Shown here piece by piece: positions 1 to 55,498 of a DNA stretch of 55,498 nt; within the stretch, counting starts at the first letter, position 1; the number at the start of each line of letters is the position of its first letter. Source of the DNA: a bacterium (GTDB lineage Bacteria > Patescibacteriota > Minisyncoccia > Phycocordibacterales > UBA2100). Location of the stretch: assembly GCA_030674455.1 (NCBI GenBank), contig JAUSGQ010000028.1, forward strand, positions 1-55,498, in the 5' to 3' direction. The position numbers and the translations under genes were made by a program. The notes under the pieces are model-generated. The model searched no databases. It had not been told where the DNA came from and saw only the letters and a program-made list of their open reading frames with translations.

Positions 1-255
1 AGAAAATGGGGTCAGCCACCATTCTTTCAGAAATTATGGCAGTCACTTGGGGGTGAAACCCCCAAGTAGTCTCTAGCACCCAACACATCGCGGTGGCGAA
101 GCCACCGCGATGATGTTCGTCTTAAATTTTCTCAATAGAAAGCCCATGAACGCGCCTGAAGTCGCGCGTATTGCGGGTGACAAGCGTTGTTCCAGTGAAC
201 GGGGGGTAACGGGGTAACGGGGACAGGCACAGTTTTTGCATGATATGATGTCTAT

Positions 256-354
256 ATGGCACGATCCGCCCGTACCGACATCGGAAACATTCCGTACCAT
301 GTTCTGAATAGGGCTGTAGGTAGATTTAAGATATTTTCAACACCGAGTGTTTGA
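256..354 (+). pseudogene. Truncated N-terminus of a REP-associated (Y1/IS200-like) transposase
   Basis: ATG at 256 reads MARSARTDIGNIPYHVLNRAVGRFKIFSTPSV*, which resembles the start of RAYT-type transposases (YHVxNRxxGR), then stops; no downstream HUH region is present. Confidence 0.6.
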
Positions 355-574
355 CGATATAGGATATCCACTAAATACTACGACCGTGGGAGTTTGCGGA
401 TATGGTGGTGGTCTCCAAAACACAATAAGGAAAAGTTGTCAGGAAACTTATTCACCCCACTTAGGGGTTTCACCCCTAAGTGAGTGTTATCTGCGAGACT
501 TAATCCCTAGTGAGCATTTGATTGCCGGATGTGTATGTTGTATGTCTCATGGGGTATACTATTATCTCCACCAT

Positions 575-1831
575 ATGCGGCAATCTCAACTCTTCACCAA
601 GACTCGAAAATCTGCTCCCAAAGACGAGGTCACAAAAAATGCCCAGCTTCTGATTCGTGCCGGATACATTCATAAAGAAATGGCGGGAGTCTATGACTAC
701 CTGCCGCTTGGGTTTCGGGTGATTGAAAATATACGAAAGATAATCCGCGAGGAGATGAATGCTATCGGCGGGCAGGAAGTTTCTCTTTCCGCCCTGCAGG
801 ATCCCGAGATTTGGAAAGCCACCGACCGCTGGGATGATTCGAATGTGGATGTGTGGTTCAAGACAAAATTAAAGAACGACACAGAGCTCGGCCTTGGCTG
901 CACGCACGAAGAGCCGATGGCGCGGATGATGCGCGAACATGTGAATTCCTACCGCGACCTGCCCCGCTATACGTATCAATTCCAGACCAAGTTTAGGAAC
1001 GAACTGCGCGCGAAATCGGGCATCATGCGCGGAAGGGAGTTCCTGATGAAAGACATGTATTCGTTCAGCCGAAATCAGGAAGAGCTGGACGCGTTTTATG
1101 ACAAAGCGATACAGGCCTACAAAAATGTATTCAAGCGTGCCGGTATCGGCGAGAAGACGTATCTCACGTTCGCTTCGGGCGGGATGTTCAGCAAATTCAG
1201 CCATGAATTCCAGACGCTGTGCGATGCGGGAGAGGATAAAATTTATCTTGATAAAGAAAAGAACATTGCCGTAAACGAAGGCATGATGCAGGACGAGATT
1301 TTGGCGAGCCTCGGCGTCAAGCGCGAATCGCTAGTTGAATCTAAGTCAATCGAAGTCGGGAATATATTCAAATTCGGAACTCGGTACACATCCGAACTCG
1401 GCGTTACGTTCAAAGACGAAAGCGGCAACGAAGTTCCGGTCGTTTTTGGCGCCTATGGCATAGGGCTTAGCCGGCTCATGGGTACTATCGTGGAGCTATT
1501 GTCCGACGAAAAGGGGATTGTCTGGCCGAATGAAGTCGCGCCCTATCAAGCGCACATCATTTCAATCTCGGGCGGAAACAAAGATGTGGTCGCGGAGGCG
1601 GACAATCTATACAATCTGCTTACGGAGCACGGAATCGAGACTCTCTATGATGACCGCGATTTGCGAGCCGGAGAGAAATTTGCGGATTCGGATTTGATCG
1701 GAATTCCAACGCGGCTCGTAGTATCGGAGAAGACTCTTTCTGCCGGTGGCGTGGAAGTAGTTTCCCGAAATGGCGGAGGAACGACACTTGTGCCGGAAAG
1801 CGCTATAATCGACAGTCTCGTAGAGAAATAA
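575..1831 (+). CDS. proS: Prolyl-tRNA synthetase (short form)
   Basis: MRQSQLFTKTRKSAPKDEVTKNAQLLIRAGYIHKEMAGVYDYLPLGFRV; class II motifs and a C-terminal anticodon-binding domain. The ORF is open from 347 but homology appears to begin near 575. Confidence 0.93.
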   Translation: MRQSQLFTKTRKSAPKDEVTKNAQLLIRAGYIHKEMAGVYDYLPLGFRVIENIRKIIREEMNAIGGQEVSLSALQDPEIWKATDRWDDSNVDVWFKTKLKNDTELGLGCTHEEPMARMMREHVNSYRDLPRYTYQFQTKFRNELRAKSGIMRGREFLMKDMYSFSRNQEELDAFYDKAIQAYKNVFKRAGIGEKTYLTFASGGMFSKFSHEFQTLCDAGEDKIYLDKEKNIAVNEGMMQDEILASLGVKRESLVESKSIEVGNIFKFGTRYTSELGVTFKDESGNEVPVVFGAYGIGLSRLMGTIVELLSDEKGIVWPNEVAPYQAHIISISGGNKDVVAEADNLYNLLTEHGIETLYDDRDLRAGEKFADSDLIGIPTRLVVSEKTLSAGGVEVVSRNGGGTTLVPESAIIDSLVEK

Positions 1832-1972
1832 GGAGCGAAGCGACTATATTTCTCACGACCCAGCATTAATTTTGAAACTTGCGATAAATATGCAAAACTA
1901 CATCTCCCAATCAATGACTGACGTTTTGGCAATGAATTCTGAAGCTCAAAATTGGTGCTGGGTAGGAAAATA

Positions 1973-3064
1973 ATGAATATTATGGCAAGCCTATTTGAAA
2001 CTGTAAATAATTACAAGGAGCGCATCCTTCAGTATTTTTCCAATGACATCGGAATTGATTTGGGGACAGCGAACACTCTCGTGTACGTCAAAGGGCGCGG
2101 TATTGTCATCAATGAGCCGTCAATTGTCGCGGTAAACCAGAAGACGGGGAAAGTTGTCGCCGTAGGAATGCAGGCAAAAGAAATGCTCGGCCGGACTCCG
2201 CCGCACATCACGGCGGTGCAGCCGGTCATAGACGGTGTAATCTCCGATTTCGAGGTTACTTCTGAAATGCTCGCGTATCTAATAAACAAGGCGCAAGCGG
2301 GACATACCAAATTCCTCGGCCCGCGTGTCGTCATCGGAGTTCCATCCGGAATCACATCAGTCGAAGTGCGAGCTGTGCGCGACGCAGCGCGGGATGCAGG
2401 GGCGAGAGAGGTACACATCGTCGAAGAACCGATGGCCGCGGCCATAGGAATTGAACTACCGGTGCATGAGCCGACCGGAAGCATGGTCATAGACATCGGC
2501 GGCGGCACGACGGATATCGGCATAATCGCTTTGGGCGGTCTCGTGAACGCAAAGAATGTCCGCGTCGCGGGGGACAGATTTAATACGGATATCATCGGAC
2601 ATGCGCGCAACGAATTCAAAATCCTTATCGGCGTGAAAAGCGCGGAAGAGATAAAAATCTCGGTCGCCTCTGTGACTCCCGGAAGAGAACGGCTCGAGGC
2701 CATCGCCCGCGGGCGGGATTTAGTCACGGGTCTTCCGCGAGAAATGATAGTTACCGACCAGGATGTACGCAACGCGATAGGGCACTCCATTGAAGAGCTC
2801 GTGGAGGCGGTGAAAGAAGTTCTGGAAACAACACAGCCGGAAATCGTTGCCGATGTGATGCAGAGAGGAATTTATCTTGCGGGCGGCGGAGCTTTGATAC
2901 GCGGACTTCCTCAATTCCTGAACGCGACGCTCGGCGTGCCTGTAATGGTGGCCGCCGACCCGCTCACGGCAGTTGTCCGCGGTACGAGCATTATTCTTGA
3001 TGATTTAGAACTTTATCGCGAGGCGCTCTTGCGAAGCGACGATGAACTTGTTCCGACGGAATAA
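1973..3064 (+). CDS. mreB: Rod shape-determining protein MreB
   Basis: IGIDLGTANTLVYVKGRGIVINEPSIVAV and GGGTTDIG actin-like motifs. Confidence 0.96.
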   Translation: MNIMASLFETVNNYKERILQYFSNDIGIDLGTANTLVYVKGRGIVINEPSIVAVNQKTGKVVAVGMQAKEMLGRTPPHITAVQPVIDGVISDFEVTSEMLAYLINKAQAGHTKFLGPRVVIGVPSGITSVEVRAVRDAARDAGAREVHIVEEPMAAAIGIELPVHEPTGSMVIDIGGGTTDIGIIALGGLVNAKNVRVAGDRFNTDIIGHARNEFKILIGVKSAEEIKISVASVTPGRERLEAIARGRDLVTGLPREMIVTDQDVRNAIGHSIEELVEAVKEVLETTQPEIVADVMQRGIYLAGGGALIRGLPQFLNATLGVPVMVAADPLTAVVRGTSIILDDLELYREALLRSDDELVPTE

Positions 3065-3860
3065 CACCCTGCAAGGCAGATGGCCTACCCGCACAGGGAG
3101 AAAAAGCATTTTTATAGCTACGCTCATAGTATGCGCTCTTATTGTCTTTGACGCGCTTTCTGGCGGCTCAGTGCGCTCGCTTGTTCGGCATGCGGGCGCA
3201 ACTATGTGGAGCGCGGGTGTTTCAGTCGGAAATTCGATTTTCGGAAGCGGGCTCTTCACGACGCGCCGCGCTCTCATTGCAGAAAATGCATCACTCTCCG
3301 AACAGATAGCGCAATTTCAGGAACAAGCCGCGGCATACAGAGTACTGCAGGCGGAAAACAACACTCTCCGAGACATGCTCAATGTGGCGGAAATACAGCG
3401 CGGCCAAAATAGGGATGCGGGGATTACCGCGCCGATAATTTCTTCGTTTCGCGCTTCTCCATACGGGACGTTTCAGATAGGAGCCGGTACAGCCGATTCC
3501 GTTGCTCCGGGAAATCTTGTTCTGAGCGCAGAGAATTTCGTCATCGGTAGGATTGAGACGGCAGACGCAAACTCATCGCTTGCGAGGGAAATTTTCGCGC
3601 CTAACATTTCCACCGATGCGGTCCTTCACGGAGTCGGAGTCGCAGTATTAGGACAGGGTGGAGGGAACGCCCGGACAGACGTCCCGCGGCAAACCGATGT
3701 CTCGCTCGGAGACCCTGTTGTTTCCGCTCCCCTTGGCTCGCGCGCCATTGGCGTTGTGGGCAAGGTGACAGAGGATTCCGGAGATGCCTATAAGCGTGTG
3801 CAGATATATCTTCCGGTAAACCTTTCCGTTCTGCAGTTTGTGTATGTCGTCAAAAAGTGA
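3042..3860 (+). CDS. mreC: Rod shape-determining protein MreC
   Basis: N-terminal TM segment, coiled coil, C-terminal beta domain; position directly after mreB. Confidence 0.88.
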   Translation: MNLFRRNNTLQGRWPTRTGRKSIFIATLIVCALIVFDALSGGSVRSLVRHAGATMWSAGVSVGNSIFGSGLFTTRRALIAENASLSEQIAQFQEQAAAYRVLQAENNTLRDMLNVAEIQRGQNRDAGITAPIISSFRASPYGTFQIGAGTADSVAPGNLVLSAENFVIGRIETADANSSLAREIFAPNISTDAVLHGVGVAVLGQGGGNARTDVPRQTDVSLGDPVVSAPLGSRAIGVVGKVTEDSGDAYKRVQIYLPVNLSVLQFVYVVKK

Positions 3861-3989
3861 AGTACCAATCTATAAATGGATTCCAATCTACAAATAACTA
3901 CGAATAGAATTCCAGAGGTGAGTCCTCGGCACTGCGAGGTCTCTCCTCGGGAATTTGCCCCTATTGATAGCTAGTAAATTGAAAATTCT

Positions 3990-4247
3990 ATGTCTCGCAT
4001 ATTTCGTCCAACTTTGGCCATCGTCGGGACTCTCGCTGCGATATTTGCGCCGCCATGGGTGACCATTCTTTGCATGGGAGTGTTGGCATTTCGCTATCCG
4101 GCGTGGGAAGTTCTTTTCATCGGCCTACTTACGGATTTTCTTTGGATTCCGCCGGGTCTATTACATCCGCTTCCCATTTTTACCATCGCGGCATTTATTC
4201 TCGTGTGGGGGCTTGAGCCATTGCGAAAAGAATTCCTGTTTTCTTAA
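3990..4247 (+). CDS. Small membrane protein in the mreD position
   Basis: 85 aa, hydrophobic, between mreC and a PBP2 gene; family not identifiable by eye. Confidence 0.6.
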   Translation: MSRIFRPTLAIVGTLAAIFAPPWVTILCMGVLAFRYPAWEVLFIGLLTDFLWIPPGLLHPLPIFTIAAFILVWGLEPLRKEFLFS

Positions 4248-4254
4248 CAAGTTT

Positions 4255-4292
4255 CTAGCAGTCAGACTGCTAAATGGCAGTCTGACTGCTAG
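4255..4292. repeat. Long hairpin CTAGCAGTCAGACTGC-taaatg-GCAGTCTGACTGCTAG
   Basis: 16-bp perfect inverted repeat with a 6-nt loop; each arm itself contains a palindrome. Confidence 0.85.
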
Positions 4293-4318
4293 TGTTTGCA
4301 AAATGATATAGTAACAAA

Positions 4319-6106
4319 ATGACCTGGTTCAGAACGCGCAGAAAACGAACATACGAAATCGCTCCGGACGAGATATTTCTCGATTCTTCTAATCTTCCGA
4401 GCCATAACGAACGCCAGTTCGAAGGCCGCGTCGACCACCCGGTTTCGGGAAGAGCCATTTGGAGCGTTGGCATCGCTTTTTTTGTCCTGGCCTCCGTATT
4501 TACGGCGCGCGCATACAGTTTGCAGATATCACAGGGAGAAAATTTCACCAACATTTCGCGAAATAATCGCTTGGACAAGTCTCTCATATTCGCGATGCGC
4601 GGAATTATTTACGACAGGACGGGACGCGAACTGGCGTGGAACGAATCTGCCCCGTCGGTTCGCGCCGATGTCGCGATAGATTCCGCCACATCGTCGGTAT
4701 TCGCGCTTCGCAAATACAGCTCTCTTCCCGGACTCTCTCACCTCATAGGATTTGTCCGGTATCCCAAGGCGGACGCCAATGGAACATGGTGGCGTGAAGA
4801 CTATGCAGGCATTTCAGGCGTAGAGCTTTCTTTTGACGACGTTCTTAAAGGCACCAACGGCAGTACGATGCGAGAGACTGACGCGCGCGCGCACGTCGTG
4901 CGGGAAAATCTTGTCGCGCTGCCGCAAAATGGCGCCGACATAAAGCTCTCGATAGACGCGGGAGTACAAAGCGAGCTCTACAAAATGCTTTCAGCGCATG
5001 CGGCCGCCAACAGATTTAACGGCGGAGCATCGGTCATCATGGATGTGCAGACCGGAGAAATTCTCGCGCTCGCAAGTTTCCCCGAGTACGACCACACAGC
5101 GTTTACCGAAGGCAACGCGCGCGCTGTCCGCGATGCGATTAATAATCCGCGCACGCCGATGCTCAATCGTGCTGTTGCCGGCGCGTACACTCCCGGCTCC
5201 ATTGTGAAGCCGATTTTCGCAGCCGCCGCGCTCAAGGAAGGCATTATTAGTCCGGACAAACAAATTCTATCAACGGGAGCGATAAAAATCCCGAATCCGT
5301 ACGACCCGGAACATCCTTCTGTATTCAGGGACTGGGCAGTGCATGGATTGGTAGACATGCGCACCGCACTTGCTGTTTCGTCAGACGAATATTTTTATAC
5401 GATAGGCGGCGGCTATGCCGGACAGAAAGGGTTAGGCGTTAACCTCCTTGACCAGTATGCGCGCGCCTTTGGGCTTTCCGCTCCTACCGGAATCGCGCTT
5501 GTGGGTGAAGTTTCGGGAGTTATTCCGACGCCTGCGTGGAAAGAGTCTGTCTTCGGCACGGACGACCCGTGGCGAATTGGAGACACCTACCACACGGCAA
5601 TCGGGCAATACGGATTCCAGATAACGCCAATACAGGCGGTGAGATATGTTTCTGCCATTGCAAACGGCGGAAAGCTCCTTACGCCGCAATTGCTCGCTCG
5701 CCCCGTTAGAAGTCAGACGTCCGATAGTAACGCAAAAATCCCCGAAACTTCTAACGGGGCGGGTTCAACGCCGGAATATACCGAAGTGGGTATTCCTGAT
5801 GAATATTTGCAGGTGGTGCGCGAAGGGATGCGATTGGCTGTGACGTCGACGCGCAAAGATGCGACGGTAAAATTCTTTAATATCGGCGGAATTCATATAG
5901 CGGCAAAAACGGGAACGGCGCAGACAGGAGCCAAAAACGAATCCATGAACTCGTGGTCAATCGGTTTTTGGCCATCGGAGAACCCGCGTTTTGCGTACGC
6001 CACCGTTCTTGAAAAGGCTCCGGCAGGAACGCTCGCGGGCGCTGCCCCGGCGATGCTCCCATTTTTCCGGTGGCTTATGGTTCATAGACCGGAATACATA
6101 TATTAG
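4319..6106 (+). CDS. mrdA: Penicillin-binding protein 2 (transpeptidase)
   Basis: Single TM, PBP dimerisation region, AGAYTPGSIVKP and AAKTGTAQTG transpeptidase motifs; mre cluster context. Confidence 0.9.
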   Translation: MTWFRTRRKRTYEIAPDEIFLDSSNLPSHNERQFEGRVDHPVSGRAIWSVGIAFFVLASVFTARAYSLQISQGENFTNISRNNRLDKSLIFAMRGIIYDRTGRELAWNESAPSVRADVAIDSATSSVFALRKYSSLPGLSHLIGFVRYPKADANGTWWREDYAGISGVELSFDDVLKGTNGSTMRETDARAHVVRENLVALPQNGADIKLSIDAGVQSELYKMLSAHAAANRFNGGASVIMDVQTGEILALASFPEYDHTAFTEGNARAVRDAINNPRTPMLNRAVAGAYTPGSIVKPIFAAAALKEGIISPDKQILSTGAIKIPNPYDPEHPSVFRDWAVHGLVDMRTALAVSSDEYFYTIGGGYAGQKGLGVNLLDQYARAFGLSAPTGIALVGEVSGVIPTPAWKESVFGTDDPWRIGDTYHTAIGQYGFQITPIQAVRYVSAIANGGKLLTPQLLARPVRSQTSDSNAKIPETSNGAGSTPEYTEVGIPDEYLQVVREGMRLAVTSTRKDATVKFFNIGGIHIAAKTGTAQTGAKNESMNSWSIGFWPSENPRFAYATVLEKAPAGTLAGAAPAMLPFFRWLMVHRPEYIY

Positions 6107-6243
6107 GTGATAGGGAATAGGGTGTAGGTGATAGTAAATGCACATTACGTACGATTTTCTTTCCCTAAAACCTATAACCTAAAACCTAGAACCTGTTTGC
6201 GCCTTGCTCTTGCAATCGCAAACTGTATAATGCTGCGCACAAT

Positions 6244-6711
6244 ATGAATGATGAAACAAATTACTTGAGCAAAGAGAAGTTTGATGAATTTACAAAAGAG
6301 CTCGAGCATTTAAAAACGGTTCGCAGACGCGAAATTGCCGAGCAGTTGGAATACGCCCGTTCATTGGGCGATTTGTCTGAGAATGCGGAGTATGAGGAAG
6401 CGCGGAATCTTCAGGCCGCGACGGAAGACCGCATTCGCAATATAGAAGAAAGCCTCGCGCGTGCGCGAATCATAGAGCATCCGAAGGGAAACATAGTCTC
6501 TTTGGGCAATTTTGTGACTATCCAAAAACAGGGTGAAAAGGAGGAGCACACTTATGAGATTGTCGGCTCTGCGGAAGCCAACATGCAGGAACACAAAATC
6601 TCTCATCTCTCTCCACTTGGTTCGTCATTGATGGGGAAAAAGAAAAGCGAAGTTTTCTCATTTGAAACTCCAAAGGGTGCGCAGAAGTATAAAATCGTAA
6701 ATATTAAGTAG
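6244..6711 (+). CDS. greA: Transcription elongation factor GreA
   Basis: LSKEKFDEFTKELEHLKTVRRREIAEQLEYARSLGDLSENAEYEEARN. Confidence 0.95.
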   Translation: MNDETNYLSKEKFDEFTKELEHLKTVRRREIAEQLEYARSLGDLSENAEYEEARNLQAATEDRIRNIEESLARARIIEHPKGNIVSLGNFVTIQKQGEKEEHTYEIVGSAEANMQEHKISHLSPLGSSLMGKKKSEVFSFETPKGAQKYKIVNIK

Positions 6712-6726
6712 TCCATTGGTTGCTTG

Positions 6727-6763
6727 CGCAAAATGGCCAGAAATAATTTCTGGCCATTTTGCG
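6727..6763. terminator. Bidirectional intrinsic terminator
   Basis: CGCAAAATGGCCAGAAA-TAA-TTTCTGGCCATTTTGCG, between converging greA and a tRNA cluster. Confidence 0.75.
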
Positions 6764-6767
6764 GTTG

Positions 6768-6912
6768 GTGGACCCAGGGAGAATCGGTCAGGCGTTCCGC
6801 GTGCGCCGTCGCGCACGCGGCCGCACGACCCTAGCTCGCGGCTGCGCCTTCTGGCTCGGCATCGCTCCGCTTTTCGATTCCCCACAGAAGCGCATAAATG
6901 CGCTTCTTCCTT
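6768..6912 (-). repeat. tRNA-3'-end-associated structured unit, Ala copy 2
   Basis: Ends with a degenerate copy of the tRNA-Ala 3' end (gtggacccagggagaatc). Contains the GACG-loop hairpin 6797-6820 (perfect 10 bp stem), the AGAA-loop hairpin near 6846-6855, and T-arm complement near 6873-6883. Confidence 0.8.
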
Positions 6913-7085
6913 GTGGACCTGGGGGGAATCGGTCAAGCGCTCGGAATTTTGCCGTCGCAAAAATTCCTCCGCCTGACCACGCTCGCGCATCCCCATCTGC
7001 TGATGGGGCGCCAGCGCTCGCTTTCGATTCCCCCCAACTCCAAAAACCACACACCGCCAGAGACATGCTCTGGCGGTGGCAGTTT
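6913..7085 (-). repeat. tRNA-3'-end-associated structured unit, Ala copy 1
   Basis: Plus-strand gtggacctggggggaatcg at 6913 is an exact copy of the tRNA-Ala 3' end at 7088. Hairpins at 6943-6967 (GACG loop) and 6991-7008 (AGCA loop); T-arm complement at 7023-7035. Confidence 0.85.
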
Positions 7086-7159
7086 TGGTGGACCTGGGGG
7101 GAATCGAACCCCCGCTTGCGCAATGCGAATGCGCCGTTATACCACTTAACTACAGGCCC
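7086..7159 (-). tRNA. tRNA-Ala(CGC)
   Basis: Minus strand GGGCCTG-TA-GTTA...GCGCA-TTCGCAT-TGCGC...GGGGGTTCGATTCCCCC-CAGGTCC-A with encoded CCA; complete cloverleaf. Confidence 0.93.
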
Positions 7160-7191
7160 TCTCGAGAACTGAAAGAATATACCATATTTTG

Positions 7192-7263
7192 TCGGGATAC
7201 TGGGAGTCGGACCCAGCGTCTCATGCACCCCATGCATGCGTGTTGCCGCTACACTATACCCCG
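7192..7263 (-). tRNA. tRNA-Pro(GGG)
   Basis: Minus strand CGGGGTA...CATGC-ATGGGGT-GCATG...CTGGG-TCCGACT-CCCAG-TATCCCG-A. Confidence 0.92.
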
Positions 7264-7338
7264 ATGCACGAAAAGGGGTCGCAAGTGTTGCGCGCAATCC
7301 TGTTCGCGTGTACCAATTATTACCATGAACATCAGCAT

Positions 7339-8211
7339 TCACAAAAGTGTCTTAAATTTGTCAGCGAGCTTTATAGCAGGATAAATATCTACGGGATAAA
7401 TTTCAATAAGTTGGATGTTATGTTTCTCGCAAAGTTTCCGTTTCTCCTGAATTGATCGGTCATACCGCGGGCTATCATTCGCCAAACCAAAGTACTCAAT
7501 AAAAACATTCTTTTTGATACTCCAGTCCGCCTTATGCCCGGTACCCGGATAGGGGGCATTACGGAGGTGTGAAATATTGTTTTTAGTTAGCCAGTCATCA
7601 ACAATTGCTTCAGAAACTGAATCGCATTTATGCCCATCTACAGCAACGGTACTAGTTCGCTTATACATGCGTTGGTTGTGAGAGCGATGCGGGACTAGCC
7701 CTGCTTTATTGATGGCTACGTTCCATGAGCCGAAAGCATATATACATGCCTCTGCAATTCGCCCAGCTTCACGCTTCGCGGGAGTGCGACCAAGTTGCGT
7801 AGCCAGAAGCTTAAGCTTGGCAACAAGTTCGGCGGGATCTGTCCTCCGCGCAATCTGACGACATTCGCTGGAGCAATACTTCAGCCACCCTGTGACGTGA
7901 TTCCTGCACTGCACACCCGCACAGATTCTGAACCCCGGTCCTCGTTTTGGGAATTTTTGATTATTGATATGCGCCGCACAGCTCTGCGAACAGAAACTTT
8001 GGATTACTTTTCGCGTTTCATGCGGCGAGCGATGAATTTGTTTATTGCAATCAGGATTTCCGCATTGCAATGCTTTGCTTCTCACCATGGAATTGACCAT
8101 GCACGCTTTGGAACAGTACTGTTTCCATCCGAATTTACGCGCCTCATTGACTCGTCCCTGCGGACGCAAGAATCTTTTCTTACACAAAGCACAGCGCACT
8201 TTGGTATACAT
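7339..8211 (-). CDS. Zinc-finger protein with homing-endonuclease-associated repeat and C-terminal endonuclease-like domain
   Basis: CxxC zinc knuckles, an HNH_repeat-like segment (LLATQLGRTPAKREAGRIAEACIYAFGSWNVAINKAGL) and a C-terminal segment KADWSIKKNVFIEYFGLAND..YDRSIQEKRKLCEKHNIQLIEIYP resembling Vsr/DUF559-type nuclease folds. Confidence 0.65.
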   Translation of the reverse strand: MYTKVRCALCKKRFLRPQGRVNEARKFGWKQYCSKACMVNSMVRSKALQCGNPDCNKQIHRSPHETRKVIQSFCSQSCAAHINNQKFPKRGPGFRICAGVQCRNHVTGWLKYCSSECRQIARRTDPAELVAKLKLLATQLGRTPAKREAGRIAEACIYAFGSWNVAINKAGLVPHRSHNQRMYKRTSTVAVDGHKCDSVSEAIVDDWLTKNNISHLRNAPYPGTGHKADWSIKKNVFIEYFGLANDSPRYDRSIQEKRKLCEKHNIQLIEIYPVDIYPAIKLADKFKTLL

Positions 8212-8303
8212 AATGCGACAATGATATCACGGAATTCGGGTCGAGCTGATTCGAATCCATACGGGAACCACCATCATTGCCTGTCAGCGACCTCTGTTTC
8301 TTG

Positions 8304-8374
8304 TCGGGATGCCGAGAATTGCACTCGGGCTACATGCTCCCGAAGCATGCGTGCTACTTTTACACCACACCCCG
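8304..8374 (-). tRNA. tRNA-Pro(CGG)
   Basis: Minus strand CGGGGTG...CATGC-TTCGGGA-GCATG...CCGAG-TGCAATT-CTCGG-CATCCCG-A. Confidence 0.88.
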
Positions 8375-8395
8375 AAACCTTATCGGAATCCGATG

Positions 8396-8566
8396 ATTCC
8401 GTGTGCACCTTGTAGGGATCTCCCGCGACTCAAAGCTCGCCGTCGCTCGCTTTGGTCTGGGCACCGCCTCGCGATTTTGCCTGCTGGCAAAACATCGCTC
8501 CGGCGTTCTCACCCTAACACACAGCGCGCAGGCGCTGTGCTCAAGTTGCAACGGAATTGTTTCGCA
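8396..8566 (-). repeat. tRNA-3'-end-associated structured unit, Val copy
   Basis: attccgtgtgcaccttgtagggatc occurs identically at 8396-8420 and 8567-8591 (tRNA-Val 3' end). Hairpins at 8431-8454 (GACG loop) and 8475-8492 (TTTTGCC-AGCA-GGCAAAA on the minus strand). Confidence 0.85.
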
Positions 8567-8574
8567 ATTCCGTG

Positions 8575-8646
8575 TGCACCTTGTAGGGATCGAACCTACG
8601 GCCTTTCCGATGTGAACGGAACGCTCTACCACTGAGCTAAAGGTGC
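8575..8646 (-). tRNA. tRNA-Val(CAC)
   Basis: Minus strand GCACCTT-TA-GCTCAGTGGTAGAGC-G-TTCCG-TTCACAT-CGGAA...GTAGG-TTCGATC-CCTAC-AAGGTGC-A. Confidence 0.94.
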
Positions 8647-8831
8647 CCTCCTATGCTCCGATTTACATCGGAGCTTCGAAGGGCAAGCAGTGATCGGATT
8701 GACCACATCTCGCCCGCCGAAGCTCTTATGCAATTTGAGCGAAGGCGGGAGCTAAGGGTGCGTGAAAAGATTATACTTTCATGGTAATCTAAAAGCTATA
8801 CCCTAGTCGCTATACGCTAATCGCTACCTCT

Positions 8832-9788
8832 ATGGACTACCGCATTTTCAGCCTAGGAAGCAATGATGCGCTCTCAACGAAAATTGCCGAGCGCCTCGGC
8901 GTTTCTCTCGGCAAGATAAAATGCAAGACGTTTTCCGACGGTGAGCAGTACGTGCAATTCCAGGAAAACCTCCGCAATAAATATATCTTTCTTGTCCAAT
9001 CAACTAATCCGCCGTCCGACAACTGGACACGGCTGTTCCTCGCGATAGACGCCGCTCGCGGAGCATCGGCGCAAAGCATCACGGCAGTCATTCCGTATTT
9101 TGGGTACGCGCGCCAAGACCGCAAGGACAGGCCACGCGAGCCGATATCCGCGCGCGTCTTTGCAACAATCCTCGAGTCCGTCGGCACCAATCACGTACTT
9201 ACCATGGACCTGCACGACGACGCCATCGGCGGATTCTTCAGAACTGCAAATGTTGATTATCTCTACGCGAGACCCGTATTCATTTCTCACTTTAAAGACA
9301 TTTTCCGAGATGCCTTGGATAAAGATGAGTTCGTGGTCGTCTCACCCGATGCGGGTGGCGTAGTGCGGGCGCAGTCTTATGCGAAACGTCTTATGAAATC
9401 CGCCGACCTGGCCATAATCCACAAGGAGCGCGATGTGCCGAATCAAGTTGCGCGGATGAAATTGATAGGGGACGTGAAAGGAAAAGTTGCGCTCATTGTT
9501 GACGACATGGTAGACACCTGCGGCACGCTCGTTACCGCGACGAATCTTCTCGTCGAGAGCGGAGCAAAGGAAGTGTACGCGGCGGCGACCCACGGAGTTT
9601 TAAGCGGCCAGGCGCTCGCGACCATAGACCGCTCACCGATCAAGAAAGTTTTCATTACGGATACGATTTCGGTAGAACGCACACTATCGCCTAAAATCGA
9701 AGTTGTCTCGGTGGGAGGAATTTTCGGCGACGCAATACAAAGAATCACGAACGGTGAATCCCTAAGCGCCCTTTTTGAGGCTGAGTAA
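8832..9788 (+). CDS. prs: Ribose-phosphate pyrophosphokinase
   Basis: PRPP synthase motifs: FGYARQDRK, VSPDAGGVVRA, ALIVDDMVDTCGT. Confidence 0.96.
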   Translation: MDYRIFSLGSNDALSTKIAERLGVSLGKIKCKTFSDGEQYVQFQENLRNKYIFLVQSTNPPSDNWTRLFLAIDAARGASAQSITAVIPYFGYARQDRKDRPREPISARVFATILESVGTNHVLTMDLHDDAIGGFFRTANVDYLYARPVFISHFKDIFRDALDKDEFVVVSPDAGGVVRAQSYAKRLMKSADLAIIHKERDVPNQVARMKLIGDVKGKVALIVDDMVDTCGTLVTATNLLVESGAKEVYAAATHGVLSGQALATIDRSPIKKVFITDTISVERTLSPKIEVVSVGGIFGDAIQRITNGESLSALFEAE

Positions 9789-9841
9789 TATTTGGCCATA
9801 AATAATGCAATCTTACTCTTTTTTAATTCTGCGACCGCGCC

Positions 9842-9879
9842 TCCTTATAGGTTAATTCGCGCGAATTAACCTATAAGGA
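9842..9879. promoter_or_regulatory. 38-bp perfect palindrome upstream of a wHTH gene (candidate operator)
   Basis: TCCTTATAGGTTAATTCGC|GCGAATTAACCTATAAGGA, 18 bp before the ATG at 9898. Confidence 0.7.
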
Positions 9880-9897
9880 ACGAGTATAAGAAACCTT

Positions 9898-10158
9898 ATG
9901 AATGAAATGGAGAAACTTCTGAAAGCGATTGCAAACGGTCGAAGGTTGGCGATTCTCAAATATCTTGCGCGTGTTAAAAAAGCGTCGGTAGGGGACATTT
10001 CAGAAAATATCAAACTGTCCTTTCGCGCTACATCTCAACACCTAAACATCCTCAAACAAGCAGATATTCTTGAGAAGAAGCAAGAAGGGCTGATTGTTTG
10101 GCACACACTTAGCGTGCCGATGCACTCAATCATTTCGAAATTGCTCAAGTTTCTATAA
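9898..10158 (+). CDS. Small winged-HTH (ArsR-like) transcriptional regulator
   Basis: 86 aa: EKLLKAIANGRRLAILKYLARVKKASVGDISENIKLSFRATSQHLNILKQADILEKKQEG. Confidence 0.85.
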   Translation: MNEMEKLLKAIANGRRLAILKYLARVKKASVGDISENIKLSFRATSQHLNILKQADILEKKQEGLIVWHTLSVPMHSIISKLLKFL

Positions 10159-10184
10159 TCGAACCTGTTCAGCAGACGCCCAGT

Positions 10185-10220
10185 AGCTATCAAACTATAG
10201 GCTTATTCGCGCGAATTAAC
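10185..10220. repeat. Degenerate copy of the 9842-9879 palindrome downstream of the wHTH gene
   Basis: ctataggcttattcgcgcgaattaaccg; the core ATTCGCGCGAAT is intact. Confidence 0.7.
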
Positions 10221-10291
10221 CGATGGTGGAAAAGCTGTGCATACCGAATAATACTTCCCAGTGTACTCTATTCATGATCGCGAGTACGCTT

Positions 10292-10425
10292 ATCTCCCTC
10301 GACTCACTATCGCGCCGTCGCGCGACAGTGGTCTGGGCACCAGCTCGTCTGTTTTGCGTACTCGAAAAACATGACTCCGCTGTTCGATTCCTGCCGCAAT
10401 CCCATCGCTCGTTTCACTCGCTTTG
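10292..10425 (-). repeat. tRNA-3'-end-associated structured unit, Arg copy
   Basis: Shares minus-strand blocks with the Val unit (GGTGCCCAGACCA, TGAGTCGxGGGAGAT). GACG-loop hairpin 10305-10330, AGTA-loop hairpin 10352-10369, T-arm complement 10382-10397. Confidence 0.8.
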
Positions 10426-10497
10426 TGCTCCCGGCAGGAATCGAACCTGCATCACCTCCTTCGGAGGGAGATATCCTATCCATTGAACGACGGAAGC
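10426..10497 (-). tRNA. tRNA-Arg(CCG)
   Basis: Minus strand GCTTCCG...TCTCC-CTCCGAA-GGAGG...GCAGG-TTCGATT-CCTGC-CGGGAGC-A. Confidence 0.88.
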
Positions 10498-10573
10498 TGG
10501 AATCGCTATACCTTACCACAACTGAGAGATATTTTTGGAGCCGTGATGGAAGTTTGCTAGTATGAGCCCCGAC

Positions 10574-10647
10574 GGGCCTATAGTTCAGCGGTAGAACGCG
10601 TCCATGGCATGGACGAGGTCGGGGTCCGACTCCCCGTAGGTCCACCA
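10574..10647 (+). tRNA. tRNA-Ala(GGC)
   Basis: GGGCCTA-TA-GTTCAGCGGTAGAAC-G-CGTCC-ATGGCAT-GGACG...GGGG-TCCGACT-CCCC..TAGGTCC-ACCA. Confidence 0.93.
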
Positions 10648-10671
10648 ATTCTCTTATTATTCCGTATCTAT

Positions 10672-11043
10672 ATGAAAGAATATTCCAGTCCGGAGCAAGA
10701 AAATCGTAGGTTTGTTAATGCGCTGAGAGAGGTATGCAGACTCGCAGGAGACCAAAGTTGGAAGCTGGCAGTAGTGGTTCGTGCGTCAAAAAAAGGTGAG
10801 GGCAATTTAGACATTAGGTCATATGATGTTGTCAACCAAAGATTGTCATCCACCGAGGAAACGGTTTCAACTGACGATGTGCCAAGGGTTCTGAAAGGAA
10901 AGACATCCGAAGGACAGCCAGTGCTTCAGGTAATAAAGAACAAAGACGGCACACATACTGTGCGGCATGTCGATGCGGAACTTACACGCAACCTTACAAG
11001 AATGCCAGATGGCGTCATGGAAGCATTGGAGGTTAATTATTAA
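10672..11043 (+). CDS. Hypothetical protein (123 aa)
   Basis: Open frame directly after tRNA-Ala; MKEYSSPEQENRRFVNALREVCRL. Confidence 0.6.
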   Translation: MKEYSSPEQENRRFVNALREVCRLAGDQSWKLAVVVRASKKGEGNLDIRSYDVVNQRLSSTEETVSTDDVPRVLKGKTSEGQPVLQVIKNKDGTHTVRHVDAELTRNLTRMPDGVMEALEVNY

Positions 11044-11052
11044 GTCCCTCAA

Positions 11053-12726
11053 TCAACCCCACTCAATCGTTGCCGGGGGTTTGTCGGATATTCGGTAAAC
11101 GACGGCGCCGACCTCTTTCACTTCGTTCGTTATGCGACGAGAAACTTTGTCTAGAAAGTCATATGGCAACTGCGCGAAGCGCGCGGTGAAGCCGTTGACG
11201 CTCCAGACCGCCCAGAGCGCGATTACATGACCGTTGGTCGCGTCATCGCCTTTTGAGCCGGTTTGCCTTGAAGCGGTTACGACGGCTCCCGCCTGCCAGA
11301 CCGTTTCGTACAATTTTGCCGCGCGAAGTTCTTCTATATAGATTCCATCAACGGCGCGGGCAATTCTCAAACTTTCATCAGTAACCTCGCCTTCAATGCG
11401 CACGACAAGTCCGGGGCCGGGGAAGGGATGGCGCACAAGCAAATCTTCCGGCACTCCAATATCGCGTCCGATTGAGCGCGCGGAATCTTTGACCTCGGTA
11501 TCAAGCGGAGTAAGTTCCGGAACCGAAAATCCAAGCGCAGTGTTGTGATGCAGTTTAATCTGTGCGCGCCTAGCGCCAGTAGCATGTCCGTGTCCGCTTT
11601 CCACGAGGTCTGTATAAAGCGTACCCTGCGCGATGAAATCCGCTCCGAATTCCTTGATTTTCTTTTCCAGAACATCTTTGTAGACATCTCGCATCGCGAC
11701 GCGCTTTTCCTGCATCGTCAGTTTACCTTTGAGTGCATGAAGAAACTCTTTCGTCGCATCCACTATTTCAACTGTAATCCAATCCTGCTTACTGAAATAT
11801 TTTTGCACGTACGCCTCGTCGTCAGGCCTATCGATTCCGCGGATATAAATTCCCCTTAAGGTGAGACCTTGTCTCTTGAGGTTAAACCTCAGTCCTTGAG
11901 GTTTAACCTCAAGATTCTCTGATGCCGACTTCAATAGATATGCCACGACGGAAGAATCGGAACCACCTGAAAGCGCAATGAGAACTTTTTTACCTTGCTC
12001 CGCCGAAGCCTTGTGCGAAGGCGAGCCTTCAATTTGCTTCCGCAATACATCAATCTTTTCTTTTGCGACATTATGAGCGGGGAAGCGGTCTGTAATTTCA
12101 CAAATCTTGCAGAAGTTGTCATATATCCTTTCGCCCTCCACGGTGTCTTGGACTTCAGGATGAAACTGCACGCCCCAGAGGTGGCCTTTGCGCCCGGCAG
12201 CGACTGGCGCATTTTCTGTACTGCCGAGATTCGTGAGTACTGAACTTTCTTCGATGGAATCCCCGTGAGTTTCCAGAACCTCGCTTTCTTTTGGGACGCC
12301 TGTAAAAAGCGGGTCATCGCCCTTGAGATTCAATGTGTGAACCCCAAACTCTCTTTTCTCATGCGGAGTAACTTTTGCGCCGACATGTTTCGCCCACATC
12401 TGAAATCCGAGGCAAATTCCAAGAACGGGAATTCCCAAGTCAAAAATACTTGCATCAAACGGCGGCGGCTCATCGTGAACTGATGCAGGCCCGCCCGAAA
12501 CGATGATTCCGGAGGGCTTGAGTTTCTTCACATCTTCGGCTTTAACTTCTGCGGGGTCAGCCACAAGCGCGTATACGCCGATTTGCGCGAGTTTCTGGAC
12601 GATTAGATGATCAAACTGCGAACCCATCGAGAAGAGAAGTATCAGATGGGATGTCTTTCGCACCCGCATTTCCTCGGCAATCTCCGCAAGAGCTTCAGGT
12701 GTAGCTTTCTTGAAGATGTTGAGCAT
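11053..12726 (-). CDS. guaA: GMP synthase (glutamine-hydrolysing)
   Basis: Class I GATase (GICLGFQ; LWGVQFHPEV) plus ATP-PPase (ALSGGSDSSVVAYLL) and the C-terminal DKPPATIEWG motif. Confidence 0.95.
   Translation of the reverse strand: MLNIFKKATPEALAEIAEEMRVRKTSHLILLFSMGSQFDHLIVQKLAQIGVYALVADPAEVKAEDVKKLKPSGIIVSGGPASVHDEPPPFDASIFDLGIPVLGICLGFQMWAKHVGAKVTPHEKREFGVHTLNLKGDDPLFTGVPKESEVLETHGDSIEESSVLTNLGSTENAPVAAGRKGHLWGVQFHPEVQDTVEGERIYDNFCKICEITDRFPAHNVAKEKIDVLRKQIEGSPSHKASAEQGKKVLIALSGGSDSSVVAYLLKSASENLEVKPQGLRFNLKRQGLTLRGIYIRGIDRPDDEAYVQKYFSKQDWITVEIVDATKEFLHALKGKLTMQEKRVAMRDVYKDVLEKKIKEFGADFIAQGTLYTDLVESGHGHATGARRAQIKLHHNTALGFSVPELTPLDTEVKDSARSIGRDIGVPEDLLVRHPFPGPGLVVRIEGEVTDESLRIARAVDGIYIEELRAAKLYETVWQAGAVVTASRQTGSKGDDATNGHVIALWAVWSVNGFTARFAQLPYDFLDKVSRRITNEVKEVGAVVYRISDKPPATIEWG
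11876..11914. repeat. Tandem palindromes TTGAGGTTTAACCTCAA inside guaA
   Basis: CTTGAGGTTAAACCTCAG and CTTGAGGTTTAACCTCAAG; related copies at 28207-28222 and 36045-36065. Confidence 0.8.
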
Positions 12727-12860
12727 TAGGGCGATATTACCACAAATTCCTTGCATGAACATTCCTTTTTCCTGGCCACCTAGAACCTGAAACCTAGCAC
12801 CTGCTTGAGTGTGGATAAATGGCTTGCAAGTGGAATAAAGTGTCATACAATATATAAACA

Positions 12861-12877
12861 GTGGGAGAAAGTGGGAA
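12861..12877 (+). promoter_or_regulatory. Candidate MraZ boxes upstream of mraZ
   Basis: gTGGGAgaaagTGGGAa: two TGGG units 10 bp apart, 15 bp upstream of mraZ. Confidence 0.65.
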
Positions 12878-12891
12878 CCCGCAGATTTTAT

Positions 12892-13326
12892 ATGTTAATT
12901 GGCGAATACGAACATACGTTGGACGAAAAGAAACGGGTCTCTCTGCCGAAATCTTTTGCAAAAGAACTCGGCAAAAAGATGGTTATCACGCGCGGTCTCG
13001 ACACGTGCCTTTTTCTTTTTTCAGAAGAGGGTTGGAAGCATATCGCGGAAAAGTTGCAGGCGCTTTCTTTCGCTCAAGCCGACACGCGCGGATTCAATCG
13101 CTTCATTCTTTCGGGTGCAGTTGAAGTTGAGCCGGACGGAGCCGGAAGGATTTTGATACCGGACCATCAAAAGCAATTTGCCGGACTTAAGCGCGCAGTA
13201 GTTTTTGCAGGAGTTTCAGATCGGGTCGAAATCTGGGACGCAGGCGAATGGAAACGTTACAAGACACGAATTGAAAAACAGGCGGACGCCATGGCTGAAA
13301 AACTTGGAGAAATCGGGGCATTGTGA
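12892..13326 (+). CDS. mraZ: Transcriptional regulator MraZ
   Basis: MLIGEYEHTLDEKKRVSLPKSFAKEL; AbrB-like duplicated domain; heads the division cluster. Confidence 0.93.
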   Translation: MLIGEYEHTLDEKKRVSLPKSFAKELGKKMVITRGLDTCLFLFSEEGWKHIAEKLQALSFAQADTRGFNRFILSGAVEVEPDGAGRILIPDHQKQFAGLKRAVVFAGVSDRVEIWDAGEWKRYKTRIEKQADAMAEKLGEIGAL

Positions 13327-13358
13327 ACTGACGACATGGAGCTGCTGGAGGAAAAATA

Positions 13359-14417
13359 ATGGTCATGCGCACGCGATTCGTTATATCCTCCGGCAACTCG
13401 ATGTCATCAAAACAAGATGGACATCGCCCCATGTTAAACAAGAAAGATTTAACGGGGCACAGAACGGTTCTTTTACACGAAGCAGTAGACAGTCTTTGCA
13501 TAGCGAGTAGCGATGTAGTCGTCGACGCCACCCTCGGCGGTGCTGGGCATGCCAGTGCTATAGCAGAAAAGCTTGGCAAGAATGGCGTGCTTATCGGTTT
13601 CGACCTCGATGAAAGCGCAATTGAGAGAGCAAGAAATGCTCTGAAGGGTAGGCCGATGAGATCGACATCGGCAGGCCAAGCCACGAAATCTCTTGATTCG
13701 CCTGTAGACGGCCCGACTGTTCACTTGGTCAATGCGAATTTCCGCAATCTTCGAGCGGAACTCGAAAAGCTTGAGGTCAAGCAAATTGACAAAGCTTTGT
13801 TCGACCTCGGGTGGAGCGGATACCAACTTGAAGCAGGGCGCGGATTTTCATTTCTCAAAGACGAACCGCTCTCGATGTCTTACGCAAGCGCTCAAGGTAA
13901 ATCTTTGCTCACAGCCGCGACCATCGTCAACGACTGGGCCGAGGAGAGCATCGCCGACATCATTTTTGGATGGGGCGAGGAGCATTACTCGAGGAGGATT
14001 GCAAAGAGGATTGTCGAAGAGCGGGAGAAATCTCCGATTCGCACATCGCTTCAGCTAGCGGAAATAATCCGCAGCGCGGTTCCGCCTGCATATCGCCATG
14101 GCCGGATCCATCCTGCGACGCGCACATTTCAAGCTTTGCGCATCGCGGTCAACGACGAACTTGGCGCTCTCCGGGAAGGACTTGCCGTTGCTTGGCAGAT
14201 GCTTGCGAAGGGAGGCCGCATCGCTGTCATTAGCTTCCACAGCATCGAGGACAGGGAAGTGAAGACTCTGTTTATGGCGTGGGAAAAATCGGGCGAAGGT
14301 AAACGAATTACCAAGTCTCCGATACGGGCCGGCAGGGAAGAGCTTTTAGCGAATCCTCGGGCGCGAAGCGCCAAATTGCGCGTCATCGAAAAACATAAAG
14401 TTCAAATCTACAAATGA
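13359..14417 (+). CDS. rsmH: 16S rRNA (cytosine1402-N4)-methyltransferase RsmH
   Basis: HRTVLLHEAVDSL, DATLGGAGHASAI, FDLGWSGYQLE, RTFQALRIAVNDEL, AVISFHSIEDREVK. The start could be 13359 or 13431. Confidence 0.93.
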   Translation: MVMRTRFVISSGNSMSSKQDGHRPMLNKKDLTGHRTVLLHEAVDSLCIASSDVVVDATLGGAGHASAIAEKLGKNGVLIGFDLDESAIERARNALKGRPMRSTSAGQATKSLDSPVDGPTVHLVNANFRNLRAELEKLEVKQIDKALFDLGWSGYQLEAGRGFSFLKDEPLSMSYASAQGKSLLTAATIVNDWAEESIADIIFGWGEEHYSRRIAKRIVEEREKSPIRTSLQLAEIIRSAVPPAYRHGRIHPATRTFQALRIAVNDELGALREGLAVAWQMLAKGGRIAVISFHSIEDREVKTLFMAWEKSGEGKRITKSPIRAGREELLANPRARSAKLRVIEKHKVQIYK

Positions 14418-14510
14418 ATACCAATCTACAAATGTCTGCAAATAAACAACACGGAGCATTCATAGGTATTCGTAGTATTCGAATGATTTGTAAATTGGGA
14501 CATATCTAAT

Positions 14511-14900
14511 ATGGGACGAACAAAAACACATAAGCCATCAATATTTCAAGGGCAACTGCAATTCCCCTCTTTTCGGGCGGACATTGCTCTGAATGCGGAA
14601 CATCCTTTTGAAAATGTGGCTTTCAAGACATTTCTGGCAGTTATATTGCTTCTTACTTTTGCATACATATATCTTGTGGGTTCGTCCGCGCTCAACATCA
14701 TCGCGCGCAAGGAAGCGCTCGCGAAGGCCGACCAGGCGGGAGCGGCGATTGGGCGTTTTGAGCGTGAATATTTTGCGGCGTCTCAAAAAGTAATTCCGGA
14801 GGCCGGATTGTCGCTCGGTCTCGTGCCAGTCGCAAAAACTGCATACGTTTATCGGCCGGGCACCGTCGGTCAGGCCAAAGTCACTCATAATGAAATCTAG
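14511..14900 (+). CDS. FtsL-like small membrane protein
   Basis: Single TM with a short coiled region, between rsmH and ftsI. Confidence 0.55.
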   Translation: MGRTKTHKPSIFQGQLQFPSFRADIALNAEHPFENVAFKTFLAVILLLTFAYIYLVGSSALNIIARKEALAKADQAGAAIGRFEREYFAASQKVIPEAGLSLGLVPVAKTAYVYRPGTVGQAKVTHNEI

Positions 14901-16602
14901 CTTCGTGCGCCGGGCGCGTTTGCTTTCATTTTTATTTATACTCGCGGCGCTGTTACTTGTTGTTCGCCTCTATTTCGTCCAAATTGTTAATGGCAAAGCA
15001 TACGAGCGAGAAGCACAAGGGCAGTACGTGGCACTTTCCTCCGAAAAAGAGGACCGCGGCGGGATTTTCTTGACTAAAAAGGACGGCTCTCTGGTAGTCG
15101 CGGCTGTCATGCAAGCCGGGTGGCGCGTGGCTATCCAGCCGAAACTGCTCGCAAACGCACCCGATGCGTACGAGAAACTGAATCAAATCGTGCCGGTGGA
15201 CAAAGTGAAATATTTCGCGAGTTCCGCAAAGACCACCGACCCTTACGAGGAGGTTGCTTTCAGACTTACGGATGAGCAAGCCGCAAAAATCCGAGAGTTG
15301 CGAATTGCCGGCGTGATACTTGTGCAGGACAAATGGCGGCTCTATCCGGGCGGTTCTCTCGCTTCGCAAACTATCGGCTTTGTCGGATTCCAGGGAGACA
15401 GGAAAGTCGGCGTGTATGGGCTCGAGCGCTATTGGAACGACACGCTGTCTAAGTCTTCAAATGGCCTGTATGTAAATCCTTTCGCGGAAATCTTTACGAA
15501 TTTGGAATCCCTGCTCGCAAGCAATCCGAAGTCGGAAGAGGGCGATGTCATTACATCGATTGAGCCGTTTGTAGAACAGCGATTGGAAGAGACGCTCGAA
15601 CAGGTGATGAAGACATATGAACCGAAAATCGCAGGCGGCATAGTGATGAACCCGCGCACGGGAGAAATTTTGGCAATTGCGGCGCGACCGGATTTCGACC
15701 CGAATACCTACAGCACGGTTTCAAACCCTGCCGTTTTTGGAAATCCTCTCGTAGATAATATTTATGAAATGGGTTCTATCATGAAGCCGCTCACGATGTC
15801 GGCTGCGCTTGATGCCGGCGCAGTTACTCCTGCCACGACATACAACGACAAAGGCTTTGTTATGAAAAGCGGAAAGAAAATATCCAACTATGATTTCAAA
15901 GGACGCGGTGTTGTAAGTATGCAAACTGTTTTGAGCGAGTCTCTAAATACCGGCGCATCATTCGCCGTCGACAAAATGGGACACGAGGTGTTCGCGAGTT
16001 ACGTGCGCGCCTACGGCCTGGGAGAAGCAACCGGCATCGACCTGCCCAACGAAGCTGTCGGACGATTAGGCGCGGTAGAGAATGGCACAGATGTAGATTT
16101 CGCATCCGCTTCATTCGGACAGGGAATCGCGGTATCTCCCATTGAGATGGCGAGCGCGCTTGCGGTACTCGCCAATGGCGGCCGTTTGCCCGAACCGCAT
16201 GTCGTAACCGGCGTTCGATATAAAACGGGAGTGGTCAAAAAAGTGACGTTGCCGGCGCAAAAACAAGTTCTCAAGCCGGAAACCGCGGAAACGATTTCGG
16301 CGATGCTCACTAAAGTGTACGACGACGCGCTTTTAGGGGGAATTCTCAAGCAGGAACATTATTCGATAGCGGCCAAAACCGGCACAGCCCAAATTGCCAT
16401 CCCCGGCGGCGGCGGTTATTACGGCGACAGATACCTGCATTCATTCTTCGGATACTTTCCTTCGCAGGACCCCAAATTCATCGTGTTCCTTTTTGCCCTC
16501 GAGCCGCAGAAGGAAATGTACGCTTCGCATACGCTCGCTAAGCCGTTTCTGGAGATCGCAAAATTCCTGATAAATTATTACAACATCCCGCCGGACAGAT
16601 AG
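14890..16602 (+). CDS. ftsI: Peptidoglycan transpeptidase FtsI/PBP3
   Basis: FVQIVNGKAY, GSIMKPLTMSAALDAG, AAKTGTAQI motifs. Confidence 0.9.
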   Translation: MKSSFVRRARLLSFLFILAALLLVVRLYFVQIVNGKAYEREAQGQYVALSSEKEDRGGIFLTKKDGSLVVAAVMQAGWRVAIQPKLLANAPDAYEKLNQIVPVDKVKYFASSAKTTDPYEEVAFRLTDEQAAKIRELRIAGVILVQDKWRLYPGGSLASQTIGFVGFQGDRKVGVYGLERYWNDTLSKSSNGLYVNPFAEIFTNLESLLASNPKSEEGDVITSIEPFVEQRLEETLEQVMKTYEPKIAGGIVMNPRTGEILAIAARPDFDPNTYSTVSNPAVFGNPLVDNIYEMGSIMKPLTMSAALDAGAVTPATTYNDKGFVMKSGKKISNYDFKGRGVVSMQTVLSESLNTGASFAVDKMGHEVFASYVRAYGLGEATGIDLPNEAVGRLGAVENGTDVDFASASFGQGIAVSPIEMASALAVLANGGRLPEPHVVTGVRYKTGVVKKVTLPAQKQVLKPETAETISAMLTKVYDDALLGGILKQEHYSIAAKTGTAQIAIPGGGGYYGDRYLHSFFGYFPSQDPKFIVFLFALEPQKEMYASHTLAKPFLEIAKFLINYYNIPPDR

Positions 16603-16637
16603 GGTAGGCACTGGAGTCACTTATCCACATCATAAGA

Positions 16638-16665
16638 ACTCTCGTATTCTTAAGAATATGAGAGT
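16638..16665. promoter_or_regulatory. Palindrome upstream of wHTH gene
   Basis: ACTCTCGTATTCTTAAGAATATGAGAGT, 28 bp with one mismatched pair, immediately before the start codon. Confidence 0.7.
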
Positions 16666-16667
16666 AT

Positions 16668-16973
16668 GTGGTCATGAGTGGGGAAGGAGAGAAAAGGAAA
16701 AAGGGGCCAAAGAAACTTGAACGGCATTTCAAGGGCGTTTCCAATCATCGTCGCATACAAATACTGCTACTTGTCGCGGAGCATCCCGGAATAAAGCTCA
16801 ACGACATCGCCGATGCCGTTAAAGGAAATATGAAGACAATCTCCGAACACGCGCGGCGTCTTACGATCGCGGGATTGATTGAGAAAACATACGCCGGTTT
16901 ATCTGTTGAACATAAGCTTACGCCATACGGCAAGCAGTTCGTTACCTTTATAAATGCTTTTTCAAATTCTTAA
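16668..16973 (+). CDS. Small winged-HTH regulator
   Basis: 101 aa: NHRRIQILLLVAEHPGIKLNDIADAVKGNMKTISEHARRLTIAGLIEKTYAGLSVEHKLTPYG. GTG start, or ATG at 16674. Confidence 0.8.
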   Translation: MVMSGEGEKRKKGPKKLERHFKGVSNHRRIQILLLVAEHPGIKLNDIADAVKGNMKTISEHARRLTIAGLIEKTYAGLSVEHKLTPYGKQFVTFINAFSNS

Positions 16974-17008
16974 GAATGTAAGAATGGAGAAAAGTTAAGC
17001 TAGAAGAC

Positions 17009-17034
17009 CTCTCGTATTCTTAAGAATACGAGAG
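17009..17034. repeat. Second copy of the wHTH-flanking palindrome
   Basis: CTCTCGTATTCTTAAGAATACGAGAG, 26 bp perfect; the core ATTCTTAAGAAT also overlaps the stop codon at 16966-16977. Confidence 0.8.
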
Positions 17035-17137
17035 TATATGAAGCAGGGACATCGGAGTGCGAACGTATCTCTAGAGTGGAATATCTCTGATTTTTGGGTA
17101 TCATCTCGAGTGTAGGCAGCGATAATACGTGTGGTTG

Positions 17138-17209
17138 GGCTCTATCGTCTAATGGTTAGGACGAAAGCTTCTCAAGCTTTAAATCCGGGTTCGATTCCCG
17201 GTAGAGTCA
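17138..17209 (+). tRNA. tRNA-Glu(CTC)
   Basis: GGCTCTA-TC-GTCTAATGGTTAGGAC-G-AAAGC-TTCTCAA-GCTTT...CCGGG-TTCGATT-CCCGG-TAGAGTC. Confidence 0.94.
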
Positions 17210-17275
17210 CAAAAAATGAAGGGATGGGGATATTCGAACGTTGCATTTTCCAGACGGTGTATAATGCGCACATAT

Positions 17276-17379
17276 GAATCCCGTTAGAAGCCTTCTTTCG
17301 GAAGTTCATACAACAGGACAAGACGATCAGACAAAAATCAACATTACTTATTGTGGTAAAAGCTTCTAAACGGGATGAA
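17276..17379 (+). repeat. MITE-like/structured element, copy 1
   Basis: GAATCCCGTTAGAAGCC...AGACAAAAATCAACATTACTT...AAAGCTTCTAAACGGGATGAA; terminal inverted repeats; homologous to 25422-25524. Confidence 0.75.
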
Positions 17380-17629
17380 CTTATTAAATTACATAAATGC
17401 CGGTAATGGTATGGGGTTTATTCCGGATATTCTTCCGGCGGTTGCCTTGCTTGCCTTGCGGTAGTTATTTTGGAAGGGAATCGCTCTTTGGCATTCCGCA
17501 AAACGCGGAGAGAAGTGGTGGTTTATTGCTTTGCTTGTTATCAACACATTAGGCATCCTTGAAATCATTTATATTTTCTTTATCGCAAAAGTTAAATTTT
17601 CTGAACTGTTTAACGAAACTTCTAAATAG
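17375..17629 (+). pseudogene. Frameshifted small membrane protein (DUF5652-like)
   Basis: MNLLNYINAGNGMGFIPDILPAVALLALR* in one frame; WKGIALWHSAKRGEKWWFIALLVINTLGILEIIYIFFIAKVKFSELFNETSK* in another. Confidence 0.65.
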
Positions 17630-17718
17630 GTACTAAAGGGGGATTTTGATTGCGAATAAGCCGGACTCCTGTTACATTCTTTGGAAGCAAGTCCAACTTG
17701 CTTTGTTTCCGCCCGTAG

Positions 17719-17802
17719 CCCCGACGCATTGGGTCGGGGTCCCGAAGCCGACGCTGGTGGTCGGCTCCCCGATAGAATCGTCGGGGCTGAAAAGGTCGGG
17801 AC
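17719..17802 (+). ncRNA. Candidate structured RNA or leader upstream of tRNA-Lys
   Basis: Hairpin CCCCGAC/GTCGGGG, then a three-way junction: GTCCCGA/TCGGGAC enclosing AGCCGAC-GCTGGTG-GTCGGCT and CCCCGA-TAGAATCG-TCGGGG. Confidence 0.4.
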
Positions 17803-17859
17803 TCAGCGGGTCAGGAATGTAGGGGTCAGTTTTGTACGTTTGGAAAGGTTTATTCGTAT

Positions 17860-17933
17860 CCGCCCGTAGCTCAGCTGGTTAGAGCGATCGCCTCTTAAGC
17901 GAAAGGTCCCTGGTTCGAATCCAGGCGGGCGGA
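17860..17933 (+). tRNA. tRNA-Lys(CTT)
   Basis: CCGCCCG-TA-GCTC...ATCGC-CTCTTAA-GCGAA..CCTGG-TTCGAAT-CCAGG-CGGGCGG-A. Confidence 0.92.
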
Positions 17934-17941
17934 CTTGATAC

Positions 17942-17968
17942 AAAAAGAGCACCTGCGTGCTCTTTTTG
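17942..17968 (+). terminator. Intrinsic terminator after tRNA-Lys
   Basis: AAAAAGAGCAC-ctgc-GTGCTCTTTTT. Confidence 0.85.
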
Positions 17969-18095
17969 TTGCTAAGTCCGGGACGCAGCGCTGTGAGGTC
18001 AACAGTCCGAACCGCGAGTCGTGGTCAGAAAATCTTTGCTGCGACGGCAGCAAAGATATTTGTGACGACAAAAGTCTGGTACGATGTGCGTTGAT

Positions 18096-18179
18096 GGGTA
18101 GGTGGCGGAATTGGTATACGCGCACGGCTTAGGACCGTGTTCTCGAAAGAGATTGCGAGTTCAAGTCTCGCCCTACCCA
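18096..18179 (+). tRNA. tRNA-Leu(TAG)
   Basis: GGGTAGG-TG-GCGG...CACGG-CTTAGGA-CCGTG, long variable arm, GCGAG-TTCAAGT-CTCGC-CCTACCC-A. Confidence 0.93.
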
Positions 18180-18225
18180 CAAGAAGGAATAAGTTGCAGC
18201 AATCGTGTGCTACACTATTTTTGTT

Positions 18226-18636
18226 ATGCGCAGATATGCTCAAACGCTGGCCGTTGTTGCTTTGACGATTCTTGTGATGGCACCAGCGGTTGCGAGTGCC
18301 GCGTGGACCGACCCTATCGTTCGATGTACCGGAGTCCTGGGTGACCATCCGTGCACAGTCTGCGACATAGCAAAAACAGCGCAGAATCTTTTGAACACTG
18401 CTATCTATGTTGCGATATTCCTATCTTCCGGGCTTTTTGCTTGGGCCGGAATCATATACGTTACCAACGTCGCCAATCATGGAGAAATAAATAAAGCCAA
18501 AACCATTTTTGCTAACGTTATTATTGGTCTCGTTATTATTATGGTCTCGTGGCTGGTCATAGACACGCTTATGAAGACTCTGGTAAGTGGCCAAGACGGA
18601 ACGAGCGAATTTGGACCGTGGAATCAAGTGTGCTAG
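18226..18636 (+). CDS. Small secreted/membrane protein, VirB2/pilin-like topology
   Basis: Signal peptide plus two TM helices: NTAIYVAIFLSSGLFAWAGIIYVTNVANHGEINKAKTIFANVIIGLVIIMVSWLVI. Confidence 0.6.
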   Translation: MRRYAQTLAVVALTILVMAPAVASAAWTDPIVRCTGVLGDHPCTVCDIAKTAQNLLNTAIYVAIFLSSGLFAWAGIIYVTNVANHGEINKAKTIFANVIIGLVIIMVSWLVIDTLMKTLVSGQDGTSEFGPWNQVC

Positions 18637-18674
18637 TTCAGTATTCAGTATTCTGTATACAGTATTTAGTATGA

Positions 18675-18697
18675 ACTTGGGGGTGAAACCCCCAAGT
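18675..18697. repeat. Palindromic repeat ACTTGGGGG-TGAAA-CCCCCAAGT
   Basis: Same 23-mer at 45-67; inverted variant CACTTAGGGG-TTTCA-CCCCTAAGTG at 458-482. Confidence 0.85.
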
Positions 18698-18775
18698 AGA
18701 ACCCCAAGTTAATTGATTCTGGAGCGGCTTCGAGCAAGTTCGTTATTTGGCTTAAATGTGATAAATTAGACGCTT

Positions 18776-20602
18776 ATGTGCGGTATTTTTGCCTACACGG
18801 GGAAGAAAGGAAAGAACGCGAGCGGAGTTCTCTTAAAGGGACTTCTCTCTTTGGAATACCGCGGATACGACTCGGCGGGCATATATCTCCCCGAAAGAGG
18901 AAGCGTTAAAACGCCCGGGGCGGTGGCGGAACTCCGAAAAAAGATACCGAAAGATTTCAAAGGCAAAAGCGGCATTGCGCATTTGCGGTGGGCAACGCAC
19001 GGCGAACCGACAGAGAAAAACGCGCACCCACATGCGGATTGCGAGGGCGAGGTATGGGTTGTCCACAACGGAATCATCGAGAACTTCAGGGAGCTGAAAG
19101 AAAAACTTGGACAGCGCGGACACAAATTTAAATCCGATTCCGACACGGAGGTGATAGCGCACCTTGTCGAAGAGCATTTGACGACAGGCATTGGATTTGA
19201 AAAAGCGGCCCTTGCGGCGCTCAATGATATCCGCGGCACCTACGGCATCGCTCTGCAATACAAAAAAGAGCCCGACAGAATAATTGCCGCGCGCATGGGC
19301 TCACCGATAGTCCTCGGCCTCGGCGCCGGCGAGCATTTCATCGCGTCAGACCCATCGCCAATCCTTCCGCATACGCGCAAAGTGGTCTTTTTGGAAGACG
19401 GCGAAGTTGCCGTTATCACGCCGGAGAAGCACAGAATATTTAAACTTGATGCGACCGACGTGAAGCGTAAGGCGACCAAAATTGACTGGAGCGCGGAAGA
19501 GGCGCAAAAAGGCGGATACGAGCATTTCATGCTGAAGGAGATAATGGAGGGTCCGGAGGTCATAGAAAACACCTTGCGAGGCCGGCTCATCCCCGCAAAG
19601 GGGCTCGCGAAGCTGGGCGGTCTTGAAGGTGTTACAAAACAGCTTGAAAAAATAGAGCGCATTATCATCGTCGCGTGCGGCACCGCGTATTACGCAGGAC
19701 TCGTCGGCGAATACATGCTCGAGGAACATGCAGGAATCCCCGTGGAGGTAGAGCTTGGAAGCGAATTTCGTTATCGAAAACCCGTCGTAAACGAGCGCAC
19801 TGCGGTTCTCGCTATTTCGCAATCGGGAGAGACCCTAGATACTCTCGAAGCCGTGCGGGAAGGGAAGCGGCGCGGCGCGCTTACGCTCGGCATCGTCAAC
19901 GCCGTCGGTTCTACCATCGCAAGAGAAACGGATGCCGGAGTTTACAACCACGCCGGTCCCGAAATAGGAGTTGCGTCCACCAAGGCATTCATTTCGCAAT
20001 TGACGGCGCTCGCGCTTCTTACGCTCTTTCTCGGCCGACAGCGCGGAATGACAGCGCAAGAAGGGAAGAAAATTGCCAAGGAATTGCAGGCGCTTCCCGC
20101 GAAGTTGGCGAAGCTTTTGGAACGAAAGGAAGGTATCGCGTCGCTCGCGAGAAAATATTCCGACAGTCGAGATTTTCTATTCCTCGGTCGGCGATACAAC
20201 CTGCCCGTGGCTTTCGAGGGCGCGCTGAAGCTGAAGGAGGTTTCTTACATTCATGCCGAAGGATGCGGGGCGGGCGAGATGAAGCATGGCCCCATTGCGA
20301 TGATAGACGAGAAATTCCCAACAATGGCCATTGCGACTAAAGACAGCATGTATGAAAAACTGATATCCAATATCCACGAGATAAAAGCGCGTAAAGGACA
20401 TGTTATTGCTGTTGCGACCGAGGGCGATAAGGAAATCGCAAAGCTTGTCGACGACGTAATGTATGTCCCAGAGACGCTAGAAATGCTCTCGCCGATTTTA
20501 AACGTCGTTCCGCTCCAGCTCTTCGCCTATTATTTCGCCAAAGGAAAAGGCCTCAATGTCGACCGTCCCAGAAATCTCGCAAAGTCGGTTACTGTTGAGT
20601 AA
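18776..20602 (+). CDS. glmS: Glutamine--fructose-6-phosphate aminotransferase
   Basis: MCGIFAYTGKKGKN.. GATase II; SIS domains; C-terminal NVDRPRNLAKSVTVE. Confidence 0.97.
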   Translation: MCGIFAYTGKKGKNASGVLLKGLLSLEYRGYDSAGIYLPERGSVKTPGAVAELRKKIPKDFKGKSGIAHLRWATHGEPTEKNAHPHADCEGEVWVVHNGIIENFRELKEKLGQRGHKFKSDSDTEVIAHLVEEHLTTGIGFEKAALAALNDIRGTYGIALQYKKEPDRIIAARMGSPIVLGLGAGEHFIASDPSPILPHTRKVVFLEDGEVAVITPEKHRIFKLDATDVKRKATKIDWSAEEAQKGGYEHFMLKEIMEGPEVIENTLRGRLIPAKGLAKLGGLEGVTKQLEKIERIIIVACGTAYYAGLVGEYMLEEHAGIPVEVELGSEFRYRKPVVNERTAVLAISQSGETLDTLEAVREGKRRGALTLGIVNAVGSTIARETDAGVYNHAGPEIGVASTKAFISQLTALALLTLFLGRQRGMTAQEGKKIAKELQALPAKLAKLLERKEGIASLARKYSDSRDFLFLGRRYNLPVAFEGALKLKEVSYIHAEGCGAGEMKHGPIAMIDEKFPTMAIATKDSMYEKLISNIHEIKARKGHVIAVATEGDKEIAKLVDDVMYVPETLEMLSPILNVVPLQLFAYYFAKGKGLNVDRPRNLAKSVTVE

Positions 20603-20638
20603 GGTCACTCATCGCGTTTCTCAATTGTGACAGCTCAT

Positions 20639-20664
20639 CACTAGGGCGATATATCGCCCTAGTG
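20639..20664. repeat. Palindrome CACTAGGGCGATATATCGCCCTAGTG
   Basis: 26-bp perfect palindrome; same core as the palindromes bracketing the TrpR-like gene at 45764-46189 and at 36015-36036. Confidence 0.85.
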
Positions 20665-20736
20665 GGATGTCCATTTATATTGTATAGAATAGATATGACG
20701 TTTAGAGATGCGGCCGCATATGCTACAGCAATACCA

Positions 20737-21390
20737 TTACCGAGTAGTTCTATCGATGAGAGCGATTACGTCGTCCATTGAAAAGGCATACGCGTCGGCT
20801 CCGTCTTGTTCATATCCCGGCAACAGATTTCCGCGGTAGCCAATGGTAAACGCTCCGGAAGCTTTTCCAGCTTGAATTCCGACGTTTGAGTCTTCAAGAA
20901 TAAAACTGCCCTGTGGGTTGGCATTTAAATTCTTAAATGCCTTGAGATATCCGTCGGGTGCCGGCTTGCCTTTCAATTTGGGATTGTCCGGAATAGACAC
21001 GATAGTCCTGATTGATTTACGGAACGAAAGTCTTGGCAGCATTTGGTCAATCCAAATGCGCGAAGATTGAGTCACAATACCAATCGCAATTCCCGCGGCA
21101 ATAAGTTTATCCGCCAGTTTTTCAACACCGAAAGTAATTTTTGAGCGCGCGTATACCGCAAGTGCCATTTCGTCGTATTTTTTTAATATTTCGTCGCGGC
21201 TGACGCGTGACCCATTTGACAGTGCGAGAGAAACGACAGCTTCAACCCCGGCCCCCACGAGGTTCGGCATTTTATCCGCGATTTCTTTTCCAAAGAGGGC
21301 GGGAAAATTCTCGCGCTCGATTTTGTGCCACATAGACTGGCTGTCTATGAGCACGCCGTCCAGGTCAAAAATGAATGCTTTGTTCTTCAC
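20737..21390 (-). CDS. HAD-superfamily hydrolase (beta-phosphoglucomutase-like)
   Basis: FIFDLDGVLIDSQSMWHKIERENFP; FILEDSNVGIQAGKASG. Confidence 0.88.
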   Translation of the reverse strand: MKNKAFIFDLDGVLIDSQSMWHKIERENFPALFGKEIADKMPNLVGAGVEAVVSLALSNGSRVSRDEILKKYDEMALAVYARSKITFGVEKLADKLIAAGIAIGIVTQSSRIWIDQMLPRLSFRKSIRTIVSIPDNPKLKGKPAPDGYLKAFKNLNANPQGSFILEDSNVGIQAGKASGAFTIGYRGNLLPGYEQDGADAYAFSMDDVIALIDRTTR

Positions 21391-21399
21391 CCTTCTATT

Positions 21400-22455
21400 C
21401 TACTTGAGTTTGATGATTTTCTCCCATGAGCGGCCGGTTACACCGAAGTGACCGTACGCGGCTGTTTCTTGAAATATCGGCCGGCGCAGGTTGAGCCGCT
21501 CAATGATAGCCTGCGGGCGGAAGTCGAAATTCCTTGTGACGATTTTCGACAAGTCATTTCCTTTCTCATTGTGCGCTTCAATCATTACCGGTTCCGCGCG
21601 GCCTATTGCGTATGCAACCGTCACGAGTACTTTTTTGCCATGGCCGTTCGCCACGAGATTCTTGGCAACGAATCGGCACATGTACGCGGCAGAGCGGTCG
21701 ACTTTCATCGGCTCTTTGCCGGAGAAAGCTCCGCCGCCGTGGGGAGCTAAGCCGCCATAAGTATCCACCTGGATTTTTCTGCCGGTCAATCCCGCGTCTG
21801 CCATAAATCCGCCCTGGACGAATCTGCCCGTTGGATTAACGAGTATCTCAATATTCTTCGTAGAGCCAAGTATCGGCGTGAACAAATGCTTGATAAGCTC
21901 CTTTCGGATCTCTTCCTGTGAGACTTTTTTGTCGTGCTGCGTGGAGCAGAGCGCGGTAATCACTTTTCCTTTCGAAATCGTAACTTGCGTCTTTCCATCT
22001 GGCCTCAACCACGGCAGCGTCTTGTCGCGGCGCAATTTTTCGAGTCGTCTCGCGAGTGCATGAGCTAATACCACACCGATAGGAAGCATCTCCTTCGTTT
22101 CGTTTGTCGCATAGCCGTACATGATGCCCTGGTCTCCGGCTCCGCCATTGTCCACCCCGAGAGCGATATCTGGGGATTGCTGCGCGACGCGCACGAAGAC
22201 CTCCAAATTATCTTTGTATCCAATTTCCCTGTAAACGCGGCGTGCGATTTTCTCAAAATCAACCTTGGCTTTTGTTTTTACCTCGCCTCCTATCATCAAA
22301 GTGCCATGGCTGCCGAAGACCTCGACACCGGCCCGGCTAAATGGGTCCTGAGCAAGCAGAGCGTCTAAAATAGCGTCAGAAATCTGATCGCAAACCTTGT
22401 CAGGATGGCCGCACGTAACGCTTTCCACGGTGTATCTCTCTAATTGGTTGAACAT
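21400..22455 (-). CDS. metK: S-adenosylmethionine synthase
   Basis: YTVESVTCGHPDKVCDQISDAILDA; GAGDQGIMYGYA; GGGAFSGKEPMKVDRSAAYM. Confidence 0.96.
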   Translation of the reverse strand: MFNQLERYTVESVTCGHPDKVCDQISDAILDALLAQDPFSRAGVEVFGSHGTLMIGGEVKTKAKVDFEKIARRVYREIGYKDNLEVFVRVAQQSPDIALGVDNGGAGDQGIMYGYATNETKEMLPIGVVLAHALARRLEKLRRDKTLPWLRPDGKTQVTISKGKVITALCSTQHDKKVSQEEIRKELIKHLFTPILGSTKNIEILVNPTGRFVQGGFMADAGLTGRKIQVDTYGGLAPHGGGAFSGKEPMKVDRSAAYMCRFVAKNLVANGHGKKVLVTVAYAIGRAEPVMIEAHNEKGNDLSKIVTRNFDFRPQAIIERLNLRRPIFQETAAYGHFGVTGRSWEKIIKLK

Positions 22456-22642
22456 GATGAATAAATCAAAAATCAAAAGTCAAAAATCAAAATGTTGGTT
22501 AACTATCGTCATTTTGCATTGCATTTTGAACTATTAATAAAAAGCAATTCCCTTTTCGGGAGAAATCTTTTTGGTGTCTTTGCGCATCGTAACAGGGGCT
22601 TTAAAAAATGCAATACTATATAATACGCGTAACAATAATCTT

Positions 22643-23230
22643 ATGAGGAAACTTATATTGGCATCGGCATCGCCGTGGCGGCGGAAAATTCTGAAGAGTG
22701 CCGGAATTTCTTTTGTCGTTGAAAAAAGCGGTTACAAAGAAAATCTGCGGATAAAGTTGCAGCCGGCCGCACTGGCAAAGAAACTGGCGCTCGGAAAGGC
22801 TATGGCAGTCGCGCGTCTGCAAAAGGATGCAATTGTAATTGGGGCGGATACTTTAATCATGCACCGAAAAAAGATTCTAGGTAAACCGAAAACGCCGGCA
22901 CTCGCAAAAGCGATGCTTCATTCTTTGAGCGGTGCGACACATACAATAATTACTGGTTTTGCGATTGTAGATTCCAGAACAAAAAAATATGTAATTAAAT
23001 CTGCGGCCACCAGAGTCACATTTAATAAACTTACCGAAGAGCAGGTAGATGAGTATGTGAAAACTGGCGAGCCGCTGCGAGCAGCCGGAGGTTACGCCAT
23101 CCAAGATGGAGGTTCAAAGTTAATCAAAGGCATTAAAGGGGACTACAACAACGTGGCAGGTCTGCCGCTCAGGGACCTTATAAGAGAGTTGGAGAAATTT
23201 ACCCGCGGCACCGAGGACGGTCCTCGGTGA
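22643..23230 (+). CDS. maf: Maf-like nucleotide pyrophosphatase
   Basis: KLILASASPWRRKILKSAGISF; VIGADTL; GGYAIQDGG; C-terminal TRGTEDGPR is encoded by a REP palindrome. Confidence 0.92.
   Translation: MRKLILASASPWRRKILKSAGISFVVEKSGYKENLRIKLQPAALAKKLALGKAMAVARLQKDAIVIGADTLIMHRKKILGKPKTPALAKAMLHSLSGATHTIITGFAIVDSRTKKYVIKSAATRVTFNKLTEEQVDEYVKTGEPLRAAGGYAIQDGGSKLIKGIKGDYNNVAGLPLRDLIRELEKFTRGTEDGPR
23209..23229. repeat. REP palindrome CACCGAGGAC-G-GTCCTCGGTG
   Basis: Perfect inverted repeat; further copies at 23412-23430, 23925-23941, 23945-23961, 26724-26765 and 36101-36117. Confidence 0.9.
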
Positions 23231-23236
23231 TAGAAT

Positions 23237-23944
23237 GTGGATATGCTAAGACGGGTACCGTTGATTTCAGAAGAGACGTATCACATCTACAACAGAGGCG
23301 CTGGCAAACAGCGTATATATACGACACCGGCAGACTATGAGCGCTTCATGGGACTTCTGCGTCTGGCTAATAGCGAAGAGCCGATAACATACCGTAATCC
23401 GTGGGAGAAACCCCGAGGACGGTCCTCGGGAGGAATCACCCAAAAGTTGGTTGATGTGCTCGCCTACGCGCTCATGCCGAATCATTTTCATTTGGTATTG
23501 AAACAGATAGCCACCGAGGGCATCACAAAATTTATGCGCAAGCTTGCGACCGCATATTCCATGTATTTCAATATCAAGTACGAGCATAGCGGCGTGCTAT
23601 TCCAGGGCCGGTTCAAAAGTAGCCACGTTAACTCGGAATCCTATTTCCGATACATCTTCTCGTATGTGCACCTCAACCCATTGGAACTTGTTGAGCCAGA
23701 CTGGAAAGAGGGAACCATTCGCAGTGAGAAAAAAGCGCGTAAATTTCTTACCGACTACCGATACTCAAGTTATCCCGACTATTGCGTGGGCGAGCGGCCG
23801 GAGCGGGCGATTCTTGCTTACGACGATGCGCCGGATTTCTTGAAAGAGCAGAATGATTTTGAAGAAATGCTTAGCGACTTTTCAAAGGGACATATACTTT
23901 ATACTACCGATGATGGCGTTATTCCCGAGGACCGTCCTCGGTAA
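23237..23944 (+). mobile_element. REP-associated tyrosine transposase (RAYT, Y1/HUH)
   Basis: SEETYHIYNRGAGKQRIYTTPADYERF; ALMPNHFHLVLKQ (HUH); KYEHSGVLFQGRFKS; YVHLNP; flanked by REP palindromes. Confidence 0.92.
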
Positions 23945-24144
23945 CCGAGGACGGTCCTCGGGCTTCATGAATTTGGCGTGAGTTATACACACCCCCCATC
24001 AAAAAGAGGGTTGCTTAAGGAAAGGCGATATACAATATATGGCAATCTCGCCTTGCGGCGGGCATTGGGTGAAATATAAATCATGTGGGTGAAAAATTAT
24101 TAGCATTTTTTTATTAGTTAGTTATTAATTAGATTATTAAGTGT

Positions 24145-25386
24145 ATGAAAGTAAATTCAATGTTTAGGAAAGAAGGAATCATAGCGGTGACTGTAGCGAC
24201 GATAGTGTCGCTGTTTCTTGTTGTCTCTGTCGTACACGCGGTGACGACTATTAGTACAAGCATTACGACGGAGGGCGACCTGGCTGTTACGGGCAACTCT
24301 ACTCTTACCGGAACGCTTGGCGTGACTGGTAAGACGACGCTTGTAAACGCATCCACTACGCTGATAACGGCAAGCGGCCAATCGTGGCTGAATGGTAATG
24401 TAAATGTTAATGGATTCGCGACGACTACCGCGGCAAACGGCAATTTCGCAACAGCTGGTACGCTCGGCGTAACCGGCCTCTCAACCTTCGGAGCAGGCGG
24501 CTTCGTGTCGCAGGCTTCTTCAACTGTCGTTGGTAACTTTACGACCACTGGAGCCCTAACTCTTACGGGCACCGGCGCAACAACTCTTGGCGGCGCGCTC
24601 AACGTGACCGGTCTGTCCACCTTCGGAGCTAACGGTTTCGTCTCGCAGGCTTCTTCTACTGTTGTAGGCGACCTAACGGTGACGGGCACATTCAGCCCAG
24701 CCCAAACCTCAGCAGCAAGCTTCACGGTTAGCGGCCTCACCACCCTTGGTCAGGCATCATCAACAAGGTTCTCAGTGCATGACACCGCATACTTCGGTGG
24801 CACTGCGACGACGACAATCGACTCTGCCGGAAATCTCGTTGTGGCGGGCAACGCCACCTCGACTGCCTTCTTCGCCACCACCGCGAGCAGTACGAACCTA
24901 TTCGCGCAAGCATCTACCATCGGTACACTCACCCTGGGCAACGCACTCGCTGTAACCTCCGGAGGGACAGGTGTAACAACGTCAACTGGTACAGGCAACG
25001 CCGTCCTCTCGGCAAGCCCGACGCTTTCAGGAACAGCAGTACTCGCCGCCGCGAACTTTAGCGGTCTCGCCAGCACGACACAGCTCCGAGTCGGTGACGA
25101 TAACGTGAGTACAGTCTCTGGCATAATTAGCGGTGTTTGCAGTATCGCGGAGATTTCGGGTCTCGTCGCCTCAACAACGGTACAGCTCACATGCGCCGGC
25201 GCGACAGGAGTCACGACCTCTTATAAAGTGTTCGTGCAGGCAACGAGTTCAATTCCTTCGCAAATTGTCATACAGTCGGCGACCTCAAGCACGGACGCCA
25301 TCGAAGTTAGATTCCTAAACACCGGCATTAACGGTGGCACGCCTGGGTCTGCCGCCGCATCCCTCAACTTCTGGGCTGTTCGCTAG
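24145..25386 (+). CDS. Secreted repeat-rich surface protein
   Basis: Signal/TM N-terminus; Thr/Ser/Gly-rich LTVTGNSTLTGTLGVTG repeats; an internal ~45-aa unit (GLSTFGAxGFVSQASSTVVGxxTxTG) is duplicated. Confidence 0.75.
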   Translation: MKVNSMFRKEGIIAVTVATIVSLFLVVSVVHAVTTISTSITTEGDLAVTGNSTLTGTLGVTGKTTLVNASTTLITASGQSWLNGNVNVNGFATTTAANGNFATAGTLGVTGLSTFGAGGFVSQASSTVVGNFTTTGALTLTGTGATTLGGALNVTGLSTFGANGFVSQASSTVVGDLTVTGTFSPAQTSAASFTVSGLTTLGQASSTRFSVHDTAYFGGTATTTIDSAGNLVVAGNATSTAFFATTASSTNLFAQASTIGTLTLGNALAVTSGGTGVTTSTGTGNAVLSASPTLSGTAVLAAANFSGLASTTQLRVGDDNVSTVSGIISGVCSIAEISGLVASTTVQLTCAGATGVTTSYKVFVQATSSIPSQIVIQSATSSTDAIEVRFLNTGINGGTPGSAAASLNFWAVR

Positions 25387-25421
25387 TCGGTAGCTTTTAT
25401 TAGCTAACAGCGAATACTCAT

Positions 25422-25524
25422 GAACCCCGTTAGAAGCCCTCTTTCGGGAGTTCAAAAGGAGGCTCGTGGCACAAAGACAAAAATCAACACTACTTTATGA
25501 AAGACAAAGCTTCTAACGGGGTGA
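25422..25524 (+). repeat. MITE-like/structured element, copy 2
   Basis: GAACCCCGTTAGAAGCCCTCTTTCGGGAGTTCA...AGACAAAAATCAACACTACTT...AAAGCTTCTAACGGGGTGAA; 13-bp terminal inverted repeats. Confidence 0.8.
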
Positions 25525-26639
25525 AAATAAAACAATTCTTTCTTTCGAGTTCAATCGCGGCACTGCTTCTGCCCGCCCTTGCGCTTGCCGCGTACAACGA
25601 TACAAACATTGCTACAGATGTCGTTTTGAGCGTGGGCGGAGTTACAGTAACTGTTTCCGGTACGAACGCTGTTCTCGAATCAATGTCTGTCAGTGCATCT
25701 ACAATTACGGTTTCTCTCTTACCAAACTCGTTTATCGAGGTTCAGTCTTCTGCTGGCAAAGTTATTGCGACAAATGCGCCGGCGTCATATATAGTGACAG
25801 ACACTTGCACAGGAGGTGTGTCGACTCTCAAGCTCTCTTCATCAATCAGCACAGGCTCGATGACGATTACACCATCTTCAAGCGCTTGTGGTTCTAATGC
25901 GTCCGGTAAGTCTTCGACGGTAGTCTCGACTGGCAGCGGGTCCGGTTCATCCGGCGGCGGCGGAGGAGGAGGTGGAGGTGGCGGATACACGCCGACAACA
26001 CGAACTACCACTCCGGCGACTCCCGCAACCCCGGCTACTCCGGCGACTGCTACTTCAGCCGCAACTCCAGCCATTCCGGCTACTCCGGCATCAGCATCCG
26101 CCGCTCTTCTGACTGCAGAGTTCGGGCTCGGTGCTAAGGGAAATAATGTTGAATCTCTCCAGACATTCCTAGAAGCAAGGGGATTCCTCCAGATGCCAGT
26201 TGGTGTTTCCAAAGGCACCTACGGAGCGTTGACGCGAACTGCGGTTCGTGCCTACCAAAAGGACAAGGGAATTTCGCAGACGGGCTATATCGGTCCGCAA
26301 ACTCGCGCAGCTATCAACATCGAGCTAGGAGCAACCTCTGCTGCAACGCCTGCAACGCCAGCCGCTCCAGCGCTGGCAAATGCGAGCGCGAATGCCAGCT
26401 TCAATCGCGACTTACAGACCGGTTCAACGGGAGGTGATGTGAAAGCGCTCCAGGCGTATCTCAACAGTCACGGCTTCCAGATTTCGGCAAGCGGCGCTGG
26501 ATCTCCTGGAAATGAAACAGAGCGCTTCGGCGGACTCACGCGCGCGGCATTAGCCAAGTGGCAGAAATCCGTCGGCATTACGCCTGCTTCCGGTTACTTC
26601 GGACCTAAAACGCAGGCGTTCATCGCGGTGAATCCGTAG
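25497..26639 (+). CDS. Secreted protein with two peptidoglycan-binding (PG_binding_1-like) domains
   Basis: Gly-rich and PATPATPATP linkers; GAKGNNVESLQTFLEARGFL..YGALTRTAVRAYQKDKGI..GYIGPQTRAAIN repeated as GGDVKALQAYLNSHGF..ALAKWQKSVGI..GYFGPKTQAFI. Confidence 0.88.
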   Translation: MKDKASNGVKIKQFFLSSSIAALLLPALALAAYNDTNIATDVVLSVGGVTVTVSGTNAVLESMSVSASTITVSLLPNSFIEVQSSAGKVIATNAPASYIVTDTCTGGVSTLKLSSSISTGSMTITPSSSACGSNASGKSSTVVSTGSGSGSSGGGGGGGGGGGYTPTTRTTTPATPATPATPATATSAATPAIPATPASASAALLTAEFGLGAKGNNVESLQTFLEARGFLQMPVGVSKGTYGALTRTAVRAYQKDKGISQTGYIGPQTRAAINIELGATSAATPATPAAPALANASANASFNRDLQTGSTGGDVKALQAYLNSHGFQISASGAGSPGNETERFGGLTRAALAKWQKSVGITPASGYFGPKTQAFIAVNP

Positions 26640-26723
26640 AGAAAAGGAGTATCGCGTATCAGTGTATACAACAGCCCCGACCTCAAGTCGGGGCTGTACG
26701 CTTTCCGAACTTACTAACCGATA

Positions 26724-26765
26724 CACCGAGGACCGTCCTCCGGTAGAGGAGGACGGTCCTCGGTG
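26724..26765. repeat. Paired REP palindromes forming an 18-bp-stem hairpin
   Basis: CACCGAGGACCGTCCTCC-ggtaga-GGAGGACGGTCCTCGGTG. Confidence 0.9.
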
Positions 26766-26809
26766 CCAGCCGATTGTGAAATTGCCTCTTATAATGTTAG
26801 AGTTATCCG

Positions 26810-27757
26810 ATGAAAAAAGTAGTAACTATCGGCGGGGGCACGGGTAGCTACATGGTCCTTCGCGGACTAAAAAAGTTTCCTTTCAGCATTACTGCCGTAG
26901 TGACTATTTTTGATAACGGCGGCTCCACGGGTACTCTGCGTGATGAGTTTGGTATTTTGCCGCCGGGAGATTTACGCCGATGCCTTGTTGCCCTTTCTGA
27001 CGATGAGCGTGGCTCCGTCCTTCGCGACCTATTTAATTTCCGTTTCAATAAAAAGGGCAGTTCGCTTCATGGCCATAGCTTCGGTAATCTATTTCTACTG
27101 GCGCTCTCTGAAATATACGGTGGCGACACTGAAGCGATTAAAAAAGCGTCTGAATTGTTAAATCTAAAAGGGCGGGTTCTTCCGGTCTCTCTCGATAAAT
27201 CCCATGTTCACGCGACTCTGGAAGATGGCTCGGAAATAGTTGGGGAATCTAATATCGATATACCAAAACATAATGGCAATCTGCGAATCGTTAATTTGCA
27301 ACTGAAGCCGCCTGCGCGCATATTCCGGGAGACTGAAAAGGCGATACGAGAAGCGGATGTAGTCGTGATTTGTCCCGGGGATATATTTTCTTCGCTGGTG
27401 CCGAATTTGCTGGTTGGCGGAATGAAGGAAGCACTTCACGCATGCAAAGGCAAGAAAGTGGCAATATGCAACTCAATGACCAAGTGGGGCGAGACGCACG
27501 GTTATGCGGCTTCGGACATGATGAAGGAGCTTTTGAAATACAGCGGCCTCAGGAAGTTCGATTATGTCGTATGCAACACGAGAGAGATATCGGCCAAGGT
27601 GCAAGCACAGTACGCGAAAGAGAAGAAATATCCGGTGCGGGTAGATGCTGCGCTCGAGAAGTGCGCAAAGAAAATCATAAAGGCGGATCTATTGACTGAT
27701 GTGGATTTGGTGCGCTATGACCCTGAAACTGTCGGCAGGATTTTGTACAAGATTTAA
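26810..27757 (+). CDS. yvcK: YvcK/CofD-family gluconeogenesis factor
   Basis: KVVTIGGGTGSYMVLRGLKKFPFSITAVVTIFDNGGSTGTLRDEFGILPPGDLRRCLVAL. Confidence 0.92.
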   Translation: MKKVVTIGGGTGSYMVLRGLKKFPFSITAVVTIFDNGGSTGTLRDEFGILPPGDLRRCLVALSDDERGSVLRDLFNFRFNKKGSSLHGHSFGNLFLLALSEIYGGDTEAIKKASELLNLKGRVLPVSLDKSHVHATLEDGSEIVGESNIDIPKHNGNLRIVNLQLKPPARIFRETEKAIREADVVVICPGDIFSSLVPNLLVGGMKEALHACKGKKVAICNSMTKWGETHGYAASDMMKELLKYSGLRKFDYVVCNTREISAKVQAQYAKEKKYPVRVDAALEKCAKKIIKADLLTDVDLVRYDPETVGRILYKI

Positions 27758-28413
27758 TGATGGACAACGCACGCAGAGAAAGAGCCGGAAACATAGTTTC
27801 ATACCTTAAGAAGGCCTATCCTAAGCCGAAAAGCGAACTCAAATGGAACACTCCATTTCAGTTCGTAGTTGCGGTTATCTTATCAGCACAGTGTACGGAC
27901 AAGGCGGTAAATCGCCTGACCGATAGGTTGTTCCTCAAGTATAAAACTGCGAAAGATTTTGCCCGTGCGAATCCGTCGCAATTCACGAAAGAAATATCAT
28001 CCGTTCCTTTTTTTCGCAATAAGGCCAAACATATCATTCTTTCGGCAAAGAAAGTTTTTGTGGATTTTAGCAGTCATATTCCGAAGAATCCTAAGGATTT
28101 GCAAACTCTGCCGGGTGTCGGTTACAAAACATCGCACGTAATTTTGGGAGAGTTATTTGATATCTGGGAAGGAATTCCCACCGATACGCATGTCCGCCGA
28201 TTTGCCTTGAGGTTTAACCTCACAGACAAAAAAGACCTGACTAAAATTTCCAAAGATTTGGAAAAGCTTATTCAAAAAAAAGATTGGAAATATGTAAACA
28301 ACGGCCTTATCCTCTACGGCCGTTACGTGTGTCCAGCGAGAAAGCATGATTGCGCTAAACATCCTCTAACAAAACTCTGGCCCCAAGCCGCAGCTCGCTG
28401 GCCTCGTCACTAA
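27757..28413 (+). CDS. nth: Endonuclease III
   Basis: FVVAVILSAQCTDKAVNRLT; LPGVGYKTSHVILGELF; C-terminal Cys-rich region CPARKHDCAKHPL, a possible Fe-S cluster. Confidence 0.93.
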   Translation: MMDNARRERAGNIVSYLKKAYPKPKSELKWNTPFQFVVAVILSAQCTDKAVNRLTDRLFLKYKTAKDFARANPSQFTKEISSVPFFRNKAKHIILSAKKVFVDFSSHIPKNPKDLQTLPGVGYKTSHVILGELFDIWEGIPTDTHVRRFALRFNLTDKKDLTKISKDLEKLIQKKDWKYVNNGLILYGRYVCPARKHDCAKHPLTKLWPQAAARWPRH

Positions 28414-28519
28414 AACGTGTCTTCACAAATAGACCATGGTACAACAGAGGAGACAAATTCGCGCTCATCTTTTTTGCTGACAACTCGCTGAATTGGCTCA
28501 AAATAGGTATCATGTCCAT

Positions 28520-29272
28520 ATGCGAATTATCATTAACGGGTTAGCAATTGAATACGACGACCGCGGAAGCGGCGAAACAATTGTAATGCTGCATGGCTGG
28601 AAAGATAATTTGCGCACGTTTGATGGCATCTTCACGGCTTTAGCGACGTCGTTTAGAGTTATCAGAATTGACTTACCCGGATTCGGAGGAAGCGATGCGC
28701 CTCCGAAAGATTGGACGCTTGAGGATTACGTATCGTTTGTAAAAGATTTCACGGATAAGCTAAATATCACGCCAAGCGCGTACGCGGGGCATTCATTCGG
28801 CGGCAGAATAGTCATACATGGCGTCGCCTCGAAGGTGTTGAACGCTAAGAAAATTATTCTCATTTCCTCGGCGGGAGTCGCACGCAGAAAAACTCTCAAG
28901 AACTCGGGACTTGCCGTGCTTGCTAAGTTCGGGCGCGCGGCCGCTTCCGTTCCACCGCTAAGTTTCTGGAAACAAAGCATACGGCGCAAACTATACGAAT
29001 CGATTGGAAGCGATTACTTTCGTGCGGGTGCCTTGAGCGGCACTTTCCTGAACATTATTAAGAAGGATCTTGCGGAAGACGCAAAGAAGATATCGTTGCC
29101 GACGCTTCTGATTTGGGGAAGCAACGATATGGCAACTCCGCTCGAGGAAGGGGAGCGCCTTCACTCTCTTATACGCAATTCGACGCTTCACGTTATCCCC
29201 GGTGCCGGACATTTTGTCCATCAAGAAAGACCTGCCGAGATATCAGGTATAATTCGCAAATTCTTATCATGA
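28520..29272 (+). CDS. Alpha/beta hydrolase
   Basis: GETIVMLHGWKDNLRTF; YAGHSFGGRIVIHG; GAGHFVHQERP. Confidence 0.92.
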   Translation: MRIIINGLAIEYDDRGSGETIVMLHGWKDNLRTFDGIFTALATSFRVIRIDLPGFGGSDAPPKDWTLEDYVSFVKDFTDKLNITPSAYAGHSFGGRIVIHGVASKVLNAKKIILISSAGVARRKTLKNSGLAVLAKFGRAAASVPPLSFWKQSIRRKLYESIGSDYFRAGALSGTFLNIIKKDLAEDAKKISLPTLLIWGSNDMATPLEEGERLHSLIRNSTLHVIPGAGHFVHQERPAEISGIIRKFLS

Positions 29273-30738
29273 CCCCGACAAATTTGCCGTCGCCTAATAT
29301 GATTACCCGAATACTTTCCCGATATAGACCGCGCTACGTTCGCTCGCTTATATACATGCTCCAGGCATGCGAATACAGCATGAGCGAATACTTGGCTTGG
29401 TACGACAGAACAAAAGATTTCAGCAGCGTAGAGCGGCGCAAAAAGCTCGTGAAAACTCCTAAAGTCTATCTTTTATATTTATTCGCGTTCGCAATTGTCA
29501 TAGCAGCCCTCGCATTTACGTATTATGCAATGCTGTTCGCTGATTTAGATTTCAGAATTATCGTCCTTGCGTGCGTTGTGTTTCTCCTCCCATATTTTCT
29601 TGCCTATGCAATTCTCATACCGCTTGCTTTGGTCAAACTGGCGCAAATTCCCGCGGAATTGTTTCTGACCGCACAGGCTCGTAAAAAACTTTCTAGTCAC
29701 AAGGCATTAAAAATCGCAATATCCGGAAGCTTCGGAAAAACGAGCATGCGGGAAATTCTAAAAACCGTTCTTTCGGAGGGAAAGAAGGTCGCATCGCCCC
29801 CATTTAGTTACAACACTCCGCTTGGCATTTGCCGTTTCATTAATCAGCTGAAAGGGGACGAGGAAGTGTTGATTTTCGAACTCGGAGAATATTACCCCGG
29901 CGATGTCGCTAAGTTATGCGAACTTATAGACCCTCACGTCGGCATCATTACTGGTGTTAATGAGGCGCATTTGGAGAGATTCGGAACATTGCAAAAAACA
30001 GCAAATACTATTTTTGAATTGGCCGATTACCTAAAAAAGAAACCCGTTTATATAAACGGCGAGAATGAGATTTCGCGAAAAAAGGCCAACACTACGCTTA
30101 GGAATCACATTGTCTACACGCGCGGTGGAGCGGGCGATATTCTGATACAGAACGCAAAGAGCAATCTCTCGGGGACAATCTTCCGGTTGCAGATAGGAAA
30201 CGACACATTTTCAGTGAAATCAGGACTTCTAGGCTTGCACAATGTGGGTCCGCTTGCTGTTTCTGCCCATATCGCGCATCGCCTTGGTTTTGACAAGAAG
30301 CAAATTGAAGAGGGAATCGGCAAAACGCGCGCATTTTCACACCGTATGGAACCGAAGGAGGACAAGAGCGGTATAACCACAATAGACGACAGCTACAACG
30401 GCAATCCCGACGGTGCGAGCGCGATAATCGAATTTCTATCCTCGCTCAAGGGCCGACGCCGGTGGTATGTAACCCCCGGCCTTGTAGAGATGGGTCCCCG
30501 CACGTTCGAGGTGCACAAGGAAATCGGAAAGAAGCTAGCCCAAGCCGGAATAGAAAAAGTCGTCCTTATCAGGAACTCGGTCACCCAATTTATTGAACAG
30601 GGGTTAAAGGAAGCGCAGTACAAAGGCGAAATACTGTGGTACGAGGATGCGCTTGTGGCATTCGCGGCATTGCCGCATTTGACCGTGAAAGGAGATGTTG
30701 TGCTTCTGCAGAATGACTGGCCGGATCAGTATGTATAG
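29269..30738 (+). CDS. Mur ligase family protein (MurF-like)
   Basis: IAISGSFGKTSMREILKTVL P-loop; GVNEAHLERFGT; TTIDDSYNGNPDGASAIIEFL. Confidence 0.88.
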   Translation: MTPTNLPSPNMITRILSRYRPRYVRSLIYMLQACEYSMSEYLAWYDRTKDFSSVERRKKLVKTPKVYLLYLFAFAIVIAALAFTYYAMLFADLDFRIIVLACVVFLLPYFLAYAILIPLALVKLAQIPAELFLTAQARKKLSSHKALKIAISGSFGKTSMREILKTVLSEGKKVASPPFSYNTPLGICRFINQLKGDEEVLIFELGEYYPGDVAKLCELIDPHVGIITGVNEAHLERFGTLQKTANTIFELADYLKKKPVYINGENEISRKKANTTLRNHIVYTRGGAGDILIQNAKSNLSGTIFRLQIGNDTFSVKSGLLGLHNVGPLAVSAHIAHRLGFDKKQIEEGIGKTRAFSHRMEPKEDKSGITTIDDSYNGNPDGASAIIEFLSSLKGRRRWYVTPGLVEMGPRTFEVHKEIGKKLAQAGIEKVVLIRNSVTQFIEQGLKEAQYKGEILWYEDALVAFAALPHLTVKGDVVLLQNDWPDQYV

Positions 30739-30747
30739 TCGTTCAAA

Positions 30748-30864
30748 GACCTGCTCGTTTTAACGGCCTATCGGCTATGATAGGCACCTGTAGACGGGAC
30801 TAGTGGCTCATACCGTCTACAGGTGCACATCCCTACTTGATGTGCCCGTTGAAACGAGCAGGTC
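30748..30864. repeat. Four-way-junction (cruciform) sequence
   Basis: Outer 19-bp stem GACCTGCTCGTTTTAACGG/CCGTTGAAACGAGCAGGTC encloses three adjacent hairpins: 30767-30784, 30785-30825 and 30826-30844. Confidence 0.9.
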
Positions 30865-30953
30865 TTCTCTCTTGGGCTGGAGTGACTATTTGCTTTTACG
30901 TAGGAATTTCCATTATATATAGCCGTTTTTGTTAAATTGGGTACAATAGAAAT

Positions 30954-32168
30954 ATGAAAACAATCGCTGTTATCTTCGGGGGACGCAGCGTTGAGCATGA
31001 TGTCTCTATAATAACTGCGCACTTTCCAATTATTGAAGCTCTGATTGCGGCCGGAAACTTTGATGTTTGGCCTGTGTATATTGCCAAAGACGGCTCTTGG
31101 TATTCAAACAAGAGAATGAACGATTTGGCGTTTTTCAAACAGTCCGATTTTGAAGAACTGCTTGCCAAAGATAAGAAGGTACAGCTATCTTTCGACAATG
31201 GGCCGTCTACATGTCCCGCCACAACCGGCGGGCTTACTCTTGTGTGGCCGGGAATTGTTTCTAAGTCTGTCCGCATCGACATCGTCTTTCCTTCTATGCA
31301 CGGAACGTTTGGCGAGGACGGAAGCTTGATGGGTTTGTTGAGAATGGCAAATGTTCCCTATGTGGGCTGTGACATGACCTCGTCCGCGGTCGCGATGGAC
31401 AAGGTACTTTGCAAACAAGTTCTCGCGCAGGAAGGAATTCCGCTCGCCCCCTCAACGTGGTTCACGAAAAAGGAATGGGCGGATGACCAAAAGAGCGTAG
31501 AGAAGAGAATATCAAAATTAAAGTTTCCGCTGTTCGTGAAGCCGGCGCACCTTGGCTCGAGCATCGGCATAACAAAAGTAAAAAGCGAGTCGGGCCGTCT
31601 ACAGGTCCCGCCACAACCGGCGGGCCTCAAAAATGCACTCGAGGTGGCGCTCCACTATGACGATAAGATTCTTGTCGAGGAAGGCATAAAGAATCTGATA
31701 GAAGTGACGCTCCCGATAATAGGTAATGATTCGTTACAGACTGCGTTAGTCGAAAGGCCGCTCAATAAGGGTGATTTATTTGATTTTGACGGCAAATACA
31801 TGCACGGAGGCAAAAAAGGGGCGGGTGCTAATAGCGCATACAGCGAAATTCCCGCTAACATAGGAGAGGATTTAACCGCACAAGTTATCGAGCTCGGCAA
31901 GAAAGTATATAGAGTTTTAGGCTGTTCGGGAATTGCGCGCGTGGATTTTCTCATCGACAGCGTCGCTAAAAAGGTCTATGTTATAGAGGTGAACACTTTG
32001 CCCGGTAGCTTATACCATCACAACTGGAAGAAAGCAGGGGTTTCCAATATAGAGCTAGTTTCGCGGCTTGTGCGCATGGCGGAGGAGCGCTTTGACGCAC
32101 AAAAAGGCACTAATTACGCATTTCGTTCGGAAATACTGAATAAAGTCGGAGGCCCGAAGTTTCAATAA
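30954..32168 (+). CDS. ddl: D-alanine--D-alanine ligase
   Basis: VIFGGRSVEHDVSIITA; VFPSMHGTFGEDGSLMGLL; ATP-grasp; VIEVNTLPGSL. Carries two insertions of a 34-nt repeat. Confidence 0.93.
   Translation: MKTIAVIFGGRSVEHDVSIITAHFPIIEALIAAGNFDVWPVYIAKDGSWYSNKRMNDLAFFKQSDFEELLAKDKKVQLSFDNGPSTCPATTGGLTLVWPGIVSKSVRIDIVFPSMHGTFGEDGSLMGLLRMANVPYVGCDMTSSAVAMDKVLCKQVLAQEGIPLAPSTWFTKKEWADDQKSVEKRISKLKFPLFVKPAHLGSSIGITKVKSESGRLQVPPQPAGLKNALEVALHYDDKILVEEGIKNLIEVTLPIIGNDSLQTALVERPLNKGDLFDFDGKYMHGGKKGAGANSAYSEIPANIGEDLTAQVIELGKKVYRVLGCSGIARVDFLIDSVAKKVYVIEVNTLPGSLYHHNWKKAGVSNIELVSRLVRMAEERFDAQKGTNYAFRSEILNKVGGPKFQ
31200..31233 (+). repeat. 34-nt repeat GGGCCGTCTACA(T/G)GTCCCGCCACAACCGGCGGGC inside ddl, copy 1
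   Basis: Near-identical copy at 31592-31625 in a different reading frame; an 18-nt piece lies inverted in rsmH at 13701-13718. Confidence 0.9.
31592..31625 (+). repeat. 34-nt repeat inside ddl, copy 2
   Basis: One mismatch to the copy at 31200-31233; read in another frame (GRLQVPPQPAG vs GPSTCPATTGG). Confidence 0.9.
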
Positions 32169-32181
32169 TAACTCGCGGATT

Positions 32182-34086
32182 ATGACCTCACCCAGCAAGC
32201 AAAAAAGGACTTTCATTATTGATTTTGACAGCACGTTCGCGCGCGTTGAGACCCTTGAAGAACTGATAGCTATCTCCCTCAAGGGCAACAATAAGAAGGA
32301 AGAGATAATGAAAGGTATACGCGAGATAACAAATGCCGCGATGGAAGGCAAGCTCTCGTTCGCCGAATCTCTGGAAAGGAGAGTCGCTCTCATGACTTCC
32401 AATAAGAAAGATGTCGAAACTCTTATTAAATTTCTCAAGAAGAATGTCACTCCTTCATTCGCCAGAAATAAGAGATTTCTTAAGGAATACGGCAAAAATA
32501 TTTACATCTTTTCCGGCGCTTTTAAGGAATTTGTGGTTCCGATAGTTAAGCCGTATGGCATACCGGAAAAGAACGTATTCGCCAACACGTTTCTCTATGA
32601 CAAAAAGGGTAACATTATCGGATTCGATAAGAAGAACCCGTTGTCGAAAAAGGGCGGAAAAGTGACGCAATTACAGGACCTGAACCTTGAAGGAGAAATT
32701 TATGTTATAGGCGACGGGTGGTCCGATTATGAGTTGCGCGAATCCGGTCTGGCTCACAAATTCTTTGCTTTTACCGAGAATGTAACGCGAGCGCCAGTGG
32801 TAGAAAAGGCAGACCATGTGGTGCCGACGTTCGACGAATTTTTGTATATTAATTCATTGCCGATGGCGCATTCGTATCCCAAGAATCGGCTCAAAGCGCT
32901 TCTGCTCGAGAATATCCATCCCGATGCGGTAACCCGCTTCAAAGAAGAAGGGTACAACTTGGAACTGCTGACCAAGAGCTTGGGGGAGGATGAGCTCTGC
33001 GCGAGAATGAAGGATGTCGCTGTCCTTGGAATACGTTCCAAAACAGAAATCTCGAAGAAGGTGCTTGATAGCGCCCCAAAATTGATAGCGGTTGGTGCAT
33101 TTTGCATCGGCACGAACCAAATTGACCTTAATGAGTGTTCAAAACGCGGAGTCGCTGTTTTCAACGCTCCATACAGCAATACGAGAAGCGTCGTAGAACT
33201 TGTGGTAGGGGAAATCATAATGCTTACACGGAATGTTTTTGATAAAAGCGTCAAAATGCATTCGGGAGTTTGGGATAAATCCGCAAAGAATTGTTTTGAG
33301 ATACGCGGAAAGAAATTGGGAATAATTGGATATGGAAATATCGGCTCTCAGCTTTCCGTGGTCGCGGAATCGCTTGGCATGGATGTCTATTTTTACGACA
33401 TAGTGGAGAAACTCGCACTTGGCAATGCGCACAAATGTTCTTCGATGGATGAGGTATTGAAGAAGTGCGATGCAATTACGATTCACATTGACGGCAATCC
33501 GGGCAACAAGAATCTGATTTCCGAGCGGCAATTTGCGATAATGAAAAAGGGCGCCATTTTTCTGAATTTAAGCAGGGGATTTGTGGTGGATATTCCTGCC
33601 CTTGCGAGCAATATTAAAAGCGGGCATCTAGCCGGGGCCGCCGTCGATGTATATCCTCGGGAGCCGAGAAGCAACGATGAGGCATTCACGAGCGAACTTC
33701 AGAATCTCCCGAATGTGATACTTTCTCCGCATATCGGCGGAAGTACTGAAGAAGCGCAGAAGAATATCGGCGAATTTGTTTCGTCAAAAATAGTCGACTT
33801 CGTGAATGCGGGAAATACCTATTTGAGCGTAAACCTTCCGAATATACAGCTTCCGGAACTTAAGAATGCTCATCGATTCATCCATATTCACGGCAACAGT
33901 CCTGGAGTATTGGCGAATATCAACGGTCTGCTCGCAAAGCACAAAATCAACATTTTGGGTCAATATCTAAAAACGGACGAGGCTATCGGCTACGTGATTA
34001 CGGACGTCAGCAAGGAATACGACTCCGCTGTTATCAATGCGCTGAAAGCTGTGCCTCACACGCTTAAATTCAGGGTACTTTACTAG
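32182..34086 (+). CDS. Fusion: HAD phosphatase (SerB-like) + D-3-phosphoglycerate dehydrogenase (SerA) with C-terminal ACT-like domain
   Basis: TFIIDFDSTFARVETLEEL..YVIGDGWSDYELRESG; KKLGIIGYGNIGSQLSVVAESLGMDVYFYD..NLSRGFVVDIPAL..LSPHIGGSTEEAQ; HGNSPGVLANINGLLAKHKINILGQYL. Confidence 0.9.
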   Translation: MTSPSKQKRTFIIDFDSTFARVETLEELIAISLKGNNKKEEIMKGIREITNAAMEGKLSFAESLERRVALMTSNKKDVETLIKFLKKNVTPSFARNKRFLKEYGKNIYIFSGAFKEFVVPIVKPYGIPEKNVFANTFLYDKKGNIIGFDKKNPLSKKGGKVTQLQDLNLEGEIYVIGDGWSDYELRESGLAHKFFAFTENVTRAPVVEKADHVVPTFDEFLYINSLPMAHSYPKNRLKALLLENIHPDAVTRFKEEGYNLELLTKSLGEDELCARMKDVAVLGIRSKTEISKKVLDSAPKLIAVGAFCIGTNQIDLNECSKRGVAVFNAPYSNTRSVVELVVGEIIMLTRNVFDKSVKMHSGVWDKSAKNCFEIRGKKLGIIGYGNIGSQLSVVAESLGMDVYFYDIVEKLALGNAHKCSSMDEVLKKCDAITIHIDGNPGNKNLISERQFAIMKKGAIFLNLSRGFVVDIPALASNIKSGHLAGAAVDVYPREPRSNDEAFTSELQNLPNVILSPHIGGSTEEAQKNIGEFVSSKIVDFVNAGNTYLSVNLPNIQLPELKNAHRFIHIHGNSPGVLANINGLLAKHKINILGQYLKTDEAIGYVITDVSKEYDSAVINALKAVPHTLKFRVLY

Positions 34087-34158
34087 AGATAATATGTTCA
34101 AATCGAGTGCCTCATTCGTAGTTATTCGTAGATTCGAATCAATTCGTAGATTGGCATC

Positions 34159-35262
34159 ATGATCTATTTCACTGTCGGGCCGACGCAGACTGACCCTAAA
34201 TTGGGGAAATATTTGAATGACGGTTACAAAAAGGGGATTTACTCGATGTCGCATCGCGGCAAAGCTTTTGGCGAGATTTTTGAGGCGACGATAGCTTCGC
34301 TGAAGAAATTATTGAACGTGCCGGAGGATTTCCATGTGTTCTTTATCGGTTCGGCCACCGAAGCCATGGAGTTAGTGATAGAAAATTGCGTTGAATCGAA
34401 AAGTTTCCATTTTGTGAACGGCGCGTTCTCTAAAAGATTGTTTGATACTGCTCGTGATTTACGCAAGCAGCCTCTTACATATGAGGTGCCTGCCGGAGAG
34501 GGTTTTGATTTCCTGCGCGTTTCGATTCCTGCAGATGCGGAATTGGTTTGCTTCACACAGAATGAGACAAGTACCGGCGTCAGCATTGATATGGACGACA
34601 TCAGCGCGCTCAAGAAGTATCACCAGGATAAAATATTCGCGGTTGATACCGTTTCATCCGCTCCATACGCCCGGGTGGATTTCAAAGCGGTCGACTGCGC
34701 GTTTTTTTCGGTTCAGAAAGGTTTTGGGATGCCTTCGGGGCTTGGCATTCTTATCGTGAACGACAAGTGCATCCAAAAATCAGAAGCGCTGCAAAAAAAA
34801 GGAATGAATATCGGCAGTTTTCACAACTTTTCCTCGCTTCTTAAATACGCAGGCAGGCATCAGACACCGGAGACTCCCAATGTGATGGCCATATATTTGC
34901 TCGGAAAGATATGCGACTCATATATCAAGTATGGAATCGGAAAGATACGCAAAGAAACGGAGGCGAAAGCGCGCTTCCTGTATAAATTTCTTGATACTAA
35001 TCCGCGATATTCGGCTTTCGTGAAGAAACCGGGTTGGCGCTCAAACACGGTTATTGTCGCCGAGACTCCCGAAGGCTCTGCCGGGGTAATTAAGAAGTTG
35101 TCCGCAAAAGGATTAATAGTCGGCGCAGGATATGGCGAATTCAAGGATAAGCACATTCGCATCGGCAATTTCCCGATGCACAAGATAAGCGACATAAAAA
35201 GGATAACGGTTAGTCTGACTAACCTATTTACTGAAGCGATTTGCTTTTCGGGTTCTCACTAG
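34159..35262 (+). CDS. Class V aminotransferase (phosphoserine aminotransferase-like)
   Basis: IYFTVGPTQTDPKL; HRGKAFGEIF; FFIGSATEAMEL; DTVSSAPYARVDFKAVDCAFFSVQKGFGMPSGLGILIVND. Confidence 0.85.
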   Translation: MIYFTVGPTQTDPKLGKYLNDGYKKGIYSMSHRGKAFGEIFEATIASLKKLLNVPEDFHVFFIGSATEAMELVIENCVESKSFHFVNGAFSKRLFDTARDLRKQPLTYEVPAGEGFDFLRVSIPADAELVCFTQNETSTGVSIDMDDISALKKYHQDKIFAVDTVSSAPYARVDFKAVDCAFFSVQKGFGMPSGLGILIVNDKCIQKSEALQKKGMNIGSFHNFSSLLKYAGRHQTPETPNVMAIYLLGKICDSYIKYGIGKIRKETEAKARFLYKFLDTNPRYSAFVKKPGWRSNTVIVAETPEGSAGVIKKLSAKGLIVGAGYGEFKDKHIRIGNFPMHKISDIKRITVSLTNLFTEAICFSGSH

Positions 35263-35275
35263 TACGATTAGAGCC

Positions 35276-35992
35276 ATGAGTAAAGTGCCAAAAAAGGGTG
35301 TATCCGCAGGAAGAAAAATGGCTGTGTTTGATGTTGATGGAACCATATTTCGCTCAAGCCTTCTCATATCACTCGTCAATCATTTGGTTCAAACCGGCGC
35401 GTTTCCAAAAAATGCAGAGCGCGTATACGAACGAGCGCATACAAGATGGCTTGACCGGGAAGGGGATTATGAGGAATACATACAAGCGGTTATTGAGGCA
35501 TTTCAAAAGCACTTAAAGGGGATTCACTACAGCGTTTTAGCTGATGCGGCGGAAGAGGTCGTGGAGAAAGAATACAAGCATCTGTATCGATACACGCGCG
35601 ACTTGCTCACCGATCTGAAAAAACGCGGTTACTTTTTGCTCGCGGTTTCGCATTCCCCCAAAACGATACTCGACAAATTCTGCCCTCGGCTCGGGTTCGA
35701 CAAGGTCTACGGCATGATATATGAAATCGGTCCGCAGGAATGTTTTACCGGAGGAATCGTTGACGCACATCTCATACACAACAAAGCAAGCATCGTGAAG
35801 CGCGCCATGAATAAAGAAAATCTAATCCTCGAGAATTCAATCGGCGTGGGAGATACTGAATCTGACATTCCATTTCTTGAGATGGTCGCAGAGCCGATAT
35901 GCTTCAATCCGAACAAGAAACTATATCGTAACGCAAAGCGCATGGGCTGGAAGGTGGTAGTGGAAAGAAAGGACGTAGTCTACGAGTTATAG
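35276..35992 (+). CDS. HAD-IB family phosphatase (SerB-like)
   Basis: MAVFDVDGTIFRSSLLISLVNHLV; LAVSHSPKTILDKFCPRLGFDKVYG; SIGVGDTESDIPFLEMV. Confidence 0.88.
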   Translation: MSKVPKKGVSAGRKMAVFDVDGTIFRSSLLISLVNHLVQTGAFPKNAERVYERAHTRWLDREGDYEEYIQAVIEAFQKHLKGIHYSVLADAAEEVVEKEYKHLYRYTRDLLTDLKKRGYFLLAVSHSPKTILDKFCPRLGFDKVYGMIYEIGPQECFTGGIVDAHLIHNKASIVKRAMNKENLILENSIGVGDTESDIPFLEMVAEPICFNPNKKLYRNAKRMGWKVVVERKDVVYEL

Positions 35993-36014
35993 TAATTGAA
36001 TGGGCCAGGGGTAA

Positions 36015-36036
36015 ATAGGGCGATATATCGCCCTAT
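36015..36036. repeat. Palindrome ATAGGGCGATATATCGCCCTAT
   Basis: 22-bp perfect; followed by CATTGAGGTTTAACCTCAATG (36045-36065) and CCGAGGACGGTCCTCGG (36101-36117). Confidence 0.88.
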
Positions 36037-36160
36037 AGCTGAATCATTGAGGTTTAACCTCAATGGCTAACATTCTGTTCGGTGGTTGGATTATTTCTTG
36101 CCGAGGACGGTCCTCGGTTGACCCGGTCCTCGAGAAAAGTGGTGTGATATAATCAGGAAC

Positions 36161-36574
36161 ATGAGACAGAAAAGTCTTGGAATGAAGCTAGCACTTATAG
36201 CAGGAATCGTTATGTTTGTTGGCGTCTCCGGTTATTTAATTGTAAAACAATTCGTGCCAACGAGAATGATAATAGTCGGCATAAAAATAGACCCGCCATT
36301 TCAAGTCGCAGGCAACCTGTCCTCTGAAAAAGAAAAAGCACAGGAGGCGGCTATTATTGCAGCTACTGACATAGTACTTGGTGACTTAAGAAAGAACTTG
36401 TACGGCTATGTCGGTCTCAAACGATATAAATATATTCCTTTTTTCGCAATTACAGTGAGCGAAAATGGTTATCAATACTTACTAAAACACCCGCTTGTTA
36501 CTAGTGTTGAGAAGGACCTCGTTGCTAGTGCCACTTCCCATGTTATCGTCCCAAGTACTACTCGGAAGCCCTAG
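36161..36574 (+). CDS. Hypothetical protein, single N-terminal TM
   Basis: 137 aa, GMKLALIAGIVMFVGVSGYLIVKQ anchor. Confidence 0.6.
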   Translation: MRQKSLGMKLALIAGIVMFVGVSGYLIVKQFVPTRMIIVGIKIDPPFQVAGNLSSEKEKAQEAAIIAATDIVLGDLRKNLYGYVGLKRYKYIPFFAITVSENGYQYLLKHPLVTSVEKDLVASATSHVIVPSTTRKP

Positions 36575-38538
36575 ATGCTTACTATGACGGGGATGACGAT
36601 TGGTCTTTTCATTGTCCTCGATAAGAGAAATCGTGAGACGGATTCAGCCAAGTCTTCTCTTGCGTTGTCTAAGTCTGCCGCTCGGGGGTTCCTCATTGAG
36701 CCCTCGACGCTCTTTCTTATAATTAGGCGCGTCTGGTCCATAAGGTCTTTGTTGTCGCGCAGGTAAACGAATCCGCGGGAAATAATGTCGGGAGATTTGT
36801 GAAGCTTGCCCGTTCGGCGGTCAATCGTGGCTACAACGACGCAAAAACCTTCCTGGCCGAGCGCTTTTCTGTCGCGCATCAGTACATCTGAAAGTTCAGA
36901 GACAGTATGTCCTTCAACGACGCGTAATTCAGAAGGCGCCTTCATCGGCAATTTCACGATTTTCTCTCCGCCATTCTGTATCTCGATTATCGAGCCGTTG
37001 TCCGGAACAATTATATTTTTCTCCGGAACGCCAAGTTCTTCTGCAAGGTCGGCATGCACGCGCAGCATGTAGTGATAACCGTGAAGCGGAACAAAGAACT
37101 TCGGTTTGATCTGCCGGTGTATCCACGCAGCTTCCTCGCGGTTGCCGTGGCCGGATGCGTGTACATCGCTCGTGTGGTACGTGATTATATGCGCGCCCTG
37201 GCGCGAGAGATTATCCTTGAGCTTCTGCACAGCGCGTTCGTTGCCTGGAATAACTGAAGATGAAAGCACGACAGTGTCATTCGTATTAATGCGTATAAAT
37301 TTATGGCTCTTGTTGCCGATTCGCATGAGCGAAGCGAATTCGTCGCCCTGCGCGCCGGTTGCGAGGATGATAAGTTTTTCTTGCGGATATTGAGGCATGT
37401 TTTCAACGGCGACTACCGTTTCATCTTTGTGCTTCAGCATTCCGAGTTCGCGGACTATCTCGATATTCGTGCGCATTGAGCGCCCGTCTATGATAATTTT
37501 CTTTCCGTATTTCTCCGCGAGCCGCACTATGAGCATGAGCCGCTCAAGCTGGGAAGCGAATGTGCCGATGATAAGGCGGCCTTTTGCAGGTCGCGCAATA
37601 ATTTCCTCAAGCGTGCGATACACATTTCTTTCTGGTATGGAAAATCCCGGCTGCCACACGTTGGTGCTGTCCATGAGAAGCGCAAGAACTTTGCGCTTGT
37701 GGAACATAGAAAATTCTTTTTTCTCCGCATCGCTGGGCTCCTTTCCGTCGTGGTCCAGCTTGATGTCTCCGGTGAAGACAAGGTCGCCCCATGGAGTCTC
37801 AATAATTACGCCCATGGAATCGGGAACGGTATGAGTTACCGCGAAAAATCGAATTGTCGCTTTCCCCAGTCTTAACGTTTCGTCCTTTTCAACTTCGCGG
37901 ATGCTGATTTCTCTCATCTGGGAGAATTCTTCTTGGCGTTTCTTTATCATCATTCCCGTCAGCTTTCGCGTGTAGATAATCGGATTGCCGATGCGGTCGA
38001 CGATATAGGGAATGCCGCCGATGTGGTCTAAGTGGCCGTGCGTAATGATGAGTCCCCGGATTTTATCGCGATTTTCCTCAACGTAGCCCGTATTCGGAAG
38101 AATGTAATCAATTCCCGGAGTATCCTGCTCGCTGAATGCAAAGCCGCAATCCACGAGCAATATATCGCCTCCGAACTCGACTGCCGTCATGTTGCGTCCG
38201 ATTTCTTCAACTCCACCCAATGGAATAATGCGCACGGTGTCTTCCGCCGGCTTCGGCACTGGGGCTGATTGCGCCCGTCCGCGCGTGTCGGATGAGCGAT
38301 GATGTTCCACCTTAGTGCGCGTGCGGCGCGGCGGTCGTGCCTGATGAGAAGCGCCGAAACTTCGGCGGCCCGGCCTTGCTGGCCTGTGGGCGGGAATTCG
38401 GCCGGGATGCGCAGGAGGAGCGCCCGCAGCTCGTGTCGCGCGCGGCTTGTAGACGCTCGCGCGCGCCTGCAGAGGGGCAGGAGCGTCGCTTGCGGTATTT
38501 GTTTTTGTCTGATTGGTATTTGAACCGGTTGTGTCCAT
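36571..38538 (-). CDS. rnj: Ribonuclease J
   Basis: RIIPLGGVEEIGRNMTAVEFGGDILLVDCGFAF; GLIITHGHLDHIGGIPYIV; YHTSDVHASGHGNREE; Arg/Pro/Ala-rich N-terminal extension. Confidence 0.93.
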   Translation of the reverse strand: MDTTGSNTNQTKTNTASDAPAPLQARASVYKPRATRAAGAPPAHPGRIPAHRPARPGRRSFGASHQARPPRRTRTKVEHHRSSDTRGRAQSAPVPKPAEDTVRIIPLGGVEEIGRNMTAVEFGGDILLVDCGFAFSEQDTPGIDYILPNTGYVEENRDKIRGLIITHGHLDHIGGIPYIVDRIGNPIIYTRKLTGMMIKKRQEEFSQMREISIREVEKDETLRLGKATIRFFAVTHTVPDSMGVIIETPWGDLVFTGDIKLDHDGKEPSDAEKKEFSMFHKRKVLALLMDSTNVWQPGFSIPERNVYRTLEEIIARPAKGRLIIGTFASQLERLMLIVRLAEKYGKKIIIDGRSMRTNIEIVRELGMLKHKDETVVAVENMPQYPQEKLIILATGAQGDEFASLMRIGNKSHKFIRINTNDTVVLSSSVIPGNERAVQKLKDNLSRQGAHIITYHTSDVHASGHGNREEAAWIHRQIKPKFFVPLHGYHYMLRVHADLAEELGVPEKNIIVPDNGSIIEIQNGGEKIVKLPMKAPSELRVVEGHTVSELSDVLMRDRKALGQEGFCVVVATIDRRTGKLHKSPDIISRGFVYLRDNKDLMDQTRLIIRKSVEGSMRNPRAADLDNAREDLAESVSRFLLSRTMKRPIVIPVIVSI

Positions 38539-38563
38539 ACTGTTTGTTAAAGTTAGGTTGTGA

Positions 38564-40363
38564 TTAAATTTGGTTAGTTTTGCTGGTAAAGAAGTTCCAT
38601 ACTCGTTCGGTGTCGCTGTACCATTCATTCACGTTCTGGAATCGTTCAGACGGCGTTGTTAAAGCACCCAGGCGGACACCGAGCAGAGATTTAGGCACGA
38701 CATAGATAAATTCCGGAGAGTAAATAAAGATAGACGGCTGTTCCTTAACGATTATCGACTCGAATGATTTATAAAGCGAATCTCGCTCGCTTCTCGAAAC
38801 GAGTGCCCGCGCGCTCGAGAGAAGGGAATCCGTTTTGGTGTTCGCATACATTGCCAAGTTAAGCCCCGGGTCGTTGCGCTGGCTCGAATGCCAAAAGGCA
38901 AACAAGTCGATGGTGCGGCCGACGACTTCTCCGAATAAAATCGCGTCGTATGCGCGCGGCCTGATGATGTTCGTGTTAAGTTCCGAAAGCGGATATATCT
39001 TCACGTTTACCTGAACTCCAGCCGCTCTCCAAAATTCTGCTATTTTGTTTGCCGTCGCAGAGAGTTCCGGAGAATCCGATGTCGCGAGAGAGATGGAAAG
39101 TGTCTGTTTCTTCTTTTTCCATACGCCGGCTTTCTGGTCGTATGCCCACCCTCCCTTAGAAAGGATGTCGCGCGCCTTTTGAGCCCTCTCCGATGCGCTA
39201 AGCGAGCCGCTGGATTTCGGCGATTGATGATTGCTAATGACGCCGGGCGGTATCGGACCCTCGAGCACGACGCCGTAGCCCTTAAGAACGGAATCAACGA
39301 TTGCCGTTTTATCTATTGCCGCATTGAGCGCGGAACGCACAGAAGCATCTGCAAGCACGGGAGCGTGACCCTGATTGAAGAAGACGCCGAACACGCGGGG
39401 GAGCGGAACATTCATCACAACGCTGTTATCCAAATTCAATAAAGGAAGTCCCGCCGGCGTGATACTCGCTATGCCGCCGACTTTCCCCGAATTGAACGCT
39501 TTGATGAGCGCATCTTCATTGGGATAAAATATGAAATTAATTTTATTGATATAAGGAACTCCAAGAGTAAATTTATCGAACGCCGAAAGGGAATAGCTTG
39601 TCGCCGCCCCCGTGCCGTCCGTCTGCAACGATGTGACTTTATAGGTGCCGCTTCCGATAGGATGCGTATTGAGCGGATGAAAAGGGAATTCTTCCGAACT
39701 CACAGAACTCCACAAATGCTTGGGCAAGATGCCGATAGACGTGTTCTCGAGAAACGGTGCGTATGCGTGTTGGAGTTTAAATACGACAGTTTGCCGGTCC
39801 GGGCTTGAGACAGAGACGCCTTCCCAGTCTGCGCGGCGCGGGCTTTTGATTTCGGGATTTTGTATCGTTTGTATCGTAAAAAGAACGTCATCAGCCGTGA
39901 GCGATGTCCCGTCGTGGAATTTTGCGTCTTCCCGAATGGTGAATGTGTAGGTGGTGCCATCCGGCGCAATTGTGTAACTCTCGGCAAGGTCGGGAATAAT
40001 GGATTCTCCGTTAGAGGAGGTATCGGGAAGGCCGGGAACCGTCCTCATTAATCCCGAAAAGACCAACTGCGTCAGGTCCTCGTCGGACTGCGAAAGTGCG
40101 AGAACCGGATTAATAAAGCGCGGCGGCTCAACAATTCCTTCGGTCAGGGTACCGCCCTCCGCGGGTACGCTCACAGAAACAGCGCTGTTAACTCCCGAAA
40201 GCAGCCCAAGCGCGCTTAGTGCAAGCGTTGCCGAGAAAATGTATAAAACAAGCCTTTCGCCCGGGCTAAATGCACGCAAGCGGTTCTCAAGTTTTGACAA
40301 ATGCACAACGCTTCGCGCGCGCGTAAGCTTTGCGGCTAATTCTTCACGTGTTCCGAATTCCAT
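38564..40363 (-). CDS. Peptide ABC transporter substrate-binding protein (SBP_bac_5)
   Basis: TEGIVEPPRFINPVLALSQSDEDLTQLVFSGLM; YTFTIREDAKFHDGTSLTADDVLFT. Confidence 0.9.
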   Translation of the reverse strand: MEFGTREELAAKLTRARSVVHLSKLENRLRAFSPGERLVLYIFSATLALSALGLLSGVNSAVSVSVPAEGGTLTEGIVEPPRFINPVLALSQSDEDLTQLVFSGLMRTVPGLPDTSSNGESIIPDLAESYTIAPDGTTYTFTIREDAKFHDGTSLTADDVLFTIQTIQNPEIKSPRRADWEGVSVSSPDRQTVVFKLQHAYAPFLENTSIGILPKHLWSSVSSEEFPFHPLNTHPIGSGTYKVTSLQTDGTGAATSYSLSAFDKFTLGVPYINKINFIFYPNEDALIKAFNSGKVGGIASITPAGLPLLNLDNSVVMNVPLPRVFGVFFNQGHAPVLADASVRSALNAAIDKTAIVDSVLKGYGVVLEGPIPPGVISNHQSPKSSGSLSASERAQKARDILSKGGWAYDQKAGVWKKKKQTLSISLATSDSPELSATANKIAEFWRAAGVQVNVKIYPLSELNTNIIRPRAYDAILFGEVVGRTIDLFAFWHSSQRNDPGLNLAMYANTKTDSLLSSARALVSRSERDSLYKSFESIIVKEQPSIFIYSPEFIYVVPKSLLGVRLGALTTPSERFQNVNEWYSDTERVWNFFTSKTNQI

Positions 40364-40506
40364 GACGATAACGATTATCTAATGTCTAGAAATGCTGGTA
40401 ATAATAAGTTCTGAAATTATGTGCGCTTACAACTCGCAATAAACCCCCACGCCTATCACACACAAAGGCGATGCTTCAGAGTGAAGCAAGAAAGCAATTC
40501 AATTGA

Positions 40507-40740
40507 TTAGCTTATGAGCAGATTAACGAGAGCCGATAGTGCAAAGAGAATGCCAAGAATGATGGTAGCAAAGAATAAAGTCTTCTCCAAGCCCCTGCGC
40601 GTGTGGAATCCGGAACTGAAGTTGTCGGCTCCGAATGCGCCGCCTAATGATGCGCCGGTGTGCTGCAATAGAATCGCTAATATAAGAAGCACCGAAAGCG
40701 CTATCTGCAAATACGGCAGTATGCCTTGGAGAGCTACCAT
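40507..40740 (-). CDS. secG: Protein translocase subunit SecG
   Basis: LQIALSVLLILAILLQHTGASLGGAFGADNFSSGFHTRRGLEKTLFFATIILGILF. Confidence 0.9.
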   Translation of the reverse strand: MVALQGILPYLQIALSVLLILAILLQHTGASLGGAFGADNFSSGFHTRRGLEKTLFFATIILGILFALSALVNLLIS

Positions 40741-40992
40741 TAAAAAAAGTGTAGCACGTGTGAAGAAGCAAATCAAATTCCGCGCGCCCGATTCCCTAGA
40801 TTTGAATACTAATTACAATTATACACCATGAAACTAAGTTGTCAAGTTGCGACAAAACGGGGATGACATATAATCCCCAAGCTTTGCGGTGGAAAACCGC
40901 CTACCTGTCTGCGTGCCTGCCTGAGCGGGTACGCCTGCAGTCAGGTGAATCACGCACAGGCAGATTACAAGATTAAGAGTCATTAAGACCCT

Positions 40993-41319
40993 ATGAAGAA
41001 ACAATCCGATATTACTAAAAAGATAATCCAGCCTCTTGCCGACAGAGTTCTGGTTAAGCGCGTAGATTCCGACGACAAGAAATCTCCGGCCGGTATTATC
41101 ATCCCCGACACCGCGCAGAAAGAAAAATCGAAGATCGGACTCGTAGTCGCAGTCGGCCCCGGCAGATACGGCGACGAAGGAGATTTAATTCCCATGACGA
41201 TAAAGGTAGGTTCTAAAGTAGTCTTTAATTCCGGCTGGGATAATGAAGTTGATATGGGAGAAGATGACGAGGAATTTTTCCTCGTTAAAGAAAGCGATAT
41301 TTTAGCTGTCATCAAATAA
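40993..41319 (+). CDS. groES: Co-chaperonin GroES
   Basis: [46 protein letters not shown]-like sequence. Confidence 0.96.
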   Translation: [108 protein letters not shown]

Positions 41320-41363
41320 GTATTTATTAATACCTGTAACCTATAACCTAAAACCTATAACCT

Positions 41364-43025
41364 ATGTCTGCCAAACAAGTAATTTTCGACGAAGAAGTGC
41401 GAAGCGCGCTTAAGAGAGGAGTTGATGTCGTCGCGGGCGCGGTGCGAGTAACGCTTGGGCCGCGAGGCCGCAATGTGGCACTGGACAAGTCTTGGGGCGG
41501 GCCGACCATCACGAATGACGGCGTAACAATCGCGAAAGAAATCACGCTTGCCGACAAATTCGAGAATATGGGCGCCTCTATCGTTAAAGAAGTCGCCACC
41601 AAAACGAACGACAAAGCGGGCGACGGCACGACAACCGCCGTGGTTCTTACCCAGGCAATAGTTCACGAAGGTTTGAAGCGCACAGCGATGGGTGCCAACG
41701 CGATGATAGTGCGCCGCGGAATCGAGCAAGCAGCCAAAGACGCGGTAGAGGCACTGAAAGATATGTCACGTCCTGTAAAGGGCAAGCTCGACATCCGCCA
41801 GGTTGCTTCTATTTCCGCCGAATCCGAAGAGTTGGGAAAGACCATCGCCGATACGGTAGAGAAGGTGGGCAAAGACGGCGTTGTTACAGTCGAGGAGTCG
41901 CAGACCTTCGGCATTGATTCCGATTTTGTTGAAGGAATGGAATTCGACAAGGGATACGTTTCTCCATACATGATAACTAACGCAGAGAGAATGGAAGCGG
42001 AAATGAAAGACCCGTCGATTCTTATTACCGACAAAAAGATCTCAACCGTTAAAGACATTCTGCCGCTTTTGGAGAAATTGGCACAATCGGGGAAGAAAGA
42101 ATTGCTCATTATTGCGGATGATGTGGACGGCGAGGCGCTCGCAACGTTTGTGGTAAACAAACTGCGCGGCATTTTCAGCGTACTCGCGGTTAAGGCTCCT
42201 GGATACGGCGACAGAAAGAAAGAAATGCTGGCTGACATTGCCATTACAGTTGGTGCGCAAGTCGTGTCGGAAGACCTCGGGATCAAAATTGAAAATGCCG
42301 ACTTATCCATGCTCGGCCGCGCCAATCGGGTAGTTGCAACGAAAGATTCGACGGTTCTCGTCGGCGGTAAGGGTAAGAAATCTGATATCGTGGCGCGCAT
42401 CGCCTCGCTGCGAAAGCAATCGGAGAATTCTGATTCGAAATTCGATAAGGAGAAACTCGATGAACGCGTGGCGAAACTTTCCGGCGGCGTTGCTGTCATT
42501 CGAGTCGGAGCGGCCACGGAAACAGAAATGAAGTACCTGAAAGACAAAATCGAAGATGCTGTAAACGCGACTAAAGCCGCCATTGCCGAGGGCATTGTTC
42601 CCGGCGGCGGAGCAGCTCTTGCGAAGGTAGGCGAGAAGCTTCTTAAGAAAATCGATGCAAAGGCGCACGACGAATACACGATCGGATATCGCATACTGCT
42701 TTCAGCGCTTGCCGCGCCTCTTCTTCAAATTGCGAAGAATTCAGGGCGAGAGGATGGCGCCGTCATATTGCGCGAGGTAATTAAAAAGGGCGGAGCGTTT
42801 GGATTTAACGCCAGCGCAGAAGCAGAATCGGAAGAGGGATATATCGTTGACATGTTCGAAGCGGGCATCATCGACCCGGTCAAGGTTACGAGAAGCTGTG
42901 TGGAAAACGCGGCTTCAGCCGCCGCTGTCCTTTTGACCACTGAAGCTGCGGTTGCCGACATCCCTGAGGAAAAGAAAGCTGCCCCTGGCGGCATGCCGGG
43001 AGGAATGGGAGGGGAGGACTACTAA
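41364..43025 (+). CDS. groEL: Chaperonin GroEL
   Basis: [44 protein letters not shown]-terminal GGMPGGMGG. Confidence 0.98.
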
Positions 43026-43191
43026 GTTCCAATCTACAAATGGATTCCAATCTACAAATATCTACCAATAAATAAGGCTCACATTTGTAGCCCTTCGCCC
43101 GCCTGCGCCGAGGCTTCGGCGGGCAGGTAGCATTCGGATGATTCGTAGATTGGGACATATGCCTATTTCGGCGAAATGCTATAATTACCAC

Positions 43192-43353
43192 ATGGGTAAT
43201 TCAGTCAAAAAGAAGAACGTCGGCAAACGAGCAGGTTCCGGCAGCAAGGATGATTTGAAAGTCATTAAAAAGGAGCTGAAAGCAGAATCTGAACGATTAA
43301 AAGCGCTCGAAGTTCGAGTCGGAGCTATTGAGCAGAATTTATTAGGTAATTAA
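43192..43353 (+). CDS. Small hypothetical coiled-coil protein (53 aa)
   Basis: MGNSVKKKNVGKRAGSGSKDDLKVIKKELKAESERLKALEVRVGAIEQNLLGN. Confidence 0.55.
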   Translation: MGNSVKKKNVGKRAGSGSKDDLKVIKKELKAESERLKALEVRVGAIEQNLLGN

Positions 43354-43367
43354 TAACTGATTAAAAT

Positions 43368-43928
43368 ATGGAGACATCATACATTCTACTTGGCATCGTA
43401 GTCGTTATCGGGCTTTGGGTAGTTTTTGCATATAACCGTTTTGTTACGTTTGTAAACCGCGTCAAAGAAGCCTGGGCTGACATCGACGTGCAGCTGAAGC
43501 GCCGCTACGACCTCATTCCGAATTTGGTGGAGGCCGTAAAGGGGTACGTTCAACATGAGCGCGGGACGTTGGAAAAAGTTACAGAGGCGCGGACTAAGGC
43601 AATGGGCGCTACGACGGTAGCGGAACACGCAGAGGCCGAAAACATGCTTACAGGGGCATTGAAATCTCTGTTCGCAGTTTCCGAGGCGTATCCGGACCTG
43701 AAAGCGAACACAAACTTTATAGAACTCCAGCGGGAGCTTTCTGATACGGAAAATAAGATCCAGGCCGCACGCAGGTTTTACAATGGCGTGGTGCAGGAAT
43801 TAAGCGTTGCTCTCGAATCGTTCCCGTCCAATATCATTGGAAAGGCATTTGGCTTTGCGGCGAGAGACTATTTCGAGCTCGGGGCCGAAGAGCAGGCAGC
43901 AAAACAGCCTGTTAAAGTCAGTTTCTAG
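43368..43928 (+). CDS. lemA: LemA family protein
   Basis: YNRFVTFVNRVKEAWADIDVQLKRRYDLIPNLVEAVKGYVQHE. Confidence 0.95.
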   Translation: METSYILLGIVVVIGLWVVFAYNRFVTFVNRVKEAWADIDVQLKRRYDLIPNLVEAVKGYVQHERGTLEKVTEARTKAMGATTVAEHAEAENMLTGALKSLFAVSEAYPDLKANTNFIELQRELSDTENKIQAARRFYNGVVQELSVALESFPSNIIGKAFGFAARDYFELGAEEQAAKQPVKVSF

Positions 43929-43957
43929 ATACTGCGGGATTTGAACCGCGTTTTCAG

Positions 43958-44785
43958 ATGACCTATAAGTTAGTAGAACCTGAGATTACAAATATCGCAA
44001 AAGCAACGTGGCTAGTCTATAAGGACGCATGGAATAAAGTAAGTACCAAATGGGAATTTTGGGCGATTTTCCTGCTCTTAGTTGTCTTTTTTTGGTATGT
44101 GATCCCTATCATTCTTATTATCTCGTCAATTGTAATACAGTTTTATTTAAGATCTACTTTTTGGAAACAGTTAGCGAAAGTAAATGGATGGCAATATAAG
44201 GATGTATTGCTAAGGTCATTTGTTCTAGAGCGCGGTCGTTCACCGGTTGAAGAATCGGGAATAATGTTTGAACAGGGACACGGAAGGGCCATTACGCATG
44301 AAATCGAAGGAGTTATCGAAGGTCGGCACTTTAGGATTTTTAATTACCAGTTTAACGTTGGCCATGGAAAAAGTAGAGATACTTATTATTACACCGTTTT
44401 CCACTTCAAGTTCAATGGTTTGTTCCCTCACCTTTATTTAAACAATAAAAATAACGCTTGGAGCATAAGCGCTGGCGAAAAGATTCCGCTTCCCGCAGAA
44501 TTCGAAAAGGAGTTTTCCTTATCCGCGCCTCGAAAATATGAAATTGAAGCATTAGAGATATTCACGCCTGATGTTCTGGCCAAGCTGCTTGACGACAATT
44601 TTCCTCACGATGTTGAATTTACCGGCCATGACGTGTATATTTTTACCGACGGTCAGATTAATAATTTCGAGCAATTTGAGAAAGAACTTAATTACGCTCT
44701 GGAACTCGAGGATTTATTCGATGAAAAATTGGACACACATAAATTTCAACAAATCGGTGATATGCCTTATAGTTTAACGCTATGA
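43958..44785 (+). CDS. DUF3137-like membrane protein
   Basis: TM hairpin followed by a soluble domain; between lemA and htpX. Confidence 0.6.
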   Translation: MTYKLVEPEITNIAKATWLVYKDAWNKVSTKWEFWAIFLLLVVFFWYVIPIILIISSIVIQFYLRSTFWKQLAKVNGWQYKDVLLRSFVLERGRSPVEESGIMFEQGHGRAITHEIEGVIEGRHFRIFNYQFNVGHGKSRDTYYYTVFHFKFNGLFPHLYLNNKNNAWSISAGEKIPLPAEFEKEFSLSAPRKYEIEALEIFTPDVLAKLLDDNFPHDVEFTGHDVYIFTDGQINNFEQFEKELNYALELEDLFDEKLDTHKFQQIGDMPYSLTL

Positions 44786-45675
44786 CAACGCTTTACACTC
44801 AACAAAGCAGGAACGTATTCCGAACATGGGTCTTAATGACTGTGTTCTTACTGCTTGTTATTGCCGTTGGGTGGGCTCTTTCGGTTTATTATGGAGACGC
44901 GAACATTCTATACATCGCTGTTGCTTTCTCTCTCATAATGAATGTCGGCGCATACTGGTTTTCCGACAAAGTGGCCATTGCTTCCGTCGGAGCGCATCCT
45001 GCAGACGAAATTGAATATAAAGAATTGCACCGAATCGTGGAAAATCTCGCAATTACTGCCGGATTACCTAAGCCGCGCGTCTATATTATCGAGGATTCGG
45101 CTCCAAATGCGTTTGCGACAGGAAGGGATGCCAAGCACGCCGTCATCGCTGTTACAACGGGCTTGATGCAGCGACTGGAGCGCTCGGAACTAGAGGGCGT
45201 CATCGCGCATGAACTTTCGCACGTAGGAAATCGGGATATTTTAGTCATGACGGTCGCAGTTGTTCTTGTAGGCATTATTTCGGTCGTAGCAAATATCGCG
45301 ATTCGTACAAGTATGTTGGGCGGGCACCGAAATAATAGGAATACCGGCCCGCTCATCGCGGTTGCCGCGATTCTCGCGATGATATTGGCGCCACTTGCTG
45401 CGCAACTCATTCAAATGGCGGTGTCGCGCAAACGAGAATTCTTGGCTGATGCGTCTGGAGCGTTGCTGACGCGCTATCCTGAAGGCCTCGCCTCGGCGTT
45501 GCAAAAAATTGCTTCTTATCAATCTCCAATGCAGCGAGCGTCTACTACGACCGCTCACTTGTTTATTTCAAATCCGTTCGGCCCGCGCGAGGCTGGACAA
45601 TTTATTACGAAACTATTCAGCACGCACCCGCCCGTCGAAGAACGCATCGCCGCCCTGCAGGGGATGAAGGTATAG
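44782..45675 (+). CDS. htpX: Zinc metalloprotease HtpX
   Basis: VIAHELSHVGNRDI (HExxH); KREFLADASGA; LFSTHPPVEERI. Confidence 0.95.
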   Translation: MTTLYTQQSRNVFRTWVLMTVFLLLVIAVGWALSVYYGDANILYIAVAFSLIMNVGAYWFSDKVAIASVGAHPADEIEYKELHRIVENLAITAGLPKPRVYIIEDSAPNAFATGRDAKHAVIAVTTGLMQRLERSELEGVIAHELSHVGNRDILVMTVAVVLVGIISVVANIAIRTSMLGGHRNNRNTGPLIAVAAILAMILAPLAAQLIQMAVSRKREFLADASGALLTRYPEGLASALQKIASYQSPMQRASTTTAHLFISNPFGPREAGQFITKLFSTHPPVEERIAALQGMKV

Positions 45676-45743
45676 ATGTATTAAAACATTAGAAATTTTG
45701 TGCCGGTAGGACAATATTAATCAAACAATCTGATATTTTTAGT

Positions 45744-45769
45744 AAATAGGTCGATATATCGCCCTATTT
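45744..45769. repeat. Palindrome overlapping the stop codon of the TrpR-like gene
   Basis: AAATAGGTCGATATATCGCCCTATTT, one mismatched pair. Confidence 0.85.
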
Positions 45770-46189
45770 GTTTTTATTAGGGTTTACTCCAGAACGTAAT
45801 TTGTCGAGCCTTCTTTGTCCACGCGGACCAGCTATGGATGGCATTCCGGCAGATAAAAATATTTCCAGGTAGTCGATAAAAGACAAGTTTCGGTTGAATA
45901 TCCGGCAAAGCGGGTCAAAGTCACCCGCGATAAGCCGCTTGTGTAATCTCTTTACCGTGGAGCCGCTGACGTGGAGCGTGGTCTCTATCTGATAGTAGGA
46001 TTGGTCGCGCTCTAGCATAGTGATTATAGCCAATCGCTTCGCGAGCATGATACGTTCAGTTGGGGTAAGGATGGAACGCACTCGCGCTTTTCCTCGCGTG
46101 AGATTTGTTGAAAATAAGGCGTCCATAAACGCATCGACGATTTGTATCTCAACTTGCCTCTTTATCTTTCTCTTGGAAACATGAGTCAT
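45764..46189 (-). CDS. TrpR/YerC-family HTH regulator
   Basis: AFMDALFSTNLTRGKARVRSILTPTERIMLAKRLAIITMLERDQSYYQIETTLHVSGSTVKRLHKRL. Confidence 0.8.
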   Translation of the reverse strand: MTHVSKRKIKRQVEIQIVDAFMDALFSTNLTRGKARVRSILTPTERIMLAKRLAIITMLERDQSYYQIETTLHVSGSTVKRLHKRLIAGDFDPLCRIFNRNLSFIDYLEIFLSAGMPSIAGPRGQRRLDKLRSGVNPNKNK

Positions 46190-46209
46190 AGGTCGATATA
46201 TCGACCTAT
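46188..46209. promoter_or_regulatory. Perfect palindrome overlapping the start codon of the TrpR-like gene
   Basis: ATAGGTCGATATATCGACCTAT, 22 bp. Confidence 0.8.
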
Positions 46210-46284
46210 ATTAGCATGTTTCTAATTACACGGTTCTCATAACATGGTTGAGTGGTATTGGATATCGGATATACTGCAAACCAC

Positions 46285-46369
46285 GGAGGGTTCGCATAGC
46301 GGTCTAGTGCGTACGCTTGGAAAGCGTATGTGGGGAAACCCACCGAGGGTTCGAATCCCTCACCCTCCG
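46285..46369 (+). tRNA. tRNA-Ser(GGA)
   Basis: GGAGGGT...TACGC-TTGGAAA-GCGTA, variable arm TGTGGGGAAACCCACC, GAGGG-TTCGAAT-CCCTC-ACCCTCC-G. Confidence 0.95.
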
Positions 46370-46562
46370 CTCTGTAAAGTGGAAAGCGAGCGCCTCTTGC
46401 AGGCAAAATAAGAATGCTGAATACTTCATGATGATTTTATAGTTTCTGTATCAAGCTACGACAATGAGCATTAAGGTCAATACCAATAATCTTAGACCTC
46501 GTCAACAGTACCCACACGAAGCAGGCAAATATGGCGGGAGCCTGTATAATCAATCAATATCT

Positions 46563-47600
46563 ATGAATGGCTCTAAAACTGAACTTCGTTTCTTGCTGGT
46601 ATTGCTTGTCGGGATAGGAGTGCTGATATATTTGATATTTAAGCCGTTTTTGGTCGCCATTGTGATCGCTGTCGTTTTTTCGACCGTCTTTCGTCCTGTT
46701 TATGAGAGACTAAGCGTAGGCCTCGGTGGGCGAAATTCGCTCGCTGCCTTTTTCTCGACTATTTTGGTTCTGCTCGCGGTAATCGTTCCGCTCGCATTTT
46801 TAGGCGCGCAAATAGTGAAGGAAGCCTCAAGTTTCTATTCCTTAGTCACGAGCGGCGGCGCGACGGGCTTAACAAACAGTTTGCAGAATGCCGTACAAGG
46901 GCTTGTCCAGTATTATCCCCTTCCCATTGAGGCGTTTGATGTTAACAAGTACGTAGAGCTGGCTCTCGGCTGGCTCATACAGCACCTTGGCTCGATTTTT
47001 GCGAATGTCGCGCGGGCGATTGCGGGCATGTTCATATTTCTCATCGCTCTGTATTATTTGTTTAAAGACGGGGGAAAATTGAAAGCCGCCCTAATAGGAT
47101 TGAGCCCCCTCGACAATGTTCATGACGAGAGAATTTTCGAGAAGCTTGATGTGGCCATTAATTCGGTCGTCAGGGGAAGCCTTGGCGTCGCGCTTATTCA
47201 GGGCATGCTGACGGCAATCGGCTTCGCGATTTTCGGGGTTCCGAATTTTGTGCTGTGGGGAAGTCTTGCTTCGATCGCCTCGCTGATTCCGGGTGTAGGA
47301 ACCGCACTCGTAATATTGCCTGCAGTTATATTTTTGTTTGTTACCGGCGAAACATTTTCGGCAGTGGGATTATTGGTATGGGGCGCAACAGCCGTCGGAC
47401 TCGTGGATAACTTCCTCGGCCCTAAGCTTGTGGAGCGCGGAATGCAGCTGCACCCATTTCTTATCCTGCTCTCTATTCTCGGTGGGTTAAGTTTCTTCGG
47501 ACCGGTGGGATTCTTGATAGGTCCGCTCGTTTTGAGTTTGTTCTTTGCCGTTCTTGAGATTTACTCAATCGTCAATAAGGAACACTACATACGCGAGTAG
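46563..47600 (+). CDS. AI-2E family transporter/permease
   Basis: Multiple TM; FGVPNFVLWGSLASIASLIPGVGTALVILPAVIFLF; GPKLVERGMQLHPFLILLSILGGLSFFG. Confidence 0.9.
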   Translation: MNGSKTELRFLLVLLVGIGVLIYLIFKPFLVAIVIAVVFSTVFRPVYERLSVGLGGRNSLAAFFSTILVLLAVIVPLAFLGAQIVKEASSFYSLVTSGGATGLTNSLQNAVQGLVQYYPLPIEAFDVNKYVELALGWLIQHLGSIFANVARAIAGMFIFLIALYYLFKDGGKLKAALIGLSPLDNVHDERIFEKLDVAINSVVRGSLGVALIQGMLTAIGFAIFGVPNFVLWGSLASIASLIPGVGTALVILPAVIFLFVTGETFSAVGLLVWGATAVGLVDNFLGPKLVERGMQLHPFLILLSILGGLSFFGPVGFLIGPLVLSLFFAVLEIYSIVNKEHYIRE

Positions 47601-47623
47601 AAATAGGCGTAAACGTCTTTGGT

Positions 47624-50098
47624 ATGCATAGGAAACTAAAAAAAGCTTTGCTCTATAGCGCTGCTAAGCACGGGTTGGAACGGGAGACCGTGAGGACTGA
47701 TTCGCGCGGTCGCCTTGCAGAGACGCCACATCCGCGCTCGCTTGGCTCGCCGCTTACTCATCCATCAATTATGCTGGATTTTTCCGAAGCTCAACTTGAA
47801 TTTGTCTCTCCACCATTCGTTGGAGAGACAGGGGAATTGGGCTATCTCAAGAAATTGATGTCTTGGAGCTACCGCGCCATTGGCACCGAGCACATGTGGC
47901 CATTCAGCATGCCTCCGAAACTGCCGCCCCACAGCCAGATACCCTTGGCAAATTTCGGAACTTCCGATGAGGGTATGAAAAAAAGATTATACAGAGAGGG
48001 GCTCAAGCGGCGCTATGGTGGCGCAGTTCAAACCATATCGGGAATTCACTACAACTTTTCGTTGTCTGATGATTTTTGGGCAGCCTTTGCGAGTGAACTG
48101 GGTTCTGCATTGCCGCTCTGGGCATTTAAGGATGCTGGATATTTCGGGCTCATGAGAAACATCATTCGGTACTCGCCCTTGGTTACGTATCTTTTTGGAG
48201 CATCTCCGGCAGCCGACAAAAGCTTTTTTCAAAAAGTACCGCCCGGACTTAAAAAATTGGATTCATCAACCTATTTTGGACCGTATGCAACATCTCTTCG
48301 CTTAAGCGATTACGGTTATCACAATGCGCGCAGAGTTCCCGTGAGTGTTTCGTATAATTCATTGGAAGAATATGCAAATGACCTCTACCGCGCAGTATCC
48401 ACGCCGTCGCGCATGTGGAGTTCAATGGGCGTGTTCATACGAGAAAAGCAAATACAGCTGAACCCCAACATTTTACAGATGGAGAGTGAGTTCTACACCT
48501 CTGTGCGTCCAAAGCAGAGGCAGCAGGCGTATCCAAGACAAAGCCTCATTTCCTCGCTGGCGAGCGCGGGCGTGGGGTACATAGAGTTTCGCGACATCGA
48601 CATCGACCCCTATGAGCCGCTTGGTATCGGTAAAGACGAACTGTGTTTCCTCTATGTATTTATGATGTATTGCCTCTTTTCACAGAGTCCAAAGTTCAAG
48701 AACGGCGAACAAAACAAATACGAAGCTAATCAGCCTCTTGTGGCGCTCCACGGAAGGAAGCCGGGACTCCGGATATATTCCGAAGGTGAAAAGGAGGATT
48801 TCACCCGCTGGTCGATAGCGATTTTGAATGGCATGGAGAAAGTTGCGCTTTCCCTTGATGAGGCGCTTGCAACGACGCAACATAGTCGAGTTATTCGTCT
48901 TCAGATGGAGAAAGTTCTCGACTCGGAGAAAATCCCCTCGGCGCGAATTTTGAGAGACATCAAAGAAAGCAGACAGTCATTCGCAGAGTTCGGTTTATCT
49001 CTGGCCAAGAAATACAGGGCTGAATTCTTTTCGGCTCCGGTCAATCGACATTACGACCGGCGTATGCAAGCGCTCGGGGAAGCATCGCTTGAAGAAACTG
49101 CACGCCGCGAATCGCTTGATGCGTGGATTTTAAGCGGTTATGAACATCTTGAGCTATCGACCCAAGTGCTTATCCGTGCGGCGCAAAAGCGGAATATCGC
49201 CGTGAATGTCATTGATGCCTCGAACAATGTTATAGAACTTCGCCGCGGCGAAAGAAAGGAGCTTGTTAAGCAGGCAACGATAACGCGCCGCGATACGTAC
49301 CTAAGTTACGAATTGATGAGTGATAAAGCGCTGACCAAGGTGTTTCTTGAGCGCGCTGGTATTTCTGTACCTCGCGCTAAAAGTTTCAGTTCGGCGCAGC
49401 ATGCGATTGATTATTGCATTTTGCACAGCGGGGCGGCACTCGTCGTTAAACCGGTGAGCACGAATTATGGCATCGGTGTTTCCATACTAAAACCAAAGGC
49501 CGATAGACTTTACCCGAAAGCCGTCAGGCGTGCGTTCAAATATGGCGAGAATATATTGGTGGAGGAATTCGTTCCGGGCAAGGAATATCGGTTCCTGGTT
49601 ATCAACGGAAAAGTGGTTGCGGTGCTAAATCGCGAACCTGCGAATGTAGTGGGGGACGGCGCTCACAGCATAAAGGAATTGGTTGCTCAAAAAAATACCG
49701 ACCCCGAAAGCCGTAAACTTCCGAAGCATTACATCCGACTTGGGACTGTGGAGCGGGAAATCTTGGCGGAAGCGGGTCTGAATCCCGATTCAGTTCCCGC
49801 ACGCAATCAGAAGGTGTATCTGCGCAGGAACTCAAACGCGAGTAATGGCGGCGACCCATTGGATATTCCGGACATGCCGACAGCTTACAAAAAAATAGCG
49901 TTAAAAGCCGCCGCCAGCGTCGGAGCGAACATTTGCGGAGTAGACATGATCATACGAAACATTCGAGAAGAACCCCGCAAAAATGCATATGCCATTATTG
50001 AGCTGAACTGGAATCCGGCGATCTACCTTCATGCCTATCCATTCAAGGGAAAAGCCCGCGACGTGGGAGGTGCCGTTTTAGATTTCCTCGGCTTTTGA
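47624..50098 (+). CDS. gshF: Bifunctional glutamate--cysteine ligase/glutathione synthetase (GshF-like)
   Basis: N-terminal GshA-type domain (GLERETVRT; LDFSEAQLEFVSPP; ISGIHYNFSL) fused to a C-terminal ATP-grasp domain (VVKPVSTNYGIGVSIL; EEFVPGKEYRFLVINGKVVAVLNREPANVVGDG). Confidence 0.85.
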   Translation: MHRKLKKALLYSAAKHGLERETVRTDSRGRLAETPHPRSLGSPLTHPSIMLDFSEAQLEFVSPPFVGETGELGYLKKLMSWSYRAIGTEHMWPFSMPPKLPPHSQIPLANFGTSDEGMKKRLYREGLKRRYGGAVQTISGIHYNFSLSDDFWAAFASELGSALPLWAFKDAGYFGLMRNIIRYSPLVTYLFGASPAADKSFFQKVPPGLKKLDSSTYFGPYATSLRLSDYGYHNARRVPVSVSYNSLEEYANDLYRAVSTPSRMWSSMGVFIREKQIQLNPNILQMESEFYTSVRPKQRQQAYPRQSLISSLASAGVGYIEFRDIDIDPYEPLGIGKDELCFLYVFMMYCLFSQSPKFKNGEQNKYEANQPLVALHGRKPGLRIYSEGEKEDFTRWSIAILNGMEKVALSLDEALATTQHSRVIRLQMEKVLDSEKIPSARILRDIKESRQSFAEFGLSLAKKYRAEFFSAPVNRHYDRRMQALGEASLEETARRESLDAWILSGYEHLELSTQVLIRAAQKRNIAVNVIDASNNVIELRRGERKELVKQATITRRDTYLSYELMSDKALTKVFLERAGISVPRAKSFSSAQHAIDYCILHSGAALVVKPVSTNYGIGVSILKPKADRLYPKAVRRAFKYGENILVEEFVPGKEYRFLVINGKVVAVLNREPANVVGDGAHSIKELVAQKNTDPESRKLPKHYIRLGTVEREILAEAGLNPDSVPARNQKVYLRRNSNASNGGDPLDIPDMPTAYKKIALKAAASVGANICGVDMIIRNIREEPRKNAYAIIELNWNPAIYLHAYPFKGKARDVGGAVLDFLGF

Positions 50099-50127
50099 GA
50101 ATCCGGTTAGTCAGACTAACCGGATTG
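50099..50127 (+). terminator. Palindromic terminator-like repeat after gshF
   Basis: AATCCGGTTAGTCAGACTAACCGGATT; the core GGTTAGTCWGACTAACC also sits inside the 3' end of the aminotransferase CDS at 35206-35222. Confidence 0.65.
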
Positions 50128-50135
50128 GGTGTCTT

Positions 50136-50396
50136 TTAGTATTTTTTAAGGCCTCCTAAAATTATTTCAATAGTGAGTGAAAGCAGGAATAAACCGAGAC
50201 CGATAAAAAATTGCTGAGCGTCGGCCCTAAGGATTGCGTAACCGATGGAGTAGATAAAATATATTGCTGTACAAGCCCAGAGGATGCTATTTATGAGCAA
50301 TAGATTATCCCACATGCATTTAGATATAACACGGAAGCAGGGCATTGTAGAGTGTTTTTCTGTGAAATAGGTTAATATGTGGATGCCCGGATTCAA
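50136..50396 (-). CDS. Small membrane protein (86 aa)
   Basis: Two predicted TM helices; no family recognised. Confidence 0.5.
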   Translation of the reverse strand: MNPGIHILTYFTEKHSTMPCFRVISKCMWDNLLLINSILWACTAIYFIYSIGYAILRADAQQFFIGLGLFLLSLTIEIILGGLKKY

Positions 50397-50424
50397 GAAA
50401 GTCGAATCCTGGCTGAAGACATAA

Positions 50425-50496
50425 GCCGGAGTAGTTCAACGGCTAGAACGAGGGACTCATAAACCCTAAACGGTGGTTCGACTCCACCCTTCGGCA
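50425..50496 (+). tRNA. tRNA-Met(CAT)
   Basis: GCCGGAG-TA-GTTC...AGGGA-CTCATAA-ACCCT..GGTGG-TTCGACT-CCACC-CTTCGGC-A; one A-A mismatch in the anticodon stem. Confidence 0.85.
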
Positions 50497-50542
50497 CAAC
50501 TTCGCTTCACTGGCTCGTGAAGCTACGAAGTGCACGGCACTG

Positions 50543-50588
50543 TTCCCGAGGTGACTCCTCACCCTTGGTGGAGGTGTCTCCTCGGGAA
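50543..50588. repeat. Long hairpin repeat TTCCCGAGGTGACTCCTC...GAGGTGTCTCCTCGGGAA
   Basis: Homologous hairpin at 3909-3954 (TTCCAGAGGTGAGTCCTCG...CGAGGTCTCTCCTCGGGAA). Confidence 0.85.
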
Positions 50589-50667
50589 TCGGGACTCAGC
50601 TCAGGAACATCTTATATTTTCCACATATATGGTTAAAGTGATGCAGTGTCACGATATAATATAGCCT

Positions 50668-51354
50668 ATGGCACCGATGTTTCGTGGAGTGAACCAGGAT
50701 TTTTTCAAACGCTGGTCATCCGAGATGGCCTACGTTCTAGGATTCTTTGCCGCCGATGGAAACATGATTCGCAATAAACGCGGCGCACACTTCATTGCTT
50801 TTTATAGCAATGATAGAGGATTGCTTGAGAAGGTGAGAGCCACTCTGGTATCGGACCACAAAATCGGGAAACGTGTGTACAAATCTAGTAAGAAATCCAC
50901 TACGTATCAACTACAACTCTGAAGCAAGGTTATGTTCTCGGATTTAAGCAAGCTCGGTTTCACTCCAAGAAAGAGTTGGCGCATGAAATTACCAACAATT
51001 CCAGAAGAACTATTTAGACATTTCGTGCGAGGATACTTCGATGGGGACGGATGCGTGTACTTTAAGAAGCATCATGTCAAAGATAGAAAGAAGATGAGAT
51101 GGGTATTTTCTTCGAGATTCACCGCTGGCTCCCGAACGTTTCTTGATTCATTTCACGAGAGGTTGCATTCTCATGGATTGAAAAAGGGATTTGTAACCTG
51201 CAAAAGGCAAGGCAGAGGTTTCGACCTAGTGTTCAGTCATAGCGATAGTGTTGCGTTATTCCATCTGATGTACGATACTATGCCCGACAGCGGTTTGTAT
51301 CTTGTCCGAAAGTTTAAGAAGTTTGTCAAGGCACTACAGACTCTGTATGGGTAA
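50668..51354 (+). pseudogene. LAGLIDADG homing endonuclease interrupted by one in-frame TGA
   Basis: MAYVLGFFAADGNMIRNKRG...TYQLQL*SKVMFSDLSKLGF...RHFVRGYFDGDGCVYF; both LAGLIDADG helices present in the same frame on either side of the TGA. Confidence 0.85.
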
Positions 51355-51359
51355 AACAT

Positions 51360-51433
51360 GCGGCCGCAGCTCGACCTGGTGGAGCGCTTCCCTGTCACGG
51401 AAGAGGATGCGGGTTCAAATCCCGTCGGCCGCG
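51360..51433 (+). tRNA. tRNA-Asp(GTC)
   Basis: GCGGCCG-CA-GCTC...CTTCC-CTGTCAC-GGAAG...GCGGG-TTCAAAT-CCCGT-CGGCCGC-G. Confidence 0.92.
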
Positions 51434-51580
51434 CAAGCGAGACAAAAGGTCACCCGCGTGGTGGCCCTTTGACTTGCTCTAGGAGCACAGCCGGATTTGA
51501 ACCGCTGGCTGCCGGCCCCGAAGAGGGGCCATAAGTTTCGAGTTGCACCAGCGACTCGAGGCAAATCCCGTCGGCCGCGC
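51434..51580 (+). repeat. tRNA-3'-end-associated structured unit, Asp copy
   Basis: aaatcccgtcggccgcgc (51417-51434) repeated at 51563-51580; T-arm complement ccggatttgaacc at 51491-51503; hairpins 51514-51530 and 51539-51558. Confidence 0.75.
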
Positions 51581-51588
51581 TTAGGAAA

Positions 51589-51616
51589 AATAGACTGGCT
51601 TCGGCCAGTCTATTTT
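51589..51616. terminator. Intrinsic terminator
   Basis: AAAATAGACTGGC-ttcg-GCCAGTCTATTTT. Confidence 0.85.
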
Positions 51617-51644
51617 GACGAGATGCTGGCCGGACTTGAATCGC

Positions 51645-52049
51645 CTACGGACACTTATTATTTTTCTCTACTATTTTCTTTATTTCATCCACTTCATCTT
51701 CCACTTTCTGTACCATCCCGCGCACCTCGTCCAACTCCTCTTTTTCCGTTTCTATTTCACCCTCTGTTTTTTCCGCGAGTTTTTTCTCGCGCTTAATTCC
51801 GGCAATTATGATGCTGTCTCCGATAAAGAAGGAAACGAACGCCCCGACTATTAGGAGAATAAGCACGCCAATTATTGTTGAAACTGGACCGGTCATAAAC
51901 GCGAACAAATCAGCCGTATGCCACACACCTCGCCAAAAGAGAATAATGCCGACGCCCGCAATAAATGCATAGATGATGGGGTAATGGCTCAAGTGGTTGC
52001 GCACATTGTCCTCTAGGCGGTCAAAAAATTTATCCAGGACTTTAAACAT
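51645..52049 (-). CDS. Membrane protein with C-terminal coiled coil
   Basis: Two TM segments then KREKKLAEKTEGEIETEKEELDEVRGMVQKVEDEVDEIKKIVEKNNK. Confidence 0.65.
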   Translation of the reverse strand: MFKVLDKFFDRLEDNVRNHLSHYPIIYAFIAGVGIILFWRGVWHTADLFAFMTGPVSTIIGVLILLIVGAFVSFFIGDSIIIAGIKREKKLAEKTEGEIETEKEELDEVRGMVQKVEDEVDEIKKIVEKNNKCP

Positions 52050-52140
52050 AGCGTTAAATTATATCGCGTTTCTGTAATTGTACAGCATGGCATATAGTGC
52101 GGCGAACAGTAGAGCAGGCTATGTGTGGTATCATGGTCTG

Positions 52141-52731
52141 ATGATAGACCAATCTATGCTAGTGGAACTGTATTTAAAGAAGCAACTATCATCCTCGGCA
52201 ATAGCTGATCGCTTGGGTTGCTCTGAGCATAAAGTGAATTACTGGCTTGCAAAACACCAGATAAAAAAACGGAGCATCTCTGACGCGATATATAGGATGT
52301 ACCATCCCAATGGAGATCCGTTTCTGTTTCAACCACCTCGCACGATGGGGGATGGTATGTTGTACGGGCTGGGGTTAGGATTATATTGGGGCGAGGGTTC
52401 AAAAAGAGGCAAGGGTGGCGTTAGACTTTGTAATACGGATGTTCGATTGATAAAGAAATTCATTGAGTTTTTGTACAAGTTTTTTGGGATTGAGAAAGAC
52501 AAGCTAAAATTTGGCTTACAAATCTTTAAAGATCTTTCTCGAGATGCGACCATGCAATACTGGATGCGCCAACTAAAGATCAAGAAGAATCAATTTTATA
52601 AGGTTATCGTGTCTAAAGTCAGGGGGGAGGGAACATATAAATATAAGTCCGAGTATGGGGTGCTGACTATACACCTTAATAATTCCAGACTAAAAGAATT
52701 AATATGTAAACACATTGATAATATTGATTAA
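52141..52731 (+). CDS. HTH protein with a LAGLIDADG-like domain (putative free-standing homing endonuclease)
   Basis: Resolvase-like HTH (LVELYLKKQLSSSAIADRLGCSEHKVNYWLAKHQI), then GLGLGLYWGEGSKRGKGGVRLCNTDVRLIKKFIEFLYKFFGI, reminiscent of LAGLIDADG folds. Confidence 0.55.
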   Translation: MIDQSMLVELYLKKQLSSSAIADRLGCSEHKVNYWLAKHQIKKRSISDAIYRMYHPNGDPFLFQPPRTMGDGMLYGLGLGLYWGEGSKRGKGGVRLCNTDVRLIKKFIEFLYKFFGIEKDKLKFGLQIFKDLSRDATMQYWMRQLKIKKNQFYKVIVSKVRGEGTYKYKSEYGVLTIHLNNSRLKELICKHIDNID

Positions 52732-52765
52732 ATAGACTAATCTGAAGCGGGTTGAAGTTAGTTAT

Positions 52766-53022
52766 GCCGATGTAGCTCAGTTGGTAGAGCACGTTCTTGG
52801 TGGGCCGCAAGCCCTGCCCATGCTCGCGGCAACGCGAGCATGAATCCCGAATAACGGTCAATATCCTTTCTAAGGACAAGACCGTGGCGTCAAACGCCCG
52901 AACGACTGACAAGGGTTCGCCTCAGGCGAAAAGATACAGTCTAGCCCTCCGATAATAGAAAGTGGAAACGGAGGTATAAGCGAAGAACGAGGTCTCCGGT
53001 TCAATCCCGGACATCGGCTCCA
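52766..53022 (+). tRNA. tRNA-Thr(GGT) interrupted by a group I intron
   Basis: 5' exon 52766-52801 (GCCGATG..CGTTC-TTGGT); 3' exon 52983-53022 (AA-GAACG..CCGG-TTCAATC-CCGG..CATCGGC-T-CCA). Joined anticodon loop is TTGGTAA. Confidence 0.85.
52802..52982 (+). other. Group I intron (about 181 nt) in tRNA-Thr
   Basis: GACTGACAAGGGTTCGCCTCAGGCGAAAAGATACAGTC resembles the group I P3/P7/P8 core; 5' exon ends in U, intron ends in G. Confidence 0.8.
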
Positions 53023-53036
53023 GAATCAAACTCAAC

Positions 53037-53170
53037 GGCTTTTCAGAGGCCGAAATGCGCGCGGCGCGAAGCGCCGCGTAGGGGGGAATGGGGTTTCCGC
53101 GCGCTTCGCGCGTCGAAGAGGTTCAGAAAATACAGATCCGAAAACTTTTTGGAGGGGGTTTTGGAGGGGA
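53037..53170 (+). repeat. Left copy of a ~134-bp inverted repeat flanking a serine recombinase
   Basis: GGCTTTTCAGAGGCCGAAATGCGCGCGGCGC...GGAGGGGGTTTTGGAGGGGA matches the reverse complement of 54662-54794 over nearly all its length. Confidence 0.85.
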
Positions 53171-54661
53171 AATGCAAATGCAGGAATCCATAAATACATA
53201 GTGGAGTGCTTTGCCCCGCCCACCCATGCGCGCACAAGTAGTCCATCCCTCGCCGTTTTTGAGGAACATTGTAAAACGGCAGGGATGGCTCCCCGAACGA
53301 AATGCGGTATGATATTTGAGATATGAAGTATTTTCTCTACGCTAGAAAATCTACCGACGTTGAAGACAAACAAATTTTGTCTATCGAAGCGCAGTTGACG
53401 GAATTGCGCGCGCTCGCGAAACGCGATGGGCTAGAAATCGCCGAGGAGTTTGTCGAAAAGAAATCCGCAAAGATTCCGGGCCGAGCGATATTCAACGATA
53501 TGATGTCTCGGATTCAACGCGGTGAAGCGCAAGGAATTATTTGTTGGAAAATAGATCGGCTCGCGCGAAATCCGGTGGACGGCGGACAAGTGCAGTGGTT
53601 GTTGCAACAAGGCGTTATCAAACATATTCAAACGCACGACCGCTCGCACTACCCAAATGACAATGTGCTGATGATGTCAGTCGAGCTTGGCATGGCGAAT
53701 GAATATGTGCGCCAACTTTCCGCAAACACCGCTCGTGGTCTGCGACAGAAAGCGCGGCAAGGGCTATATCCCGGCCTAGCTCCCATTGGATATTTGAACG
53801 ACCCGCGCACCAAAACTATCCGCGTCCACAAGAAAAATGCCGTGCTCGTGCGCGAAATGTTTGAACGGTACGCGAGCGGCAGCGCGACGCTCGATACTCT
53901 CGCGGTGATGTTGGAGAACGCGGGTGTGATGTCCAAAGGAAATCGCCGCGTTCACATCTCGCGCATTTCGTTCGTTTTGCAAAATCCGTTTTACTACGGC
54001 CACTTCCGCTACGCGGGCGAAGTGTACGAGGGCAATCATTCGCCGCTCATTTCAAAATCGCTGTACGACAAAGCGAACGTGGTACTTCGCTCGCGCGGCC
54101 GAACGCTCGCGGTCAAAACCGATCCCGCGCCATACTGCGGACTCTTGCGGTGCGACTTCTGCGGCATGGGCATCACGGCCGAAGTGAAAGAGAAGCACCA
54201 GTTGAACGGCAACGTCCATCACTACACTTACTACCGTTGTACTCGCAAGAACAAGGCCGTGAAATGCAAAGAAGCGCCGATGCGAAGCGAGGTCTTGGAC
54301 TCGCAACTCTCGGCGCTCCTTGGCGAGTACGCCATGCCGCAAGAATGGATATCGCCTTTGTCAGCGATGCTCGATACAGAAGCGGCTAGCGCCTCTAAAA
54401 CCGCGACGGAGGCCGTTCAAGGACTGCGGGACAAAGTTTTTGATATTTCTAACAAATTTGAACGTCTTACGGACTTGTACGTTGCCGAAGATATCGAACG
54501 TGAGGATTATTTGTCCCGCCGTCGCGCTCTCATGAGCGAGCGCCGGACGATTGAGGAGCAAATCGTCCGTCTTGAACGATCCCCCGCCGCGTGGGTTGAA
54601 CCTGTCAGAAACTGGATACAAGACGCTTCGCGTCTTGATGAAATTAGAAAATCAGAAGACA

Positions 54662-54794
54662 TCCCCTCCAAAAAATCCCCCCTCCAAAAAATTTTCGGAT
54701 TGAACCTCTCCCTCCACGCGCGCGAAGCGCGCGGAACGCCCATTTCTCCATACGCGGCGCTTTGCGCCGCGCGAATTTCGGCCTCTGAAAAGCC
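54662..54794 (-). repeat. Right copy of the ~134-bp inverted repeat
   Basis: Reverse complement GGCTTTTCAGAGGCCGAAATTCGCGCGGCGCAAAGCGCCGCGTA... aligns to 53037-53170; encodes the recombinase C-terminus. Confidence 0.85.
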
Positions 54795-54808
54795 ACTCTG
54801 TTTAACGT

Positions 54809-54889
54809 TGGTGGAGCCAAGGAGGATTGAACTCCCCAATCCGAGTGCTAACCACGGAGTGCCTCACCAGAGGTGGCCCCTTGGTCTCC
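54809..54889 (-). tRNA. Degenerate tRNA-like sequence, anticodon uncertain
   Basis: Minus strand GGAGACCAA...GGGAG-TTCAATC-CTCCT-TGGCTCC-A-CCA; good T-arm and CCA, bulged acceptor, irregular anticodon arm. Confidence 0.5.
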
Positions 54890-54914
54890 ACAAAGAATAT
54901 TATGACATACAAAC

Positions 54915-54944
54915 AAAAATCCGAGGCAGTGCCTCGGATTTTTT
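54915..54944. terminator. Bidirectional intrinsic terminator
   Basis: AAAAATCCGAGGCA-g-TGCCTCGGATTTTTT. Confidence 0.8.
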
Positions 54945-55075
54945 GGGAGCACATTTCGCACTCCGTGGTTAGCAGTCGTAGTATATGCTACTTTCTTTCA
55001 AGAGTCAAGGATTTGTGGGGATAGTGTTTAAACCTAAAAGAGGAGAAACCTTAAGAAATATGCTAGTATTGCCCT

Positions 55076-55498
55076 ATGTTTGGTGCTATCAAAGGGTTTT
55101 TTGGCGATTCCGATGAGAAAAAGCTAAAGCCGTTTCGCGGTAACGTGGACGGGATAAATGCGCTGGAAGAGGAAATGAAGGCCCTTGCCGTGGAGGCATT
55201 TCCCCAAAAGACCGCAGAGTTTAGACAGCGATTGCACACCCCCCTCAATCCCCCCTCTGAAGAGGAGGGAAGGAAGCAAGCGGACGAGACACTTGATGAG
55301 TTGCTTCCTGAAGCGTTTGCGCTTGTGCGCGAAGCCGCGCGTCGCACGCTTGGCGAGCGGCATTTTGACGTACAGCTTTTGGGCGGACAAGTCCTGCACA
55401 ATCGCGGTATTGCAGAAATGCGCACCGGAGAAGGCAAGACACTCGTGGCAACACTTCCGGCGTATCTCAATGCTTTGGAAGGCAAAGGCGTGCATGTG
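55076..55498 (+). CDS. secA: Preprotein translocase subunit SecA (N-terminal part, truncated by window end)
   Basis: [34 protein letters not shown]...[38 protein letters not shown]; not in the ORF track because no stop is reached. Confidence 0.93.

Follow-up and report, generated by a model that had tools for sequence, protein, structure and literature searches.

What interrupts the anticodon loop of a tRNA-Thr gene in this tiny-genome patescibacterium, how would the insert leave the transcript, and by which route may it spread between genomes? Based on analyses of the window, i.e. the whole stretch of 55,498 nucleotides, and comparisons to 97 relatives, we conclude with high confidence that a short group I ribozyme without an ORF interrupts the tRNA-Thr(GGU) gene after U36, and we predict that this 181-base RNA very probably removes itself. 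The features are collected in Table 1.

Table 1 Predicted features of the interrupted tRNA-Thr(GGU) gene and its upstream ORF, in window coordinates
Feature	Position	Strand	Description
Putative free-standing homing endonuclease ORF	52078..52731	+	Likely start 52141, 196 aa; N-terminal HTH and a domain with an invariant GxGLYxGEG-like motif
tRNA-Thr(GGU) 5' exon	52766..52801	+	Nucleotides 1-36, GCCGATGTAGCTCAGTTGGTAGAGCACGTTCTTGGT; GGU anticodon (34-36) at the 3' end
P1	52799..52818	+	GGU36 followed by GGG (52799-52804), with CCTGCC (52813-52818); U36 pairs with G52816; extension pairs covary
Predicted group I intron	52802..52982	+	181 nt, after U36, ORF-less; starts with GGGCC, ends with AAGCG (terminal G)
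P2 hairpin	52819..52842	+	CATGCTCGCG/CGCGAGCATG; compensatory change in 8 of 9 pairs
P3 5' strand	52846..52848	+	CCC pairs with GGG (52913-52915); pseudoknot with P7
P4 enclosing P5	52854..52885	+	P4 ACGGTC (52854-52859)/GACCGT (52880-52885), nearly invariant; P5 TCCT/AGGA, covaries
P6	52886..52898	+	GGCGT/ACGCC; covariation in 4 of 5 pairs
P7 enclosing P3 3' strand, P8 and J8/7	52904..52941	+	P7 GACTG (52904-52908)/CAGTC (52937-52941), invariant; P8 TTCGC/GCGAA, covaries; J8/7 AAGATA
P9	52946..52974	+	CCTCCG/CGGAGG; covariation in 5 of 6 pairs
tRNA-Thr(GGU) 3' exon	52983..53022	+	Nucleotides 37-76, AAGAACGAGGTCTCCGGTTCAATCCCGGACATCGGCTCCA; CCA encoded

Joining of the two exons yields a complete cloverleaf with a GGU anticodon in the loop TTGGTAA, and ARAGORN reports tRNA-Thr(ggt) on the joined flanks, in agreement with the exon assignment of a preliminary description made from the sequence. 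On the window itself, the interrupted gene is neither called by ARAGORN nor matched by the Rfam tRNA model. Both splice sites are fixed by the relative G011, in which the exons are contiguous at 100% identity and the intron is lacking; the junctions are unambiguous, because exon 1 ends in T while the intron ends in G, and the intron starts with G while exon 2 starts with A. This intronless allele confirms as exact the extent (52766-53022), the 181-nt length and the placement after position 36 that had been described. The remaining tRNA-Thr genes found in the organism's own genome carry TGT and CGT anticodons and are both intact, and a second GGT gene was not found in this 66-contig draft of 97.8% estimated completeness, in which one could be missed. 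The interrupted gene is the cell's tRNA-Thr(GGU), the only one found for the GGU anticodon in the draft; since no other was found, splicing must work for tRNA-Thr(GGU) to exist. As a separate observation, the one tRNA-Met gene found in the draft is an elongator (50425-50497), and tRNA-fMet is missing, perhaps interrupted or in a gap; a search with a congener's gene as query found no intron-bearing tRNA-fMet, which shows little.

The structure of the insert was derived without Rfam, by de novo covariation, because the Rfam group I intron model RF00028 misses the window intron and 20 orthologous introns. Besides the window intron, the alignment comprised 19 introns of relatives with 69-97% identity over the gene (20 introns in total). 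RNAalifold predicts P1, P2 and P4-P9 from it, with 51 pairs, 34 of them with compensatory double changes; P3 was added as a pseudoknot, giving 54 pairs and 35 with double changes. In this structure 95.2% of cells are paired, as compared to 36-43% with the partners slid by 1-3 columns, and the covariation score is 0.477, versus 0.156 +/- 0.011 after shuffling and no more than 0.115 with slid partners. P3 and P7 are paired in full (100%) among the 20 aligned introns. P3 consists of three pairs only, for which CCC/GGG, CTC/GAG and TCC/GGA change together in a wider set, and P4 and P7 hardly vary, hence they have no covariation support of their own. Taken together, a group I core of P3-P8, with P4-P6 and the P3/P7 pseudoknot, is present in the predicted structure.

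Several details of the core agree with what had been noticed beforehand. The P7-like element proposed in the preliminary description is recovered as P7 with its joining segment, the stretch J8/7-P7' reading AAGATACAGTC, with a single-base difference to AAGAUAUAGUC, the consensus of RF00028. The U preceding the intron, expected to form a G-U pair in P1, does so in the predicted fold, with a U.G wobble at the 5' splice site in 20/20 introns, all of which likewise end in the anticipated terminal G. As U36 pairs with G52816, placing GGU opposite GCC, the intron guide GCC would read the anticodon. That the insert is a chance arrangement is contradicted by the folding z-score of the window intron (-5.7), by the presence of the same intron at the same site in 20 of the 97 relatives and by the difference in pairing between the named and the slid structures.

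The RF00028 search that the preliminary description had suggested gave a different outcome from the one expected of a group I intron: the window has no match in gathering mode or in e-value mode, even at permissive settings, and neither do the 20 orthologous introns of relatives (e-value mode covered 19 of the 20 loci). Over the same 97 genomes, RF00028 detects group I introns in 66, 47 above cut-off. The gathering threshold is a detection proxy and no defining property of group I introns, and the miss of the tRNA-Thr introns is a limit of the model's reach. A covariance model made solely from the 20 tRNA-Thr introns (R1) gives 197 bits on the window intron, itself part of the model. Run on loci brought in by RF00028, R1 scores 22.3 bits (E 1.6e-5) at L111:2922-3148, where RF00028 gives 50.8 bits, above cut-off; 17.6 bits at L119 (RF00028 61.8 bits); and 28.8 bits at L080, an intron in an apparent tRNA-Ser (RF00028 45.4 bits, E 1.5e-10). 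Group I membership is hence supported by the structure together with members common to R1 and RF00028, and the interpretation as a group I intron put forward in the preliminary description gains from the covarying core, the pseudoknot, the U.G pair, the terminal G and these shared matches. Removal by proteins, as for archaeal BHB-type introns, or excision without ligation, i.e. an intervening sequence that is no ribozyme, would be compatible with the position of the insert, which in the anticodon loop is close to the canonical site of protein-based splicing, and with the RF00028 result; however, a covarying group I core with a P3/P7 pseudoknot, a universal U.G pair and a terminal G are unexpected of a BHB intron, R1 links the insert to Rfam-recognised group I introns, and the tRNA introns so far described from bacteria belong to group I (PMC4033280). 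We therefore consider a protein-removed insert highly improbable.

For the group I ribozyme, we infer a guanosine-initiated two-step self-splicing from the general chemistry of such introns. The pre-tRNA would fold, whereupon an external guanosine bound in P7 would attack after U36, kept in position by the base pairs of the anticodon GGU with GCC, the guide. Once released, U36 would in turn attack behind the terminal G, and ligation of the exons would give mature tRNA-Thr.

How far the element extends beyond this genome was assessed using R1 and a core-motif scan. Over 381 genomes sampled across Patescibacteria, R1 yields 17 strong matches (at least 110 bits, the window's included), all 17 in tRNA-Thr(GGU) after position 36 as judged by junction analysis or reading. 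The core-motif scan covered 85,462 named species and found at least 113 stretches, with selection for P7 making it silent on P7 variation. The 80 matches listed are nearly all from Patescibacteria, comprising Kaiser-, Taylor-, Yanofsky-, Nomura-, Moran-, Wolfe-, Uhr- and Saccharibacteria, among others, and every one of the 80 matches R1. Candidatus Kaiserbacteria RIFCSPHIGHO2_02_FULL_49_16 (L126), from the same genus as the window's organism, has a copy that is 97% identical. After deduplication, 123 of 128 loci have a clean junction, with introns of 175-243 nt (median 194), the T before and the G at the end of the intron being search criteria for this set; the anticodon stem comes in 19 versions among these loci, with pairing kept in every one, and no sizeable ORF was found inside the intron. 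On these matches, the tRNA-Thr(GGU) intron is a recurrent element across Patescibacteria, where this tRNA is a common host. The earlier impression of tRNA-Thr as an uncommon host thus stands as far as the classic bacterial tRNA hosts are concerned, which are tRNA-Leu, tRNA-fMet, tRNA-Ile and tRNA-Arg (reviews include PMC4033280 and PMC8450103), but fails for this phylum.

Within the genus, the intron is found in 13 of about 52 genomes while many congeners have an uninterrupted gene, a patchy presence indicating that it is often gained or lost. Such sporadic occurrence could also be expected if the intron were genuine but decayed and the tRNA-Thr(GGU) gene dead. Yet the core is invariant and the exons are perfect, the draft yielded no second GGT gene that would replace this one, and the intron is 93-96% identical to those of the closest relatives as compared to 78-81% for the flanks, suggesting that it is conserved or has recently spread rather than decaying; a dead gene is accordingly very unlikely.

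Outside this setting, a Niastella populi contig (L147) carries the same intron in tRNA-Thr (169 bits), next to an ORF that resembles tyrosine recombinases. A general Bacteroidota intron was considered and rejected, since among 118 genomes of the Niastella family a single one has this copy, i.e. a single transfer or contamination. In an Oscillospiraceae MAG (L125, 6585-6770), R1 gives 101 bits between non-tRNA flanks that look protein-coding, and the match looks like the same intron lineage in another host gene. RF00028 introns of relatives at L094-L097, L101, L118, L107, L108, L112 and L116 have other tRNAs as hosts, apparently tRNA-Asn-like (after CTGT) and tRNA-fMet, several of them with homologs of the ORF upstream of the window's tRNA-Thr divergently upstream.

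That ORF, which is unannotated, ends 34 nt before the tRNA-Thr gene, and its family is linked to the intron. Counting homologs within 400 nt at loci with enough sequence, which are not phylogenetically independent, one is located upstream of tRNA-Thr(GGU) at 41 of the 120 loci with the intron and at 0 of the 24 without it (Fisher p 2.7e-4); within the genus, the figures are 4/13 and 0/15 (p 0.035). These homologs are mostly 35-70% identical and usually lie within 90 nt of the tRNA. At about 20 loci the ORF overlaps the tRNA by 10 nt, with its stop codon formed by T8-A9-G10 of the tRNA. In the relative G048, the flank (51562-52083) aligns at 81% and the tRNA and intron at 93-100%, whereas the ORF is missing; judged from this alignment, the ORF is a discrete insert relative to G048. 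Among the ORF-homologous matches in relatives, 15 of 89 have a group I intron no more than 500 nt away. All 40 other homologs examined, from the top of the list, have a tRNA gene within about 600 nt, downstream in 31 and then nearly always within 115 nt, an adjacency with a chance of the order of 1e-40 under a uniform model. In 55 of 57 cases, a protein and the one most similar to it are next to tRNA genes of identical type, in part because some of them are orthologs in one genus. Two further homologs in the organism's own genome (G000), on contigs C36 (L304) and C60 (L313), immediately precede the uninterrupted genes for tRNA-Ile(TAT) and tRNA-Val(GAC). On the other side of the tRNA-Thr gene, a large serine recombinase (Resolvase, Recombinase and zinc ribbon domains) at 53323-54972 starts 300 bp downstream, and this region is possibly an integrated element.

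As to what the protein is, the N-terminal HTH, detected in 24/24 family members (best E 5e-9), is common to phage HNH endonucleases, and the near-invariant residues of the family include a GxGLYWGEG motif that recalls LAGLIDADG. PF14528 gives sub-threshold matches in 5 of 24 members (best E 0.0077). AlphaFold models of the whole protein and the C-terminal domain are confident (pLDDT 87 and 91), and a PDB fold search with both returned no significant match, while PDB sequence searches with the ORF gave HTH-level or chance matches only. The best structural match in the viral library BFVD is an endonuclease (E 8e-4), and a profile comparison of the family with the two-motif LAGLIDADG_3 family found no link. 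The label LAGLIDADG was not adopted, given the fold searches of the PDB. The product is probably a free-standing homing endonuclease, of a fold unconfirmed as LAGLIDADG. This idea is supported by a parallel: in several relatives, a two-motif LAGLIDADG_3 gene (E down to 7.5e-15) lies directly upstream of tRNA-Asp(GTC), and at L111 the tRNA-Asp following such a gene has a group I intron after U35. The window has its own two-motif LAGLIDADG_3 gene (50668-51354), separated by 5 nt from the tRNA-Asp(GTC) gene that follows at 51360; it has one in-frame TGA (50920-50922), while the copies of relatives are open.

We tentatively propose, at slightly less than even confidence, that the intron spreads with the help of the upstream protein as a free-standing homing endonuclease. 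The protein would cut intronless tRNA-Thr(GGU) genes, and repair would copy the protein gene together with the intron. More tentatively still, the loci may represent a cellular form of collaborative homing at several stages of mobile-intron assembly. It is speculation that the anticodon arm, an inverted repeat with the intron site near its centre, would suit a dimeric enzyme. Against this mobility step, the upstream gene is missing from two thirds of the intron-bearing loci, most protein homologs lie beside tRNAs without an intron, and PDB searches do not identify the fold as LAGLIDADG. The protein may instead be a regulator of tRNA loci or a splicing helper (maturase) and no homing endonuclease, a possibility that we regard as serious if somewhat doubtful: an HTH domain, homologs beside many, mostly intronless, tRNA types, nearest neighbours sharing the tRNA type and the lack of a recognised nuclease fold in the PDB would all be in agreement with such a role, but presence or absence as a discrete insert between close relatives, ten homologs upstream of RF00028-type introns in opposite orientation, the kinship of the HTH with phage HNH endonucleases, the endonuclease match in the viral library and a true two-motif LAGLIDADG gene in the same kind of position before tRNA-Asp argue for the homing endonuclease.

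The intron of Azoarcus tRNA-Ile(CAU) belongs to group IC3, measures about 200 nt, is ORF-less and interrupts the anticodon loop. It shares with the window intron these size, coding and position features, a 3-bp P1, a guide that reads the anticodon and the U.G at the splice site; the host tRNA differs, however, and the window intron has a P3 of only 3 bp and is missed by RF00028. The Azoarcus structure is cited in PMC3984707. Other bacterial tRNA group I introns likewise occupy the anticodon loop, but differ in hosts and positions, and the associated ORF is here outside the intron, upstream of the tRNA. A report of cyanobacterial group I introns of 22-49 nt in tRNA-Arg, tRNA-Gly and tRNA-Lys (PMC5733544) was rejected as precedent, because introns this short have no room for a group I core. 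For tRNAs of Patescibacteria, group I introns have already been reported, in a 2025 preprint cited in PMC12641178 and, by brief mention, in PMC8172020. The likeness is in phylum and kind of element, tRNA-Thr may be included, and the tRNA-Thr(GGU) intron is a further case. CPR rRNA genes have group I introns with LAGLIDADG endonucleases (PMC11270868), from the same phylum, but in an rRNA host, with the endonuclease encoded within the intron and often recognised by RF00028. One such intron is in the organism's own genome: at L001 (1103-1242, contig C59 of G000), an RF00028-like intron, sub-threshold at 33.5 bits, lies in an apparent 16S rRNA gene and is accompanied by a LAGLIDADG-like ORF. In phages, collaborative homing (review: PMC3984707; F-CphI: PMC6083498) similarly involves an ORF-less group I intron beside a free-standing endonuclease gene, putative here, yet in phage protein genes rather than cellular tRNA genes.

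In conclusion, as ARAGORN and Rfam both miss the intron, genomes of a very large bacterial group can seem to be without tRNA-Thr(GGU) although they have it, and a covariance model from the tRNA-Thr introns repairs this missed annotation. As a minimal natural ribozyme with an anticodon-reading guide, the intron would serve well as a model of splicing. Of greater interest, if new, is the protein family linked to tRNA genes. Should it be a tRNA-targeting endonuclease, the long-debated origin of mobile introns would become directly testable at loci that present the protein with the intron, the intron alone, the protein beside intronless tRNAs of other types, or neither.
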